The position numbers and the translations under genes are program-made. The notes under the pieces are model-generated. The model was not told the origin of the DNA. It worked only from the letters and a program-made list of their open reading frames with translations, and did not search any database. Below are positions 1 through 64,000 of a stretch of DNA of 64,000 nt, one piece after another. How positions within the stretch are numbered: position 1 is the stretch's first letter; each line of letters starts with the position of its first letter. This stretch comes from Cystobasidiopsis lactophilus (lineage: Eukaryota; Basidiomycota; Agaricostilbomycetes; Agaricostilbales; Chionosphaeraceae): assembly GCA_001599975.1 (NCBI GenBank), contig BCIO01000001.1, forward strand, positions 3,965,631 to 4,029,630, read 5' to 3'.

Positions 1-603
1 AGCCTGGGCCGGCGGGACTCTTCCAACATCACAGTCCATCTCGAAAACAACCTGTCAGAGCCCCCGTCAGATTCAGACGAGAACAACGAAACGTCTGCGC
101 CCCCCGTGTCAGCGCCGCCCTTCAACTTCGACAACTTCACTTTGTCTAGCCCGCCCGCTGCCAAGACCGACTTTTCTTCTTTCAGCTTCGGCGGCGGCGA
201 GAGCAGCGGCAAAGCCAGATCCCAAAACTTGCCGCCCAGAATTGAAGGCGGCCGCGTGCTGCCTTCGGACGGGCAAAGGCGCAAGAAGTCGAGCCATCGC
301 CACCGCAGCCGAAGCAGCCTGGGCCCAACAGACATTGGCCCAGTGCCATCAGGGCTCGTTGCACCTGGCTCGCCGCCGGACTTGCCCACGCCGCCGGCCG
401 TGCACCACATTGGCCTGCCGCCACCGCCCAAGGACGGCCCCTTTGGCGCCTCTCGCCGACCATCTGCCATGTCCAGCACTTCCATCAGCTCCATGGACGA
501 CGTCCTATCCCGCCGGCGCACCTCGGCATTGTCCTTGTTCAGCGACGGCGGCGACGACGGCAAGCGGCGCTTCTCTTTCCTCCGAAGAGGCAGCAAAGCG
601 TAG
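1..603 (+). CDS. C-terminal part of a Ser/Pro/Arg-rich protein (5' partial)
   Basis: The frame is open from base 1 to the TAG at 601-603, so this is the last ~200 codons of a gene that starts outside the window. The visible part is low complexity: acidic and Ser-rich, then Gly/Ser-rich with Phe-containing patches (FNFDNF, FSSFSFGGG), then basic (RRKKSSHRHRSRS), Pro-rich, and a tail ending RRFSFLRRGSKA. Several RRxS-type sites could be basophilic-kinase targets, which is inference. I see no folded domain and cannot name the family. Confidence 0.7.
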   Translation, partial: SLGRRDSSNITVHLENNLSEPPSDSDENNETSAPPVSAPPFNFDNFTLSSPPAAKTDFSSFSFGGGESSGKARSQNLPPRIEGGRVLPSDGQRRKKSSHRHRSRSSLGPTDIGPVPSGLVAPGSPPDLPTPPAVHHIGLPPPPKDGPFGASRRPSAMSSTSISSMDDVLSRRRTSALSLFSDGGDDGKRRFSFLRRGSKA

Positions 604-1268
604 ACAGCATACCTGCATAATCTGTACCCACACTCATATATCATTGTAGCACTTGTCACTTCGCATTGCACAGAAATAACAGAATTCCCTTTGCCCCAAA
701 ACATGCGCGCACCAGCACTGTTCGAGCGCGAGGACTTTGTGGCTGCGCTGCCGCATTTTGCTTCCCCTTGCGACCACTCTTCTTTATTGAATCTTTTAAG
801 CGGCCCAGGCGCTTGTCAACACCCTTTGCGACTTTTGGACTCGCAAATCGGCGTTTGAAAAGCTGGCCTGAAGAGCGGGAACAAGCAAAATTCCAGCAGA
901 ACCAGCTTTTATCCTTCACATCTTCCAGCCTCCCTAATAACCGCCCCAGGGCACTAGGAAGACCTAGCGGCGTCAGAGCCGCTTAGAGCTGCCGCATCAG
1001 TCGAGCCTTTAAACCGGGCCCCATCCCCCGGGCCTGGTGGTAGCCAAGGCTCTCCTCCCAACTTTTTTGTTCAGTGCGCCCAGCGCGCCGTACGCCCTCA
1101 GCCCGAGCCAGCTCGTTCCTCAGCTATCTCAATCGCTGCTGACTGGTTTTTCGCCCTCCCGAGCGAAGCCCCTCATCAAACAAAGGAATCAGGCCTCGGC
1201 TCCTCCTTTCGCCCCTCGCGCCGCCTGTCCTCCTCCTCCCCTCCCCCTCAGCGACAACTCGGTCGGGA
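604..1268. other. Intergenic region / 5' leader of the ornithine decarboxylase gene
   Basis: No gene is supported here. The last ~70 bases before the ATG at 1269 are strongly pyrimidine-rich and contain CCCCCTCAG, which could be the acceptor of a leader intron or just a CT-rich fungal promoter. Confidence 0.5.
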
Positions 1269-2869
1269 ATGACCACAGCCTTGACTCTGCTGGAACCATG
1301 CTCCACGCACTCTGAGCAAAACGCATCTACCCCTCTGATCATTCGCCCCATGCCAGTCAGCGCTCCGCCCTCGCCAGCCGCACCAGTGGGCGCCATGATT
1401 CGCGCCGCTTCCCAGCCCGCGCGCCCTCGCAAGATTTATCAGCCCGCTGCGCCGCCACCTCTGCCTGATCACATTCATGCTGGCCCCGTGGTGGACGTCA
1501 TGGCTCAAGAGCTGGCGGGAATCGATATGGAAGACTGCGAGGCCAACGGGGAGAACGCCTTCTTCGTCTGCGATCTGGCCTCCGTCTACTCGGCCCACCA
1601 GCGCTGGGTCAAGGCTTTCAACACGGGTTTGACCGATTCCGTCCCTGTCGAGCCCTTTTATGGTGAGCAACGCCACCGTCCTTATTTCTTCCGGCTGCGC
1701 CTGACTTGAGGCTTGCAAAGCCGTCAAATGCAACCCTGACCCTACCGTCATCACCTTGCTGGGTGCTCTGGGCGTCAACTTCGACTGTGCTTCCCAGGCC
1801 GAAATCGAGCTCGTCCTCTCGCTCGGCATCGCCCCATCCCGCATCATTTACGCCAACCCGTGCAAAGCCGCTTCGTTCGTCCGCCACGCCGCTTCGGCCA
1901 ACGTCAAGTCCATGACCTTTGACAACTTGGACGAGCTGGACAAGATCGCGCGCTACCACCCATCGGCGAAGCTGCTCTTGCGCATCCTCACCAACGACGC
2001 CGGCTCCTTGTGCCGCTTGGGCCTCAAATTTGGCGCGGCATTGGAGAACGTGCCTGCCTTGCTTGAGCGCGCCAAGCTGCTCAAGCTCGACGTCGTCGGC
2101 GTCAGCTTCCACGTCGGCAGCGGCTGCACCAACCCTTACCTGTTCGATGAGGCCATCGTCTCTGCGGACTGGGTGTTCCAGCAGGGACAGCTGTACGGCT
2201 ATGACATGGACATTCTGGACATCGGAGGCGGCTTTGGCGGGGACAGCTTCGAGGGCACGGCCAAGGTTGTCCGCCACTCTATCGACACCCACTTCCCCAA
2301 GTCGAGGGGCGTGCGCGTCATCGCCGAGCCTGGTCGCTTTTACGTGGCTGAGGCGTTCGAGTTGGCCACCAACATCATCGCCCGCCGACGCATTGAAGAC
2401 CCCTCGCTCAAGGCTGGCGACCCATCTGTCATGTGTATGTCCTTGCCATCACCTCCAGGAGTGAACAGCTCCTAACTTCGTCCGTTGGTCTACAGACTAC
2501 ATCAACGACGGCGTCTACGGAGCGTTCAACTGCACCATGTTCGATCACCAAGTCGTACAGCCCGAGCTGCTCACTCTGGATGGCCACTTTGTCTCCGGCC
2601 ATTTACCTGCCGCCGACGAGCTTGCCGCTTGCTCCATTTGGGGCCCGACCTGCGACTCGATTGACGTCGTCTCACAAAACACCTTGCTGCCCACCCAGCG
2701 CCTCCGCGTCGGAGACTGGCTGCGCTGGGCCAACATGGGCGCCTACACCATCTGTGCCGCCAGCCAGTTCAATGGCTTTCACAAGTCCATCGTACACTAC
2801 ACCATCGACGCCGCCTCGCCCGCTATTGACAGCGAAGTGCGCCGGCTGGTCTCCGCCACCTCTGCATGA
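1269..2869 (+). CDS. SPE1: Ornithine decarboxylase (polyamine synthesis)
   Basis: Pyridoxal-phosphate enzyme converting ornithine to putrescine, the first committed step of polyamine synthesis; cytosolic in fungi. Exons 1269-1662, 1721-2434 and 2496-2869 give 493 residues. Visible motifs: AVKCNPD with the PLP lysine, created exactly by splicing intron 1; HVGSG; the Gly-rich phosphate-binding GGGFGG; EPGRFY; WGPTCDSID with the catalytic cysteine; and YYINDGVYGAFN rebuilt across intron 2. Both introns are GT-AG of about 60 nt, and the second has a CTAAC branch site. The N-terminal ~100 residues before the barrel are Pro/Ala-rich, as in other fungal enzymes. ATG 1269 is the first in-frame start; ATG 1350 is an alternative. 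Antizyme control is expected from the family but not visible here. Confidence 0.96.
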
Positions 2870-3408
2870 ATCATCCTTCCAATTCGTCAGCCATAGTCTG
2901 GCACTTTGGCTTCCTCTATCACCTACCCTAACACCAAAAGCACCTTTTAGAATTCGAAGGGACACGATCAGTACTTAGCACCCAAGATTTGTATGGGCTC
3001 AAGCAAACTTATAATATGCAACTAGCTACTCGAATGGCTTGAGAGATGTCTTTCCCTGTTACTGACGGCCACTGGCTGTCACTGAGAGCCACTGGGCCTC
3101 TCAGAAACCCGTTGCATGGAAACTTTCCTTTTGCAACTCATCGGCCGCCATCCCGGATCAATGGCGCGACCCTGCGCTTGACGACCTCCAGCGCGCCTCC
3201 AATCCTGTCCTAAAGATCAGGCTTGTCTTACATCAAGCGACCTGTCGACACTCCTGCGGGCAGAGTCGAGAACGCGAGGACGACAACAACTCAGTGAACC
3301 TGGATTGGTTTCGGGTTGCTGTCGTTCTGTCTTCTTCTCGTACTTGGTACTTCTTTCTGTTCTGTTTGGAGAGGTTTCCCAGGCCTTCATTGCGCCTGTA
3401 GGCCCACG
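2870..3408. other. Intergenic region between SPE1 and the GH5 gene
   Basis: Holds the 3' end of SPE1 and the promoter of the next gene. No ORF, RNA gene or repeat is supported; the phrase GCCACTGG recurs a few times near 3067-3093 but is too short to interpret. Confidence 0.4.
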
Positions 3409-4857
3409 ATGAAGTTCGCCAAAGTCCTTTGTTTATTTCCGGCTCTCTTTGGGAAATCTCGAGGTGCCAGTAAGGCATGCCTGCCTGCGATGGGCGGAGG
3501 TGAGTACTATTTCCTGATTGAGGCCTCAAAGCGACCTCCCATGCCCAAACGCGCAGTCAATCTGGCGGGTTTCGACTTTGGTTCGCCCGTGCCCTTTCCC
3601 ATCGGTCAAGTCGCCCACTTCAGAGCCCTTGGAGCCAACGTCTTCCGCCTTCCAATCACATGGGAAGCCATTCAGCCAACTATCAACGGCCCGCTAGACC
3701 CCAACATCCTGGCGCAGTACGACGCGCGGCTGCAGGCTGCACTAAAAGCCGGCGCCTGGGTCATCATCGATATCCACAACTACGCGCGGCGGAACGGGGG
3801 CATCATTGGTCAAGGAGGGCCCTCGAATGCGCAGTTCGCTCAACTTTGGAGCTTGCTGGCCAAGAAATACTCCAAGTCGAGCAAGGTCATGTTCGGCATC
3901 ATGAACGAGCCTCACGATGTGGAGTTGGTCTCTCGCGTTTAACTCCATTCATCTTTGAGATCTCATTTATGTGAATCAGCATCGCCAAATGGGCGGCGAC
4001 ATGTCAAGTAGTGGTTAAGGCAATCCGCGCGGCCGGAGCAACGTGGGATCTATTTCTCCTCACAACCTAATCTTGAGTTCAATCCTGTGCCCGCAATCTT
4101 ACAGATCACAAATCATTCTACTGCCTGGGACGGACTGGACGAGCGTGGGCGCCTTCCCTTACAACTCGTACTCTTACCTGGCAGCGGTGGTGAGCTCGCC
4201 TCATCCCGAGATCTGGCGGTCTGGCTTGAAAGCATTGCCCGCAGAAAGACACGGATGGAACGACCAACAAGCTGGTATTCGAAGTGCACCAGTGTAGGAG
4301 ATTTGTCTAACCACCCGTGACGCCTCGCTCATTTTGGTGGTTGGCAGACTTGGACGTGGACAACTCTGGCACTCACAGTGAGCTCTCTCTCTCGTTGTTG
4401 TACAATCGTAAATATCGCTGATCCTACGGCATCATCAGCAACTTGCGTCAACGACGGCACCGCCAACCTTGCGGCTCTTTACGCGTTGCTCAGCAAGAAG
4501 AAGCGCCGGGCGTTCTTGGCCGAGACTGGGGGTGGCAATACCCCAAGTGAGTTCTGATTTGGTGTTTTCAGTGTGTTGCTGACGGCGTGATTAGGCTGCG
4601 TCGCAAACTTGAAGACGGAGCTGGCCTATGTCAAAGCTCACCCGTCAGTCTTCGTCGGCTTTACCGTCTGGGCAGCTGGCTCCTTCGCAGCTGTGGGTAT
4701 TTCAACTCATCTATAGCTTCGTGACCAGTTCCTTACTCCAGCGCTTTTCTGACAGAACTACGAGCTATCCCTGACGCCACAAGCGAATGGCAGCGACCAG
4801 CTCATCCTCTCCGCCGTCAAGCCCAACTTTCCCACTTCCAATACACTTCACTGTTAA
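3409..4857 (+). CDS. Secreted GH5 endoglucanase (cellulase)
   Basis: Endo-beta-1,4-glucanase of glycoside hydrolase family 5, close to the fungal GH5_5 type. Nine exons (3409-3499, 3557-3923, 3980-4042, 4105-4189, 4245-4293, 4348-4377, 4439-4546, 4595-4692, 4756-4857) give 330 residues. A short hydrophobic N-terminus (MKFAKVLCLFPALFG) is a probable signal peptide. Seen in order: VNLAGFDFG at the domain start, DIHNYAR, NEPHDVD with the acid/base Glu, LLPGTDW, VHQYLDVDNSGTH, and AETGGGN with the nucleophile Glu. Intron 1 (57 nt) keeps frame and lacks stops, so an unspliced reading would insert 19 residues before VNLAGF. The donor of intron 2 (GTTGGT, 3924) is weak and chosen by frame. No cellulose-binding module is visible. 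Confidence 0.9.
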
Positions 4858-5256
4858 GCATTGGAACCGATAGAGACCAAGGCCCGCTGGGGAGCAAGAG
4901 CCGCCACCGGTCCAGCCGCGGTTTGGAGGACGCCACCACTCGCCCGGTTTTAATCACTTGGTCTCACGCTACGGCTACCTACCACGCTCCTCCTCCATTC
5001 ATCTTCATACTCCTCGCTGTCCAAAGACGCTGGTCAGGCTCAGGAGAAGGGAAAAATCACATTCGAGGTTTCGCGAACACGCATTATTCATCGCCCTAGG
5101 CATTTCACGAGCCCTGTTGCATTGCATTCAAAACATTGATACCCATAGTCTTCGTTGCAGGAGTTTTCGACCAGGGTTAAAGCCCACCACTTGCCTCCGG
5201 GCTGACGAGCCTTGGCAGCGCTCCGGGCCTTTTGCTCCTCACCTCCTCTCAACTAA
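4858..5256. other. Intergenic region before PBDC1
   Basis: Open stretches here carry no family features. Treated as 3' UTR plus promoter; nothing else seen. Confidence 0.4.
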
Positions 5257-6144
5257 ATGGCCACTGCAGAAGAGGCCCAGAAGCTGCCTGCCGAGTACCA
5301 AGGCAATGACCCAGTGGTTCGTTCGCGCTCCTGCCAAAGCAAGCCCGTCTCGAAACTCAAATTGGTGTTTGGGCACGCACGCATTGCAGATCGAGCAGGC
5401 GTTCGCCATCAAAGCGATTGAGCACGCTGATGGTGAGCGCCCACCTCTATTGTAGTCGCAAATTGCAAAGGCTCAAGCAGTTGGACGGCGGCAGCCTACT
5501 ACGAGCTCTGCCGCAAGTTCCGCGCCTCGACGTTCCCCTTGACCAAGATGGACGACGCCATCCTCGCGTCTTTTAAGGAGACCTTCCCACAGCTGGCCAC
5601 GCCTGAGTCACTGGCCAAGCTGGACGAGGCCAACCTGAAGCGGGCGGAGGACAAGGAGAAGTGGCACGCTTGGATGAAGTCGTTCGAGAAGACGGTCGCA
5701 GGTGCGTTTCTCGTTCCTTGCCTTACACTTTTTTGTGTTCCTTGAGACTGAATTTGACCTGGTGCAACACAGGTGGGATGAGGCCCTCGCTGTAACCCGA
5801 ACTAATTGGGCTCACTCTTTGGCGCTTTCCCCAGATTATAATTTTGGCACGCTGCTACGGTGCAACGCGAAGGAAGACTACTCGCAAGAGAACAGCATCT
5901 TTGGTGCGTCGCGCGCTCATTTCATCCATTTCGACGCCAGAGGCTGACGGTGAGAGCACGGCCACAGTGGTGCGCATCCAATTCTTGGCGGTGGAAATCG
6001 GCCGGAACGCTCTGGGGCTAAACGACTACCTTTACGAAGATGTGAGGGCTGCTCTTCTCCTGCAGTACATCGTACTCATGAGCATGGATGCTTTCGCAGG
6101 CTCAAAAAGAAAAGGAGAAGACAGCGAAGAAGGGCAAGCCGTAG
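5257..6144 (+). CDS. PBDC1: PBDC1 / Chp1 (Ypl225w) homologue, eEF1A chaperone family
   Basis: Small conserved eukaryotic protein; the yeast orthologue Ypl225w (Chp1) assists folding of nascent translation factor eEF1A. Six exons (5257-5313, 5390-5432, 5495-5701, 5835-5903, 5968-6041, 6100-6144) give 164 residues, close to the family size. Visible conserved segments are IEQAFAIKAIEHAD, FPLTKMDDAI, a Lys/Glu-rich helix ending WMKSFEKTVADYNFGTLLR, and VRIQFLAVEIGRNALGLNDY. The last exon encodes a short Lys-rich tail. Introns are 58-133 nt; the longest (5702-5834) may hide an alternative exon. All junctions were fixed by the conserved protein. Confidence 0.9.
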
Positions 6145-6797
6145 CATCCCCCCACACTTCCTATACAGCATGTGCACTCTCTTCTCAACCGCGCAAAATC
6201 ACTCCTTTCTTCGGAACCGAACCACGCCTTCCCATCTTCCTTTGGCCGTCGAGGCCGAGTTCGCGACGCCACTGACCGAACTTTCGCCTTGGCATGGGCA
6301 TTTGAATTGTGTACACCTTCACTCTCAGGCAGCTTGTGAGGGTTCCAGCCACTCGGGCTTTGGGAAATGCAGCTCGAGCTGGGTGGCGTTGTACCTCCGG
6401 GATTGCCACCAAATTTTGACCTGCCCGCCTGCGCTGACATTTCGTTGTTTCGAGACGGCCTCGCATCTCGCACCCTCACTTTGAATCCTGAGTGGATCTG
6501 GGAGTTGACCACACGCTGCTGGTGTGGCTCGCTCGGCCGGCGAGCGAGCGCTTTTCAGCTCTTGATCTCAGCCACTTCATTCAAGGCCGGTGCAAGTTTG
6601 TCCAGTAATGCTTTCCGTTTGCGCACCACTGCCCAGAGTTCCGACCGGATTCAATCAAAATCAAGGCTGCTCGCTGCAAAGCATCGCTATTCCCTGCCCC
6701 AACGTAAACGAACGCACGAGAACGCGTGCGATGCTGATTCTCAGCGATGACTTTTCTGCGCTCTCTTGCTCTGCCGACCACTGGGGCCTGACACGAT
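6145..6797. other. Intergenic region upstream of ABCC copy A
   Basis: A 653-base stretch between PBDC1 and the first transporter. ORFs present on both strands show no domain or codon coherence. CGGCCGGCGAGCGAGCG near 6535 is GC-rich with short symmetry but is not assignable. Confidence 0.4.
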
Positions 6798-9700
6798 ATG
6801 GAGTGCCCGCTCGAGTGGAGCTTCGCCCATGGGCCCTTGTCGACCTGTCGGGTGGACGTCAACCTCCGCTTCTCGGTTGTCGTGCTGGGCTTGCTACCGG
6901 CTGCGATTTTCATCCTAGTCTGCTGCCTCAGAGTCCTTCGTCTAGTCAAATCACGTCTTGAGAAGCCGGCTCGGCCTGTGTTGTCCTTGCCGTTTTGGCT
7001 CAAAATCGATGCTGCGGTCGGCCTGCTCGTCACTGCTGGCCTTCAATTAGCAGCCTGGGTCATTCTACGCCGCCACTTTAGTGCTTATGACTCTAAACTG
7101 GCCCTGTCATACTTCATTCTGCGCCTTATCGGAGCTGTAGGTGCTTTGCGCCTCGAAGAAGGCCCAAGATGACAGGCTGCCTTTGCTCTCAGACCCTACT
7201 GCCTCTGTGGCTGTACTTGGAACAGAAACGTGAAAAGCAGACCTCCCATCTGATCGCCGCCCTCTTGCTTTTGCAACTGGCCTGTGACGCGGTTCGGATC
7301 CGCACCTTCACCCTCCTCCATTTCGACTTGCACCACACCTTCTTCTTCGTCTCGCTCGTNCTCAACTTCGNNTTNTCTGTTCTCNGNTTCCTGTTTGAAG
7401 AGCTTCTTCTGGACGCCGCNCCCGANATCCAAGCNACTGCCTACTCCCTCACGTCCACAACTCTGCTGATCTGGTTCTGGAAGTTGATGATCGAGGGATG
7501 GACCCACATTTTCAAGTCTTCGGAGCTACCTCAAGTGCTTGAGTCGTCCGAAAAGTCGTTTGAAGCCTTCCAGGCCATTTGGCTCCGCCGGTCTAAACCT
7601 GGCGCTCGCTTGTGCGTGTCGAGGTTTTCTCTGTTACCACATCCGTCATCGTTCATCACCTTGTGACTCGGATAGACCTTTAACCATGTCTTTGGTGGAA
7701 GCCTTCAGATGGGAGATGGTGCTTCCCGCAGTCGTCGCCATCTTTCAAGCGGTCTGCTTGTGCTCGAATGCTTTGCTACTGAAGGCCCTCTTGATCTTTA
7801 TCGAGTACGTTACACCTTTCTTGATCGTTGAGGGGCATACCCAACAGCCAGCCCAGTGCCAAGAGCTCCGGCCATCCCCAGCCCGATCTAGTGGGCTGGT
7901 TTATCGCTTTAGCCTACGTCTTCTTCACCGTGTCCTCCGTCTTGGCCTACACCTGTAAGTGGACTTGTGCCATGAGAAGCCTCTTGAATGCTAAGAATCT
8001 CGATAGATGCAAGAAGCGCGTCCTTCAAGGTGGCCCACCTCTCAGGCAAACCGAACAAGCTTCTTGACACTGGGTCACGAAGGTTGGAAGCCTCTTCCGA
8101 GCAACCATGATGCAAGCCGTCTATCGAAAGGCGGTGAGTTCTCTGTCTGGCCCCTTTACTCTGAAACAAGTGCTGATTGCAGCTCATTAAATCAAGCTTG
8201 TCATGACCCGGCACGCCATGCAAGCAAAATCCAGCTAGATGCTGCTTTTGGTATTCTAACCTGATGGGTTTAGGGATGTCGACGTGGGCCCGGGCAAACT
8301 GACCAGCTTCCTCAGCAACGACCTAGAGCGCGTCACCGTCGTGAGCGATCTGCCGGTCGTCGTCATACAAATGCTGTTCTCGTACATTTTTGGTTTGCTG
8401 TAAGTCTGCGCATAATGAATGCTCCCTACCGCTGCTGACTCGCGACATCTGACGGCTCGCAGAATAATCTGGCACGAGACCAATCGGACCGCTGTTGTGG
8501 CCACCACTATCTGTGTTTTACTGGCGGCTGGCACGCTTCCACTCACTGCCAATTCTTCAGCTGAAGCCCAAACGAAGTGGTCCGCAGCAACAGATCGTAG
8601 AGTTCGCCTTGTGAGCGCAGTTGCTTTTGGGTGGGTAAATGAGCTCAAAGCTGTATCCCAGATCGCTTCCACCATCAACTGCGTAAGTGATGGAAAAATT
8701 GATTTGGAGCACATTCTCACTCAGAAAGCAGATCAGAGCCATCAAACTTGCGGCTTATGAGCGCGTGCTATCCCTAAAATACTTCGCCTTGTTGGAAAAG
8801 GAGCTGAAAGCAATGCGGTCTTATCGTTTCAAATGGCTCGTAAACGGAGGCATCCACAACCTGAGTAAGCTTTGCACATTGGTGTCTACTGCGCTAAGCA
8901 TTGTCTTCAGCATTTTGCCTTCTGCGCATCGTCGTGCTGGCCGCATTCGCTTTGTCGCCCAACGCCAGCTTCGATAGAATTCGAGTGCTTACTGTGTTGG
9001 CCGTGCTGAATGCGTGGATGGCCTCTTACGTTCGTCGAGCTCGCTGGCTGTTAGCATTGCATGCGACTGATCCGATTTGCCCAGTACGAGGTTGTTTGGC
9101 GCTATGGCATGGGGTGAGTCTCTGACTGGCTGTTTCACGCTAGGTGTCACCTATTGCTGGAGCAGGCTCTCGGCAGCGTCTAGCATGAGCCGACTCCAAT
9201 CCTTTTTGCTTCTGCCCGAGAAGCAGCCTGCTCTTCTAGCGTCATCTGGCGAAAAGACTGCATTTTTTGCGTCTGTTCACTCGGAGGAGAAGATTTCCAC
9301 GCGCGTCTCATTTGAAGATGCTGACATCGGCATTGGCGGCAAGATCATTTTGTNTAAAGTCAACGGNACAGCAGTCCCGCAAGGCNTGACTATCCTCGCA
9401 AGTGCTACTGGAGCGGGCAAATCGACATTGCTCAATGCTATCATCGGCGAATGTGACATCCTTTCTGGGAAAGTTCACTCTCCGGCCGATGTCCTACCGG
9501 TCGCCCTTTGCTCCCAAGACCCGTTCATCCGAACCAACCACACCGTCAGGGAAAACATTTTGTTTGAACAGGCCATGGACTATGCGCGGTACCAGAGCGT
9601 CATTCAGGCGACAGCCCTCGATGTCGACTTTGTCGAGTTCGAAGAAAAAGACCTTCACACAGCTCGTGGCCTATCAGGCGGTCAAAGGAGCCGGGTTGCA

Positions 9701-12525
9701 CTCGCTCGCGCTCTTTACGCTGACTGCCAGGTCGTCATTCTTGACGTAAGCTTCTCGGGCCCAATCGCCTGGCTCTTTGTTGAGTATGCGCGCAGGATGT
9801 GTTCTCGGCATTGGACCAAGTCACGGTCAGTCACTTCACGACCCTTTCCTGACGTTCATTCTAGATACTGATTATAGCGAACAGGAAGAGCACTGCTTCA
9901 ACGCGCTCTTCGGGGAGCGAGGCCTTCTAAGAGGCAAAACTGTCATAATGGCGACCAACGACGGCGAGCCCTCTCTCCTCTGCATGGCGCTCGNATCACC
10001 TTGTTTAACATACNAACGCAGTCAAGCGCTTTCACCGTGCTGAACATATCTGGTTCGTTGCCAACGGCACCATCGCCGCCACCGGAACTTGCAAGGTCCT
10101 TGTGGATACCTGTCCCGCTTTTCGGTCCCTCATCGACATTCCAAATTTGCGAACTCAAAAGCAGCTGGTGGCTGCCAAACCCGACGGCCTTGGCAGCCAC
10201 CTCGGAGTCGACGGGGGACTTGATGATAGCCTGGCTCGGGAAGCAGCGGAAGAGGCGGCAGCCATCCACTCTTCNAGCTCNTTGCCNGCNNTCANGACAT
10301 GGNTCAAGCTCATGGGGNTCAAAAATTGCTTGCTGACAGCTAGTGAGCTACCCGCCACTTCACATTGCAAATCTGTTTTGACTCCGCAAGCTCAGTCACC
10401 GATATTCTGGCGTGGCCACTATTCCAGATCGGTTTCTTGCTTTACGTCAATGGCTGGATTAGCAACGCAAACCGGCTGCCGGGCGTCTGGGTGGGAGGAC
10501 TCATTGTCCTATCGCTCTTTTACGTGTTCCTGGCCATGTCCTTTTGGGTGCGTTTGGTTTTAAGTGCTTCAAATCTCATTTTAATGACGCTATGTAGGCC
10601 ATGATGCTTGTATACTCGCCAATCCACGCCACTCGATTATTTCACAGACAGCAAACTCGCGGCCTTTTCAATGTACGGGCGTCTTGGTTCCAGGAGCACA
10701 CTGTTGGCTTTGTCCTCAATCGGTACGCTTTCCTTCTTCGGGCACCCCGCAAGCGTTGAATCTGCCACCAGCTTTTCGTCCGATTTTTTCCTGGTCCAAA
10801 CGGAATTCAGCTTTCATGGTGAGCGGCGAAGCGCTCTATTTTGGACCTGTTACCATGGTCTCATGCGTTTTGTCCCGCAAGTCATAAACGTTACAGAGCC
10901 TATGCTCTACTTAGTTAGCATGGCTGTTATCGACATTCTCGCAAACCCTTGGAATGCTTTGGTGGTCTTCTCCTTTGTGCTGTTCATCGAGGGAGCTCGC
11001 CGATTCTATGGTCGCACAAGCAAACAGGTTCGTTTCGGTGCTCCACTGATGAGTGGCCGCTGCTAATGAGTCCTGCGCGCAGCTCCGGGAGCTTGAAGCG
11101 GCCACTCGCACTCCCGTGTACACTTCGGCCTCGGAGAGTAAATTTCAAAGCAATTCCTCCCGAGCTTCACTCAATATCTGACAGTTTCTGATTCGGGTGC
11201 ACTGGTCATCATACGCAGCTTTGAGAAGCAAGCCCGTTTGATTGGATCGGCCACTCGAGCGATCGACCAAAGCAACGCGCCCTTCTACCTGCTGAGAGTC
11301 TGCCGTGTCTGGTGCACGCTATTTGGTGGCTGCTACAACATCGTCCTGACGGCGGCAATGGTCTTTCTGGCCGTAGGATCGCCACTCGGCTCGACCAACC
11401 TGACTGCGCTGGCAATAATTCAGACGCTTAACCTCACGCACACCATGACATTTTTACTCACGAGCGCAGGTCATAAACGTACTTTTACCGAGAGCTGGCT
11501 GATGCTGGCCAACAGGTGACGGATGTGGAGATCAACGCCGTGTCTGTGGAGCGCTGCCGAGCCATCGCTGAACTACCGCCAGAAGACCCGGAAGTCGACT
11601 CTTTGGAAAGGCGCCTGCTTCAGTCTGACCAAAGCGTTGTTCAAAATGGCCATATTGTCTTCCATGCCGTGTCCCTCCGCTACAGTGCAACTGCGCCTCT
11701 TGCCCTGCGTGATCTGTCCTTCGACGTTCCAGCGGGTACCAAGATTGGTATTTGCGGAAGAACGGGCTCCGGAAAGAGCTCCATGCTCTCTACACTGTTC
11801 AGGATGGTCGAGATTGAGGACGGCTCCATCGAGATCGATGGCAAAGACATCCGCACGGTCGACCGCTTCACTCTTAGAGACTGCATGTGTGAGTAGATAT
11901 GACCATCCTTAAAATCTATCGCTCAAGAGACCTGGAGCAGCCATCGTCCCACAAGAGCCAGTGATCGTCGCCTTGACTTTGCGAGAGAATATCGACCCGG
12001 AAGGGCTCGCCACCGACGTGGAAATATGGGAAGCCCTGGAAAAGACCCATGTAAGAGTTTTGCGTGACCTCTGCATACGTCTCTAATTGCAAAGCTTCAG
12101 TGCAAAGACTTTGTGTCCGAGTTGCCTGGCCAGCTCGACCACGAGGTCCCAGTCAACGCCGCCTCTCTCTCGCGCGGTCAAATCCAGCTCATTGCACTGG
12201 CGCGAGCATTCTTGCGCAAGCGAAAAATCCTCTGCCTGGACGAGGCCTCGGCGTCGGTCGACTTTGCCACCGACCACGCCATCCAGAAGACTCTCCGCTC
12301 CGCTTTCAACGACTGCACTATGGTCGTTGTGGCTCACAGAATATCGTGTGTATGCTTCTATGTCTATACTCGCCGACTAATCGCGAAGGACCCAGGACGA
12401 TCATCGACATGGACCTCGTGCTGGTATTGGACAAGGGGCGCGTCGTTGAGCAGGGCAAGCCGGAGGACCTGCTCCACGTTGAAGACGGCTACTTTAGGCG
12501 GCTTGCAGGGGAACTCGAGCCGTGA
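6798..12525 (+). CDS. ABCC (MRP-type) ABC transporter, copy A
   Basis: Full-length ABC exporter of subfamily C, expected in the vacuolar or plasma membrane and in general moving glutathione or other organic-anion conjugates. Exons: 6798-7136, 7193-7611, 7676-7804, 7848-7954, 8007-8029, 8083-8133, 8197-8219, 8274-8399, 8463-8610, 8662-8682, 8732-8864, 8911-9029, 9085-9113, 9166-9745, 9796-9825, 9885-9963, 10022-10342, 10396-10547, 10598-10722, 10772-10818, 10882-11027, 11083-11137, 11185-11465, 11516-11888, 11941-12050, 12101-12345, 12396-12525; 1446 residues. Layout: N-terminal TMD0, TMD1, NBD1 (Walker A GAGKST, signature [15 protein letters not shown], Walker B VVILDDVFSALD), TMD2, NBD2 ([42 protein letters not shown]). 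Three introns use GC donors. About 20 scattered N bases fall between 7360 and 10319. The frame closes throughout, so it is not an obvious pseudogene. Confidence 0.88.
8220..8273 (+). other. GC-AG intron in ABCC copy A (first)
   Basis: Donor GCAAGC, acceptor GGGTTTAG, with a TTCTAAC branch site about 20 bases upstream. Splicing joins AT to G, giving [12 protein letters not shown], which aligns without gaps to [13 protein letters not shown] in copy B, where the same intron (14144-14199) has a normal GT donor. Confidence 0.75.
9964..10021 (+). other. GC-AG intron in ABCC copy A (second, shared with copy B)
   Basis: Donor GCGAGC and acceptor ACGCAG, phase 1 after MATND; the product continues VKRFHRAEH. 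Copy B has a GC-AG intron at the same codon and phase (15964-16018). Two N bases lie inside the intron. Confidence 0.75.
11466..11515 (+). other. GC-AG intron in ABCC copy A (third)
   Basis: Donor GCAGGT, acceptor CCAACAG, phase 0. A GT donor three bases further on would shift the frame. With the GC donor TMTFLLTS joins [11 protein letters not shown], matching LMSFVLRD + [11 protein letters not shown] of copy B residue for residue. Confidence 0.65.
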
Positions 12526-12813
12526 TTGCAATCTGAAAAGGTTCGCCACTCCTTCGCCCGCCTCGGCGAGCGAGATTATGGCGGCCAATGGCTCCTTCGA
12601 TCCCCTTCGATCCTCCTCGCCATCTGCCCGCTGTGTTTTTTTTTGTGGATTAATTGCACTGCACGACACTGCTGAATTGTGCTTGAAGGGCCCAGAGATG
12701 AACAGCGAGGGGAAGGACTGCTCCCAAGCACCGGTTCTTGAGACGCCGGGACCAGAAAGACCGGAGTGCTCTCGGTTGCAACTCCCTCCTCCTGCTCGGT
12801 CAACAATTTAGTC

Positions 12814-15800
12814 ATGGTTTGCCGCCATGAGTGGTCATTCGAAGAAGGCCCTCTGTCCCGATGCCGTGTCGACTTCAACCTGCGCTTCGAAGTGGCAGTC
12901 TTGGGCTTGCTGCCTACTTGCCTCCTGCTGTCGGCTGCTGCCACGAGGATGTTATATGTTTGCCGACATTGGCCGGAGAATCCAGCCAGACCACTTTCGA
13001 GGGCGTGCTTCTTGAAGCTCGATGTGGCCGGCAGCCTCTTCGTCTCAGCGCTTCTGCAACTTGTTGCCTGGTCCCTACTTCAACATCAGCACCAAGAGTA
13101 CTACTCTAGATTGGCGGTGTCCTACTTTGCTCTCAAAGCTGCTGCCAATGTGAGTTCCGCCTCCCTCTCTATCCATTTCCGAAACGCTGTCCGCGCGAAG
13201 TTCTGAGACAAGGCTTCCGACCTTCGCAGGGCACTCTCTTGGTATGGCTGGCCCTTGAGCAGGCCTGCGCCTTTCAGACCACCCACTTGCTTGCCAGCCT
13301 TGTCTTCTTGCAAATAGCTTGCGATGCCGTCAAAATTCAGACGTTTGCCCTCTTGGACTTCCATCAAGGCCACAGATTCTTCTTTGGAGCTCTCGTTGCC
13401 AACTTTTCTTTAGCATGCTTGCTCTTCCTCGCCGAGCAGCTCTTCCTGGACACCATTGTACCCACTCCTCGCAGCTTTGTGTCTGAAGTCTTCTTGGCTT
13501 GGTTTTGGAAAATCATTCTCAAGGTACGAGGCTGCTAGGAGTCACCACTGCACTGTTGGCGTAGATAAGAGCATGCGCTTTGCAGGGTTACAAGCACACA
13601 TTTAACGTTGAAGAACTGCCGAAGGTGCTAGGACCCTCGGACACCAACTTCGAGACCTTCCAACGCGTTTGGATCAAGCATAATAAAACTGGAAAAGCGC
13701 ATCTCTTCTTCGCCCTGCTATGGTCTTTCAAGTGGCAGGTCGTTGTGCCCGTCGCCCTCGCCATTTGCCAAGGTGTCTGGATAGGCACTCTCCCTTTGGT
13801 CCTAAAGGCGCTCCTGAACTATATCGAGTGAATGATTCCAGTCCCAAGTATTGGTTCAATTCCTGTTGACCCGTCGGTCCGAACAGCTCGAAGGAGACCG
13901 GGGACCCCCAATCGAATCTCACCGGCTGGTTCATCGCGCTGGCCTACAGTTTACTCACGATTCTCTACGTCTTGACCGTAACTGGTTCATCAAACCTGTC
14001 CTACCGGCTTGGAGCCATGTTTCGAGGGGTATTGTGGGTCTCACCCCCTGGAAACTCCAAACTCGGCGCTCATGCAGCATGGTCTCGACTTTCAGGATGC
14101 AAGCAATATACCGCAAGGCGCTGGTCATCTCAAAGCATGCTATGTGAGACTTCTCTTCCTTAGGCCCCTCCCCTTCTCATGAAATGCTGGCTTTTCAAGG
14201 GACACCGACGTTGGTCCCGGCAAGCTTACGTCTTATATGAGTGTCGATCTCGAGCGCATCACTTTCGTTTTTGATGTTCGGTTATGCTCTTACTCGATCA
14301 AAAAACACGCTCATAGGGGAATACAGGTTCCTTGCGAAGTCATTCAACTTTTAGTGTCCTACATTATCGGCTTGCTGTAGGTTGAATCGCTGGATGTCAC
14401 CTTTGTAATTGAATGTGAGAGCTCAAACAGCATTATATGGCACGAACTCAACCTGGCAGCCTTCTTAGGAACGGGGACTTGTGTGTTGCTTGCGATTGGG
14501 TCACTCCCCTTTACTGCAAGCTGGTCATCCGTTGCCCAAGACAAATGGTCCGATTGCACTGACCGTAGGGTTCGGCTGGTGAGTAGACATGTCTGGTGCC
14601 GGCAACAACGCACATACAATGATTTGTCTCCAGATTGCCACCGTGCTCAACTGCGTGAGGCTTTCTTCGCCGACCCTACAACGGCGACTTTAAGCTTCTC
14701 TCAGATAAACGGTGTCAAAAGAGCCGCCTATGAGAGAGTGATTGCCCAAAAGTATCTTGCTTTGCGAGCCAAAGAAGTAAGGCCAAAGCGCTGTCTGCAA
14801 AATTTAAGACTCACAACCCCATTCAGCTCAAAGCTATGGCTCACTACCGGATGCACTGGCTCGTCAATGGCCTAGGACACAACGTAGGCAGCTTTCAAGA
14901 TGCTCCCGCCTCACTGACCGCTCAGGGAATACAGGGCACATTTTGCGTATTCCGCATCGTCTGTCTTTCTGCTTACGCCTTGTCGCCGCACTCCGACTTC
15001 AGTCGCACTCCCATATTTGTGGCCTTGGCCGTTCTCAGCAGCTGGATGGCTAGTTTCTTCGATGTGAGGAACGTTTCGTGGAGTGGGTTGCGGTTTGGCT
15101 GAAGTCTTCTTAGGTCGTCTGGCGGTACGGTCAAACGTGAGCTTATAGCAACTGAAGATGGCAGCGCTGACTCTGCCGTGGCAGACTGTCTGCTGCCTCC
15201 AGCTTTGGGCGCATCCAGGCCTATCTGCTTTTGCCGGAGATTGAAGGAGCTGGCCCGGACATAAGCTATCCTCCAGGCGAAGAGGAGAAGTCTGCCGCCG
15301 CAGTTTCCTTCAGCAATGTGGACATTGGTATTGGCGGCAAGCAGATCCTAAGCGGCCTGCAGGTTAAGGCTGTGGCTGGAGGTCTCAACATCGTGACTGG
15401 CCTCACCGGGTGTGGCAAATCCACCTTCCTGTCGGCAGTTCTTGGCGAATGCGACGTCTTAAATGGTTACCTCAACGTCGATCGCTCGCGACCAATCGCC
15501 TTCTGCAGCCAAGAGCCCTTTATCCGAGTGAACCTATCCATCCGTGACAACATTTTGTTCGAGCTACCGATGAGTTTTCAGCGCTACGAGGCTGTCGTTC
15601 GAGCCTGTGCTCTCGACGTTGATTTTGGAGAGTGCGTTGCGCCTTATGTGCCTTATGTGCGCCCCGATCAGCTAAGGCCGACTTATTTGCAGATTCGAGC
15701 TCAAAGACCTCCACCAAGCTCAAGGCCTCTCTGGCGGTCAGCGAAGCCGCGTGGCACTCGCTAGGGCCCTCTACGCCAACACAAGCCTCCTGCTGCTGGA

Positions 15801-18430
15801 TGTGAGGTTCAAGTTGTGAGGCTATTGCTCAGACTGAACCCCATTTGGCTGCAGGACGTCTTTTCGGCTGTTGATCCGATCACGGAAGACCAATGTTTCG
15901 AGGCACTCTTTGGCACCTCTGGGCTGCTCTGTGGTAAGACAGTGCTCATGGCATCCAACGACGGCAAGTTTTGGTTTTGTCGTTAGATTTGCGGCTGAGG
16001 TCGCAATGTGGTTCTTAGTCAAGCGATTCCACCGCGCGGACCACATTATCTTTATGAACAAGGGCTCTGTCGAAATTGAGGGCAGCTACACACATCTTAT
16101 GGAGACTTCAGCTGCTTTTGCCAACCTTGTGACCGTTCAACAACTTCGCCATCAGCGGGGCATCGAGCTTCTTCAGGAAGTGCACGTCAACAACCTGGCT
16201 GCAGTCAATGCCCTCTCCGCCCTGTCCCTCATGGGTGAAGGCGAAGACGCTAGCAACGTGGACGCTTCAGCTTGGCGTGCTATCGCGACTTGGGTGCTGT
16301 CGGCGGGTCCGAGAAGGCTCATTCAAGCTGTCATCACTTGCTTATGTGCTTGGCCGTGCTTTCAAATTGGATTCTTGATCTACGCCCAAGAGTGGGTCAG
16401 CCAGCACAACTCTCCTTCGGCATTGTGGGTCGGAGGGCTTGTCGCTTTATCGGTCTTCTACCTCCTTGCGGCTGCCGCGTGGTGGCAAATCAATCTTATC
16501 GAGTTCCCGGTTTATACGGCCCGAAGAATGCACGTCAAGCAGCTGCACGGCCTCCTGAACGTCGGCGCAGGATTCTTCTTGACCCACTCCATTGGCTACT
16601 GCTTGAATCGTTTCAGCACAGACACCTACATGGCAGAGGTGGAGTTCGCCAGTGATGTACTCTTCATCATCCAAGATCAAGCCTGCTTGGTGTCCGCGTC
16701 GATCTTGGCTGTCACCGGAAATCACTGGGCGGCTTTGATCGCCTTTCAATTCCTTGTGTTTATCGACTTATCGAGGCGCTTCTACGGAAGAACTTCGAAG
16801 CAGGTATGCAAGAGTGTTGGCCAGACTGACGACTGAAGCTGAGACTCTAGGCAGCTTCGGGGTCTGGAAAACTCGTACAAAGTCAGTGTCGATATTGCCC
16901 TGAAAAGAACACCCTAGAGTGGTCCACTCACGAAAATCGAGTTTGCAGACGCCAATCTACTCCTCTTGCTCAGAGAGTACGAACATCTCGTTCTTTATCA
17001 ATGTCCCTCTTTCACCCGCGTTTGGCGCACAGTTTCCGATTCCGGCGCTCTGGTTATAATCCGCGCGTTCAAGAGACAGGATAAACTCTTGCAGGCTGCG
17101 ACGCGCGCCATCGACGAGTCGAGCTCGCCTTTCTGCTTGATGCGCCTGGCGCAAGTTTGGCTCAGCAGCTTTGGCGGCATCTATAACTGCCTGCTCACGG
17201 TGGTGTTGAGCTGCCTGGCAGTTAGTACGGCCAGCTCCAACTCATCATTACTGGCACTTGGGCTCATTCAAACGCTTGACTTGACGTTTGTAAGGCGCTC
17301 GCAAGCTAGATCTGGGGTTAAACTCAATGTTGCCTCGCAGCTCATGAGCTTTGTCTTGAGAGACGTACGTCAGGTTCGAGGATCCATTTGGCGATGCTTG
17401 ATTAGAAGTTCTGCAGCTTACCAACGCCGAGGTCAACACTGTATCGGTCAATCGAATCTTGGAGGTGGCAAATCTTCCCCCAGAAGAGGCAGGGATCGAT
17501 TGTGTTGATCGCCCCCCGCTTTCCAAAGAGAATCCTCTGATCACTCATGGAGCCATCCGCTTCAACGGGGTGTGCTTGCGCTACTCGCCTACTGGCCCGT
17601 TGGCTCTGCGGCAACTGGACTTCAACATCCCTCCTGGCACCAAGGTCGGCATCTGCGGTCGAACGGGTTCTGGAAAGAGCTCTACCCTGTCAACGCTGTT
17701 CAGGATGGCCGAAATCGAAGAGGGATCCATTGAGATCGACGGGAAGGACATTCGCACTATGGATCGCTTCACACTTCGAGAGTCCATGTGTGAGTTGACT
17801 TCCCTCTGCTCTTCTTCAATGCATCTCACGATCAAATTTCCAGCCATCGTACCCCAAGAGCCCGTCGTCCTCGCTCTGACTCTGCGGGAGAACATCGATC
17901 CTGAGGGCGACGCCACCGACGTTGAAATCTGGGAAGCCCTCGAGCAAACTCATGTGAGTCCTACCCCTTGAACGCTGTTGGGCGCCCGAGACGTTGGGAA
18001 TGTCACGACAGTGCAAAGATTTTGTGTCCAAGTTGCCTGGTCAGCTCGACCACGAGGTCCCAGTCAACGCCGCCTCTCTCTCGCGTGGTCAACTCCAGCT
18101 CATCGCTCTGGCCCGAGCATTCTTGCGCAAGCGAAAGATCCTCTGCCTGGACGAGGCCTCAGCATCGGTCGACTTTGCCACCGACCAGGCCATCCAAAAG
18201 ACTTTGCGTTCCGCCTTCAACGATTGCACCATGATCGTCGTGGCTCATCGTATCTCGTGAATGCTCTCCACGCTGGCATGCTCTGTGACTCATCGAAGAG
18301 AACCAGTACGATTGTGGACATGGACTTGGTGCTTGTTTTGGACAAGGGGCAAGTGATTGAGCAGGGCAAGCCCGCTGAGTTACTCGCCTTGGACGGGCAT
18401 TTCAGGCGTCTCGCTGGGGAATTGGCATAA
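12814..18430 (+). CDS. ABCC (MRP-type) ABC transporter, copy B
   Basis: Tandem paralogue of the preceding transporter, same strand, starting 288 bases after its stop. Exons: 12814-13149, 13230-13523, 13586-13827, 13887-14033, 14096-14143, 14200-14275, 14327-14376, 14431-14578, 14634-14654, 14705-14776, 14827-14883, 14935-15063, 15114-15136, 15185-15631, 15693-15801, 15855-15963, 16019-16803, 16855-16881, 16949-16976, 17033-17289, 17341-17364, 17417-17789, 17844-17953, 18012-18256, 18307-18430; 1426 residues. Same domain order: TMD0, TMD1, NBD1 (Walker [34 protein letters not shown]), TMD2 (one 785-nt exon where copy A has four introns), NBD2 ([37 protein letters not shown]). NBD1 lacks the H-loop His (MASND), as does copy A. 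Substrate cannot be told. Confidence 0.9.
15964..16018 (+). other. GC-AG intron in ABCC copy B (shared with copy A)
   Basis: Donor GCAAGT, the classic strong GC donor, and acceptor TTCTTAG, phase 1 between MASND and VKRFHRADH. Position and phase match the GC-AG intron 9964-10021 of copy A, so the GC donor probably predates the duplication. Confidence 0.75.
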
Positions 18431-18508
18431 GCGGAAGTGCAATCGCAAATGCAAAGGCTTCTAGAACTCGAGACTTGCACCTTGCTCCGCACGCGCCGAG
18501 GTGGCAAG

Positions 18509-20510
18509 ATGGCGGACGACTTGCTGGCCGACTCGCTGGCCCAGCTGAACCTCTCCCAGTCCAAGCTGCCAACAGAAGTGCAAGTGTTCGTCCAAGAGGC
18601 GTGCCTGCTGCATCGCTACGCCAGGCCGGAAGCCTCGAATTTCGTGTCGGACGCCGAGATTGTGGAGCGCCCAGAGCGAGTGCTGTCGGCTCTCAAGGGC
18701 GTTGCTGGCGCCTGGTCGCGGCTGTCCAATGGCGTGGCGGAGGATCTGAGCAGGGACAAGCTCAAGGGCCGCCCGTTCGACATTGTGTTTTGTTCTGACC
18801 GCCTCGCCCTCGACTCGCCCGCGGTCCGCTTGATCCACGGCGACTACGTGCAGACGCTGTTGGACATGGCCAGCAACGTGCAGGCCAAGCACGACCGGCT
18901 GGAGAGCGAGATCCCTGCCGCTTTGTCCCAAGGCGACTTGTATCTGTGCCCGCAGTCGCTCGAGGCCATTGAGGGCTGCTTGGGAGCTAGCTGCGCGGCG
19001 GTGGACTCTGTGATGGCATCAGGGGGAGTCCGTTTTGTGACCATTCGACCACCGGGTGCGTGTTTGCTGCCCATCGCCAGTCTCTAACGTAACGAGGGCT
19101 GAAGCTCCCTCCGGTTCATAGGCCACCATTGCGGTGAGGACACGCCGTCCGGCTTCTGCTTTGCCAACAATGTCGCGGTAGCTGCAGCACACGCCCACTT
19201 GGCCAAAGACGTCGACAGGGTGCTCATCTTTGACATCGACCTCCATCACGGCAACGGGACGCAGTCCATCGCCTGGTCCATTAATGACGACGCCAACCAT
19301 GTTCCTCCAACACCACGGAGCTCGCCGGGGAAAGGGAAGGAGGCGAAGGAGAGGAAGCGGCGGCCGCTCAAGATGTTTTACAGCTCCCTCCACGACATCC
19401 TCTCGTATCCGTGCGAGGACGGCGACCCCACCCTCGTGGCCAACGCTTCGGTCTCTATCTCCGGCAATCACGGCCAGTTCATCTCCAACGTCCACCTCGA
19501 AACCTACACCTCTGTCGCCCAGTTCTACGCCGACGTCTATCCCAAATATGTCAAGCGCTTGCTCGGGGCGGCCGAAGACTTCTTAAAGAAGACCCAAGCC
19601 GACCCTAGCCGCACCATCTTCTTCATATCAGCCGGTTTGGATGCGTCAGAGCACGAATACCCGTCGATGAGCCGACACGGGCGTCGCGTGCCCACTTCCT
19701 TCTACTCTCGCTTCGCCCAGGACTTGAAGGCGTTCGTCGCTTCCTCGTCGTCCTATGCTCAGCCAGCTCCTAAATCACCGCCGCTCCACATCGTCCCCCG
19801 GATCGTTGGGATTTTGGAAGGTGGCTACAGTGATCGGGCCCTTTCCTCCGGCGTTGCCTCCCTGCTGACGTGCGTGGGCTTCTGGGGGTGCATCGCACTG
19901 GCTGACGTTCATGAGCAGTGGGCTTTGTTCCGAGGGCAAGCCTGCCGTCGAGTGGGATCTGAAGGACGTCCAGCTGCTGGAGAAGGCCTGCTACCCGACG
20001 CCGCCCGCTGTCAAGAAGCCTTTGGCAGACTGGGCGCTCCAAGCCGGTCGGCTGTACGGCTTGCTAGCTAAGGAAGACCGCTCTGCTTGGGACAAGCCGC
20101 CGGCTCGCTCCCGCGAAGCTTCACCATCTGTTCCACTCAGGCCGGTACGCGAGCGGCGCCAGGTCAAAGCCCCGCTCCTTCCTGGCGATCAAACCCCGCC
20201 GCCGGTCGCAGCAGCCAAGAGGATCATGAAAGAGCGAGCGCGAATCGTGACGCCCTCGACCAAAGCAGCCGCCATTCCACTGCCGACTTCGGACGACGAG
20301 AGCCCGCCTTCCCAGCCACCGGCCCTGGTCGTCCGCCATATGAAGCAAGACACTGTTGAACCAATCTCATCGCCAACGATAGTCTTCCCAGCGCCTCAGG
20401 TGGAAGCGAAGCCGGAAGAGGGCAACGAGGAGAACGTGGCAAATCTGGTGGCGGCCCCTGCTCCCGCTCCGGCGCCCATCAAATTTGTATGGAAGGGCGA
20501 ACCCATTTAG
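18509..20510 (+). CDS. HOS3: HOS3-type class II histone deacetylase
   Basis: Zn-dependent lysine deacetylase of the fungal HOS3 group. Exons 18509-19055, 19122-19869 and 19919-20510 give 628 residues. Active-site signs: RPPGHHCGEDTPSGFCFANN with the tandem His (rebuilt across intron 1), FDIDLHHGNGTQ with metal-binding Asp/His, SISGNHGQF, and ISAGLDASEHE. The C-terminal ~170 residues are Pro/Ala-rich and disordered, ending WKGEPI, and may mediate targeting (inference). ATG 18509 (MADDLLADSLAQL) is chosen because the in-frame ATG at 18449 would leave only 18 bases after the ABCC stop. Spacing to that stop is 78 bases, so the promoter must be very short or lie in the transporter gene. Confidence 0.9.
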
Positions 20511-20660
20511 AGCTGCCTTTGCTGCATTATAGACTTTCATCGATTCCCGGAACGCTGGCGCTCGGGTTGCTCAAAATTGGCCAGTCGCTTCTTGATCTCG
20601 CACCATCGCATTCTGCTGATCACATTCTTCGCTGTTGCGCCTCTGCCTTTTGATCTTGTG

Positions 20661-21612
20661 ATGGCGCCTGTGTTCTCGCCGCTGCGCGAAGGTTTGCCCA
20701 CTCCGTTCTGCCCATTATCGCGCCAGCGCGGTGTTGATTTTGGCGAGCCTGCCAGACCCCGAGGTCCTCCCATTGCTCCAGCAGGGGCTGAAACTGGCCA
20801 AGAGTTTGCCTCCTCGGCTGTCTTGGAGACAAGTTCAACAGACTATCGGCGTTGGCGTTATTGGCGAGCTAAACCGACACAGCACCCTCGAAGCGGTTTA
20901 TGTGAAGGATTTTGTGCCTTTGATCAGGAAGAAGTGTGAGTTGTCTCGCGCATTGGCAATGTATAGCACTGACGTTACAGCCGACAGATGGAAAGCCGTC
21001 CGTCTTCGTGGCATACCGACTCGACATGGGCCCGTTGTTGGAGCCTGGCGTGTTCACGGCCGACACCCCGCTAGAACTCTTCCGAATACAGATGAATGCA
21101 TGGCCCTATACGATTCCTGTAAGTCCAATACAAGCCGAGTTGGTTCCCTACCGATCCTGAAAAGCGCGCAGCCCGAGGTTGACCACGTTCTCGTCTGGAC
21201 GCGCCTCAGTCTTTTGGACCGTAACAAATCATCAGCCGAAGAGTGGGAGTATATCCAAGATGCCGGCGTATGTGGCTTGACTGGCGATATCCCACCAGAA
21301 ATGATCGCGGCAAACGAGCTTGGCATCGCTTCAACGCAAATCGGCTCACAGGGGTGGGAGATTCGCCAATTCGTATTGAACCAATGGCCAGAAGACGAGT
21401 ATGATACCGTATTGTGGGTCATTCCTTGCTCGTTTCGCAAGCCTGCGAAGTCTCACTTCAAGTCTCCGAAGCTTCGTGAATCCGCCACGGCTGCAAAGTA
21501 TTCCGGACTTCTCCCATTTCCATGGTACTTGATTTCGCTCTTTGCAAAGCGCCCCGCTAAGCATCCGAGTAGTGATGGCGCGACCGAAGCTCGCCAATTA
21601 AAACGCCGCTGA
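20661..21612 (+). CDS. DUF3605 family protein
   Basis: Fungal protein of unknown function. Two introns are well supported: 20936-20987 joins LIRKK to YGKPSVFVAYRLDMG, and 21119-21171 joins AWPYTIP to PEVDHVLVWTRL. The DUF3605-like core (W-rich, DHVLVWTRL, then a conserved proline-containing region) runs to about 21440 and is followed by a basic tail ending RQLKRR. The start is uncertain: the main exon has no ATG in frame. The best model begins at ATG 20661 and removes a weak intron (donor GTTCTC 20672, acceptor GCCAG 20726) to give MAPVAVLILASLPDPEV; total about 262 residues. It converges on the next gene with 108 bases between stops. Confidence 0.6.
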
Positions 21613-21720
21613 TGCAGCAACCGACCCCTAGACGAATATAGAATTGTAGAATTAGAGGACTCTTCGTTTCACTTTCATAGAACGCTTGCTAGCGCAAGTT
21701 CCCATGCCTTCCGTCAAGTT

Positions 21721-23013
21721 TCACACCGAGTCCATGTCCTCAAACGTCTTGGTCTCAACGAAGGACGGCTTGGACGCCCTGCGATCGATCCACGATATCC
21801 GCGGCACATCCCGCTCGTCCCTGTCTTCGTGAACGCTGACCTCCTTTTGGACTGAGATAGAACCCATCCGGTTTCGTGAGGTCAGGCCATCCTTGATGAA
21901 GGCCGACGTGACAGCCTTTGACCTTGATTTGCGGGACTGATCACTCTCCGAAGCAATCATCTGTGTTGTTTCTTGAAGGGAAAAGACGATGCGTTGGCAG
22001 AGGATAAAGGTGGCCGCCACGCTGGGGGTGATCATTGCCGACTGGTGGCTGCAATGCTCATTCTGAGAACAACGAGACAAACAGTGGTGGAAGCATACTC
22101 TCGGTTTTTGGTGGAAAGCAGGAAGATGTTGGACGCGTTTACGATCGTGAGAATGACGAAATACATCAAGCCGTCCTTTAGCAACAAGCGCACAAAGGGA
22201 AACCTGCGCGAAAAGGTTCAGCGGATCCACCGCTCGATATAAATAGTTCTTACATGGTGGAGTCCTTGCGCACAGAGTCCTTCAGTAGTCGATAGCTGGC
22301 CACAACCATGCACACAAAGTCGAAGAAAAATTGGCCAACGTAGAACAGAAACTTGTACGAGAGCTGGCCTTTTGGTGTCCCTCCGTAGCAGTTCAGAAGG
22401 ATTGCTATTATTCCGACCTTATCAGCAGGGCAAATTGCAGCCAATAGCCGGCTTACGATCTGAACGAGGAGACTGCTCTGTCAGGTGATGCTTTGACACT
22501 ACACACGGGCGCTGCTCACCTTGCGTTACGCTTTCTACACTGATCGAAAAGGCTCCCAGAGCCGTGACGAGCTTGTAACTCTGGTCAGCTCAATCACTTT
22601 GAGACGGACAAAAGGAGAGCTCACGACAAGCAATGTCAGTAAGCAAACGATCACGGTGCGGTTCTTCTTCCAAATGGCCCAGCATCTCCACGTGAGGACT
22701 CCGTTCGCTGATACGGCGGCCAAGACTCTGAAGATTGGCGCGAACCACATCACGGTGGCACAGGTCGATCGCGAGTAGTTACGGCCGAAGACGGTGGCAG
22801 TGATCACAATAAGATATGCGATAGAAAAGTAGCGAACGCTGAGAAGGAGTGGAAATATAGGAGAGATTGGGCGTCTCTTATAATGCCGGCGGACGAATCG
22901 CCAGCTCGATCCAAGAGCTGTAGAACCACACTGAGGAATACCGCTGAGATGGGGCTTGGGAATAAGTAATTACTTATAACGAATTCGTAGAACCCAATGG
23001 CGGCGCCAGCCAT
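21721..23013 (-). CDS. Multi-pass membrane protein (basidiomycete DUF6533-like)
   Basis: Seven exons on the minus strand (22895-23013, 22625-22838, 22520-22580, 22457-22477, 22254-22404, 22099-22203, 21721-22048) give 332 residues. Hydrophobic helices are seen at the N-terminus (IGFYEFVISNYLF), then SIAYLIVITATVF, WFAPIFRVLAAVSANGVL, TVIVCLLTLLVSYKLV, FLFYVGQFFFDFVCMVVA, GLMYFVILTIVNASNIFLL and a final SVAATFILCQRIVF helix followed by a ~100-residue Ser/Lys-rich cytosolic-type tail. The LLKDGxxYFxxL and ILCQRI..L segments resemble the orphan receptor-like DUF6533/DUF6534 proteins of basidiomycetes; this family call is inference from pattern. Introns are 42-56 nt and all junctions were fixed by frame and hydrophobicity. 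Exon 4 is only 21 nt. Confidence 0.6.
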
Positions 23014-23928
23014 GCGGAAGTACTGACACAGACGGCAAGAAATTAGAATGAGCCATGCAAAAGTTGTTTATTGCTTGCTGCTCACCGGCTGGACCGCATA
23101 TGGATCGGAGCTCATGCCAGTCTCACGATCAAGCGGTCACTGGAAGAGACAGGATTTCTCGGCCGGACCTCTGAGGGGAGTTGCCGAGGCCCTGAAGAGA
23201 CCGCAGGCTGGGACGGCGTCGATCCAATGGACAACAAGCACCACCGAACGCTTCAAGACAACCAGGCCGGGTTGTGTTGCAAGCACGCCAGTCGCCGGCG
23301 TTGTCCGTCGTCGTGGCAGCAGAACAGGGTACTACTACTGGCATCTCGAGAAGACAATAAGGATGGCCTGGACGCTCTTTTGTTGGAGTTTGTTTTGATT
23401 TGGTCTGCAATAAAGCTTGCGGGGGATCGCCATGGCATTTGCAATCTCGGGGCCGTTCCGAACTTCTCTATCGCTGGTTGCACGGATGCAGTAATGATAG
23501 TGCAGGAGCGCCGCAGACGAAGAAAGAGAGCATCGTCAATGAGCGCGGCAAGCAGCTCAAACAGCGTGAGGTTGACAGGCGCGCCGCTGTGCTCCAGATG
23601 ACCAGCTTGCGACGCTGCTTCGGCAAAGTTACAGTGTTCTTGGCAATGCAAGAATCGATTGTCGAATGATATTGGAAACCAGGACAGGAGAGAGGGCAAG
23701 GTGGCGATCTTAGTCTCAGGCAGAATTGCAGCGCATCCAAGACTTGTGGCTCTGGCAGCAGCAAAACGCTCACTCCCGCTTCCTCCGAGCCGATTCACTT
23801 CCACTCTTGGACACAAGCGTACAGATACTCAGCTTGCCGAATTCCCTCTAGAAGGAAGCTGTGTGGCTGTCAGCTCTGACCCTTGACCGACAATGCGAAG
23901 ACAATCAAGAGTCCGTACTTACTCAATT
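23014..23928. other. Gene-free stretch between the membrane protein and the SET genes
   Basis: About 900 bases. The longest frame is a 187-codon minus-strand ORF (23253-23816) with no start context, no domain and an equally open opposite strand. I see no RNA gene or element; promoter of the minus-strand gene below 23013 plus 3' sequence of the SET gene. Confidence 0.4.
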
Positions 23929-25247
23929 TCAGTCAGAGTCGGATCCAGCAGTCGTCAGTTGATGGCATCGTTTCGCTTGTGAAGCCAGCTTCGCGTATTT
24001 GGTGGCACTGATAGAGTCCTCGCCCCACAGGTTGGAAGCCATGTAGCGAGCCTGGTTGGCCCAATCGACGGCTTTGTCAAACTCGGAGCGCTTGACACAT
24101 ATCTTGGCGGCAGTGAAGAACAGACGGGCCAGCAAGTTGGGCATGCGCTCGATCTGGGCCAGTCGGATGACTTCTTGGACCTGTCGTGAGCCCATGAGCA
24201 GCAACAGCGCCACGGGCTCATGTCTGCGTACCTTTTCCACGCTCTCGTCCAGATCGTCGTATTTGGAACTGCGCAACCACTCTCGTCCTTCTTGGATCAG
24301 CAAGCGGCGTGCGTCACTCTGAGCCACTTCGTCTGCGCCAGCCTCGCAGAGTTCGCATCTGCACTCGAAGCCAAAAATATCAAGGAGCATGGCTTGGCGC
24401 TCGTCTCGAGCCTCGAAGAGCTGGCCGTATTGAATGGTGAGCTCTTCGCCCTTGTGGATGGGTCGCGTTGCGCGGAAGACCATCTGGCCAAGCTCCTGCT
24501 TCCAAGCATAAAACACGTTGGAGCAGCACGCCGAGTTGAAGTAGCTGCCGGCACTCAGGACCCCGTCCACGCCTTCGACCAGCTGGAAAACGTTGGTCCG
24601 CCAGCGACCGTAGACAGGTCCTTTGTGGGGCTTGCTGTTGGCCAGCTGCATGAAAGTACCCTTGGATTCGATGGGCATGGCGTCAAAGGCGGCCTGGATG
24701 CTATCAATTTGCTGAGATTTGCTCTGGCCGCGAATGGTGACCTGGAGCATGGGAGCTTCGGCCAGAATAACCTGTCTCGTGGATGAGACCAAAGTCAGCG
24801 TGAGGCGTAAGCATCACGTACCTCGCCGAAGGCCACATCTTTGGTTGCAAAACAGCCGCGTCCTCGGTTCGGAGTTTCTTGAATCTCGAAGCAAGGTGAA
24901 GACTTGATGAGAGATCGCCTCGGCAAGGGCTTGATGCGACGTTTTGGAGAGGACGTGAAGAGGAGCTGGCCATCTTCGCCAGGGGACTCGTTCTGAAAGC
25001 GGGCCTGCATTTCGCCCAAGTCCAGCGAATCCAGGAGATCTTGAAGGGAGCGACCCAAATTGAGGTTGAAGATGCCCTCTTTGAGCTTTACCAACATCTG
25101 CGCCTCCTGGTGCACCATTGATCTAGCTGTCAGACAGGACGCCTGAATGGACTCTGACGAGGGCAGCGAGCTTACGGTCTCGGTCATTTCTGGCGGCGAG
25201 CTCTCCTCCTCGAGCTCGTCTAAATAGCTACCCTCGTCGGCCGACAT
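23929..25247 (-). CDS. SET-domain protein, SMYD-like, copy 1
   Basis: Probable lysine methyltransferase. Exons 24822-25247 and 23929-24771 give 422 residues from MSADEGSYLDELEE; the frame is open further to an ATG at 25457, which would add 70 residues. SET parts seen: ETPNRGRGCFATKDVAFGE joined by splicing to VILAEAPML, then FNSACCSNVFYAW (counterpart of the NHSCxPN motif), THKGEEL-type segment IHKGEELTIQYGQ, and the post-SET cysteines CRCELCEAG. A helical, TPR-like C-terminal region follows (ICVKRSEFDKAVDWANQAR), as in SMYD proteins. No MYND zinc finger is visible. Tandem with the next gene on the same strand. Confidence 0.8.
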
Positions 25248-25527
25248 GCCTGCTGCTACTATTACTGTTGCTGTAAGCTTGACGGCGTTGCTGCTCACAG
25301 TCCGACAGCAAGAAACAAAGAGGGCAAGCAGGGAACGAGGGCTGTCGCCCTTTTCCTTGATCAGTGGGGTCCTCAATTGAGAAGTCCACGCTTCGCCTTT
25401 CAAGACAGACAGGCATGACACAGGAAAAGTCGCGGTCAAAATAGAAGAGGTCAGCATGAAGTTTTATGGCAGACGGATGGAGAACGAGAAGCAGAAGGCC
25501 CACTTCCCCCAAAACTGCCCCGTTCGC

Positions 25528-26739
25528 TCAGAACAAAATGCCTCCCATCATCCTTGCCATTCCAGCCGTAGGGTGAGACTGGGGACGACTCGCCATGCGC
25601 GCATACAAGGCGACAGTCTCATCTTGCGGACCGAAGAGTTGGGTGCCCAAGAGCTTGGCTCGAGTAGCCCACTTCGAGGCTTCAGCCCACTGAGAATGCG
25701 CGACGCAGATCTGAAAGGCATCGTAAAAAAGGCTGGGGAGGAAGACGAGGAGTCCCTCTTCCTTGACGAAGGCGGCGACCTGGTTGACCATCGCCAATCC
25801 ACGCGCTGGCTGTCCCGCCCAATTGGTGTAGCTTCCAATCCAATCCAGCCCGGCTTTGATCTGCACGCGACACTGATCACTGGCCAACCCCTCTTGCTCA
25901 GGTGCTTCGCAGGTCTTGCATCTGCACAGAAAGCCAAACTCGGCCTTGAAAGCGTCTTGTCGGACCCGTCTGATGTTAAGAGCGCCGCAGTAGAGGATGC
26001 ACAGCTCTTCGCCAGAGTCGATGGGGCGCACAGCTCGAAAGCCAATCTGTTGCGCGTCCGACGACCAAGTGTTATTGACGTTTGGACAACACGCCGAATT
26101 GAACCTTGAGCCCTTGAGAAAGATGCCGCTTCCTGGAGGAGGATTTTGTCCAGAGGGGCCGAGAGGGAGAGCGTTGGTTGACCAAATGCTGAAGACTTCG
26201 TCGTGAGGGTAGCGTTTGGCATCGGCGAGAGCCAAATATTGGGCTTGCTGGGCGGGCGAGAGGCCATTGAACACCTTTTGGATCTTGGCCACTACCATTT
26301 GTTTCGTTTGGGGCGGGGCTTGGGCGAGGGGCGACTCGGCAAAGATGAGCTCGCCGGCCTCGATTCGGCGGGTGGCGAAGATTCCCTGGCCTTTGCCCGG
26401 CGTCTCCCTGATCTCGTAGCAGGCCTTTATCTCCATCTTCAAGGTCTTCTCCTGAGCGATGATCAAGGACGGCGCGAGAGGAGGTGGGCCGCCAGAAGGT
26501 GGGTAGTCTCGGACTGGAGCGTTGGGCAGCTCCTTCGGCTTCTTGGCTTCGGCAGCGGCGGCTCTCAGCTCCCTGACTTTTTTGCTGTCCAGGTCTGGGA
26601 AGTCCGGTTTGAGGAGGTTGACAATCCTTTTGACGCCCTGTCAAGAACCTGTCAGCTAGCGGCGGGCGGAATGTCCAAGCAGACTGACCATTTCGGGGTC
26701 CTGCAGGGTCAACTCTTCCAGGCGAGCTTCCAACGACAT
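25528..26739 (-). CDS. SET-domain protein, SMYD-like, copy 2
   Basis: Tandem paralogue of the previous gene. Exons 26689-26739 and 25528-26637 give 386 residues. It starts MSLEARLEELTLQDPEM, followed by a basic region, then the SET domain: EIRETPGKGQGIFATRRIEAGE, FNSACCPNV, IDSGEELCILYCG and CRCKTCEAPE. The C-terminal ~120 residues are helical (AFQICVAHSQWAEASKWATRA) and end AGMARMMGGILF. The N-terminal region differs from copy 1, and only copy 2 has the early intron; the SET intron of copy 1 is absent here. Substrate is unknown. Confidence 0.82.
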
Positions 26740-27925
26740 GGCTGCTCCTCTTCGTTGATGGTGGGCTCAAGGCAAGGCATTTTGGGACAGACTGTGAAAA
26801 GACGGCACATGCTCGGAGGGCCTCCAGATCTTGACAGCGGAAATTGAAAGATCCTGATACGTCAGTTATCAACGAGCGATCAATGGCTGGTCGGCAAAGG
26901 AATGTGCATGAACAAGCGACAGAGCAAGCCGGCATGAAGGGTTGTGCTGTTGACTTCGAGCCGTGGACGCGCAAAGCTAGAGGCTAAATGACAAGCGGAC
27001 GCGCCGGCCAATCCAAATCAGCCCAGAGCAGCAAGCAGCTTATCAATGATACTAACTCCTACCAAAGATAGCAGTCCGCACCAGGGAACGCGTCAAAGGG
27101 AGGAGGACGCCAAACGGAGACTAATCCGAGCTGCTCTCGTGGTCAATAAATTATCAGTCGACTGGGAGCGGCACGGCTCGCCGATCCATCTCTCTTCGTC
27201 TTTTTCGGCGCAGAACAAACAGAAAGCACGTCAACGAAGGATGTAACTCGAGCATTTTGGGGACAAGGCGAACACTGGAATGTCGACAGGCAAAGAGGCA
27301 AAGCGGCTGCATCACAACAAAAGGCAATAGTAAATTCGGGGTAGCCCAAAACAAATCAGGCCAGGGCCATGCCCGGTTAAAAGAGTCTGGCTCAGCCTGG
27401 CTCGGCTCGAAAATTGTGGCTGCAGTCGTCCATCAGCTCCCATCCAAGCGCACGTTTGCAGTGTGCCCTGCAAGAGTAGCAGGCAACAAGGCTGTCTGAC
27501 CGCCCCAGGCCAGCAGCACTGGAAGCCACGCTCGTTGCCGCCACCAAAACTGAGGCAGCAGCAGGCGCCTTTTTTTCCGGGCTGCCCCCAGTCGCGACCT
27601 CTGGCTGGCGGGCTCCTCTACTAGGGGCAAGCTGTGAGGGTGTTGTCTCAGTACAAAAGCAGAGGAGGCAGCAACAAATCGCTGCGTCTCGGTGCGTCAC
27701 AAGCTGCGAGGTCTGTGCGCATCCTTTCAAAGCTGATGCCAGATTCTGTCCGAAGGCTGTCCAACAACCGCCAACTCTCTGCTGGTCATCCACATGCTAG
27801 GGTAGCTACTCGACTTGGTCCACTCGCATCGGCTCTAGCCTAGACCAGTACGCCTTTTCGTCGGATGACCTTTGAGGAAGCCCCAAAGCTGAAAAGCGCT
27901 GCCAGTCCCCTCACCCCCAACCAGG
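26740..27925. other. Divergent promoter region, about 1.2 kb
   Basis: Separates the minus-strand SET gene from the plus-strand Ecl1-type gene. No supported ORF, RNA or repeat. It is the longest gene-free stretch of the window and would hold both promoters and 5' leaders. Confidence 0.45.
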
Positions 27926-29839
27926 ATGGATCTCAACTGGTGTCAGTTCTGCGAGAAGCAGCTCGAGCCGGATTGGAATGGCAGCATGTCGGCCGGGGAG
28001 GAGGAGGAGATCTCGAGCTCCCAGCTGGCAAAGCTCAACGCCGCCGCCGCCGCTGCGGTTGCCAACAAGTCCAGCCACTTTGCCAACAAGCCCAAACGGC
28101 ATCCCATCAAGCGAAATCACAGCTCGGGCAAGCTGCACGCCAAGACCAAGCTCAGCATGTCCTCCACCTCGCTCGCCGACCAAAAGGGAGCACCACCGAC
28201 TTCGCCCTCCGAGCAAGCCTCGCCCAAGGTGTTCAAGCCCTGGTCTGGCATCTACTGCTCGGCGGACTGCATGGCCATGGACGAGCAGCGCTCCAGGCTG
28301 GCCATCGCCAATTTGCAAGCGTCCTCCAGCATGCAGGCGCCGCTCACTCGCCCCGCGTCCTCTTCTTCCAACTCTTACCAGTCCACCAACAGCGACGAGA
28401 ACAACAACCCCAACTATTACACGTCACAAGAGGTGTCGCCGTTCAGGAGAGACTCGCGGCCGGCGCCCTTGAAGCTGGGGTTTGGCAACAGGCGCGGCTC
28501 CTCTACCGACCGCGGCTCGTCCGACTCGCTCGCCAGCCTGCAGAACTCGCCCAGGCAGTACTCCCCTTCCTTTTCCAGCTTGGCGTCGCGCACGCGGACA
28601 TCGCTGAGGCCCATGACGCCCATTTCCACCACTTTTGAAGAGGACGAGCCCCGGTCGGTGGAAACTTCGCCCAACGCCTCGCTCGCGACCCGCCCGAGGC
28701 CAATCTCGTCGCCATCACCCAGCCGCGACTTCATCCCCGGCACTCTCAAGCCCTCGCCCCCGTCTGAAGCGAATTCCAGGAAAGCCCACATTCGCCGGTC
28801 TTCCTCTTCCATCGCCACGACCCGCGGCGGCCTCGTGCCGTCTCGCTCGCTGGCTATTCCGGTCCTTAGCCAAGGGGTGGAGGGCAACGCCGTCGGCGTC
28901 GTTTTTTCGCCAAAGGCCTCGACTTTCGACCTCGACGCGGCCGCGGCGTCCCACCTGGCCAAGTCCCCCAGAAAGGGCCACGCCTCATCCGGCTCGATCC
29001 CCTACCTCTCCTGCTCCCCTTCATCGCCTGCGAGTTCGGTCATGTCGTCACACTCGCAGTCGAGCATGTCCACTGCGCCGCCCTCGACCGCCTCCAAGGC
29101 TGACCTCTACCACCGCCGCACCGGCTCGGCCGCCCACCTGCCCTTACCAGAAGGCGGCCCCTCGCTCAGGGACTACGACCTGTACGCTTCTCGCCCCCAG
29201 CGGACGCCGTCGTCGCCAGCCTTGCACGCTTTCATGGCCCGCTCACCACCTCGGCCGGTCGTCGCCCACCCGCACGCCCTGCCGTCGCTCAGTCGCTCAA
29301 TGACGGACACCACAGGCACCATTTCCCGCATCGTGCAAGCGAGGGCCCAGCAGCGGTTCGATCGGGAACATGCGGAGCCGCCTGCCTCAAAAAGGCGCGA
29401 TCTCACACCGGACCACCATGTGCCCTGGCCTTCGGCGCCAGAAAACGGGCTGCTGTCCTACAACAAGCGCAACGCGTCCTTCAGCTCCATCCGCCGCACG
29501 GGCAGCTCGGCCTCGGTCACCTCCCTGCCGCACGACTACTTTGCCAACCAGCAGCTGCAAGCCCGCGAGCGCACAACAACTGGCGATTCGCTCGCTGCGC
29601 CTCTTCCTTCCCCCCTCGCTGCCTCCTCCTCTGCTCCCAAGCCCTGGAACTGGGAGCACCTGCCGGAGTATGTGCCGCAGTACAAAATCATGAAATCGTC
29701 CGGCGCGTCGAGGAACAACAGCTCGACTTCGCTCTCGACCACGGCCACCGCTACGAGCCTCAATCCGCTGGCCAGCGAGAAGAAGAAGCGCCTGTTCTAC
29801 TTTGACACCTCGACTCCGGCCCACGCCGCCCTCGCATAA
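27926..29839 (+). CDS. Ecl1/2/3-type zinc-binding protein with long disordered tail
   Basis: Single-exon gene, 637 residues. The start MDLNWCQFCEKQL and a later YCSADCMAMDEQRSRL at about residue 110 match the two halves of the Ecl1/2/3 zinc-binding domain (extender of chronological lifespan; a stress and nutrient-response factor in fission yeast). The halves are about 100 residues apart because of a Lys/Ser/Ala-rich insert. Residues ~125-600 are Ser/Pro/Arg-rich, with many RRxS and SPxR-like sites and no fold. A small conserved-looking segment near the C-terminus, KPWNWEHLPEYVPQYKIMKS, could be a docking motif (inference). No intron is needed. Confidence 0.8.
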   Translation: MDLNWCQFCEKQLEPDWNGSMSAGEEEEISSSQLAKLNAAAAAAVANKSSHFANKPKRHPIKRNHSSGKLHAKTKLSMSSTSLADQKGAPPTSPSEQASPKVFKPWSGIYCSADCMAMDEQRSRLAIANLQASSSMQAPLTRPASSSSNSYQSTNSDENNNPNYYTSQEVSPFRRDSRPAPLKLGFGNRRGSSTDRGSSDSLASLQNSPRQYSPSFSSLASRTRTSLRPMTPISTTFEEDEPRSVETSPNASLATRPRPISSPSPSRDFIPGTLKPSPPSEANSRKAHIRRSSSSIATTRGGLVPSRSLAIPVLSQGVEGNAVGVVFSPKASTFDLDAAAASHLAKSPRKGHASSGSIPYLSCSPSSPASSVMSSHSQSSMSTAPPSTASKADLYHRRTGSAAHLPLPEGGPSLRDYDLYASRPQRTPSSPALHAFMARSPPRPVVAHPHALPSLSRSMTDTTGTISRIVQARAQQRFDREHAEPPASKRRDLTPDHHVPWPSAPENGLLSYNKRNASFSSIRRTGSSASVTSLPHDYFANQQLQARERTTTGDSLAAPLPSPLAASSSAPKPWNWEHLPEYVPQYKIMKSSGASRNNSSTSLSTTATATSLNPLASEKKKRLFYFDTSTPAHAALA

Positions 29840-30606
29840 CTCACCCTTTCAGTCGCCGTGGTCGTTCTTTTGTGTGGTTAGACACCATGGCATGGCCTCT
29901 CCCCTTTTTGTGCGGGCATTTTCTCCACGCAGCATCAGTGAGTCGATTCTCCCTGCTGTCCTCGCGACTCGTGTTGAGTGTCTGCGGCCAGACCATTTCT
30001 TTTTCATTGTGCATATTCACGCCCTAATTCTCCCTCCACCTCACCGCCACTATCAACGACAACACACGCCTTTTTACCGCCTCAATTCGCCCTCTTCTTA
30101 TCGAACAAAATCATGGTGTTTTCTGGGATCCATTTTGTACTTCTGGTTGTTTGACTATCTGGGATGGCGCTTGTCGGGCCTGTATGCGGTTTCTTCGTGT
30201 CTCTTTTTCTACCCTCTCCTATCACGCATACTCGCATGACATTTGAAATGAATTCGCAAACGTTTTCGGGACTTCGCCCTGCCATCTGTTCTGGCAATGT
30301 TGCTCTGCAACATTCATGCTGCCACTGCAATGCCTTTCTGCTCTGCTTCGTATCGAGGGATCACTGTGTTCTCGACTGGCTTGATGGTTCTATGCCAGGG
30401 ATAGAGAGTGTCCCTTTGTTCTAGCGCTTCTCATTTCGTCTTGGGCCGAGGTCTGCCTTGATGTCTGTCGTCTACGACTTGTCTTGCGAGACTATTGAGC
30501 TATTCTGTACTAAGACGCGCCTTGCTGCTCAGCGGGACGGGACAGAACTGCTGGAGTACACCCAAGTTACGGGGGCTTCGGCTAATCCGACAAAGGCCGT
30601 TGAAAT
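29840..30606. other. Intergenic region before the SUR7-like gene
   Basis: T-rich 3' sequence followed by the promoter of the next gene. ORFs on either strand here lack starts in context or domains. Nothing else seen. Confidence 0.4.
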
Positions 30607-32397
30607 ATGGAAGGAGGCATGGGTGGTATGGGAGGCATGGGAGGCATGGGCGGTGAGATGTAAGCTTGCTCCCTTGACTTGAGAGCCTGTCGGATCTGAC
30701 GATTTGCAGGGGCGGAATGTGAATGATCTTTTGACTGCTCCCAGCGCCAGAACTTACGCTCTCTGACCTTCAGGGGCGGCGGAATGTGCGTTGTGTCCGT
30801 TGCTGATCTCAATTTCTGTCTAAAAGCGCTCGCAGGGGTGGTGAAGGGTTCGTTCTGGTCTTTCTTCGGGATTTGCCACCGAGTCTCACTGAACGAGCTC
30901 TCTGTCGGTTGACAGGGTAGGACTCTCCTTCCGCTTAAATGATCTTTGACTCTCCGTTGACCGAGTCTTGCGGCAAAAGGGCATGGGAATGTGAGTGCGA
31001 GGTCATCTCGCGGGTCCGACTCAGGCCTGCTCTGCTACTCGTCGAGATCTTTTGGTAACGAGGCTGTTCTTTGACAGGGTGAGACTCGTTGCTTGACAGA
31101 ACTCATTTGCGAGATTCCAAACGTGAGTCAGGGCGGGGAAATGGGCGGTATGCCAATGGGAGGAGGAGGCTCAGAGGGTATGCAAGAGAAACCTCGAGTG
31201 CACCACGGATGGAACGGTGAGATGAAGCTTCTGTTGACTTGAGGACTTTCTCAAACCAACCTGACCAGGCACTTTCACGTTTTGGAGCATTGGGCCGAAA
31301 GTGCACAATCTGATCATCTATATACTAATCGGTGCCGCTCTGTTCATGCAGGCCATTGCCACTCTAGGTGCTCCTCAAATCAAACAGGTCTACTTCAGCG
31401 TCGGGAAGCTGCCTGGTGGCCAAGGACAAATCTCCATCGGCTGGCTTGGGGCCTGCATCTACGACACAGGGACGAAATGGAATACTTGCACCATGCCCAA
31501 CTACCCACTGAACATCGGTTGGTGGCTTTCCTTCTCTTTAGACGACCCAGGGAAGGTGTCTGAGACGGGCGGCAACAGCTAATTTTGGGAACATTGACGG
31601 CCGGCTCAAAGACGTGGCGTAGGTCCGCCCTTTCCAGACCCTTCCGATGGCTGACTATGAATGAGTTGTAGAGATATATTTGACAACCTAGCCAAAACTC
31701 GGTCGCTGGCATTCAATGCCGGCGCTGCGGTCACGACCTTCATCGCTCTCTGCTCACATCGACTATTCCATGCTCGTGGGCCTTTCTACTTCACTTGCGT
31801 TGCCTTCCTTGTAGCATGGATCGCTTTCTTGATCGACGTGACGGTCTTCATGCCGGCAAACACGTAGGCGGTTGGCTTTCTGGCGGGACCTTCCTTTCTG
31901 AGCCAGGCGTAGTCAAATGAACTCCAAGGCCGGGCTAGACGCATCTTGGGGTCTTGCTCTCGCCTTTATGGGATTGTCCTGTCTTGCGCTGACCATTGCC
32001 CCCTTTTGGTCGTATTCGTCGGTCGCCTTTGTTCTGCCAGCTGGCTCCTCAAGACTTTGCTAACCATTTCTAAAGCCGCTCTGTCAAAAACCAGACAAAC
32101 GTGCGTATTGTTGTATTATAACTTGTCTCCCTAAGACTTTTGTTGTTCAGTGGCCGGACCACGACCCTGCCAAGCCCCCCATGGGACCGGGTGGCGCGGG
32201 TGCTTTGCCTGAAGGCGGCGGCGCCGGCGGAGTAAGCTTTCATGGCATCAGCATGGCGTTCACTCATTGATGCTCATCGGTAGATGATGGGCGGAGGAGC
32301 CGAAGGTGGAATGCCCCCGGAAGGTGGCATGATGGGTGGCGGCGGCGGAGTACCAGGAGCAGGGGCACCCGGCGGCGGAATGGGAGGCGAGTTCTAG
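30607..32397 (+). CDS. SUR7/PalI-like four-TM protein with Gly/Met-rich ends
   Basis: Predicted plasma-membrane protein of the claudin-like SUR7/PalI type. Model exons: 30607-30659, 30710-30718, 30774-30785, 30836-30847, 30916, 30980-30990, 31078, 31132-31216, 31269-31517, 31579-31618, 31672-31863, 31907-32011, 32076-32100, 32151-32231, 32284-32397; 329 residues. The first ~50 residues are GGM/GGE repeats. Four helices: LIIYILIGAALFMQAIATLG; then an outer loop with WLGACIYDTGTKWNTC (the GLGxC..C pattern); LAFNAGAAVTTFIALCSH; FTCVAFLVAWIAFLIDV; LALAFMGLSCLALTIAPFW. The C-terminal tail is again Gly/Met/Pro-rich and ends GGEF. Exons from 31132 on are firm. The upstream microexons, including two of one base, are inferred from phase and need transcript support; a shorter protein from ATG 31141 is possible. 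Confidence 0.65.
30660..31131 (+). other. Microexon array encoding the Gly/Met repeat
   Basis: Introns 30660-30709, 30719-30773, 30786-30835, 30848-30915, 30917-30979, 30991-31077 and 31079-31131 alternate with exons of 9, 12, 12, 1, 11 and 1 nt. The 9- and first 12-nt exons read G GGC GGA AT and G GGC GGC GGA AT: each starts after CAG, ends AT before GTG, and keeps phase 2, so splicing always rebuilds an ATG between glycines. The two 1-nt exons sit in the near-identical context TTGACAG-G-GT, and both are required to keep frame into 31132. Confidence 0.5.
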
Positions 32398-32521
32398 GCC
32401 ATCGCCCGAGCTTGTGGTGTATTTGCGTACTCGCAAAGGATTATTTTGTGCGTATAAAATACAATTATTTGGTACCAATGTCTCTTGTTGCCACCCCAAG
32501 CCCAATCTTCCGCTACCGGTG

Positions 32522-33330
32522 TCACGCCATCATTAAACCAGCAATCGGGACGAGTGGTAGAAGTACCAATAAGGCAGAGAACTGGAACCTTGAGCTAGCC
32601 GTGGACGAAAGCGTTATCGACGACGAAGCCGGCTGGGACGCTAGAGCTGCATTCGTTGGAAAGGATGAAGTGGTCGAAGCCGAAGGTGGCTTGGGAGCCG
32701 ATGCATTATACGGCATAAGTGCAATCACGTCGGAATACCCTTGAGCGTTGGTGTCGTTCAAGGAGGTTACGACGAGGGAGTCTGCGATCCAAGGAACAGA
32801 AGCCAACGTCAGCCTCCATACGAGATGCGGTATCGCAAGACAAAAGCTATGGCTTACAGTTTCCGAATGGCACAGTCGGCACCGTCAGGTTGTATTCGCC
32901 ACACGTCTCGCCCGAAGTGTTGTCGTCGCAAATGGTGATAGCCGGCGTTGAGGCTGAAATGTTGTAAGAGAAGGTCGAGTTGGCTTGGGAGACCAGAGCT
33001 ATCCAGACGTTAGTGGCTTTAGGCTGCAGCAGAAGATGTGAGCTTCTCAAGTTTTGAGAATGTTTGGGAAAGCATGCGCACATTGAGCCACTGCGTCCGC
33101 TGGTAGCTGCCTACTGGCCAATTCACTGTGCACTTGAATGTTGTACAACTACAAGAGACACAGTATTAGCATCCCAATTTCGATCTGCCGCTAGCAGAAG
33201 GAACATACTAAGGCTGCGAGATGAACAGTTGTTTCCCCGTTGGATCATTGTTTGACTCTTGGGAGGACACCAAAGGTGCCGAAGCCAAGAGCAAAGCGGT
33301 CAGGCAGGTTGGGAATAAGGCGAACTTCAT
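32522..33330 (-). CDS. Secreted Ser/Thr-rich protein, probably GPI-anchored
   Basis: Exons 33209-33330, 33082-33148, 32858-33023 and 32522-32781 (minus strand) give 204 residues. It begins MKFALFPTCLTALLLASAPLVSSQ, a clear signal peptide, and ends in a hydrophobic FSALLVLLPLVPIAGLMMA preceded by a Ser/Thr/Ala-rich stretch, as in GPI-anchored proteins. The middle contains GKQLFISQPYC, NVWIALVSQANSTFSYNIS, a Cys-containing CDDNTSGETC loop, and YSLVVTSLNDTNAQGYSDVI. This beta-rich pattern recalls the KRE9/KNH1-like fold of fungal wall proteins, but similarity is loose. Several NxS/T sites are present. It converges with the SUR7-like gene (124 bases apart). Confidence 0.7.
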
Positions 33331-33702
33331 GATGGAAGGCGAGAGACAAGGCCAAAACAAGTTCAGGTGGTCGTATGTGGAGAACAAGGCACGAGAAGAG
33401 CCTCGAATTTGTAATCGCTGGATGGCAGTAGCGGAACAAAGCCAAGAGAGCAACAAGCGCATGCAAGAGCGGCCTGCGCAACAAACAAATTAACTCTCGG
33501 GAGCACATTTGATCGCACGCAGCTGAGGCGCGTCAAAGTTGAGGAATGCGGGAGGCCAGGAATGTGAGAATCGGCGCCATCTTTGCGTGTCGTGTATAGC
33601 AGAGCAGCATGTAAGAGCACCAGCAAAGCGGCGGCGGCGGCGGCAGAGAGTTTGTCACAGCTCTTCCGGTGACATCGACGTCCGAGCGAGAAAGTGGAAG
33701 GC
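33331..33702. promoter_or_regulatory. Divergent promoter region
   Basis: 372 bases between the divergent starts of the secreted protein (minus) and the next plus-strand gene. It contains a (GGC)n-like run, GCGGCGGCGGCGGCGG, near 33630. No specific binding site can be named. Confidence 0.4.
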
Positions 33703-36138
33703 ATGCTCAAAAGCTCGCCAGAGAAGCGGCGCCTCACTCGTCAAGTTGCCTCTCTGACAGAAGGCACTGATGCAGCGTCTGACACTGGCGCCGACGAGGG
33801 CGTCCTGCTGCCGGGCTCGACCATCTTTTACATCTCGCCAGATGGGACTGACCCTCGCAATCTGGAGCACTACGAGCGCGTCACAATGCCTCCGCTTCCT
33901 GAGCTGACTCGCATAGAGACGCCGCCGTGGGTGGATCTGGGAAACGACTACTCTCACCCGAGAGTGAGGCCTGGCGATGTGGTGAGCTTAGACCTCGCGA
34001 CCCGGCGACAGCGGAACTGATGTATTCTCCCCGTTTTGCAGTTGATGGACATGTCAGAAGAGTATTACGAGCGGCTACATCGGCCTCGCGAATTGCTGGA
34101 GAAGAAGGCGAAGCGAATGGAGAGGGAGCGCTTGATGAGCGAACGCAACAAATTGCGCAACCACGTCGAGCGGCTCAAGACCGGCGAACGCGTTTCGTCT
34201 TTGATGCGCAGGCCAGAGGTCACCAGCTTGCAAGAACCCGAGAAGCGGGCGATGTACGAAAAGCTCAAGCTCGAAATGATCGAGCAGGCCGAAGAGACCC
34301 TCCGGCGCTACGACGATCTCCTGGAACCTCGCCAACCCGAAGTTTTGATTGCACCCCCAGAAGAGGAGGGGAAAACGACGAGGAAAATGCCCGGCTATCA
34401 CGGCGAGATCATTTCTCATCCCACAACCTCTCGAAGAGCGCCTTCTGCGACGACGTCGACGGCAGCGGTAGATCCGACCGACGATGCCGACGATTTGGAA
34501 GGAAAGTCAGCGACCAAGAGATCGAAAAAGAGCAAGAGCAAAGGCAAGAAGAAGAAGACGACGAACAGCGCACTGGTGGCGGTCACGTTGGGCGAGGAGG
34601 ACGGGCTGGACGCCGCCGAATCTTCGACCGCCCAACACGATGCCGAAAATGCGCCGGTGCCCGTCCCTGCGACACCTCGTCCGACGCGCGCCACCAGGTC
34701 TACGAATTCGCCAGTGAAAGACGAACCCCCTCAACACGCGCCCGTGGCTTCAACGAGCCGCTCTACTAGGGCCACTGCTGGTCTCAAGCAAATAACCGCC
34801 GACTCAAGAGATAAGTCACCCGTCGAGGAGGCCACCGGCCGCCCAACTCGAGCGCAAGCTCGCGCTTCTAAGGAGGATGCGCCGGCCCCAGAGCTTTCCC
34901 AGGCCGAGTCCAGAGCCCGTCGAAGCGCCAAGAGCTCCGCTCCTGGCCCAACGACCGAGGAGGATGGCGACGACGTGGTCAAAGAGACGCCGGAGGCGCC
35001 GCCTGTCAAGCGCTCCAGGAAGGCCAAGGTCAAGAGCGAGGGGTCCTCGGTTTCTCCAGCTCCAAAAAGGTCCACGCGTATGATGCCCTCGGTGTTTGGG
35101 TCTTCTGCACCGCCCGAAGAGGAGGCAGCTGGCGGAGCGTCCGAAATTCTTCCAGACTCAGCCGAGGGTATGAAGCGCTCTTTGTCGTCACATTCTGCCC
35201 ACCATGCTCATTCCATTGCAGGCAATGATGTTGCGGACGACCCTGCCGTGCCTCGGATCCAGATCTCGCACACAAACCAAGTCACCAAGGCCAGACCGCG
35301 CCGTCAAACCTATGGCGGCAAGCGAAAGAAGTCGTCTCGACCGTCAACCTCTGCTGCTGCTCAAAGCACATCGCCCGCCGTTACTTCTGAGCCTGTGGCC
35401 GACACTTCATCCTCGGTCGTTATCCCCGATTCTCAGGAGCCTTCGGCGTCCAACGCTGGGCAGACCTCCAGCGCGAATCAGACATCAGGCTCCGTCATGA
35501 TCCCCGACTCTCAAGAGGCCGACGAGGGCAAGTTGGTGGAGGAGTCGCTCGTCATGTCCACCCGAAGCGGCAAGCGCATCACCCCAGCCGCCTTGTCTTC
35601 CCCGGTCCCCACTAAGCAGCCCGCTACCGCTTCCTCTTTGCGCACCTCCTCCAAGCGTCGCCGGTCTGCCAAAGACGAGGAGGACTCAGTCATACCCGAG
35701 TCAGATTCGCTAGAGCATCCTGCAGAGTCTGGACCGTCGACCTCCAACAAGCGCGCCAAGCGTTCCAGCACCAGCAAGAAAAGCCCGGCGCCCGGTGTAC
35801 AGCAACCAGAAGAGCCAGCAGAAGAAGAAGGTCCGCCCACTCGCAAGCTCCGCCGGTCCTCTGCCCGCCAAGCTTCGGCTCCCGCTGGTGCTGCAGCTGC
35901 GGCCACTGAGGAGGAGGAAGAGCCTGCCACTAACGAAGCGGTCACTCCCGGCCCTTCCACACGCCGTTCTTCTTCGGGACGAGCGAAGGCTGCAGCTGGT
36001 GCGTTCCCACAATCTCGTGTCCCGCTTCGCAGCACTTTACTTAACATTGCCCCCTTTGGGGTCCTCTCAGAACCTGCCGAGCCAGAAGTAGTGGGTAGCA
36101 GCAGCCGGAAGAAAAGGTCTTCGTCTCGCAAGCGCTGA
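33703..36138 (+). CDS. Disordered, charged nuclear-type protein with PEHE/Sas4-like segment
   Basis: Exons 33703-33981 and 34042-36138 give 791 residues. The N-terminal ~190 residues are the conserved-looking part: LPPGSTIFYISP-like segment, PPWVDLGNDYSHPRV, then DMSEEYYERLHRPRELLEKK and a long basic/acidic helix. The order W-acidic-DxSDExYxxRH-ExxEK recalls the PEHE domain of MSL1/NSL1-type acetyltransferase scaffolds or fungal Sas4; this assignment is inference. The remaining ~600 residues are Ser/Lys/Glu-rich, with KRSKKSKSKGKKKK-type nuclear signals and three copies of a VIPDSQE/VIPESD-like motif around 35420, 35500 and 35690. 35168-35221 (GTATGA..TTGCAG, 54 nt) is a possible in-frame retained intron inside exon 2. 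Confidence 0.6.
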
Positions 36139-36229
36139 GAACGCTTTTTCCCATTGCTCTGCGATGTTCCATAGAAGCCTTGCTATTTCTTGGCTCCAAA
36201 AACTGTCGCGGTAGTTCCCCTTGTACAAG

Positions 36230-37163
36230 CTAGCTGGAATTTGGAAGCAAGCCTGCCAAAGTCGAAGTCAACTTGTCCCTCTTTTGCCCCCCAAAATCGG
36301 GATTGCGACCAGCGAGCCCTTGAGCCAACTTGGCCGCTGAGTCCTGTGGGTTCTTGCCGGCTTCTTTCACGTCGACCACTGGAGCTGCAGGCGCAGCGTC
36401 TATTGAGGAAAAGTCGGTAGGGAGGGCCAAAGTGGGCCGGAGCGAGTCGACGATGGTGCGGTCAAACTTGGTACCGGCGTAAGCCGACTTGGAAGCGTTG
36501 TTGAGGTACCACGCCGGTTGAGGTTGATCGCGCTTGACGGCGGGCGAGGCGCTGGGGAAGGCGGATTCGCGGTCCCTCCGCTCGCTGGGCCCGATGGAGT
36601 CGACCTCGGAAGATCTGGAGGTTCTCTTGGCCGTCGGTTTCTTGATTGCCACCACCCTCTCTTCCGCTGCTGCTGGTGCTCCTGAAGACGCCGCTTCAAC
36701 TGGCTTTTGAGGTCTTGACTTTCGTGCCGCCTTCTTCGCCGCTGCCTTGGGTGCTCCTCCAGCGCCAGTTGCCTCTCTTGGCGCCCTTCCGCCCTCTGGC
36801 CGAAGCTTAGACAGCTTGGACACGGCAGTTCGCCTTTTGGGCAGGTTGTCGCTCAAAACGTCGGCCAAAAAGGGCCTTTGCTGGGGGCCGCCTTGGGAGC
36901 GGAGGATCTGAGCGGTGCCTTGGTCCGCAATGCTCTTGATCGGGCTGTCAGGGCGAGCTTGCTGCCACTCTTGCTTTTTCGTACGACTGGCGACGGGGAG
37001 GATGTCGCCCAGCGGGTATTTGGATTGGCTTAGGGACGAGGAGGAGGAGAGCAGGCGCCCGCCCAAGGCTTTTTTGGCTGAGGACCGGAGAAGCCTGAGG
37101 GCATTGGCTGGCCTGCCTCAGTCTGTTGTTGTTAGACTGGAATGTAGCCTGATAACCCACATA
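36230..37163 (-). CDS. Unrecognised basic protein; start codon possibly split by an intron
   Basis: The main exon runs from about 37104 down to the stop at 36230 and contains MGGRLLSSSSSLSQSKYPLG (ATG 37066, 278 residues). The frame is open upstream to PANALRLLRSSAKKAL. The only way found to supply a start for this longer form is an intron with donor GTGGGT after AT of an ATG at 37163 and acceptor GAGGCAG, so that the initiation codon is AT|G. The protein is rich in Lys/Ala/Ser with a KPAARKAAKKSR-like middle; a better-ordered C-terminal part has AWYLNNASKSAYAGTKFD and LRPTLALPTDFSS. I recognise no family. It converges with the preceding gene (91 bases between stops). Confidence 0.55.
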
Positions 37164-37258
37164 TCTTTGACAAGCGGGAGGATGGTGTCGGGTCAAGAGG
37201 CGCCTGGAAGTGGTCGACCGACTTTTTTGGCAGCAAGTGCCGGGTGTCGCGAGATATA

Positions 37259-40170
37259 ATGGCTGTGGAAGAGGACGAATTGAGCAGTTCAGGGGGCGAG
37301 GAGGAGCAGCCACCCGTCGCCGCCGCTGCTGCTGCTGCCCAGGCTGGCGAAGGGGGAACAACGACGGCGACCAAAAAGAAGCGCAAGAAGCCCAAAAAGT
37401 GCGTTCGCTTCCTACACTTTAGCATGTGTGGATGCTAAGGGGATATGATCTTGCACAGGAAGAAGGCGGCTGCGACGGCGAGCAAGGGCGTCGACGAGTT
37501 GCAGAAGGCCGTCTCGAGCCTCAAGATTTCGAGGGCCAAACACTGTGCGTCTTGCCTGGCCTGCCTTATAGCAGCCTGTCCGTTGCTAATGCGAGGATAT
37601 CGGCGTACAGGGAAATACATCAGCTCGTACCATGTGAGTCTGCCAGAGCTACAGGATTCTTGAGGAGTCAGTCTCAATGGGTGAACACAGGGACAATGGC
37701 TCCAGCTGCCCAACGAGCTCATCGACACCTTGCTGGCCATCAATTGCAACGCTTCGTCCCGCTACGACAGCTTCGAGGACGTGCTGCCCACGACGTACGC
37801 CGAGCAAATGGGTTTGCTCCCCATGCTCCACCGCCAGTCCTCGCCGTCCACCTCGGCCGCCGCCGCTGCTGCTGCCTCTAAAGACGCTGTGCAAAGGCGA
37901 CAGGACAACTTGCCGCCTCCCATCGATAGAGCCGTCTTCCTAGGCGTCTCCCAAGTCCGAAAGCTCATCGAGGGCGCCTCTGACTTAGCCCTCAGGGCCG
38001 CCTCCGGCCTTTCTGCCGCCGCCCACGGAGCCTTCTCCGATAACCCGCCTCCGTACGGCAACGAGGTGCCTAACGTCAACAATGGCCTAGGCGGGCCGAG
38101 GGCGAACAACGGGCGCTCCCAATATATGTCGGCCACCCGCCAGTTTAGGCTGCGGGCCATGGCCGTCGCCAAGCTCGCCGAGGCTTACAAGGTCGACGAG
38201 ATCGCAGCCTCGGTTGCGGTCATGCAGGGCTCCACTGCCTTGGACGATCTGGCCGAGCGCGTGCTCAAGCAGGACCCGAATAATAACGACGCCAAATACG
38301 TCCAGTTCTTCCATGAGAAGATCCCCTCTAGGTGCGTTCCTTTCCTGTTGCCATATCCATTGCTAGGATTCACCGGAAAGGTGTCGTGCAGAACGCTGGC
38401 GCAATCAACGACGACGGCCCCGTTGGACGCCTTGATCGCCTCGCACCCGGACAAGCTGGAGTACTACCGCACCTGCGGCATCGTGCACACCGCCAAGCAC
38501 GAGTTCTCAGACGCCATCCACGTCTTCTCCCAGGCTTTGGCCATCGCCCGCTCCCAGCGCAAGATCAAAGAGCAGGAGCGCAATCGCCGGATGGACCAGC
38601 AGCGCCATAAGAAGTTCAAGAAGCAGCAGCACCAGGCCAAATCCCACCAGACCTTATTGGATGAACTCCTCAATGGCGAAGGCGACTCGACTTCTGAGGG
38701 AGGGATGGCCAATGGGAACGGTGGCGGCGCGGGTGAAAATGGCGAGTCCGGCGGTGGCGGAGGGAGCGTGCCGGCCATCGAAGAAGCGGATGCGGTGGGA
38801 TTGGAGCCAGGAGACGACGTCGAGCGCCAGATCCTCTTCTTGCGCGGCATGGCCTACTTCCAGTGGACCTTTCAGACCCTGGAGACCGCCATGCTCAACC
38901 TCGAAAGCGTGCCCGTGCCCGAGTCCGGGCTGGTCAACGAAGGTGGCGAGGCATGCTTGGACGGGATGGGCGTCAAGGATGCCCGGCTGTCCGAGAACGG
39001 CTTGATGGACTCGAAGGCCAAGGCGGAGGCCTACGAAGCCGCCTTCAACGACCCCGACCTCTACCAGCAAATCACCACCTTGCTCACCCGCTCCCTCAAA
39101 GACCACGAGCGCTTCATCTCCTACTTCCCAGTCTACCAACCTCCGCCGGGCTCGCCGTTCGAGATTGATAAACGCAACCTGCCGCCCATGCGCTCCAGGA
39201 GGGCTAGGGAGGATAAGTTCTTATCTGCTCACATGCAGCGCATCCTGGCCCATCGCTCGCTCGAGGGGAGGACAAGGTACACCCACCCCGTCGACGGCCA
39301 CCCAGAAGAAGAGGCTACTTTGCTGACCACCTACCACCCTCTCTTGTTCGTCGTTGTCCCCTTTACATTTGTGTTTCTTTTTACTCAAGTGGATTTCGTA
39401 CTTCTGGTGAACAGAACCGAGTCGTACTTCACCGTCTTGATCTGCTCCATCATGCTCGGCGACTTTTCCACCTCGATCCGCAAGCACTACTCGACCGCCA
39501 GCGTGCTCTCCAATCTGGAAGGCTTCCCCGTCTTTTTGCCGGCTAGGAGCATGAACCAAGCCCAGGTTCGTTAATCTGCCTCTACCTCCTCAATTTCCCG
39601 TGTGGGTTATGATGTTGCGGCGGGATTGAACAGTACTCGGAGATCTTGGAGAGGTTGGCCACGACTTGGTTGCCGGAACGAGAGGCCACTGGCATTCGAG
39701 CTCCTCGCGGGACAGAGGAGGAGATCTCCAGGATGGGCGAGCTCGAATCCCTCCACCACCTCGTCTCCTTCTTCACCCCGCACCACGACCAGCTCATCGA
39801 GATCGCCGCTGATCGAGCCATGTTCGTTGTTATTCCTTCCCTTTAAGAGCTCAGCTTAGATGCGCGACGCCACAGGAAAGCGTCCAAGCAGACTCAAGCC
39901 GCGGCCGAGAAGAAGCCGCTGACCATCACGAACGACGAGCATGCCACCTCCACCTCTGCTCCTAAAGTTCCATTATCTGCTCGTGGCGAGATTGGTGCTG
40001 CTTGGATCATGGCGACTCAGACCCCTCGGCACACTTCCACCGCCATCCCTTCGCCCCACCTGCCGGACGACGAAGGCTCGTCCTCGGCCCCAGCGCCTTC
40101 CTCCAATAAGGGAAAAGGCAAGGGCAAGGCGCCTGCGGTCAACGGCTCGTCCTCTTCCGCCGCCATTTGA
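37259..40170 (+). CDS. Unrecognised 825-residue protein, helical, TPR-like
   Basis: Eight exons: 37259-37398, 37459-37544, 37611-37633, 37691-38331, 38392-39345, 39415-39565, 39634-39821, 39876-40170. The N-terminus is acidic then poly-Ala and Lys-rich; next come ELQKAVSSLKISRAKHWKYI and GQWLQLPNELIDTLLAIN, which has an F-box-like flavour but is not a clear F-box. A helical region near residue 340 (YYRTCGIVHTAKHEFSDAIH VFSQALAIAR) looks like a TPR pair. A Gly-rich loop follows, then more helices and a Lys/Ser-rich tail ending SSSSAAI. Introns 38332-38391 (60 nt) and 39346-39414 (69 nt) are multiples of three without stops; the second, if not removed, would look like a membrane helix. The gene is partly duplicated at 41742-42040. 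Confidence 0.7.
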
Positions 40171-40371
40171 ACCTTCTCGTTGTGGCTTTAGCAAATGGCT
40201 GTTGTCCACGGTCCACGTTCTGTCATAGCATTTCCGTATCGTTCTAGCATGCTATATTATGCGTTGGTGGCCATACTACTCGTCTTTTGATGGACGGTGC
40301 GGGCCTGACGGTCCCGACGTCCCGACAAGGATGCAACTCCTCTTTCACTCTTGGAAATCCTCCACCACCAC

Positions 40372-41735
40372 ATGTCCAGCAATACGACTGCGGCAGTACT
40401 TGCAGACAACCCAGTTGTACTAGCAAAGCTACAAACGCTTCCTCTGAAGGGCTCTGACGGCTGGTTGCCCGTGCGGCATCTCTTGACGGCCTCGTGGTAT
40501 CATGGCGCTCTCTCCGAATACGACCGCCAAACTATGGCTCGACGCATATTAGGGCTCGACGACCTAACCGCGCAGACCTTAGCGGAGGCATGGGCGGCAA
40601 CGATCATCTTTGGTGAGCGCGCCTCTTCCAAAGGCTAAAGGTCCGACGTCAAACGCCCACCTTAGCATTTCTTATTCGCAGTGCGCGCCCAAGGTGGCAA
40701 GACGCCTGCGGTCTCCTCGACCCTTACTCCGCTGGCTCCTCCCTCTTCTATTCCCATGTCCAGAGGGCCCTCAAACGAATCTACGGGCTCGTCTCTCTCC
40801 ACTCTAGCGACCACGGACGACTCGCTCCTCGCCTCGTCTGGTAGCTACACAGAGCCCCAAATCCGACAGCAAACGGCCCTTACGAAGCTAGTAAGCATAA
40901 TTTGAGCCTGGGTCAAGAAACACCTCTCTGATCTTGGTTGAACACGCCTTAGCTTCAGCAGAGAGAAGACTACCAATGCCCTGTTTCGAAAATCTACGAT
41001 AGCCGAATGTACGAACTCGACCCGACACGCTATCTTCCCCTCTCCGAGACCGAGCGCTTTGGACCGATGAACGCGGCCCACACAATTCCCTTCTGCGGCG
41101 CTGTCAACGCTTCGGACACCGACGCCGAGATACAGGTGAGTCAGTTCTGGAGCCAATAGTAACTTCTTTTGAGAAGGTGTGTATCGAAAAAGAAGCAGGT
41201 GCTCGAGAACCTCACCAACTTTTGCTCCAGCAGCCTGTTTGAAAGGATAATCAAGTCAGACATCAACTCGCCGCTCAACGCCATTTTGTTGCACAAACCG
41301 GAACACGACAAGTTTGGCAAGCTCAGCCTGGCCTTCGAAGTTGTGAGTGGTCTAGCTTAGTGTGACGGTCATTGTCGCTGACACTGGCTGGCGAAGACCA
41401 ACTCTGCCAACGTCTACAAAGCGGTGGAGTTCAACATAGTACCAGCAACTCTGGTGGACGGCGTTCGACTTGCTCCGCGATACCGGTTTGGCCTGGTCTC
41501 TTTCAAAGATGACGTTGTTGACACACAGACGGGCGAAACCATCCCCCCACCGGACCCGGAGCTGCTTAGCGCCCATCTTGCTCTTAGCCGCGTCTTCCAC
41601 GCCTCCGGAATGGCTGGCATCGTGGACAACTTTGAGCACCTGATGGGCGATACGAAGGTTTTGGCCTATGACGGGAGCCAGGCTCCTCTGCTGGCTCAGG
41701 CTCTCGCTCAATTGAACCCCCTGGGGATCTATTGA
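40372..41735 (+). CDS. HNH-domain protein (fungal HNH_2 type)
   Basis: Exons 40372-40612, 40682-40890, 40959-41135, 41199-41342 and 41397-41735 give 369 residues. The central part has CPVSKIYDSRMYELD, then NAAHTIPFCGAVN, then an ENLTNFCSSSLFERII helix and SPLNAILLHKPEHDKFG. The order AAH-IPF, N-I-L, H-xx-F is the arrangement of the predicted HNH endonuclease modules common in basidiomycete genomes. Whether it cuts DNA is unknown, and many such fungal proteins have no assigned role. The N-terminal ~150 residues are a helical region plus a Ser-rich linker. The exact acceptor before 40959 is ambiguous by one codon (CAGCAG). Confidence 0.72.
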
Positions 41736-41741
41736 GTCAAG

Positions 41742-42040
41742 CCGGGCTGGCAAACGAAGGTGGCGAGCCATGCTTGGACGGGATGGCGTCGAGGATGCCC
41801 GGCCGTCTGAGAACGGCTTGATAGACTCGAAGGTCGAGGGGCAGGCTTACAAAGCCGCCTTCAACGACCCGGACCTTCTCACGACAAGGGAGAAGGCAAG
41901 GGCAAGGCGCCCGTGGTCAACGGCTCGACCTCTTCCGCCGCCATTTGAACCTCTCGTGGCGCCATTTGCAAATGCCTGTTGCCCAAGTTCTGTCATAGCA
42001 TTTCCGCGTCGTTCTAAATGCTATTCTATGCTTTGCAAGT
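41742..42040 (+). pseudogene. Broken partial copy of the 825-residue gene
   Basis: Two joined fragments match the gene at 37259-40170. 41742-41875 resembles 38924-39060 (shared phrases GAAGGTGGCGAG, ATGCTTGGACGGGATG, GAACGGCTTGAT). 41882-42040 resembles about 40103-40262, covering the last codons, the stop and the 3' UTR (AAGGCAAGGGCAAGGCGCC, TCTTCCGCCGCCATTTGA, TTCTGTCATAGCATTTCCG). The roughly 1 kb between these points is missing, and the first fragment carries base changes and a shifted frame. It lies directly after the HNH stop, so a segment carrying the 825-residue gene was duplicated past its neighbour and then deleted. No function is expected. Confidence 0.8.
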
Positions 42041-42377
42041 TCTGACTGCATGGTACATATGTACATTGAGAAGAAGAGGGGAGGCGTGAAGAGATGCAGG
42101 TTTAAGATGGGGGGAACCGGTTTTGCTAAAATTTAAGGCCCAGGCGGGAAGACAGTCATTGGCGGCAGCGTGAAAAGCTGTTGCCTTTTGGACCAAGAGC
42201 TGGTCGGCGAGGGGATGGCGGTAGCTTGGCGGCCACCGGGCGATGTGCGTTGTCGATGATCTTCGAAGCTGGATTATACCACAGCACAATGTTGCCTAAA
42301 AGCGCTTTGAATAGGCAAGGTCTGCAGAAGTGACCGTGAAGGGTGAGGTCTAGAAGAGATCAATTGAGAGGAATGCT
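42041..42377. other. Intergenic remnant between relic and kinase
   Basis: About 340 bases with no recognisable coding or structural feature; 3' ends of convergent genes. Confidence 0.35.
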
Positions 42378-43888
42378 TTACCGCGATGTCGCCATATACT
42401 TTTCCAGAGCCTCAGTTCCTTCAAAGTGCCGCCCAAAAGAATTCGTATTGACAGGTGATACTTGACTGCAAGGTCCATGAGTCATCGAGCAGTGTGACAG
42501 AAAGGCAAGCAAGGTACGAACCTGCAGGGCTGGTAATAGAGGTGATCGTCCACCTGCGCATTACGGCAATCGGCAATCGTGTACAGGTCCTTGCGGGCGC
42601 GCTCGTTGCTCTTGAGGTTTATGAAAGCGCAGTCAAACGCTTTCAAGTAATGGCCGCCCAACACAGGAAATTGCGAAATGGCTGGGGCAGGCGACCGGTT
42701 GAGAAGTCGAAGGCCCGTCGCCACCTGTGCAATGATTGAGCCTTTGAAGCAGGATTGAGTGATCCAAACGCACCGAGAATCTTGTGCGAGGGTCGTTGGC
42801 GGTCATCCCTTGGACCAAGTACTTGATGTCCGAAGGGACGCTCGAAGAATTCACAAGTCGATCTTGACCTTCTTCGGTGGTGGGGTAATGGCCCGTCAGC
42901 ATGCGACCAAACATCATTCCACAAGAATAAGCCTCTGCAGCCGCAACATCGTATCTTCGGTGGGCGGGCTGCATCGCCGAAAAAGATTAGTGGGGGCTCG
43001 CCACCATTCACAGCCGCGAACTTACGGGCTTCAGCACTTCGGGCGCGATGTAGGGCGAACTTCCTCCCCTAAAGATTTGAGGGAACCCATCCGATGAAAA
43101 GGTAGAAAGGCCAAAATCCGACAGCTTGACGGTGGTCCCCCCATTGCACACGAGGAAATTGCTCTCTTTGATGTCTCGGTGAAAGACGTTCATCGAGTGG
43201 ATGTAATGAACTACGGTCAATCTGAAGCACACTGTCAGGTAGCCGAGCCAGAAAAGCGGATGTAAAGCTTACATTTGCAGGATGAACGCAAGAGTCTTGT
43301 GAAGATCAGTTGCCGCTCCTTTGCGCTGTTTGTAGTAGTCCGACAGGTTGCCTTCCGACGCATATTCATAAACAAGGTACCTGAAGAATCACTCAGGAAG
43401 CTGGGTTTCGTCCGAGCAGAAGGGCACTTACTGGGCCTCAGGGGTAACAAAAGAGTCTTCGAGCCTGATGATATTCGGGTGAGACAAGGCTTTTGGAAAG
43501 ACGATCTCTTTAGCGACTCGGGTTCGATGACATTCATCCTGAGGGGAATTCTGAGTCAAGCGAGCACAAATGGTAGTCTATCGCCGCTTACATCGTCCGG
43601 ACGCATCTTTCGCGGCTTTGACGCTGCTCTGTCCAACGGAATTTCCTTGACGGCCAACTTTTCTTTGTTGGTATGGTTCCTGGCCAGATACACGTCACCT
43701 GCCCAACGGCTTGAGCGCTGAGTCGGAAGGTCGTCGAGAGTAAACTTACCAAAACCGCCCTTCCCTAGGAGTTGCCTGTCTGACAGATCAAAAGACCCAA
43801 ATGAGGAGAGACCATGAGCATTGAAACAGCAAGTCTGCCCTCTTTCCGACCGAATAGCGGGCATCACAGTAGCCAGTTGACCGTTCAT
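42378..43888 (-). CDS. Serine/threonine protein kinase, unassigned group
   Basis: Eight exons on the minus strand (43750-43888, 43592-43698, 43432-43538, 43273-43380, 43026-43221, 42774-42968, 42522-42724, 42378-42465) give 380 residues. Kinase landmarks: LLGKGGFGDVYLA (Gly loop), LAVKEI (ATP lysine), RVAKEIVFPKALSHPNIIRL (helix C Glu), YLVYEYASEGNL (hinge), HRDIKESN (catalytic loop with Asp), LSDFGLS, SPYIAPEVL and a final NDPRTRF. The F-helix segment reads AAAEAYSCGMMFGRML, with Glu or Ala where most kinases have the structural Asp. A ~90-residue C-terminal extension follows. Catalysis looks possible. Splicing within GGFG, DDD and Q-Y was fixed by these motifs. Confidence 0.88.
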
Positions 43889-44478
43889 TGTGGAAGTCGA
43901 CACGCAATTCTGGACCAAAGTGCACGACGATACTTGGTAGGAAAGCAGCAATGAAGTTAGAAAGTACGGTTTTAGTCCTCTTTGGTGGAGAAGAGAAGAG
44001 CGTTGAGTGCGGGTCAAAACCAATGGCTAACGGCTGCGAAAGTTCGGCGGTGGCGGCCCTGCGCATGTGAAAGGCCAACGGCCATCGGTCGTCATCAGTC
44101 GGTACAAATGACTCGTGCAGATCTATCAGAGAGATTAGCCGAGCCGGTCGTGCTGGGCAACTTGAGAAGCGCAAAGCAAGAAGGCAGAAACCAGTCCATT
44201 GCCGTCACCGTGGGTCCTTCGGGCCGCTCACTGGCAGGCAGGAGGGCTATTTGATGCTCCGAGTCCGTGTGAGCCAGAGGCTTTCGACAGAGCACTCAAA
44301 CAGTGGACAAAGTCGTCGTACGCGGAAGAGAGGGGTAGCGCCCATCCCTTCGCCCCAGCCAGCTTGTCGCGCCCCAGATTTCAGGTACAGCGTGGGGGCT
44401 TCTCCTCAAGATCATGCTCCCGAAGGAAGGAAGCGCGATAACGAGATTTGTAGCGACAGCGTCAAAAAGGGTAGGATT
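43889..44478. other. Intergenic region, kinase promoter
   Basis: About 590 bases between two minus-strand genes. A minus-strand frame near 43888-44174 is open but is out of frame with the kinase start and has no domain. Nothing else seen. Confidence 0.4.
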
Positions 44479-47400
44479 TCACGACGCTGCTGCCTGAACC
44501 AGCATCTGCAGCTGCTGGCAATTGGCCACATCAATCCCCAGCCACTCTTCGGCATTGCTGGCGAACGCTTGCACGTCGGCCTGCATCTGAAGCTTGACCC
44601 GGTCCTCGTCCTTGGTAGCCGGCTCCTCGTTGGCCTTGTTCCCACCTCCGAAGAAGGAGGAAAAGCCTTGCCGGCCTTTTTTGAGCTTTTGGAGGTAGGA
44701 GTCGGTCTTCTTCATCTCGGTCAATATGCCAGCGTATCTGTTGGTCGCGCGAAATGCAACAGGTTTCAGAGGGGAGAAGTGAATGGAAAAGGCAAGCGAC
44801 CGACTTTGACGCCACATCCTCGACGACCTGGCCGAACCAAACGACCCGCCGTTCCTCTGAGATGAGCTTGCCTGGGCCATTGGCAAAGTCTCGGCAGGGC
44901 TTGAGGATGCTGCCGACAAAGTAGCTGGGCTCGGCCTCGGCGGTGATGCGCTTGTTGGACGCCCGAATCTGGGACGCGACCGGCCGCACCGACCGCAGGG
45001 GATCGCAGCAGGCTTTGATGAGGAGGTCGATGATCGCAGAGGATAAAGTAGGGATGAGGTCGGTCAGGCTTTGCAAGGAGGATTTCAGGATGGCTGTGAG
45101 CTCGCGCATTGGTTTTGAGAAATGGACCTTTCTAGAGCAAAGACAAGAGCTCACGCAAAGGTAAGGATGACTCCTCGGCGTCTTCGACGACCGGGAGCTG
45201 GTTTTGGATGGACGTCTCGAAATAATCGACGGCGGCCGCTTCGAAGCGCTGGATGTCGGCAATGTGTACTGCTAGTTGTCGTAAAGAGGTCTCGTCCAAA
45301 GCGTTGTCCGAGGGCCCTGGCGTGCCAGCCCGACTCGGTACTTGAGATGCCACCCCGGTCTGTGCAGTTGCAGCTCACTTCAGATCATCTGATTCAGATG
45401 GAGCGAGAGACGCCCGCACCTTGGTATCCGCAGCAGCGTGAGAAGGAGAGGTGGAGGAGAGCAAAGGGGCCAGGCTTTCGTCTAGCCATTTCCGATAGCG
45501 AACGACGAGCTGCAGCGTGAGCCGCCAGAAGCGAGGGACCAAGTCTGGGATGACGACGTTGGGCTGCCAGATCGTCCAGATAGCCTTGTGGATGGCTCCG
45601 GTGGCCGGTAAGAGGAAGGTTTCCGACGGCGGTCTTGCCACTGTGAAGGCGTGGATGGAACTTCAGACCCCAAATCAGGTCTCAAGCTGGTAGCCGCGCT
45701 CACCACTGGCATCTCTGGATCCCAGCACACTCTCCACGCCTCCCACGATCTCCTTAAAGCGGAGCTGGTAATAGACGGGAAGCTGCCACTTTCTTAAGAA
45801 CGCCTCGTAGCTGGGGTGATTCCGCAAAGCCTGGAGCTGGGGCATAGACGCCGACAGGTTTTCGATCTTGCCGAGGAAAGTGAAGGTGAGGGTGTAATTC
45901 TGTCAACACGGTTCCTTTGTCAGCTCCAAGAAACAAGGGCTAAAGGTGGAGCGAACTGACCCGGTGGAAGACGTCCGGTTGGCCAGCGGCAAAGATGGCA
46001 TAGCCAAGTTCTGCCGATAGCCGAGCTGCGATCTCATCCCAGATGACATTGGCCAGCACCTGGTAGGCGGTCCGGGCGGCGGCCGCCTCTTCCTTGGTCG
46101 CAGCTGGCAAGACCTGTGAATCGGACAAGGATGCGGGCGCCACCGTTTGGCCCAGCCGGCGCTCGGCCGCTTCCAACACCGGCCCGCAGTCCTTGGAGAT
46201 GAAGTTGAGCACCTTGTTGTAGAGGTTGCGCAGCGCCTCTTCCTCTGACTTTTCCGCTTCCATCAACGTATCGGCCGAGTCTGAGGTGGAAGGCGTGGGC
46301 GGAGGTGGAATGGGCTCTATTTGATAAGAAGGCACGCTGAGGTCGACGGCACCGGCTGAGGACTCGGAGCCGAGCGCGGGCGAGTCGGTGTCGAACCGGC
46401 CCGAGGTGTGCAGCGGCGTTTGGGGCAGGAGCGGCGAGGTGGAGCCGGACATGAGCACGTCCCTTTTGATGGTGCGCACGACAAAGGGCCGGACGAGCTC
46501 TTGGCGGATGACCTGCTCGGCCTCGGCCACCTTGGCCAGGGTTTGGTAGGTGCGCAAGACCTCGAGCAGGTTCTCGCGGGCGGCGCGGACGTCGGCGATT
46601 TTGGAAGAAGAAGATTTGGAAGAGGTCGCCAGGAGCGAGTGGAGCGAGGAGGACAACAGGGAGGACAGGTCTTGGGTCAGCGTTTTGGAGATCTTTTCTA
46701 GCCGCTGTGCCGTAGCGATCACATTCACATCAGACGGGTGACCGACTGATGAGGTTGAATGGCCACAACGCACCGGTTCTAAGGTGGTTACAAAAGCGGC
46801 CGACTCTGCCTTCTTGATGAGGTAGAGCATTTGGTTGTATTCGGCTGCGACCCGCTCGATGCGCTGGGTGGCCGAGCCCATGGATCTGTTGCACTCTCAT
46901 TAACTATATTAATGGAGATGGGAAGCAGACGACGCACTTTGACAAGCTGGAAGAGCCGGCAGTGGCTTTGGACGGCGTGCCATTCGCGGCCTCGGGCGAA
47001 GGGATGAGCAGGAGCGCCTCGACCTTGAGGACCGACTCGTGGATGGACAGGAGCAGCCTGAGCGTGGCTTTCTGGGATCTGACGCGCTCCCGTTCGTCGA
47101 GCTTGAGTTCGACGGCGGAGCGCATCTCGACCAATGCATCCGTCACGGCCTGCAACGCTCGCTGTCGGCTCAGCTGCTCACACACAGCTCGAGTGACAAC
47201 ATCAACGCACCTGCAGCTCGCGCTGGAAGCCGGTCAGCGGCTCGGTCATGCGCTCCAGACGCTTGTCGGTGCCCCTCAAGCCGATGCCCAAGCCAATAAA
47301 GTCCTCGTACTCCTCGTTGATGACGCCGACGAGCTCCTGCCTGAGCGAGTGGAGGTACTCCTTGAGCTCGGAGCGCAGGTCCTCAATCGCCGTCCCACGC

Positions 47401-47567
47401 GCCCGGCTCAGCAGGAAGCTGTTCGCCTCGAAGCCCGGCGCCAGGAAGAGCGAGTGCGACAAGGGCGCGGGCAGCAGCTGGAGCAGGTCGCCGCTCTCGC
47501 CCTCTGCTGTCGTGCCATTCACGGTCGCGCTGCTGCTGCTAGCCACAAACGGGTCCTCGTCCGCCAT
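44479..47567 (-). CDS. COG2: Conserved oligomeric Golgi complex subunit 2
   Basis: Tethering-complex subunit for retrograde vesicle traffic within the Golgi. Nine exons (47211-47567, 46938-47161, 46774-46885, 45961-46704, 45704-45899, 45379-45640, 45192-45333, 44805-45127, 44479-44737) give 872 residues. N-terminal hallmarks: FLAPGFEANSFLLSRA, LRSELKEYLHSLRQELVGVI and NEEYEDFIGLGIGLRGTDKR, the classic COG2 start, followed by coiled coil. The C-terminal domain has IWQPNVVIPDLVPRFWRLTL, CCDPLRSVRPVASQIRASNK, EPSYFVGSILKPCRDF, and the end of the protein. Intron 46705-46773 (69 nt) is in frame without stops. Two junctions are uncertain: the acceptor near 47161 (or 47173), and the 45128-45191 intron. 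The start lies 78 bases from the stop of the next upstream minus-strand gene. Confidence 0.88.
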
Positions 47568-47645
47568 TATTGTTTGTGGCTCTTAAATCATTGCGCGGGT
47601 CGTCGTGCTTGGGGAGCAAGTTTACATTTTGGCAGTCAACACACT

Positions 47646-50263
47646 CTACAGGCCCAGCTGTGGGTCCCAGTCTAAGACAGTGTCAAAGTCAAACATGTTG
47701 AAGAAGCCCTCGAGGCCACCGGAGCCTTCGACGCCGGAAGCGGGCACCGGCACGTCGTCGAGGAAGGGATCCACGGCAGGGTCGGCCGTCATCATTGAGA
47801 TGGTTTCTGTTCGGCAAGTTCAATGCACATACTAGCAAAGCATGAGAGGTGGACATAGGACGAACCTGCTTTGAGCCGAGCGTGAGCGGCAAAGCTGTCG
47901 AGCTGCGCGAGCAAGTCGCCGTCGACGCGCCACGAAAAGGAGCAGGCTCTCAAATGGCGTCGCATGGTGCTGTACAGTTTCGCCTCAGGTTGGAGCTCAG
48001 ATATGAGCAAAGGGGAGAAGGAAACCAACTTGATGTCCTCCAATTTGGCGGCCAAAGTCCACTCCGGGTCGGAGCCGCCTTCCTCTTTCGTAGGCAGGTT
48101 GACCAGGTCGTTGATGGCGTCCAAAGTAGCCGATCGAGCAGGCAAAGACATCAATCCCATATTGATGACCCCTGTGCTTGCAAATCCAACTCAGAAACGC
48201 AGATTTCTAAAAGTGAAGGAAGGGGCAGCAACGCACCAAACTTGGCCGTCAAATTTCGCTCTCGGCTGAGCACATAGCGCAAGGACTGGACACGCTGCTT
48301 CGTCACCGCTTCCAAACAGCCGCGGATGGCGTCCAGGTCAACGCTCGAGGCGTCAGCAGGTAAAGCGACAGCAGCCAGGTCCGACTCCCAGCGGTAGCGA
48401 GTGCCTATCAAGTCACACGAAAGGTCCAGCTGTGCGATTGTGCCCTACTCAGCCAAAGACTTGGCAGCATTTAAGCAAAGCCCGCACCAAGCGAAAGACC
48501 CAGAAGGACAAGGTTCGGACCCAGACGAGGCGTAAAGGCGAACGGGCTGGGGCGTTGGGCGAGTCGAACTGAGCTCGCCGCTCGACTTGGGAGACCAGGT
48601 TCTGGAGGATCGCGGTCGTGTGGCGAATGGTCTCGACGTTGGCGACCACCTCTTCCACCGGCATGGACGAGCTCCGGCGCGTCTCGTGCAGCAAACGGCC
48701 CATGGAGATCATGTTGGCAAAAAAGCGGGCCCGGATGCTCACGCGGAAGGAGAAGTTGGGCAGGCTTTCGATGCTGGTGTCTGCTGTAAACCGCAATGGC
48801 TCAGCCAAGCTGGCCTTTTCTTCCGTATGAAAAGCGGGCTTACTGTCTTTGTGGAAAGGCATCACAAAGTTGCGTACTGCTCAATCCAAAGCACGTCATC
48901 CTCCAGTCGGCGAATGTAAGAGCTGAACAAACGAACAGTTTTCGAGGTCGTACATATCCTTGGGGATGTTCGCGAAGTCCCGCTCTGGCAAGTTCGGTCA
49001 GTGATTGGCATCATGCAAACTTAAAGCAAGGCGCACCGGTGAAGCGAAGAGGAGAAAGCACGTTGGTCAGGCTGAGGAAGGTGTCGCTGATGCCGACGAA
49101 CCAAAACAATCGTTCGGCCTCGACCTGTTTTCCACTTGAGATTTGAATAATGGGCGAATAAGACAGATGAACAGACTCTTTCGTGGTCAGACAGGGCAAG
49201 TCCGTCCAGCGCGGCGTGGACGAAGAGCATGCGCAGCTGACCAATGGTCTGGTTGCCCATCAGATAGTCCGTCGCTTGCTCGTTCGGGTGCGTGCCATTG
49301 TGGAGCAGCCACATCAAGTGCCTGATTGACTCAATTTGATAATCTAAATGGCAGGGTGGCAGAAGCTCACGATGCCCAAACCGCGCTATTGGCACACGCG
49401 TGAGTCTGGCAATGTCGATGATAAAGCAACAGAACTCACTGTGGGTTGATCAGCTGCGCTATTCCAAGAGCGCGATACAGCTGCAAAGCGTGGTCGTAGA
49501 GCTTGAGGCACATATTCTCTCTTCTCTCGCCCCAGTGTGAGAGCTCATTGTCTGGGTCGATCTCGACCAAACCCGGGCAGCCAACTTCACCAATGATGAC
49601 CGGGTTGTTACTCTGTGACAAGCCTCAGTATACGTTTTTGAAATGAAGGCACGCCAGGTATTCACCCCTCGGGCCGCGAAGGCGCAGATGATGGCAACAA
49701 GCACCCTGAACTCGGGCTTCAGAGTCGAGATGTCGTGCTTGGCGGGCTCGTATGCAGACCAGAATTCGGACCAAAGAATTATCGGAAATTGAAATTGGAG
49801 TGAGCGCATGAAGAGCTCGACGAGCTCGAATTGAAGGTCGGAGGAGATGAGCGGCCCCGAAAGCGCCGGAAAGGTGACTGGCTCGCCCATCTCGCCAAAC
49901 AGGGTGCGCGCAGACTCAATGCGCTTGCCCTTGACAGGGCGCTCTCGCTTGCCTTGGGCATAGACGGAGACGCAGTTGATTCGTTTGGCTGCACAGCTCT
50001 CGCAGACGCTGTCGATGCTGGCCCGGATGCACTTGACTCGGCGCAGCCGGCAAGCATCACCTGTGAATAGGGACACTGGCTTAGTCTTCCATGAACTCGG
50101 GACAGGGCAGCAAAGGCGTCGTACAAGCTGTAGACTGTTTGCGATCAGTTTTCCGCTTTGGCGCTTTGCCGTTCGCTGCGGTGCTTGAAGAGGCCTCGGG
50201 CCCGCTCTCAGCGCCAGACAAGGGCGAAAAGTTGGGCGAGAGGTCGCTCGGCAGGTGCTCCAT
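47646..50263 (-). CDS. Zn2Cys6 transcription factor, copy 1
   Basis: Twelve exons on the minus strand (50125-50263, 49666-50060, 49440-49612, 49371-49385, 49177-49321, 49037-49124, 48937-48984, 48844-48876, 48461-48780, 48237-48384, 47866-48171, 47646-47806) give 656 residues. The binuclear zinc cluster STACDACRLRRVKC...CESCAAKRINC is formed by splicing intron 1 exactly at its first cysteine. The basic linker RPVKGKRIESAR is followed by a fungal_trans-like helical middle domain (ELVELFMRSLQFQFP, SHLMWLLHNGTHPNEQA, EAERLFWFVGISDTFLSL). It ends in an acidic activation-type tail (FNMFDFDTVLDWDPQLGL). Exon 4 has only 15 nt. Intron 48781-48843 (63 nt) has no stop. The junction near 48385-48460 is uncertain. 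Target genes are unknown. Confidence 0.85.
49371..49385 (-). other. 15-nt microexon in the Zn2Cys6 gene, copy 1
   Basis: Flanked by introns 49386-49439 and 49322-49370. It supplies the residues after LINP to make HAVWASHLMWLLH. The paralogue at 50475-53122 encodes AATWSTHLLWLLH there with no intron before it, confirming that these five codons belong in the protein. Confidence 0.75.
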
Positions 50264-50474
50264 GCCTGCTGTCGACCTCCGAAATGAATGAGGTCAAAGT
50301 TTGTGGACAACAAAGGAAGCCGCTCGGGAGTCGGATGCACGGTGGCAAAGTCCACTTCTGACTCGTGTTGCTGCATCCTTTACAAGACGGCTTGTATTGC
50401 AATTGCCCATCCACTTATCAGCGCACTTATCGTCAAGCCGAGCTAATCCGAGCGCCAAAGTTTCGGCAGACACT

Positions 50475-53122
50475 TCAGAATGTCGACTCTTCTCCCCAGT
50501 CGATCCACTGGTCTGCTTCGAATGATGCAAAGAGCTCGCCAACATTCGGGGGGTCGGCAATGTCTTGGACCGGCGGGAGCGAGAGGGAAGGCCACAGGGC
50601 AGTGGCGGGAGTAGCACTCAGAAGCGAAATCGTCTCTGATCTTGGCCTTAGCTTTGTACGATCGTACATAGAGAGTAATAGGACCTCACCAGCCTTAAGA
50701 TGTGCGAGATTGGCCAGGTTGTTCATTCTTTCCAAGATCTCGGCGTCGACCTTCCAAGAGTAGCTAGTGCCACGTATGTGTTGGCATATGGTGCTTCGAG
50801 AAGGATTCAGTGTAAATCAAGACCAAGGGGAATAGAGTGGCTCACTTGACGTCGTCTGACTTGACGCGAAGTGTCCAGCTCTCATCGAGGCCTCCTTCTT
50901 CCCACGTCGGCCAATCGAGGAGATCCATAATGCTAAGGTTCCTCGTGAGACCAAATCTCTTGATTAGATTGATAAGAGGAAGACATACGCCTCTGACGCC
51001 ATCTGAACCGGGAAGATGAGGAGGCCAAGATTGAGCACGCCGAATTTATTGGTAAGAGCTCGTTCGCGAGCCAACAGGTATCGCAGCCCTTGTCGTCTTT
51101 GTGATTTTAGGTTCTCTAGTGCCTGCTTCATGCGGTCGACCATGGCGGGTGATGAGCGGGAGACTGCAGGTGGCGACACCGTTTGCTGAGACGCCCAATG
51201 ATAGCGAAAGGAAAGGAGCTGAGTGGCTTCGTCTAGAATATAGAACTTCCAATACGATAGGGTGCGGTGCCAGACCATGCGCAGAGGCGAGCAAGCGGGC
51301 TGGGACGCCGTTTGGGACTGCGCGAATGCGTAAATTGAGGGGAGTGACAATGGAAGTCGTACCTACCCCGACCTCTGATCTAAGCTTCTCTCTGGTCCCC
51401 AAGCGATGTAAGAGACTACAAGTTGAGTGGATCTCGTCCACTACCTCCATTAGCTTTTCGTCAGCCGGTGACGGTTTCCGGCACTCGTGAAGGAGACGCC
51501 CTAAACGTATGAGATTTCCAAAGACGTGAGCTCTAACCCTGTGATGGCACATATTAAGTCACGTTGAGTCTCAATTTATTGTAACTGACGAAAGGCGAAA
51601 GGCCAGCGGCTGCTCTGTGGCTGTGCCAGGCTCCGATTGTCCCAGCCAAGGTTCCAGTATTCGGTTCACTGCATAGATAGGATGTCAATAACGACTAGAG
51701 CACGAGGTCAATAGGTACATACGGCCCTCCGCGGTGAAAGTCTGCGCCGGAAGGAGACGAAAGTCGTGCTCTGCGTTGACCCTGGTCAGATCGCATATAG
51801 GTCAACCAAAGTGTTTAAATCAGGCTTGCCTGAGATAACGAGAGGAAGGTCCAAGGAAAGGGCGAGAAAGGTGTCCGTAATTGTGATGAACCAGAAAAGC
51901 CGCTCGGCTTCACACTTGCTCTAAGGGGTGAGGTGTGTTCGCGGATTAACGCAAAAATGGAGATCAGATACCTTGTCTAAATCCATTGGGTCTTTATTGT
52001 CCAAGTCATGGCTAAGCCAGAGCATTCGGTATTGCGCGGCGGTCTGATGTCCCAGAAGATACGTCTGAGATTTGTCTTTGGGGAACGTAGCACTATGCAA
52101 GAGCCACAAAAGATGGCTGCATTGGACTGTGGGCATAAGCAAGACAACCAAGACATGGAAGATGAACAGCTCACGTTGACCAAGTCGCAGCTGGGCCGAC
52201 TTTGGTTGCGATACCAGCACGATCATACTGCGCCTTGGCGAAATGGTAGAGAGCCTGGCAAGCGGGCTCTCTTGCAGCCGACCACCGAGATAAGTCCTGA
52301 CTGGGATCAGTTTCTAGCACGGTAGGGCAGTCTTCTCCAGCAATGGCAGGGTGATTAGACTGGCGGTCTTTACTGAGTGGCCATATCAAGATATTAGACC
52401 AATTGACTTACGACTCTGGCGGCTACCGCTTGCAGAATGTAGCACAGGCATCGAAGGTCATCAGGCAGGGCGCGTGGCTCCTTGTTGGCAGCCTCATACG
52501 CGTCCCAGAAGTAGTTCCAGTAGATGATAGGAAACTCTGACATCAATGTTGTTGTGTCAGACTCTCAAGAGAGTTGGGGCGCCAAAGGTCACCCACGAAA
52601 TTGGACAGCACGCAGGAACAAGTCAATTAGCTCGCGACCGACCTCCTCCGATACTGGTGATTCGCTAGCGATCGGTGTCATATCAGGAGAAGTCGGCGGA
52701 GCAGAGGACGTCGAAGCTTCGCTGGAGCCGGAAGAAGTGCCCAACATTTGTCGGACGGCTTCGATGCGTTTGCCTTTGATTGGCCTGTTCATCTTGCTCA
52801 ACGAGTCTTTGTTTGCCAATCAGTCAGCTCACTCAAACAATCAGTCTGTGTAGCTCACAGAGGGACACGCATTCAATGCCCTTGTTGACACATGAGGCAC
52901 ACGCCGTTTCGAAAGAGTCTCGGACGCATTTAATTCTCTGCGTCGGAGGACCACAGTGAGCAATAGCATTAAAGGATAACATCATGAGCCGCAGAGACAG
53001 ACGCGAGCTCGACAGCCATCACAAGCCTGGCTTTGCTTGCGCTCGGTGATTGGCACGCGTCCCTTGGAGGGCTTCTTGGGTCGCGGAACATCGATGCTTT
53101 CTGGACTAGAGACACATTCCAT
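50475..53122 (-). CDS. Zn2Cys6 transcription factor, copy 2
   Basis: Tandem paralogue of the previous gene. Fourteen exons (53003-53122, 52859-52937, 52597-52806, 52412-52536, 52175-52359, 51972-52116, 51830-51914, 51723-51770, 51590-51668, 51367-51538, 50989-51317, 50846-50932, 50690-50763, 50475-50635) give 632 residues. Zinc cluster: QACDGCRAR joined to RIKCVRDSFETACASCVNKG; linker RPIKGKRIEAVRQ. The middle domain aligns with copy 1 over most of its length (EAERLFWFITITDTFLAL, LIRLGRLLHE, GLRYLLARERALTNKFG). It ends in an acidic/aromatic tail (FEADQWIDWGEESTF). Intron 51771-51829 has a GC donor. About 30 residues present in copy 1 near its C-terminus are replaced by the intron 50764-50845. 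Confidence 0.85.
51771..51829 (-). other. GC-AG intron in Zn2Cys6 copy 2
   Basis: Minus-strand donor GCAAGC and acceptor AACGCAG, phase 1. Splicing gives VISEHDFRLLP, which aligns without gaps to RFTERDFANIP of copy 1, whose matching intron (48985-49036) has a GT donor. Confidence 0.7.
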
Positions 53123-53243
53123 GACGGGAAAGGGCTGCGAATGTCACTGTGGACGGACAGGAGCAAGAGATAGGAATGCGCACATCGATCCTCCCGCACG
53201 CATCCGCCTCGGTTCGGGCTCCTCTGCTTGCAAAGCTCTAAAA

Positions 53244-54825
53244 TCACACGAAGGCCGCAGCCAGATCCTCCTTCGAACCGATCAGTCCACCCTTGAAGGC
53301 CGCAGCCAACTTCTTGCCTTTGACCGACTCCAAACCCTCGCCCGCATATGAGACTGCTGGGGCCAATTCAATCTCTGCCGAGCCTTCATCCAGCAAAGCA
53401 CCAGCGTCCTGGAGCCATCTCTTGTGCTCGGCGAGCAAATCAGCGCGGCTCCTGTATACGTTCGCATTAGCAAAAAGCCAACGTCGAGTGTGAAGGGGGG
53501 CAGCGCACGTCTCGGGGCAGTCGGAACCAGCGCCGGGCGCGTTCTTCAAGGGCGAGAAGAAGCTCTTGCGGTCGACTTCTAGAATGGCCATGTGGGCGTC
53601 GTCGACGAAGGGGAAGACGTCAAAGATGAAGAGCTCCATCTTGACGCCGTTGACCTTGGTGGGCTTGACCAGCTCCTTCGTCTCCAAGTCGAAGTACGGG
53701 ATCTTCTTGCGAGCGATGTGGTAGGCCAGCTCTGACTCGCGGGCCTGGATGGAGGCGAGGAAGTCCAATGTGAAGAAATGGTTGACGATGTTGGCGGCCC
53801 GATATTGGAGCTGGCCAGTCGAGTCGGTGGCCTCTGAGAGCGATGTGGGAATCTCTGAGTATTCGACCACAGCCCAGGCCCCGTTTTTCTTGGCCACCAC
53901 GCCCACGCTCTCCTTAGGGTCCGTCTTGCGAACGACCTTGACCCCGCACGAGGCCTTCTTGCTGATGCCAAAACCCAAGAAAGTGGGGTCGGCAACGCGC
54001 ACCAGGCAGTTGTCAACGCCGTAGGTGTGGAGGTACTGGATGCCGCGGGACTTGGCGTGTTCGAGCACTGAAGGCTTGCCAGGCGACGTGGGCTTGAGGA
54101 GACCGGCGTAGATACCGCCGTTGCCATCGGGCGCCACGGACAGCGAAGAGGGAGAGTCCAGCAGGAACTTGCCGTCGTTGCTGATGCAGGGCAGGACACC
54201 TGTTTGCGAACGTTGGACTGAGCACCAGGTGATAAAGAGCTGAACGAGAAGGGATCGACAGACCTTGTTCGAAGAAGATGACTGTCTCCGGGTCCAAGCC
54301 GAAGTACTTGTTCTCTCTGAAGTAGTCTTCAGTGGGCTTGCGGGTCGGCCCAGAGGTCATGATGTACCAGACAATGGGCTGCTGTGCACCAGCGAGCGCC
54401 TGGACCTTGGCGATCCGCTCGGCTTGCAAGGCGAACAGCGACTTGTGCGAGGGCAACCCGATGTCGTAGCAGCCCTTGGGCGCGCTGGAGCCAAGCCGGG
54501 TGCCCTGTCCACCGGCCAAGAGGAGGACGGCGACCTGGCCCTTTGCAATCGCCTCCAGTCCCACGTTGTGCCAGTCCGACAGCTTGCTCTTGTCCACGCC
54601 AATCACAGAGTCGAACGATCCAGCCGTGGGAGGCTCAAAGGTGGCAGCAGACGCAGAGGCGGCCGCTGCGTCCGCCTCGATTGCCGTTTTGTAAATAGCG
54701 CTCACTTTGGCGGGGTCCACAGCCTGCAATTGGGCGTCGAACCGGGCCTTGTCGTCTGCGCTGAGGCTATCGTAGAAGGTGTACACCTGGCCCTGCCCAT
54801 TCGACTCGAAGGTGGCCCTCGCCAT
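53244..54825 (-). CDS. UAP1: UDP-N-acetylglucosamine pyrophosphorylase
   Basis: Makes UDP-GlcNAc from GlcNAc-1-phosphate and UTP in the cytosol, the sugar donor for chitin, N-glycans and GPI anchors; normally essential in fungi. Exons 54264-54825, 53509-54199 and 53244-53451 give 486 residues, the usual size. Motifs: [18 protein letters not shown] (nucleotide-binding loop), [43 protein letters not shown] across intron 1, [12 protein letters not shown] (substrate loop), [12 protein letters not shown] and [12 protein letters not shown]. Intron 53452-53508 (57 nt) is in frame without stops; removing it restores the canonical [18 protein letters not shown]. Confidence 0.96.
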
Positions 54826-55269
54826 TGCTGCAAAGAGGCTCTTGGCGGATGCAGATCACTTGGCCCACAGCCTCCTGCGTCTCGGGCTGGCACCTCGCTA
54901 GCCTCGGATACTGGTTCGAATTACGACGACGCTATCTAGTGTGGCTTTACACGTCCGCTTTGTTTGGGGAAAAGGCATAGGAGGAAACTAGCGGATTGCC
55001 CTTGAACGGTGAACGGTGGCGAACATCACTTCCCTTGTCTATTGTTCTAGACAGCCCCTGCTCCAATTTACGATACGCTGGATGTAAGTCAGATCCGCTG
55101 CCGTGGGTTCAAAGTGAGGGCGAACCTGAATGCCTGTTGTTCCTTCTCTTGCCCGAGCGGCGCCCTGACGAGATCCTTCACAGCGCCCAATAGTCGAGGA
55201 AGGCATATTCCATTCCCCCTCTCTTCAATTCGCGCTCGCTGGGTGCCAATTCTTCCGAGCGTTGAAAGC
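54826..55269. other. UAP1 promoter region
   Basis: About 440 bases upstream of UAP1 and downstream of the F-box-like gene. No ORF or RNA gene supported. An isolated GGTTCGAATTACG at 54913 resembles a tRNA T-arm but no tRNA folds around it. Confidence 0.4.
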
Positions 55270-56448
55270 CTATTCCCTTGGTCGCGGCCACCGACTGAAG
55301 CCTAGCCACAGCCCCGGCATCACGATTGGGTGAAGTGCCGGCAAAGTACAAAGTGACAGAAGAAAAGGCGGAGGAGTGACCAATCTGGCGAGTTGAGTTG
55401 CAATGGCGTCGAGCCGGCTTCCATAATCGTCGAGTTTAGCTAGACCCAGATGGAGAGACCGAAGGGTGCTGGGGAGAGCGGCAAGACAGAAATCGAGGTC
55501 GTCACAGTCCTCGAGTTGGCCGATTGAGAGCTCCTCCAATTGGTGGAACTTGCCAAAGCCAAACCCCGATGAATCCGAGTGCCTCGCAATCCTCGCAATC
55601 TCGTCCCCGTCTGCAATTGTCAACCTTTTGAGTGTTCCAGGTAGGTTCAGTAGGTCAAGTTGCCCGGCGAAAGATGAGAGGAAGCAGAAGTGAACGGGGG
55701 AATAGGAAAGGTCCAGATTGTAAAGGCCTGAAAAGTCGATAGAATAGCACTCTTTCAGAGCCGGAAAACGGATTTCGTTTGGCGCGTCGTCAGGTTCCGT
55801 GTCGCATTCCATGCGAAGCACTTCAATCTCGCTTGTCTCGAGTCCGGCCGGTGCGAGAAGGTGAGCCAGCCACCCGCCTGGAATATGTTCGCGATCAAAG
55901 AGGGTGAGTTCGCGGACTCGGAGGTGCCAAAGGGAAGCTGGAAGAGGAGGAGTAGATTCAGGTTCGAATTCCGTAGGGGGGTCCGAAATGTCCTCTATGC
56001 CGCGGCTCGACAAGATCAGGTGAGATGAGGAATACAGGGCCGGCTGGAGGGGTCGAAAGAGCGAGCTGCAAGATTCTGGGCTGCCGCTGTTCCATCTGAA
56101 GTTATAAAAAACTTCCAGCACGCCGACAAGCGAGGAGTTCGCAGCGAGAAACGAGAAGTATGGCTGGAGCTGCTCGGCCCTCTTTGGCGTTGGCATCGTC
56201 CGGTGGCTTTCGCGCAAGGTGATGACGGAGGCTGCTACTCGTTGCAATCCCGTCTTCAAGACTGGATAACGAAGGCCGTGGCAGAGTGCCGCGAGCCTTG
56301 CAACGCCGGCCACATGAGCCTGCCCGGGAAAGCTGTCCTCGATGTCGGTGTCACACGGGAGCGTCGCCAGAGGCGCTTGCTTATCGGCATACACTTCGGC
56401 AAAGATTTGGAGCAGCAGCTCTTGCGGCACGTCTTGCAGTCGAGCCAT
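55270..56448 (-). CDS. F-box-like / LRR-like protein, copy 1
   Basis: Single-exon gene, about 392 residues from MARLQDVPQELLLQIFAEVY, which has the LPxELLxxIF pattern of an F-box; F-box proteins recruit targets to SCF ubiquitin ligases. The rest is made of repeated leucine-rich strands and helices (VRELTLFDREHIPGGWLAHL, LPGTLKRLTIADGDEIARI, HQLEELSIGQLEDCDDLDF, LPSTLRSLHLGLAKLDDYG), typical of fungal F-box/LRR-like proteins. An ATG further upstream at 56541 is in frame, but the paralogue supports the MARLQD start. Tandem with the next gene. Target unknown. Confidence 0.78.
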   Translation of the reverse strand: MARLQDVPQELLLQIFAEVYADKQAPLATLPCDTDIEDSFPGQAHVAGVARLAALCHGLRYPVLKTGLQRVAASVITLRESHRTMPTPKRAEQLQPYFSFLAANSSLVGVLEVFYNFRWNSGSPESCSSLFRPLQPALYSSSHLILSSRGIEDISDPPTEFEPESTPPLPASLWHLRVRELTLFDREHIPGGWLAHLLAPAGLETSEIEVLRMECDTEPDDAPNEIRFPALKECYSIDFSGLYNLDLSYSPVHFCFLSSFAGQLDLLNLPGTLKRLTIADGDEIARIARHSDSSGFGFGKFHQLEELSIGQLEDCDDLDFCLAALPSTLRSLHLGLAKLDDYGSRLDAIATQLARLVTPPPFLLSLCTLPALHPIVMPGLWLGFSRWPRPRE

Positions 56449-56717
56449 CTTGCTTGCCAATGCCAACGGTGTCACTGTCTGCGGGCACTGCAGGGGATTG
56501 AATCTGCCTGCGGCGGCTTTTCTCTCGGTCAGCCTCTGCATAATCCCTTTGAGACGTCAGACAGACCTCCAATGGGACAATCTAGCGGTTTGGGCGAGAA
56601 AGGTCGCTGGACAGGTTCGCCGCCACCGTGCCCCAGCCGACTTGTGGTGGAGCCGTTGGCCGGGCCTGAACAATAGTCTCATCTAGCTCTCATAGGTTAC
56701 AACAGATGGCCAACCCT

Positions 56718-57989
56718 TCACAGCTTCCACTTCCACAGAAAGTCGCCCACGCCTTCGTCAAGGACCCGGCCTCTTTGCGGCACCATAGGGCCGTGAACAA
56801 GCGACATGCCGAACCCTTTTGTGGCGGCCACGGCTTGAAGCCGTTCACAGAGCAGCTTGTAGTTAGAATCCTTTTTGCCGAAGCCTTTGAGGGTGTACAA
56901 CGTCGCTGATCGCAGGTTCGGAAGCAAGCTGGGCCGCATGAGGTGGCGAAGGAGCTCGAACAAGATGCTGTTGTAGAATCTGTCCCATTCGATTCGGAGG
57001 GTCAAGAGCGACTTGGGTAGCGTTGTCAAGCAGTGCGCCATGTCGTCCAGGTCGTCCAGCTTCCCCACTTCGAACGTCTCCAACTGTGTAAAATGCTGCA
57101 GGAAATTCTGCCAGCCCGAGTTCTCGATGGACATGTAGAACCTGTTTCCATCCACAAGTGTCAAGCTCTTGAGTGAGACGCTGAGTTCTTGCCTATGGGT
57201 GAGGCTCGGGATGGACCGCCACTCTTGAAGGCAGCAATATTGAAGGGAGCTGAGGTCGAGGTTCAAAGTGTTGATGGCAGTGGCAGACTGCACGTAGAGG
57301 GACTCCAAGGCGGGGAACGCTGTGATGGGTCCCGGACACGCTCCCCGCGCTAGAGCGCCAGCAATGCGCAGGATCTTGACGCCACCCATTGCCAAGGCGC
57401 CAGTCGGCGGCAGCATATAGGGGAGCCAGTTTGGCGGAAAGTTCTTGTCGTCGGTGATCGTGACCTCTGTGAGGCGGAATCCGGACATTGAGGGCGGATA
57501 GGTCGACGCTGAGCCAAGCGGGAAATCCCGAATGCGAGCGCTGGAGAGGATCAGGTGGACGGCGGCGAACTTTTCGGGCTGGAGCGCGCTGCAGAGCGAT
57601 TCGAACACCTCTTGGTCGCGGACGTTGGCCGTAAAGTTGTAATAGACTTCGAGCACGTCTATGTAGGCGGCTTTGCTGGCCATCCAGGCAAAGAACGGCC
57701 GAAGCCGGTCCGTCCACGGAGACAGCGACAGTTGATACATTGATGGCACCTGGCCCAGGACGCTTGTCGATACCGCCACCCGCCGCAGCCCCGTTTCCAG
57801 AACGACAGAACGCAAGGCTCGACAGAGGCCCGACAGCTTGGCGACCGAAGCCACATGCGCCTTCCCTGGGAAGCTGCCGTTCCGGTCCCTTTTGTTCGAC
57901 AGCGTCGCTAAAGGAGCTTGTTTGTCGGCGTAGACTTGCTTGAAGATGGGCAAAAGGAGCTCCTCCGGCAAGTCCTGCAATCGAGCCAT
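56718..57989 (-). CDS. F-box-like / LRR-like protein, copy 2
   Basis: Single-exon gene, 423 residues, paralogue of the previous one. It begins MARLQDLPEELLLPIFKQVY followed by ADKQAPLATLS, which matches copy 1 almost word for word, then FPGKAHVASVAKLSGLCRAL. Leucine-rich stretches follow (FRLTEVTITDDKNFPPNWLP, VSLKSLTLVDGNRFYM, LPKSLLTLRIEWDRFYN). The C-terminus is charged and ends FLWKWKL. Divergence outside the F-box is large, with scattered conserved anchors such as DVLEVYYNF against GVLEVFYNF. A leader intron probably precedes the ATG (58021-58085). Confidence 0.8.
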   Translation of the reverse strand: MARLQDLPEELLLPIFKQVYADKQAPLATLSNKRDRNGSFPGKAHVASVAKLSGLCRALRSVVLETGLRRVAVSTSVLGQVPSMYQLSLSPWTDRLRPFFAWMASKAAYIDVLEVYYNFTANVRDQEVFESLCSALQPEKFAAVHLILSSARIRDFPLGSASTYPPSMSGFRLTEVTITDDKNFPPNWLPYMLPPTGALAMGGVKILRIAGALARGACPGPITAFPALESLYVQSATAINTLNLDLSSLQYCCLQEWRSIPSLTHRQELSVSLKSLTLVDGNRFYMSIENSGWQNFLQHFTQLETFEVGKLDDLDDMAHCLTTLPKSLLTLRIEWDRFYNSILFELLRHLMRPSLLPNLRSATLYTLKGFGKKDSNYKLLCERLQAVAATKGFGMSLVHGPMVPQRGRVLDEGVGDFLWKWKL

Positions 57990-58606
57990 AGCTGCCAGGC
58001 TTCAAGTGCCCTCGAACAGTCTATAGATGCGTATAGGGTTAGTTCATATCGCTGCCAAGCTCCTTGGAAGAGACGTCGGACTTACTTCGTCAAGCAGGTT
58101 TCGGAAGCCAAGCGAGCGGCGCGTTACGGATTTTGAGATTCTCGCTTCGGAAGGCGACCGGGCCCGTTTCTTCTGGATGGATTGTCGTTGTAAAGGCTCT
58201 TGGAGGATCTGAGAACGTTGCGAATGTTCGGGTTCGCAGATGGTCGCAGAGCAACCTGCCAAACTTGCGATTTCGTTTTTTGCCGCCAGCGGCGACTGCG
58301 GCTGTTCGTCTGCTTCCTCGCCGCGTAGACATCGTTGGACGGTCTTCAAGGGATGTTCAAAGGCGACTGGGAGGGCAGAAGGCAGGAGAAGGAGTCCCTT
58401 GAAACGCACAAATCATTGACCGAATGTGTATTCTGGTGGCGCCTCTGTGTGAACAGACGGATTCCTGAGGCACCCAGAAGCGCCTTCTGTGCGACGGGTG
58501 GCGTCACAAAGGGACCAGAACCCGGGCGAAGAAAGGGCCAGACCGCGAGGGAGGCTCGATTCTTCTGTCAGGTCTTCGACGACTTCCCAAACGCACTCGC
58601 CAGAAA
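57990..58606. promoter_or_regulatory. Divergent promoter with a probable 5' UTR intron
   Basis: Lies between the minus-strand F-box-like gene and the plus-strand Ies4-like gene. On the minus strand 58085-58021 reads GTAAGT..GAACTAACCC..CTATAG, a near-ideal intron of 65 nt whose acceptor is 31 bases upstream of the ATG at 57989. It most likely sits in the 5' leader, because a stop (TGA) in frame precedes the ATG. A 121-codon minus-strand frame upstream of the donor (58044-58409) could be leader or a separate small gene; undecided. Confidence 0.5.
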
Positions 58607-60117
58607 ATGGAGGCCGAGTCGCCTTCTTTCCGAGTCAAGCTCAAGCTGGGATCCAATCCTGCGAGTGCCATGCCGTCGCCGCCAGCAGCAGCCCGAGCAG
58701 AGAGCGTCCTGTCCGAATTGAGCATGCAGGACGACGCCGAAGAGGACAATGCCAGCATGAACGGCCCGCTCTCCGCGCTCGACGTCTTGGCTTCTGTTGC
58801 GTCCCAACCAGGCTCTTCAGTCGCACCTGTCGGCTCCACGGCGGCGCCCGTCGAGCCTGTCGCTCTAGGGGATCCGCCGCGGGCGGGCCAAGGGCTGGAG
58901 AAGCGCAAACGAAATCGCGGCGCTGGACCCAACGGACCAGGTCAGTGGCCTTCACTCCGACTGCATTGCATTATTCTCATCTTCTTGGATGCGCTTGCAG
59001 GCAAGAATTGGCGCAAAGGCATCAAGGGCCCCGCCAAGCCGGTCGAGTTCGACCCTGCTACTGGAGAACGCATTCTCCCGCCCGACACCCTGCTCGATGG
59101 CGAGGCCAAGCCAAAAGCGATTCGCAACAGGCGGCCTAAAGGCGCCGGCGGTAGCGCAGCGCAGGCGGAACGGGGCAGCCTGGGCACGCCAGAACCAGGC
59201 TTCCTGGGCAGAGTCAGCCGCTTCTTAGTTTCAATAGTCAGAAGGCTGATTCTCGAGGTCCCGCACAGACCAATGGACCGCCGCTCTTGACCAATACGCC
59301 GCCCGTGCGGAGGTGGATCCGCAAGCCGGTCACCTTTACGAATGTCTATGGCAAGACCATCCATCTCATGGTCACTCGAGGAGGTAGGGACTTCGCTCTG
59401 CTCAATTTGAAACTCCGTCTCATCGAAGTCTTTCATTCGAACTTCACAGAGACTCACTCGCCACTGGGCGACTACCTTCAGCAAGCGCTCAATGAGCCTG
59501 CTTCAGACGCTCCCGTCCCTTACTCCGACCAGCCCAAGCCCAAGAAGCGCAAAGTCGTTGCCGCTCAGCGCATGCAAGAGATTTACATTGCACCCCTCGA
59601 CCACAACCCTCGCCCTCCGGCGCCTGCGCCGCAACAGGGCAACGGCGACGAGGGAGCCTGGGAGCATACGCCTTCTTCTCTTTCCCACCCGTACTTTCCC
59701 GGCTCAGGATTGCCCTTCCTCGAGCCCTCGCCTAGCGTTCTCCAGCAGCCTCTGCCGCCCCAGCAGCCCTTCTCAGCCGTGCCCACCTCGCGCACAACGC
59801 CAGTGCATGTCCCGCCTTCTTCCAGGTCCAACCCCAGCCCGCGGCAAACGTCTTCGCCTCGGATGGGCGGACACTCCCCTCATCATCGCATGGGCGGCCA
59901 CACACCTCCCCGCATGGGCGGCGGCTCGCCTCCCCGGACTAGCGGGCGCTCCCCTCCCCAAATGCGCTCCCCTCCTCAAATGGGCGGCTCGCCAGCTCAT
60001 GATATGCCACCTCGCCTGCCGTCTATCTCTCAAGCCTTTCCAGACCTATCACCCACAGGCCTGCCGCCCTTGCCTGCCTTTGGGCACGCTCTCCATGGGA
60101 TGAATGGGCGCCACTAG
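58607..60117 (+). CDS. Ies4-like protein (possible INO80 complex subunit)
   Basis: Exons 58607-58940, 59001-59212 and 59269-60117 give 464 residues. The N-terminus has FRVKLKLGSN, then an acidic region, then EKRKRNRGAGPNGPGKNWRK, KGIKGPAKPVEF and VRRWIRKPVTFTNVYGKTIH. The order of a short VKLKL-type strand, a Gly/Pro/Lys-rich middle and a RRW-basic-VTFTNVYG segment resembles fungal Ies4 of the INO80 chromatin-remodelling complex; this is a weak pattern match. The last ~130 residues are Pro/Ser-rich with repeated RMGGHSP/PPQMGG units. Intron 58941-59000 (60 nt) is stopless and in frame. 59384-59449 (GTAGGG..TTCACAG, 66 nt) is a further possible in-frame intron, so the true length may be 442. 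Confidence 0.5.
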
Positions 60118-60381
60118 AGGCTGGCGCCGTCGTCAATGCCGGAATGTTAGCCGCCTGTTCTCACCAGTACTTCTTGATTTCACGCTTACGAGGGAAGCCA
60201 GGACTTCCGATTGTTTTCATGCGTTGCCTGTACCTACATTTTACGACGATAACGATTTCGGCCTCAGCATAGATTGCAAAGCGGGCGCCTGCCCCTGTAA
60301 TACTTCTCATCCTCACATGGTCCCAAGCTGGGCGCAGAGTTTGTCGATGAGACGTGAGTGGAGTCCGATTGGCAGCATGCA

Positions 60382-63300
60382 TTACACCTGGCCCTCAAAG
60401 AGATCCGCCTCTATGCCATCCATGATAGCTTTCGTATCCACCCCGACCTTCGCGTACACTGCCTCGAAAGACCAGGTCGAGACTTGAGCGAAGAAGGGCT
60501 CCAACGAGCTGAGGCTCTCTAGCTTCTCGTTCAAGCGAAGGTGATTGAGCATCGGCCGGCGAAGCTGCTTGATGGCTGAGAAAGAGTTTTGTCTCTGCAT
60601 CTGAATGGCGGCCTATAAGATACCCTACGTGAGATACAGATATTCCTAGGGAAAAGCGGCTTTGCGCACCTTGCTGTGGAGTAGGTCAGCGATGCGGTCG
60701 ATGACCGCCGTCCCAACCCAGCCGTCGGCCGCGTAAACAGCATCCGTCGTGTCTGTGACAAAGATCCATTCGTTGATTTGAAAGTCTTCGTTTTGCAGGA
60801 CCAGCAGCAGGTCCAGGAACTTGCATGCCGACAGAATCAGTTGGAGGTAGTCAGGCGTCGTTGAAGTCGGGTCCTCGTAAAGTGTCTCGAACAGCCGTAG
60901 CTAAGCCTACAGTCAATATCTTGTCAGAAGGGAAGCTACAAGGAAGACGCACCATTTCAGTTAGGATGACTGGCCATAGGCTTGAAAGATGCTGCTCGGA
61001 AATGCGGCACAATACGACACGGAGGCAAAGGTAGACCTGCAGGACAGAACAACATGAGCAACTGATTGTGGTCCTGTAGGCGCACCGCCTACCTCAGCAT
61101 GCACAATATCGCCGACGCCCGCGCGAAGCACTTCGACCAGCTTTTCTTGGATGGCAGGCAGCATCGTGAGCCACCTGTCCTTCTCCCCAATGAGCAAAGT
61201 GAAGGCCAGGCGACGGAGACTGAGAGCGCGGTTGAGGTTTTCCAGCTCCTTGTTGGTGAAGATGTTGACCGCGCCAGAGGCGCTGGTGGTGACCCGAGCC
61301 AGAAGGTCCGAGAACCGGTCTTTGTCGTGCCCGAAGAGCGAGTTGATGACAGGCCTCCATTGCGAAGTAGCCGACGGCGCAGCGTTGAAGAAGCGAGAGT
61401 CGAAAAACCAGTCGGACACTGGTCCCCGCCAGACCTTGAGGATCGCGGCGTTACTTTGTTGCTCAGTCAACACCTGCAAGAGGCGGTAAACTGGCGCTTC
61501 AACATCGAATGCTTTGGAACGCTTGTTGAAGCTAGGGGCGATGCAGGTCTGCAGTACCGAAGAGCTAATGGAGGCGATACGATCGTTGTCGAGCAAGAAG
61601 CGCTTCAAGTTGGGAAGCACTGATGCCGCCAGAAACTCGACAAGCTGCGGATATGGGTCACCAGGTACTCATTTCACCAGAGAACAGACCAACGTACCTC
61701 TTTGAAGGCCGGGGAGACAGCAACCGTCGCCTGTTGCGACTGGGTGCGCTCAGGGTTTGGTGATTCGAGCTTGCCCTCGCCATTTACCGACGACGGCTCG
61801 GCCAGAACGCTGGCGGCCAGACTGCCAGAAGATTCATTTCGCCGCAGGCCTTGGCCAGTCCGCCCGCCATGGGAAAGCGTGGCATCTAGGAGCTTGACAA
61901 AGGTGTCCTGTTCGGCAGCTTAGCAAGATAAACCATCTGATGGGGGTACAAATCGAACCTGAAGGTCTCGGCGAAGGCGACGGTCTTCTAACGCTGCCGT
62001 CTGGGCGACCTTGGCGCTCAACACGGTGAACACCCTGAGTGCATCCAGGTGTGAGATGATGCATCAAGCAGCGCCAGACGGTCTCACCTGAAAGTAGGCA
62101 AGAGGTGGAACTTGGAGATGGGTGAAGATGAGCTGAGGACATCCTTGGCGAAGGCCACCACATTCGACCAAACCTGAACAGCAACCGGCGCGTCCAAGCG
62201 GGCGATGTAGGCCTCCGTGAAAGCGAACAAGGATGATTTGGATCTAGCAAGTGGGTTAACCAACATTATTGCAGGAAGAGGGAACGAAAAATCGCGCACA
62301 AGTCCGGGTTCAGCAGAGTGTAGCCTGGTATCGGCTTTGAACGCGCATTGATCTGGTCGCACGCACCAGACACAATCTTCTGCGCGCTCAAAGCCAGCCC
62401 GTCCAGCATGACGAAAAGTCGCGCTTGTTGAGCAGCGGAATCGGCGTCTTCCGACCCGTCGATGTCTTGCCAGTACAAGGCTGCCACTTCGAGCACTTCA
62501 TGGGGCAGTGTCTTGTAGATGCGCTCTAGACATTTCCGGGATCGAGAGCTGATCCGAGACATGATGTAGGCCTGCGAAAGTTCGGCGGAAGAGTTGGACT
62601 CCGCGTGCTCAAACGTCGTCGCCACGTCCAGAGCCTTGAAGAACAGCATGATAGTCTTCTCGAGCTCCGCCACAATATCCGACTTGACCTGGAAGACTTT
62701 GGTGGTCAGAAGTGTCGGAGCGCTCTAAGTGGAATCGCACCTTCACGCCCTCGTCGTCGATGAGCGGCGTTTCAGCCGTGCCAAAAGCTCCCGTGACGTA
62801 GGTCAAGAAGCCGCCACTCTCCCCGGCCACAGAAGTCTTTTCGCTTAACTTGGAATTGCCCGGCTCGTCGAAGTCAAGCTTGGCCTCTTCCACAGCGAAC
62901 AAGATCAGCCGCTCCAACGCGCCCGCCATGGCCACAAAGTCGGCCTCGTTGATGCGGCTGCGCAGCACAGCCTTGCCTTTGCGTGATGGGTCGTAGATTT
63001 CTCGTAACTCGGCCAGCGTCGAATTGAGTCGTAGGATGAGGCTGTCGATGAGGGGAAAGATTAGAGAGGTTAGGCGGGACTTGAGGTGCGTGAGGGACAT
63101 GAACAGGAAGTCGACCCAGTAGTGGATGGAAGCGCTCGTCTTTTGGCGACCTAGGCCTTCGGCTAGAGTGGAGCAGAGCAAAGCCTCTACCCGCTCCTCT
63201 TCCTTGTCGCCAGCTCGAGGCGTGGCAGTCTCGACTGACGATCGACCCACCGACCCTCTTCTCCGATGCGCTGCTTGGCGGGACTGTAGCACCGCATGCA

Positions 63301-64000
63301 GTGTGTGCAGCAGCTTGTTTTGAAGCTCTACAGAATCGGACTGGATGCATTTGAGCAGACGCGACAGCAGGGCGAACTCGATCTTGCGGGTCGTGCCATC
63401 GTCAATATCGCCACGCTGTATGATGACGTGGAGGATGTCGACGGCAGCGAAGTGGATTTGTTGATTGAACGATGTCATACTGTCTTGCAGGTCCAGCTCA
63501 GGGTCACTGATCAAGAAGTCGAGGACGAGGGCCGTGATTGCGTCTAGATAGCTACCGTTAGATTGAGTGCGGGCATGAAGGTCTGTGTCAGGCGAAGATT
63601 TGAGCAGAGTCGCTTTTGCCGTCCGGTGGAAGCCGGCGCCGCGATTGACAAAGAGGGTGTGGAGGGTGGAGAGCAGGTATACGACCCGCGCCTGATCAAA
63701 GGATCTAGTATAGCTTTTGAAGGGTAGGTGCTGGTCAAGGACGAGCTCGGACGAGTCCACGCGGCCGATGCTGGGATCGGCCAAACTGGAAAGAATCGGG
63801 TCGAGCAGGCGGGCATAAGACTTGAAGCTGCAACGCATCCAAGCCTCGGCCATCCCTCGCTCTTGAATGTCGTCCGACTTGGTCGCGTCCAGCACGATGA
63901 ACATCGGAGAGGCGAGATGCTTGGTCGGCAGGTCTTCATCCTCTGCACGGGAGAGAGCCCAAGAATTCAGAAGGCATCAACAAATGAGTAGCAGCAACCG
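60382..64000 (-). CDS. DOP1: Dopey (DOP1) homologue, C-terminal part (5' partial)
   Basis: Large peripheral membrane protein acting with Mon2 in Golgi/endosome traffic. The stop is at 60382; the gene enters the window at its right edge, so the N-terminus is missing. Landmarks: MFIVLDATKSDDIQERGMAE with an HEAT-like helical array, ESGGFLTYVTGAFGTAETPL, KTLPHEVLEVAALYWQDIDG, and a C-terminal LSACKFLDLLLVLQNEDFQ followed by INEWIFVTDTTDAVY, typical of Dopey ends. Clear introns include 62689-62741, which joins GVK to VKSDIVAELEKTI, and 60613-60669, which joins LLHSK to AAIQMQRQNSF; an acceptor near 63943 opens the first visible exon. Other junctions between 60670 and 62265 were not fully resolved. 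Confidence 0.85.

Follow-up and report, generated by a model that had tools for sequence, protein, structure and literature searches.

Exons of a single nucleotide have been published for the plant genes APC11 and VPS55 (PMC4674806, PMC8831610), and sequential intron removal was proposed as the explanation for APC11 (PMC4674806). In Fusarium, CYP621A has one 1-nt exon per gene, read-confirmed and conserved across 20 orthologues, and in F. graminearum this gene has a 139-nt gap with AGGGT (PMC12940212). In the window, that is, the whole stretch of 64,000 nt analysed here, a gene for a SUR7/PalI-like protein contains an array of predicted microexons, two of them 1 nt long. The array resembles CYP621A as described there in that a fungal gene has AG/G/GT (slashes mark exon borders), a gap of about two introns and a lone G that would restore the frame within a Gly codon (in the array, exon 5), but it differs in having two 1-nt exons in one gene, both predicted and placed among six microexons, and in that exon 7 completes a Met codon (PMC12940212). 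With APC11 and VPS55 it shares a single-nucleotide exon flanked by two introns, whereas the published cases are from plants, occur one per gene, are conserved and lack a repeat (PMC4674806, PMC8831610). A literature search on fungal microexons and 1-nt exons gave no case of a gene with two of the latter. The array appears to be an extreme case of a known kind of splicing, with 1-nt exons already known singly in plants and Fusarium.

Ascomycete stwintrons also consist of two abutting short introns that are removed consecutively under intron definition, but there one intron lies within a splice signal of its partner, and no exon base is left, whereas the array leaves one G (PMC12403724, PMC7138796). 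The donors and acceptors of introns 4–7 are intact in the genomic sequence, and we do not class these introns as stwintrons. In Schistosoma, micro-exon genes likewise assemble a protein from many very short exons; these are described as a superfamily for secreted proteins with exons of 3–81 bp and introns of up to 5 kb, whereas the array introns are 50–87 nt long and lie at one locus (PMC10526429). All introns of the present gene measure 49–87 nt and its product is a membrane protein, and it was not assigned to that class.

The gene model has 15 exons and runs from ATG 30607 to TAG 32395–32397, encoding 329 aa. The features are as follows.

30607..30659 (+): exon 1, start codon and Gly/Met repeat MEGGMGGMGGMGGMGGEM, 53 nt; in-frame TGA upstream
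30660..30709 (+): intron 1, 50 nt, phase 2; 5′ half similar to intron 8
30710..30718 (+): microexon 2, GGGCGGAAT, 9 nt; from path model and codon frame
30719..30773 (+): intron 2, 55 nt, phase 2; weak donor GTGAAT
30774..30785 (+): microexon 3, GGGCGGCGGAAT, 12 nt; from path model and codon frame
30786..30835 (+): intron 3, 50 nt, phase 2; from site scores
30836..30847 (+): microexon 4, GGGTGGTGAAGG, 12 nt; from path model and codon frame
30848..30915 (+): intron 4, 68 nt, phase 2; from site scores
30916..30916 (+): predicted 1-nt exon 5 (G), AG/G/GT; from path model and genomic-segment control
30917..30979 (+): intron 5, 63 nt, phase 0; donor GTAGGA at the 11th percentile
30980..30990 (+): microexon 6, GGCATGGGAAT, 11 nt; from path model and codon frame
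30991..31077 (+): intron 6, 87 nt, phase 2; from site scores
31078..31078 (+): predicted 1-nt exon 7 (G), AG/G/GT; from path model and genomic-segment control
31079..31131 (+): intron 7, 53 nt, phase 0; from site scores
31132..31216 (+): exon 8, end of the Gly/Met tail and lead-in to the first transmembrane segment, 85 nt
31217..31268 (+): intron 8, 52 nt; from site scores and likeness to intron 1
31269..32397 (+): exons 9–15, SUR7/PalI-like membrane domain and C-terminal Gly/Met tail; from gene model, Pfam and hydropathy
31269–31517, 31579–31618, 31672–31863, 31913–32017 (+): exons 9–12; from gene model
32076–32100, 32151–32231, 32284–32397 (+): exons 13–15; from gene model

The sequence-only reading had proposed exons of 9, 12, 12, 1, 11 and 1 nt separated by GT-AG introns of 50–87 nt, and all of them were found where it had placed them. 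GT-AG borders are present in all seven array introns (50, 55, 50, 68, 63, 87 and 53 nt). The reading frame before ATG 30607 is TGA AAT, and the frame opens at 30607 unless something is spliced in upstream. From exon 4 to exon 8 the predicted spliced order is ...GGTGAAGG-G-GGCATGGGAAT-G-GGCGGGG... The same reading had every intron in phase 2, which holds for introns 1, 2, 3, 4 and 6, whereas introns 5 and 7 are in phase 0. Its claim that every junction rebuilds an ATG applies to introns 1–3 and to the 6/7 pair, but the 4/5 pair gives GGG. The repeat unit that it gave, CAG/GGGC(GGC)GGAAT/GTG, is exact in exons 2 and 3 and inexact in the other exons. Retention of any single intron disrupts the frame (14/14 introns of the gene model).

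Splice sites were scored with a model trained on 264 kb of this genome, comprising the window and 20 stretches. A self-trained gene finder produced 97 genes with 562 introns, as rough models, and the final site model was taken from the 392 of these 562 introns with both flanking exons at least 40 nt long. Positions 30000–33000 were masked in training, yet seven downstream introns of the same gene were among the seeds. The predicted introns of the genome have GTNNGY-like donors, acceptors that are mostly CAG and a median length of 59 nt. Compared with the 392 predicted introns, array donors 1–7 stand at percentiles 83, 6, 94, 49, 11, 93 and 43, and array acceptors 1–7 at percentiles 38, 43, 24, 70, 16, 84 and 17. 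Most array sites are strong, and all fall inside the range of these introns; the weak ones are donors 30719 (GTGAAT) and 30917 (GTAGGA) and acceptors 30979 and 31131. The branch-point motif CTRAY occurs in 143 of the 392 predicted introns, against 55 after shuffling. It is present in introns 1–3, introns 5 and 7 have only the looser TTGAC, and neither version of the motif was found in array introns 4 and 6. A possible alternative exon of 23 nt (31100–31122) is bounded by the acceptor at 31099, which scores 6.6, and the donor at 31123, which scores 8.5; read by hand from exon 6 to acceptor 31174 (3.3), it would be in frame and would replace part of the Gly/Met tail.

A path model combining the splice sites with Gly/Met codons picked exons of exactly 53, 9, 12, 12, 1, 11, 1 and 85 nt. 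Its codon part learned from portions of exons 1 and 8 and of the C-terminal exons, with the microexons excluded, and its scoring carried no penalty on exon size. The exact exon set was chosen at 5/5 intron penalties (−6 to −14), with introns of up to 130 or up to 600 nt. The array path scored 129.6, as the best route through a region that had been singled out beforehand. Dinucleotide shuffles of the interior reached a maximum of 63.0 with introns of up to 130 nt (858 feasible) and 56.0 with introns of up to 600 nt (all feasible), and none of 1000 reached the array score in either setting. Real genomic inserts of equal length gave maxima of 48.7 and 56.3 (0/2000 at the array score). The array is present in the sequence as described, far beyond chance; the sequence shows its frame and splice-site quality, and its splicing in RNA is predicted. 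In the general gene finder, which lacked the Gly/Met model, the array went unpredicted and the gene spanned 31209–31867. The 97 rough gene models contain no run of at least four consecutive internal exons of up to 15 nt, a single run of three and a single run of two; they also include a few exons of 0 or 1 nt that are themselves doubtful.

The two 1-nt exons, 30916 and 31078, are each a single base between AG and GT and are needed for the frame in the best model. Blocking exon 5 lowered the best score to 114.4–114.8 and blocking exon 7 to 113.3, so the alternatives are 15–16 bits worse for each. Blocking both left 98.4–100.6, a loss of 29–31 bits. Since the scoring has no penalty on tiny exons, these differences are too large if exons of 1 nt are rare to begin with. 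The substitutes bring in non-Gly/Met residues, and one of them uses a different 1-nt exon. The two exons had been called the only solution found that keeps the frame; this was overstated, as other in-frame paths exist at lower scores. The spans from intron through exon to intron around exons 5 and 7 are 132 and 141 nt. In frame-blind controls with 20000 random genomic segments for each length, 0.025% of the 132-nt segments held AG-1nt-GT sites scoring at least as well as those of exon 5, and 0/20000 of the 141-nt segments held sites matching those of exon 7; at lenient cut-offs the shares were 1.6% (132 nt) and 2.0% (141 nt).

Exons 2 and 3 start as AG/GGGC and exon 4 as AG/GGGT, whereas exons 6 and 8 start as AG/GGC and are one G short. 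These two are the exons with a lone G exon in front of them, and the lone G would therefore supply the base missing from their start. The G of exon 5 completes a Gly codon and that of exon 7 a Met codon. The pattern fits a new intron one base inside an existing exon, or else the loss of a G that a cryptic AGGGT made good, as has been proposed for Fusarium CYP621A (PMC12940212).

An unlikely alternative accepts microexons 2, 3, 4 and 6 and discards the 1-nt exons. In one version, the assembly or this allele lacks a G in front of exons 6 and 8, and each gap (132 and 141 nt) is one intron; in the other, the frame is kept by weaker alternative sites. The shortfall is indeed exactly one G at each of two places, the window contains 22 N (though none within the array), and frame-keeping paths without the 1-nt exons still score 98–101. 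Introns of such length are also predicted: with introns of up to 300 nt allowed, lengths of at least 132 nt make up 18.5% of 390 predicted introns, and lengths of at least 141 nt 16.9%; these shares are upper bounds, as that run fused neighbouring genes (58 genes versus 97). However, the same error would be required twice, in runs of just three G, and two strong AG/G/GT sites, each dividing its gap into two normal introns, would be left to chance.

SUR7/PalI proteins have four transmembrane segments. The product of the gene model begins MEGGMGGMGGMGGMGGEMGGMGGGMGGEGGMGMGGEMGGMPMGGGGSEGM..., followed by the membrane domain and a second Gly/Met-rich tail; the first 50 residues include 29 Gly and 14 Met, and the last 61 include 28 Gly. 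The best Pfam match is SUR7/PalI (PF06687; E 1.5e-6, 28.5 bits), just below the curated cut-off of 29.6, with an alignment spanning positions 8–197 of 201. Hydropathy exceeds the set threshold in three stretches, and the expected second one is below it. The genome has four other SUR7 matches, and the rough models of these loci lack the Gly/Met N-terminal array. Scans of viral contigs and prokaryotic genome contigs gave no relatives of the gene, and no solved structure matched the protein.

We think it probable, with moderate confidence, that these are constitutively spliced microexons in a relaxed, low-complexity Gly/Met tail of a SUR7/PalI-like protein, spliced by intron definition in a fungus rich in introns. 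Exon 1, the six microexons and exon 8, all normally joined, would encode the N-terminal tail, which is presumed to be cytosolic. Because each intron is of ordinary size for the genome, splice sites could be paired across introns, and exon definition would be unnecessary. At each 1-nt exon, splicing would take out the two neighbouring introns in succession, so that one G stays behind. The relaxed repeat may have tolerated intron gain, small duplications and one-base slips beside splice sites while the frame held. We infer the splicing itself, the order of intron removal, the topology and the history.

It is improbable that the array is instead a transcribed leader or promoter, with the exon 8 ATG at 31141 as the start of translation and the GGM pieces before it as remnants. 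Such a start would leave a complete membrane domain with a shorter tail, and the general gene finder likewise excluded the array, but exon 1 has an ATG right behind a stop and a clean Gly/Met frame, and in-frame splice sites border each piece, which remnants need not retain. We give still less weight to regulated microexon skipping that sets the repeat length. Exons 2, 3 and 4 (9, 12 and 12 nt) have equal phase, the weak donor 30719 makes skipping of exon 2 plausible, and 23 of the 63 skip sets of exons 2–7 keep the frame, a count that follows from the exon lengths and is not evidence of use. However, a Gly/Met repeat interrupted by introns would yield the same without selection, and loss of one 1-nt exon alone shifts the frame. 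That splicing tunes the repeat length, as the sequence-only reading had suggested, is possible. One long intron skipping the microexons, for example from donor 30653 (6.2) to acceptor 31099 (6.6), both fair sites and 447 nt apart in a frame read by hand and unscored, is very improbable, as the model with introns of up to 600 nt still selected the array and, with the donors of exons 2–7 blocked, the best score was 66.0 instead of 129.6.

For the array, origin by duplication or by intron insertion had been suggested, and the data support this in part. Introns 1 (30660–30709) and 8 (31217–31268) have common 5′ halves (score 36, against a maximum of 32 in 20000 random pairs), which suggests local copying without proving it. 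Their similarity covers about 33 nt including the exon edge, and a one-base difference shifts the donor position. The seven array introns are jointly only weakly alike: their mean similarity was matched by 41/1000 random length-matched sets, while 0/58 same-gene intron sets reached the array mean and 8/58 the array maximum. On this weak likeness, the array may or may not stem from tandem copies of a whole exon-intron unit. Against the 392 introns, array introns gave best scores of 18–27 (about 21 is expected by chance), with introns 4 and 5 at the top (27 and 26). Introners (PMC9860276) would account for many new introns in one gene. Their mark, many near-identical introns in the genome, was absent here: no intron family was found, and the 801-base region matches solely itself in the genome. 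An introner origin was rejected.

The contexts of the two 1-nt exons resemble each other at p ~ 0.02–0.03 relative to other AGGGTRNG contexts. The pattern TTGACAGGGTRNG, picked after the two sites had been seen, has two occurrences in the genome (22.1 Mb), both in the array, and a reversed control pattern likewise has two. A 1-nt exon with its flanking intron halves might have been copied within the gene, so that single-nucleotide exons could multiply; two would now be obligatory, in the shortest chain of its kind (six microexons), with a length changeable by skipping without loss of frame. We regard this as rather unlikely. In the 22.1 Mb, a pattern of three GGNGGNATG units matches exon 1 only, in two overlapping matches. 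A pattern search of the genome found no further GGM repeats outside this gene, and the exon 3 unit has no match at other loci in the genome.

If spliced as predicted, the locus would be one fungal gene with two 1-nt exons and six consecutive microexons. It would test the reach of intron definition without exon recognition, and also how introns accumulate in low-complexity coding repeats. Such exons would escape annotation pipelines, as the array escaped the general gene finder here.

Elsewhere in the window, the 22 N are scattered single or paired bases at 7360–10318, inside a predicted long gene (6798–12525), and are perhaps ambiguous consensus calls. The gene model at 51786–54825 (−) has a start that we take to be UDP-sugar pyrophosphorylase-like and an end that we take to be zinc-cluster transcription factor-like, and it is probably two genes fused by the gene finder. 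The neighbouring gene at 33703–36091 has a match to the SAS4 silencing complex (PF15460, E 4.7e-6), which is above the cut-off.
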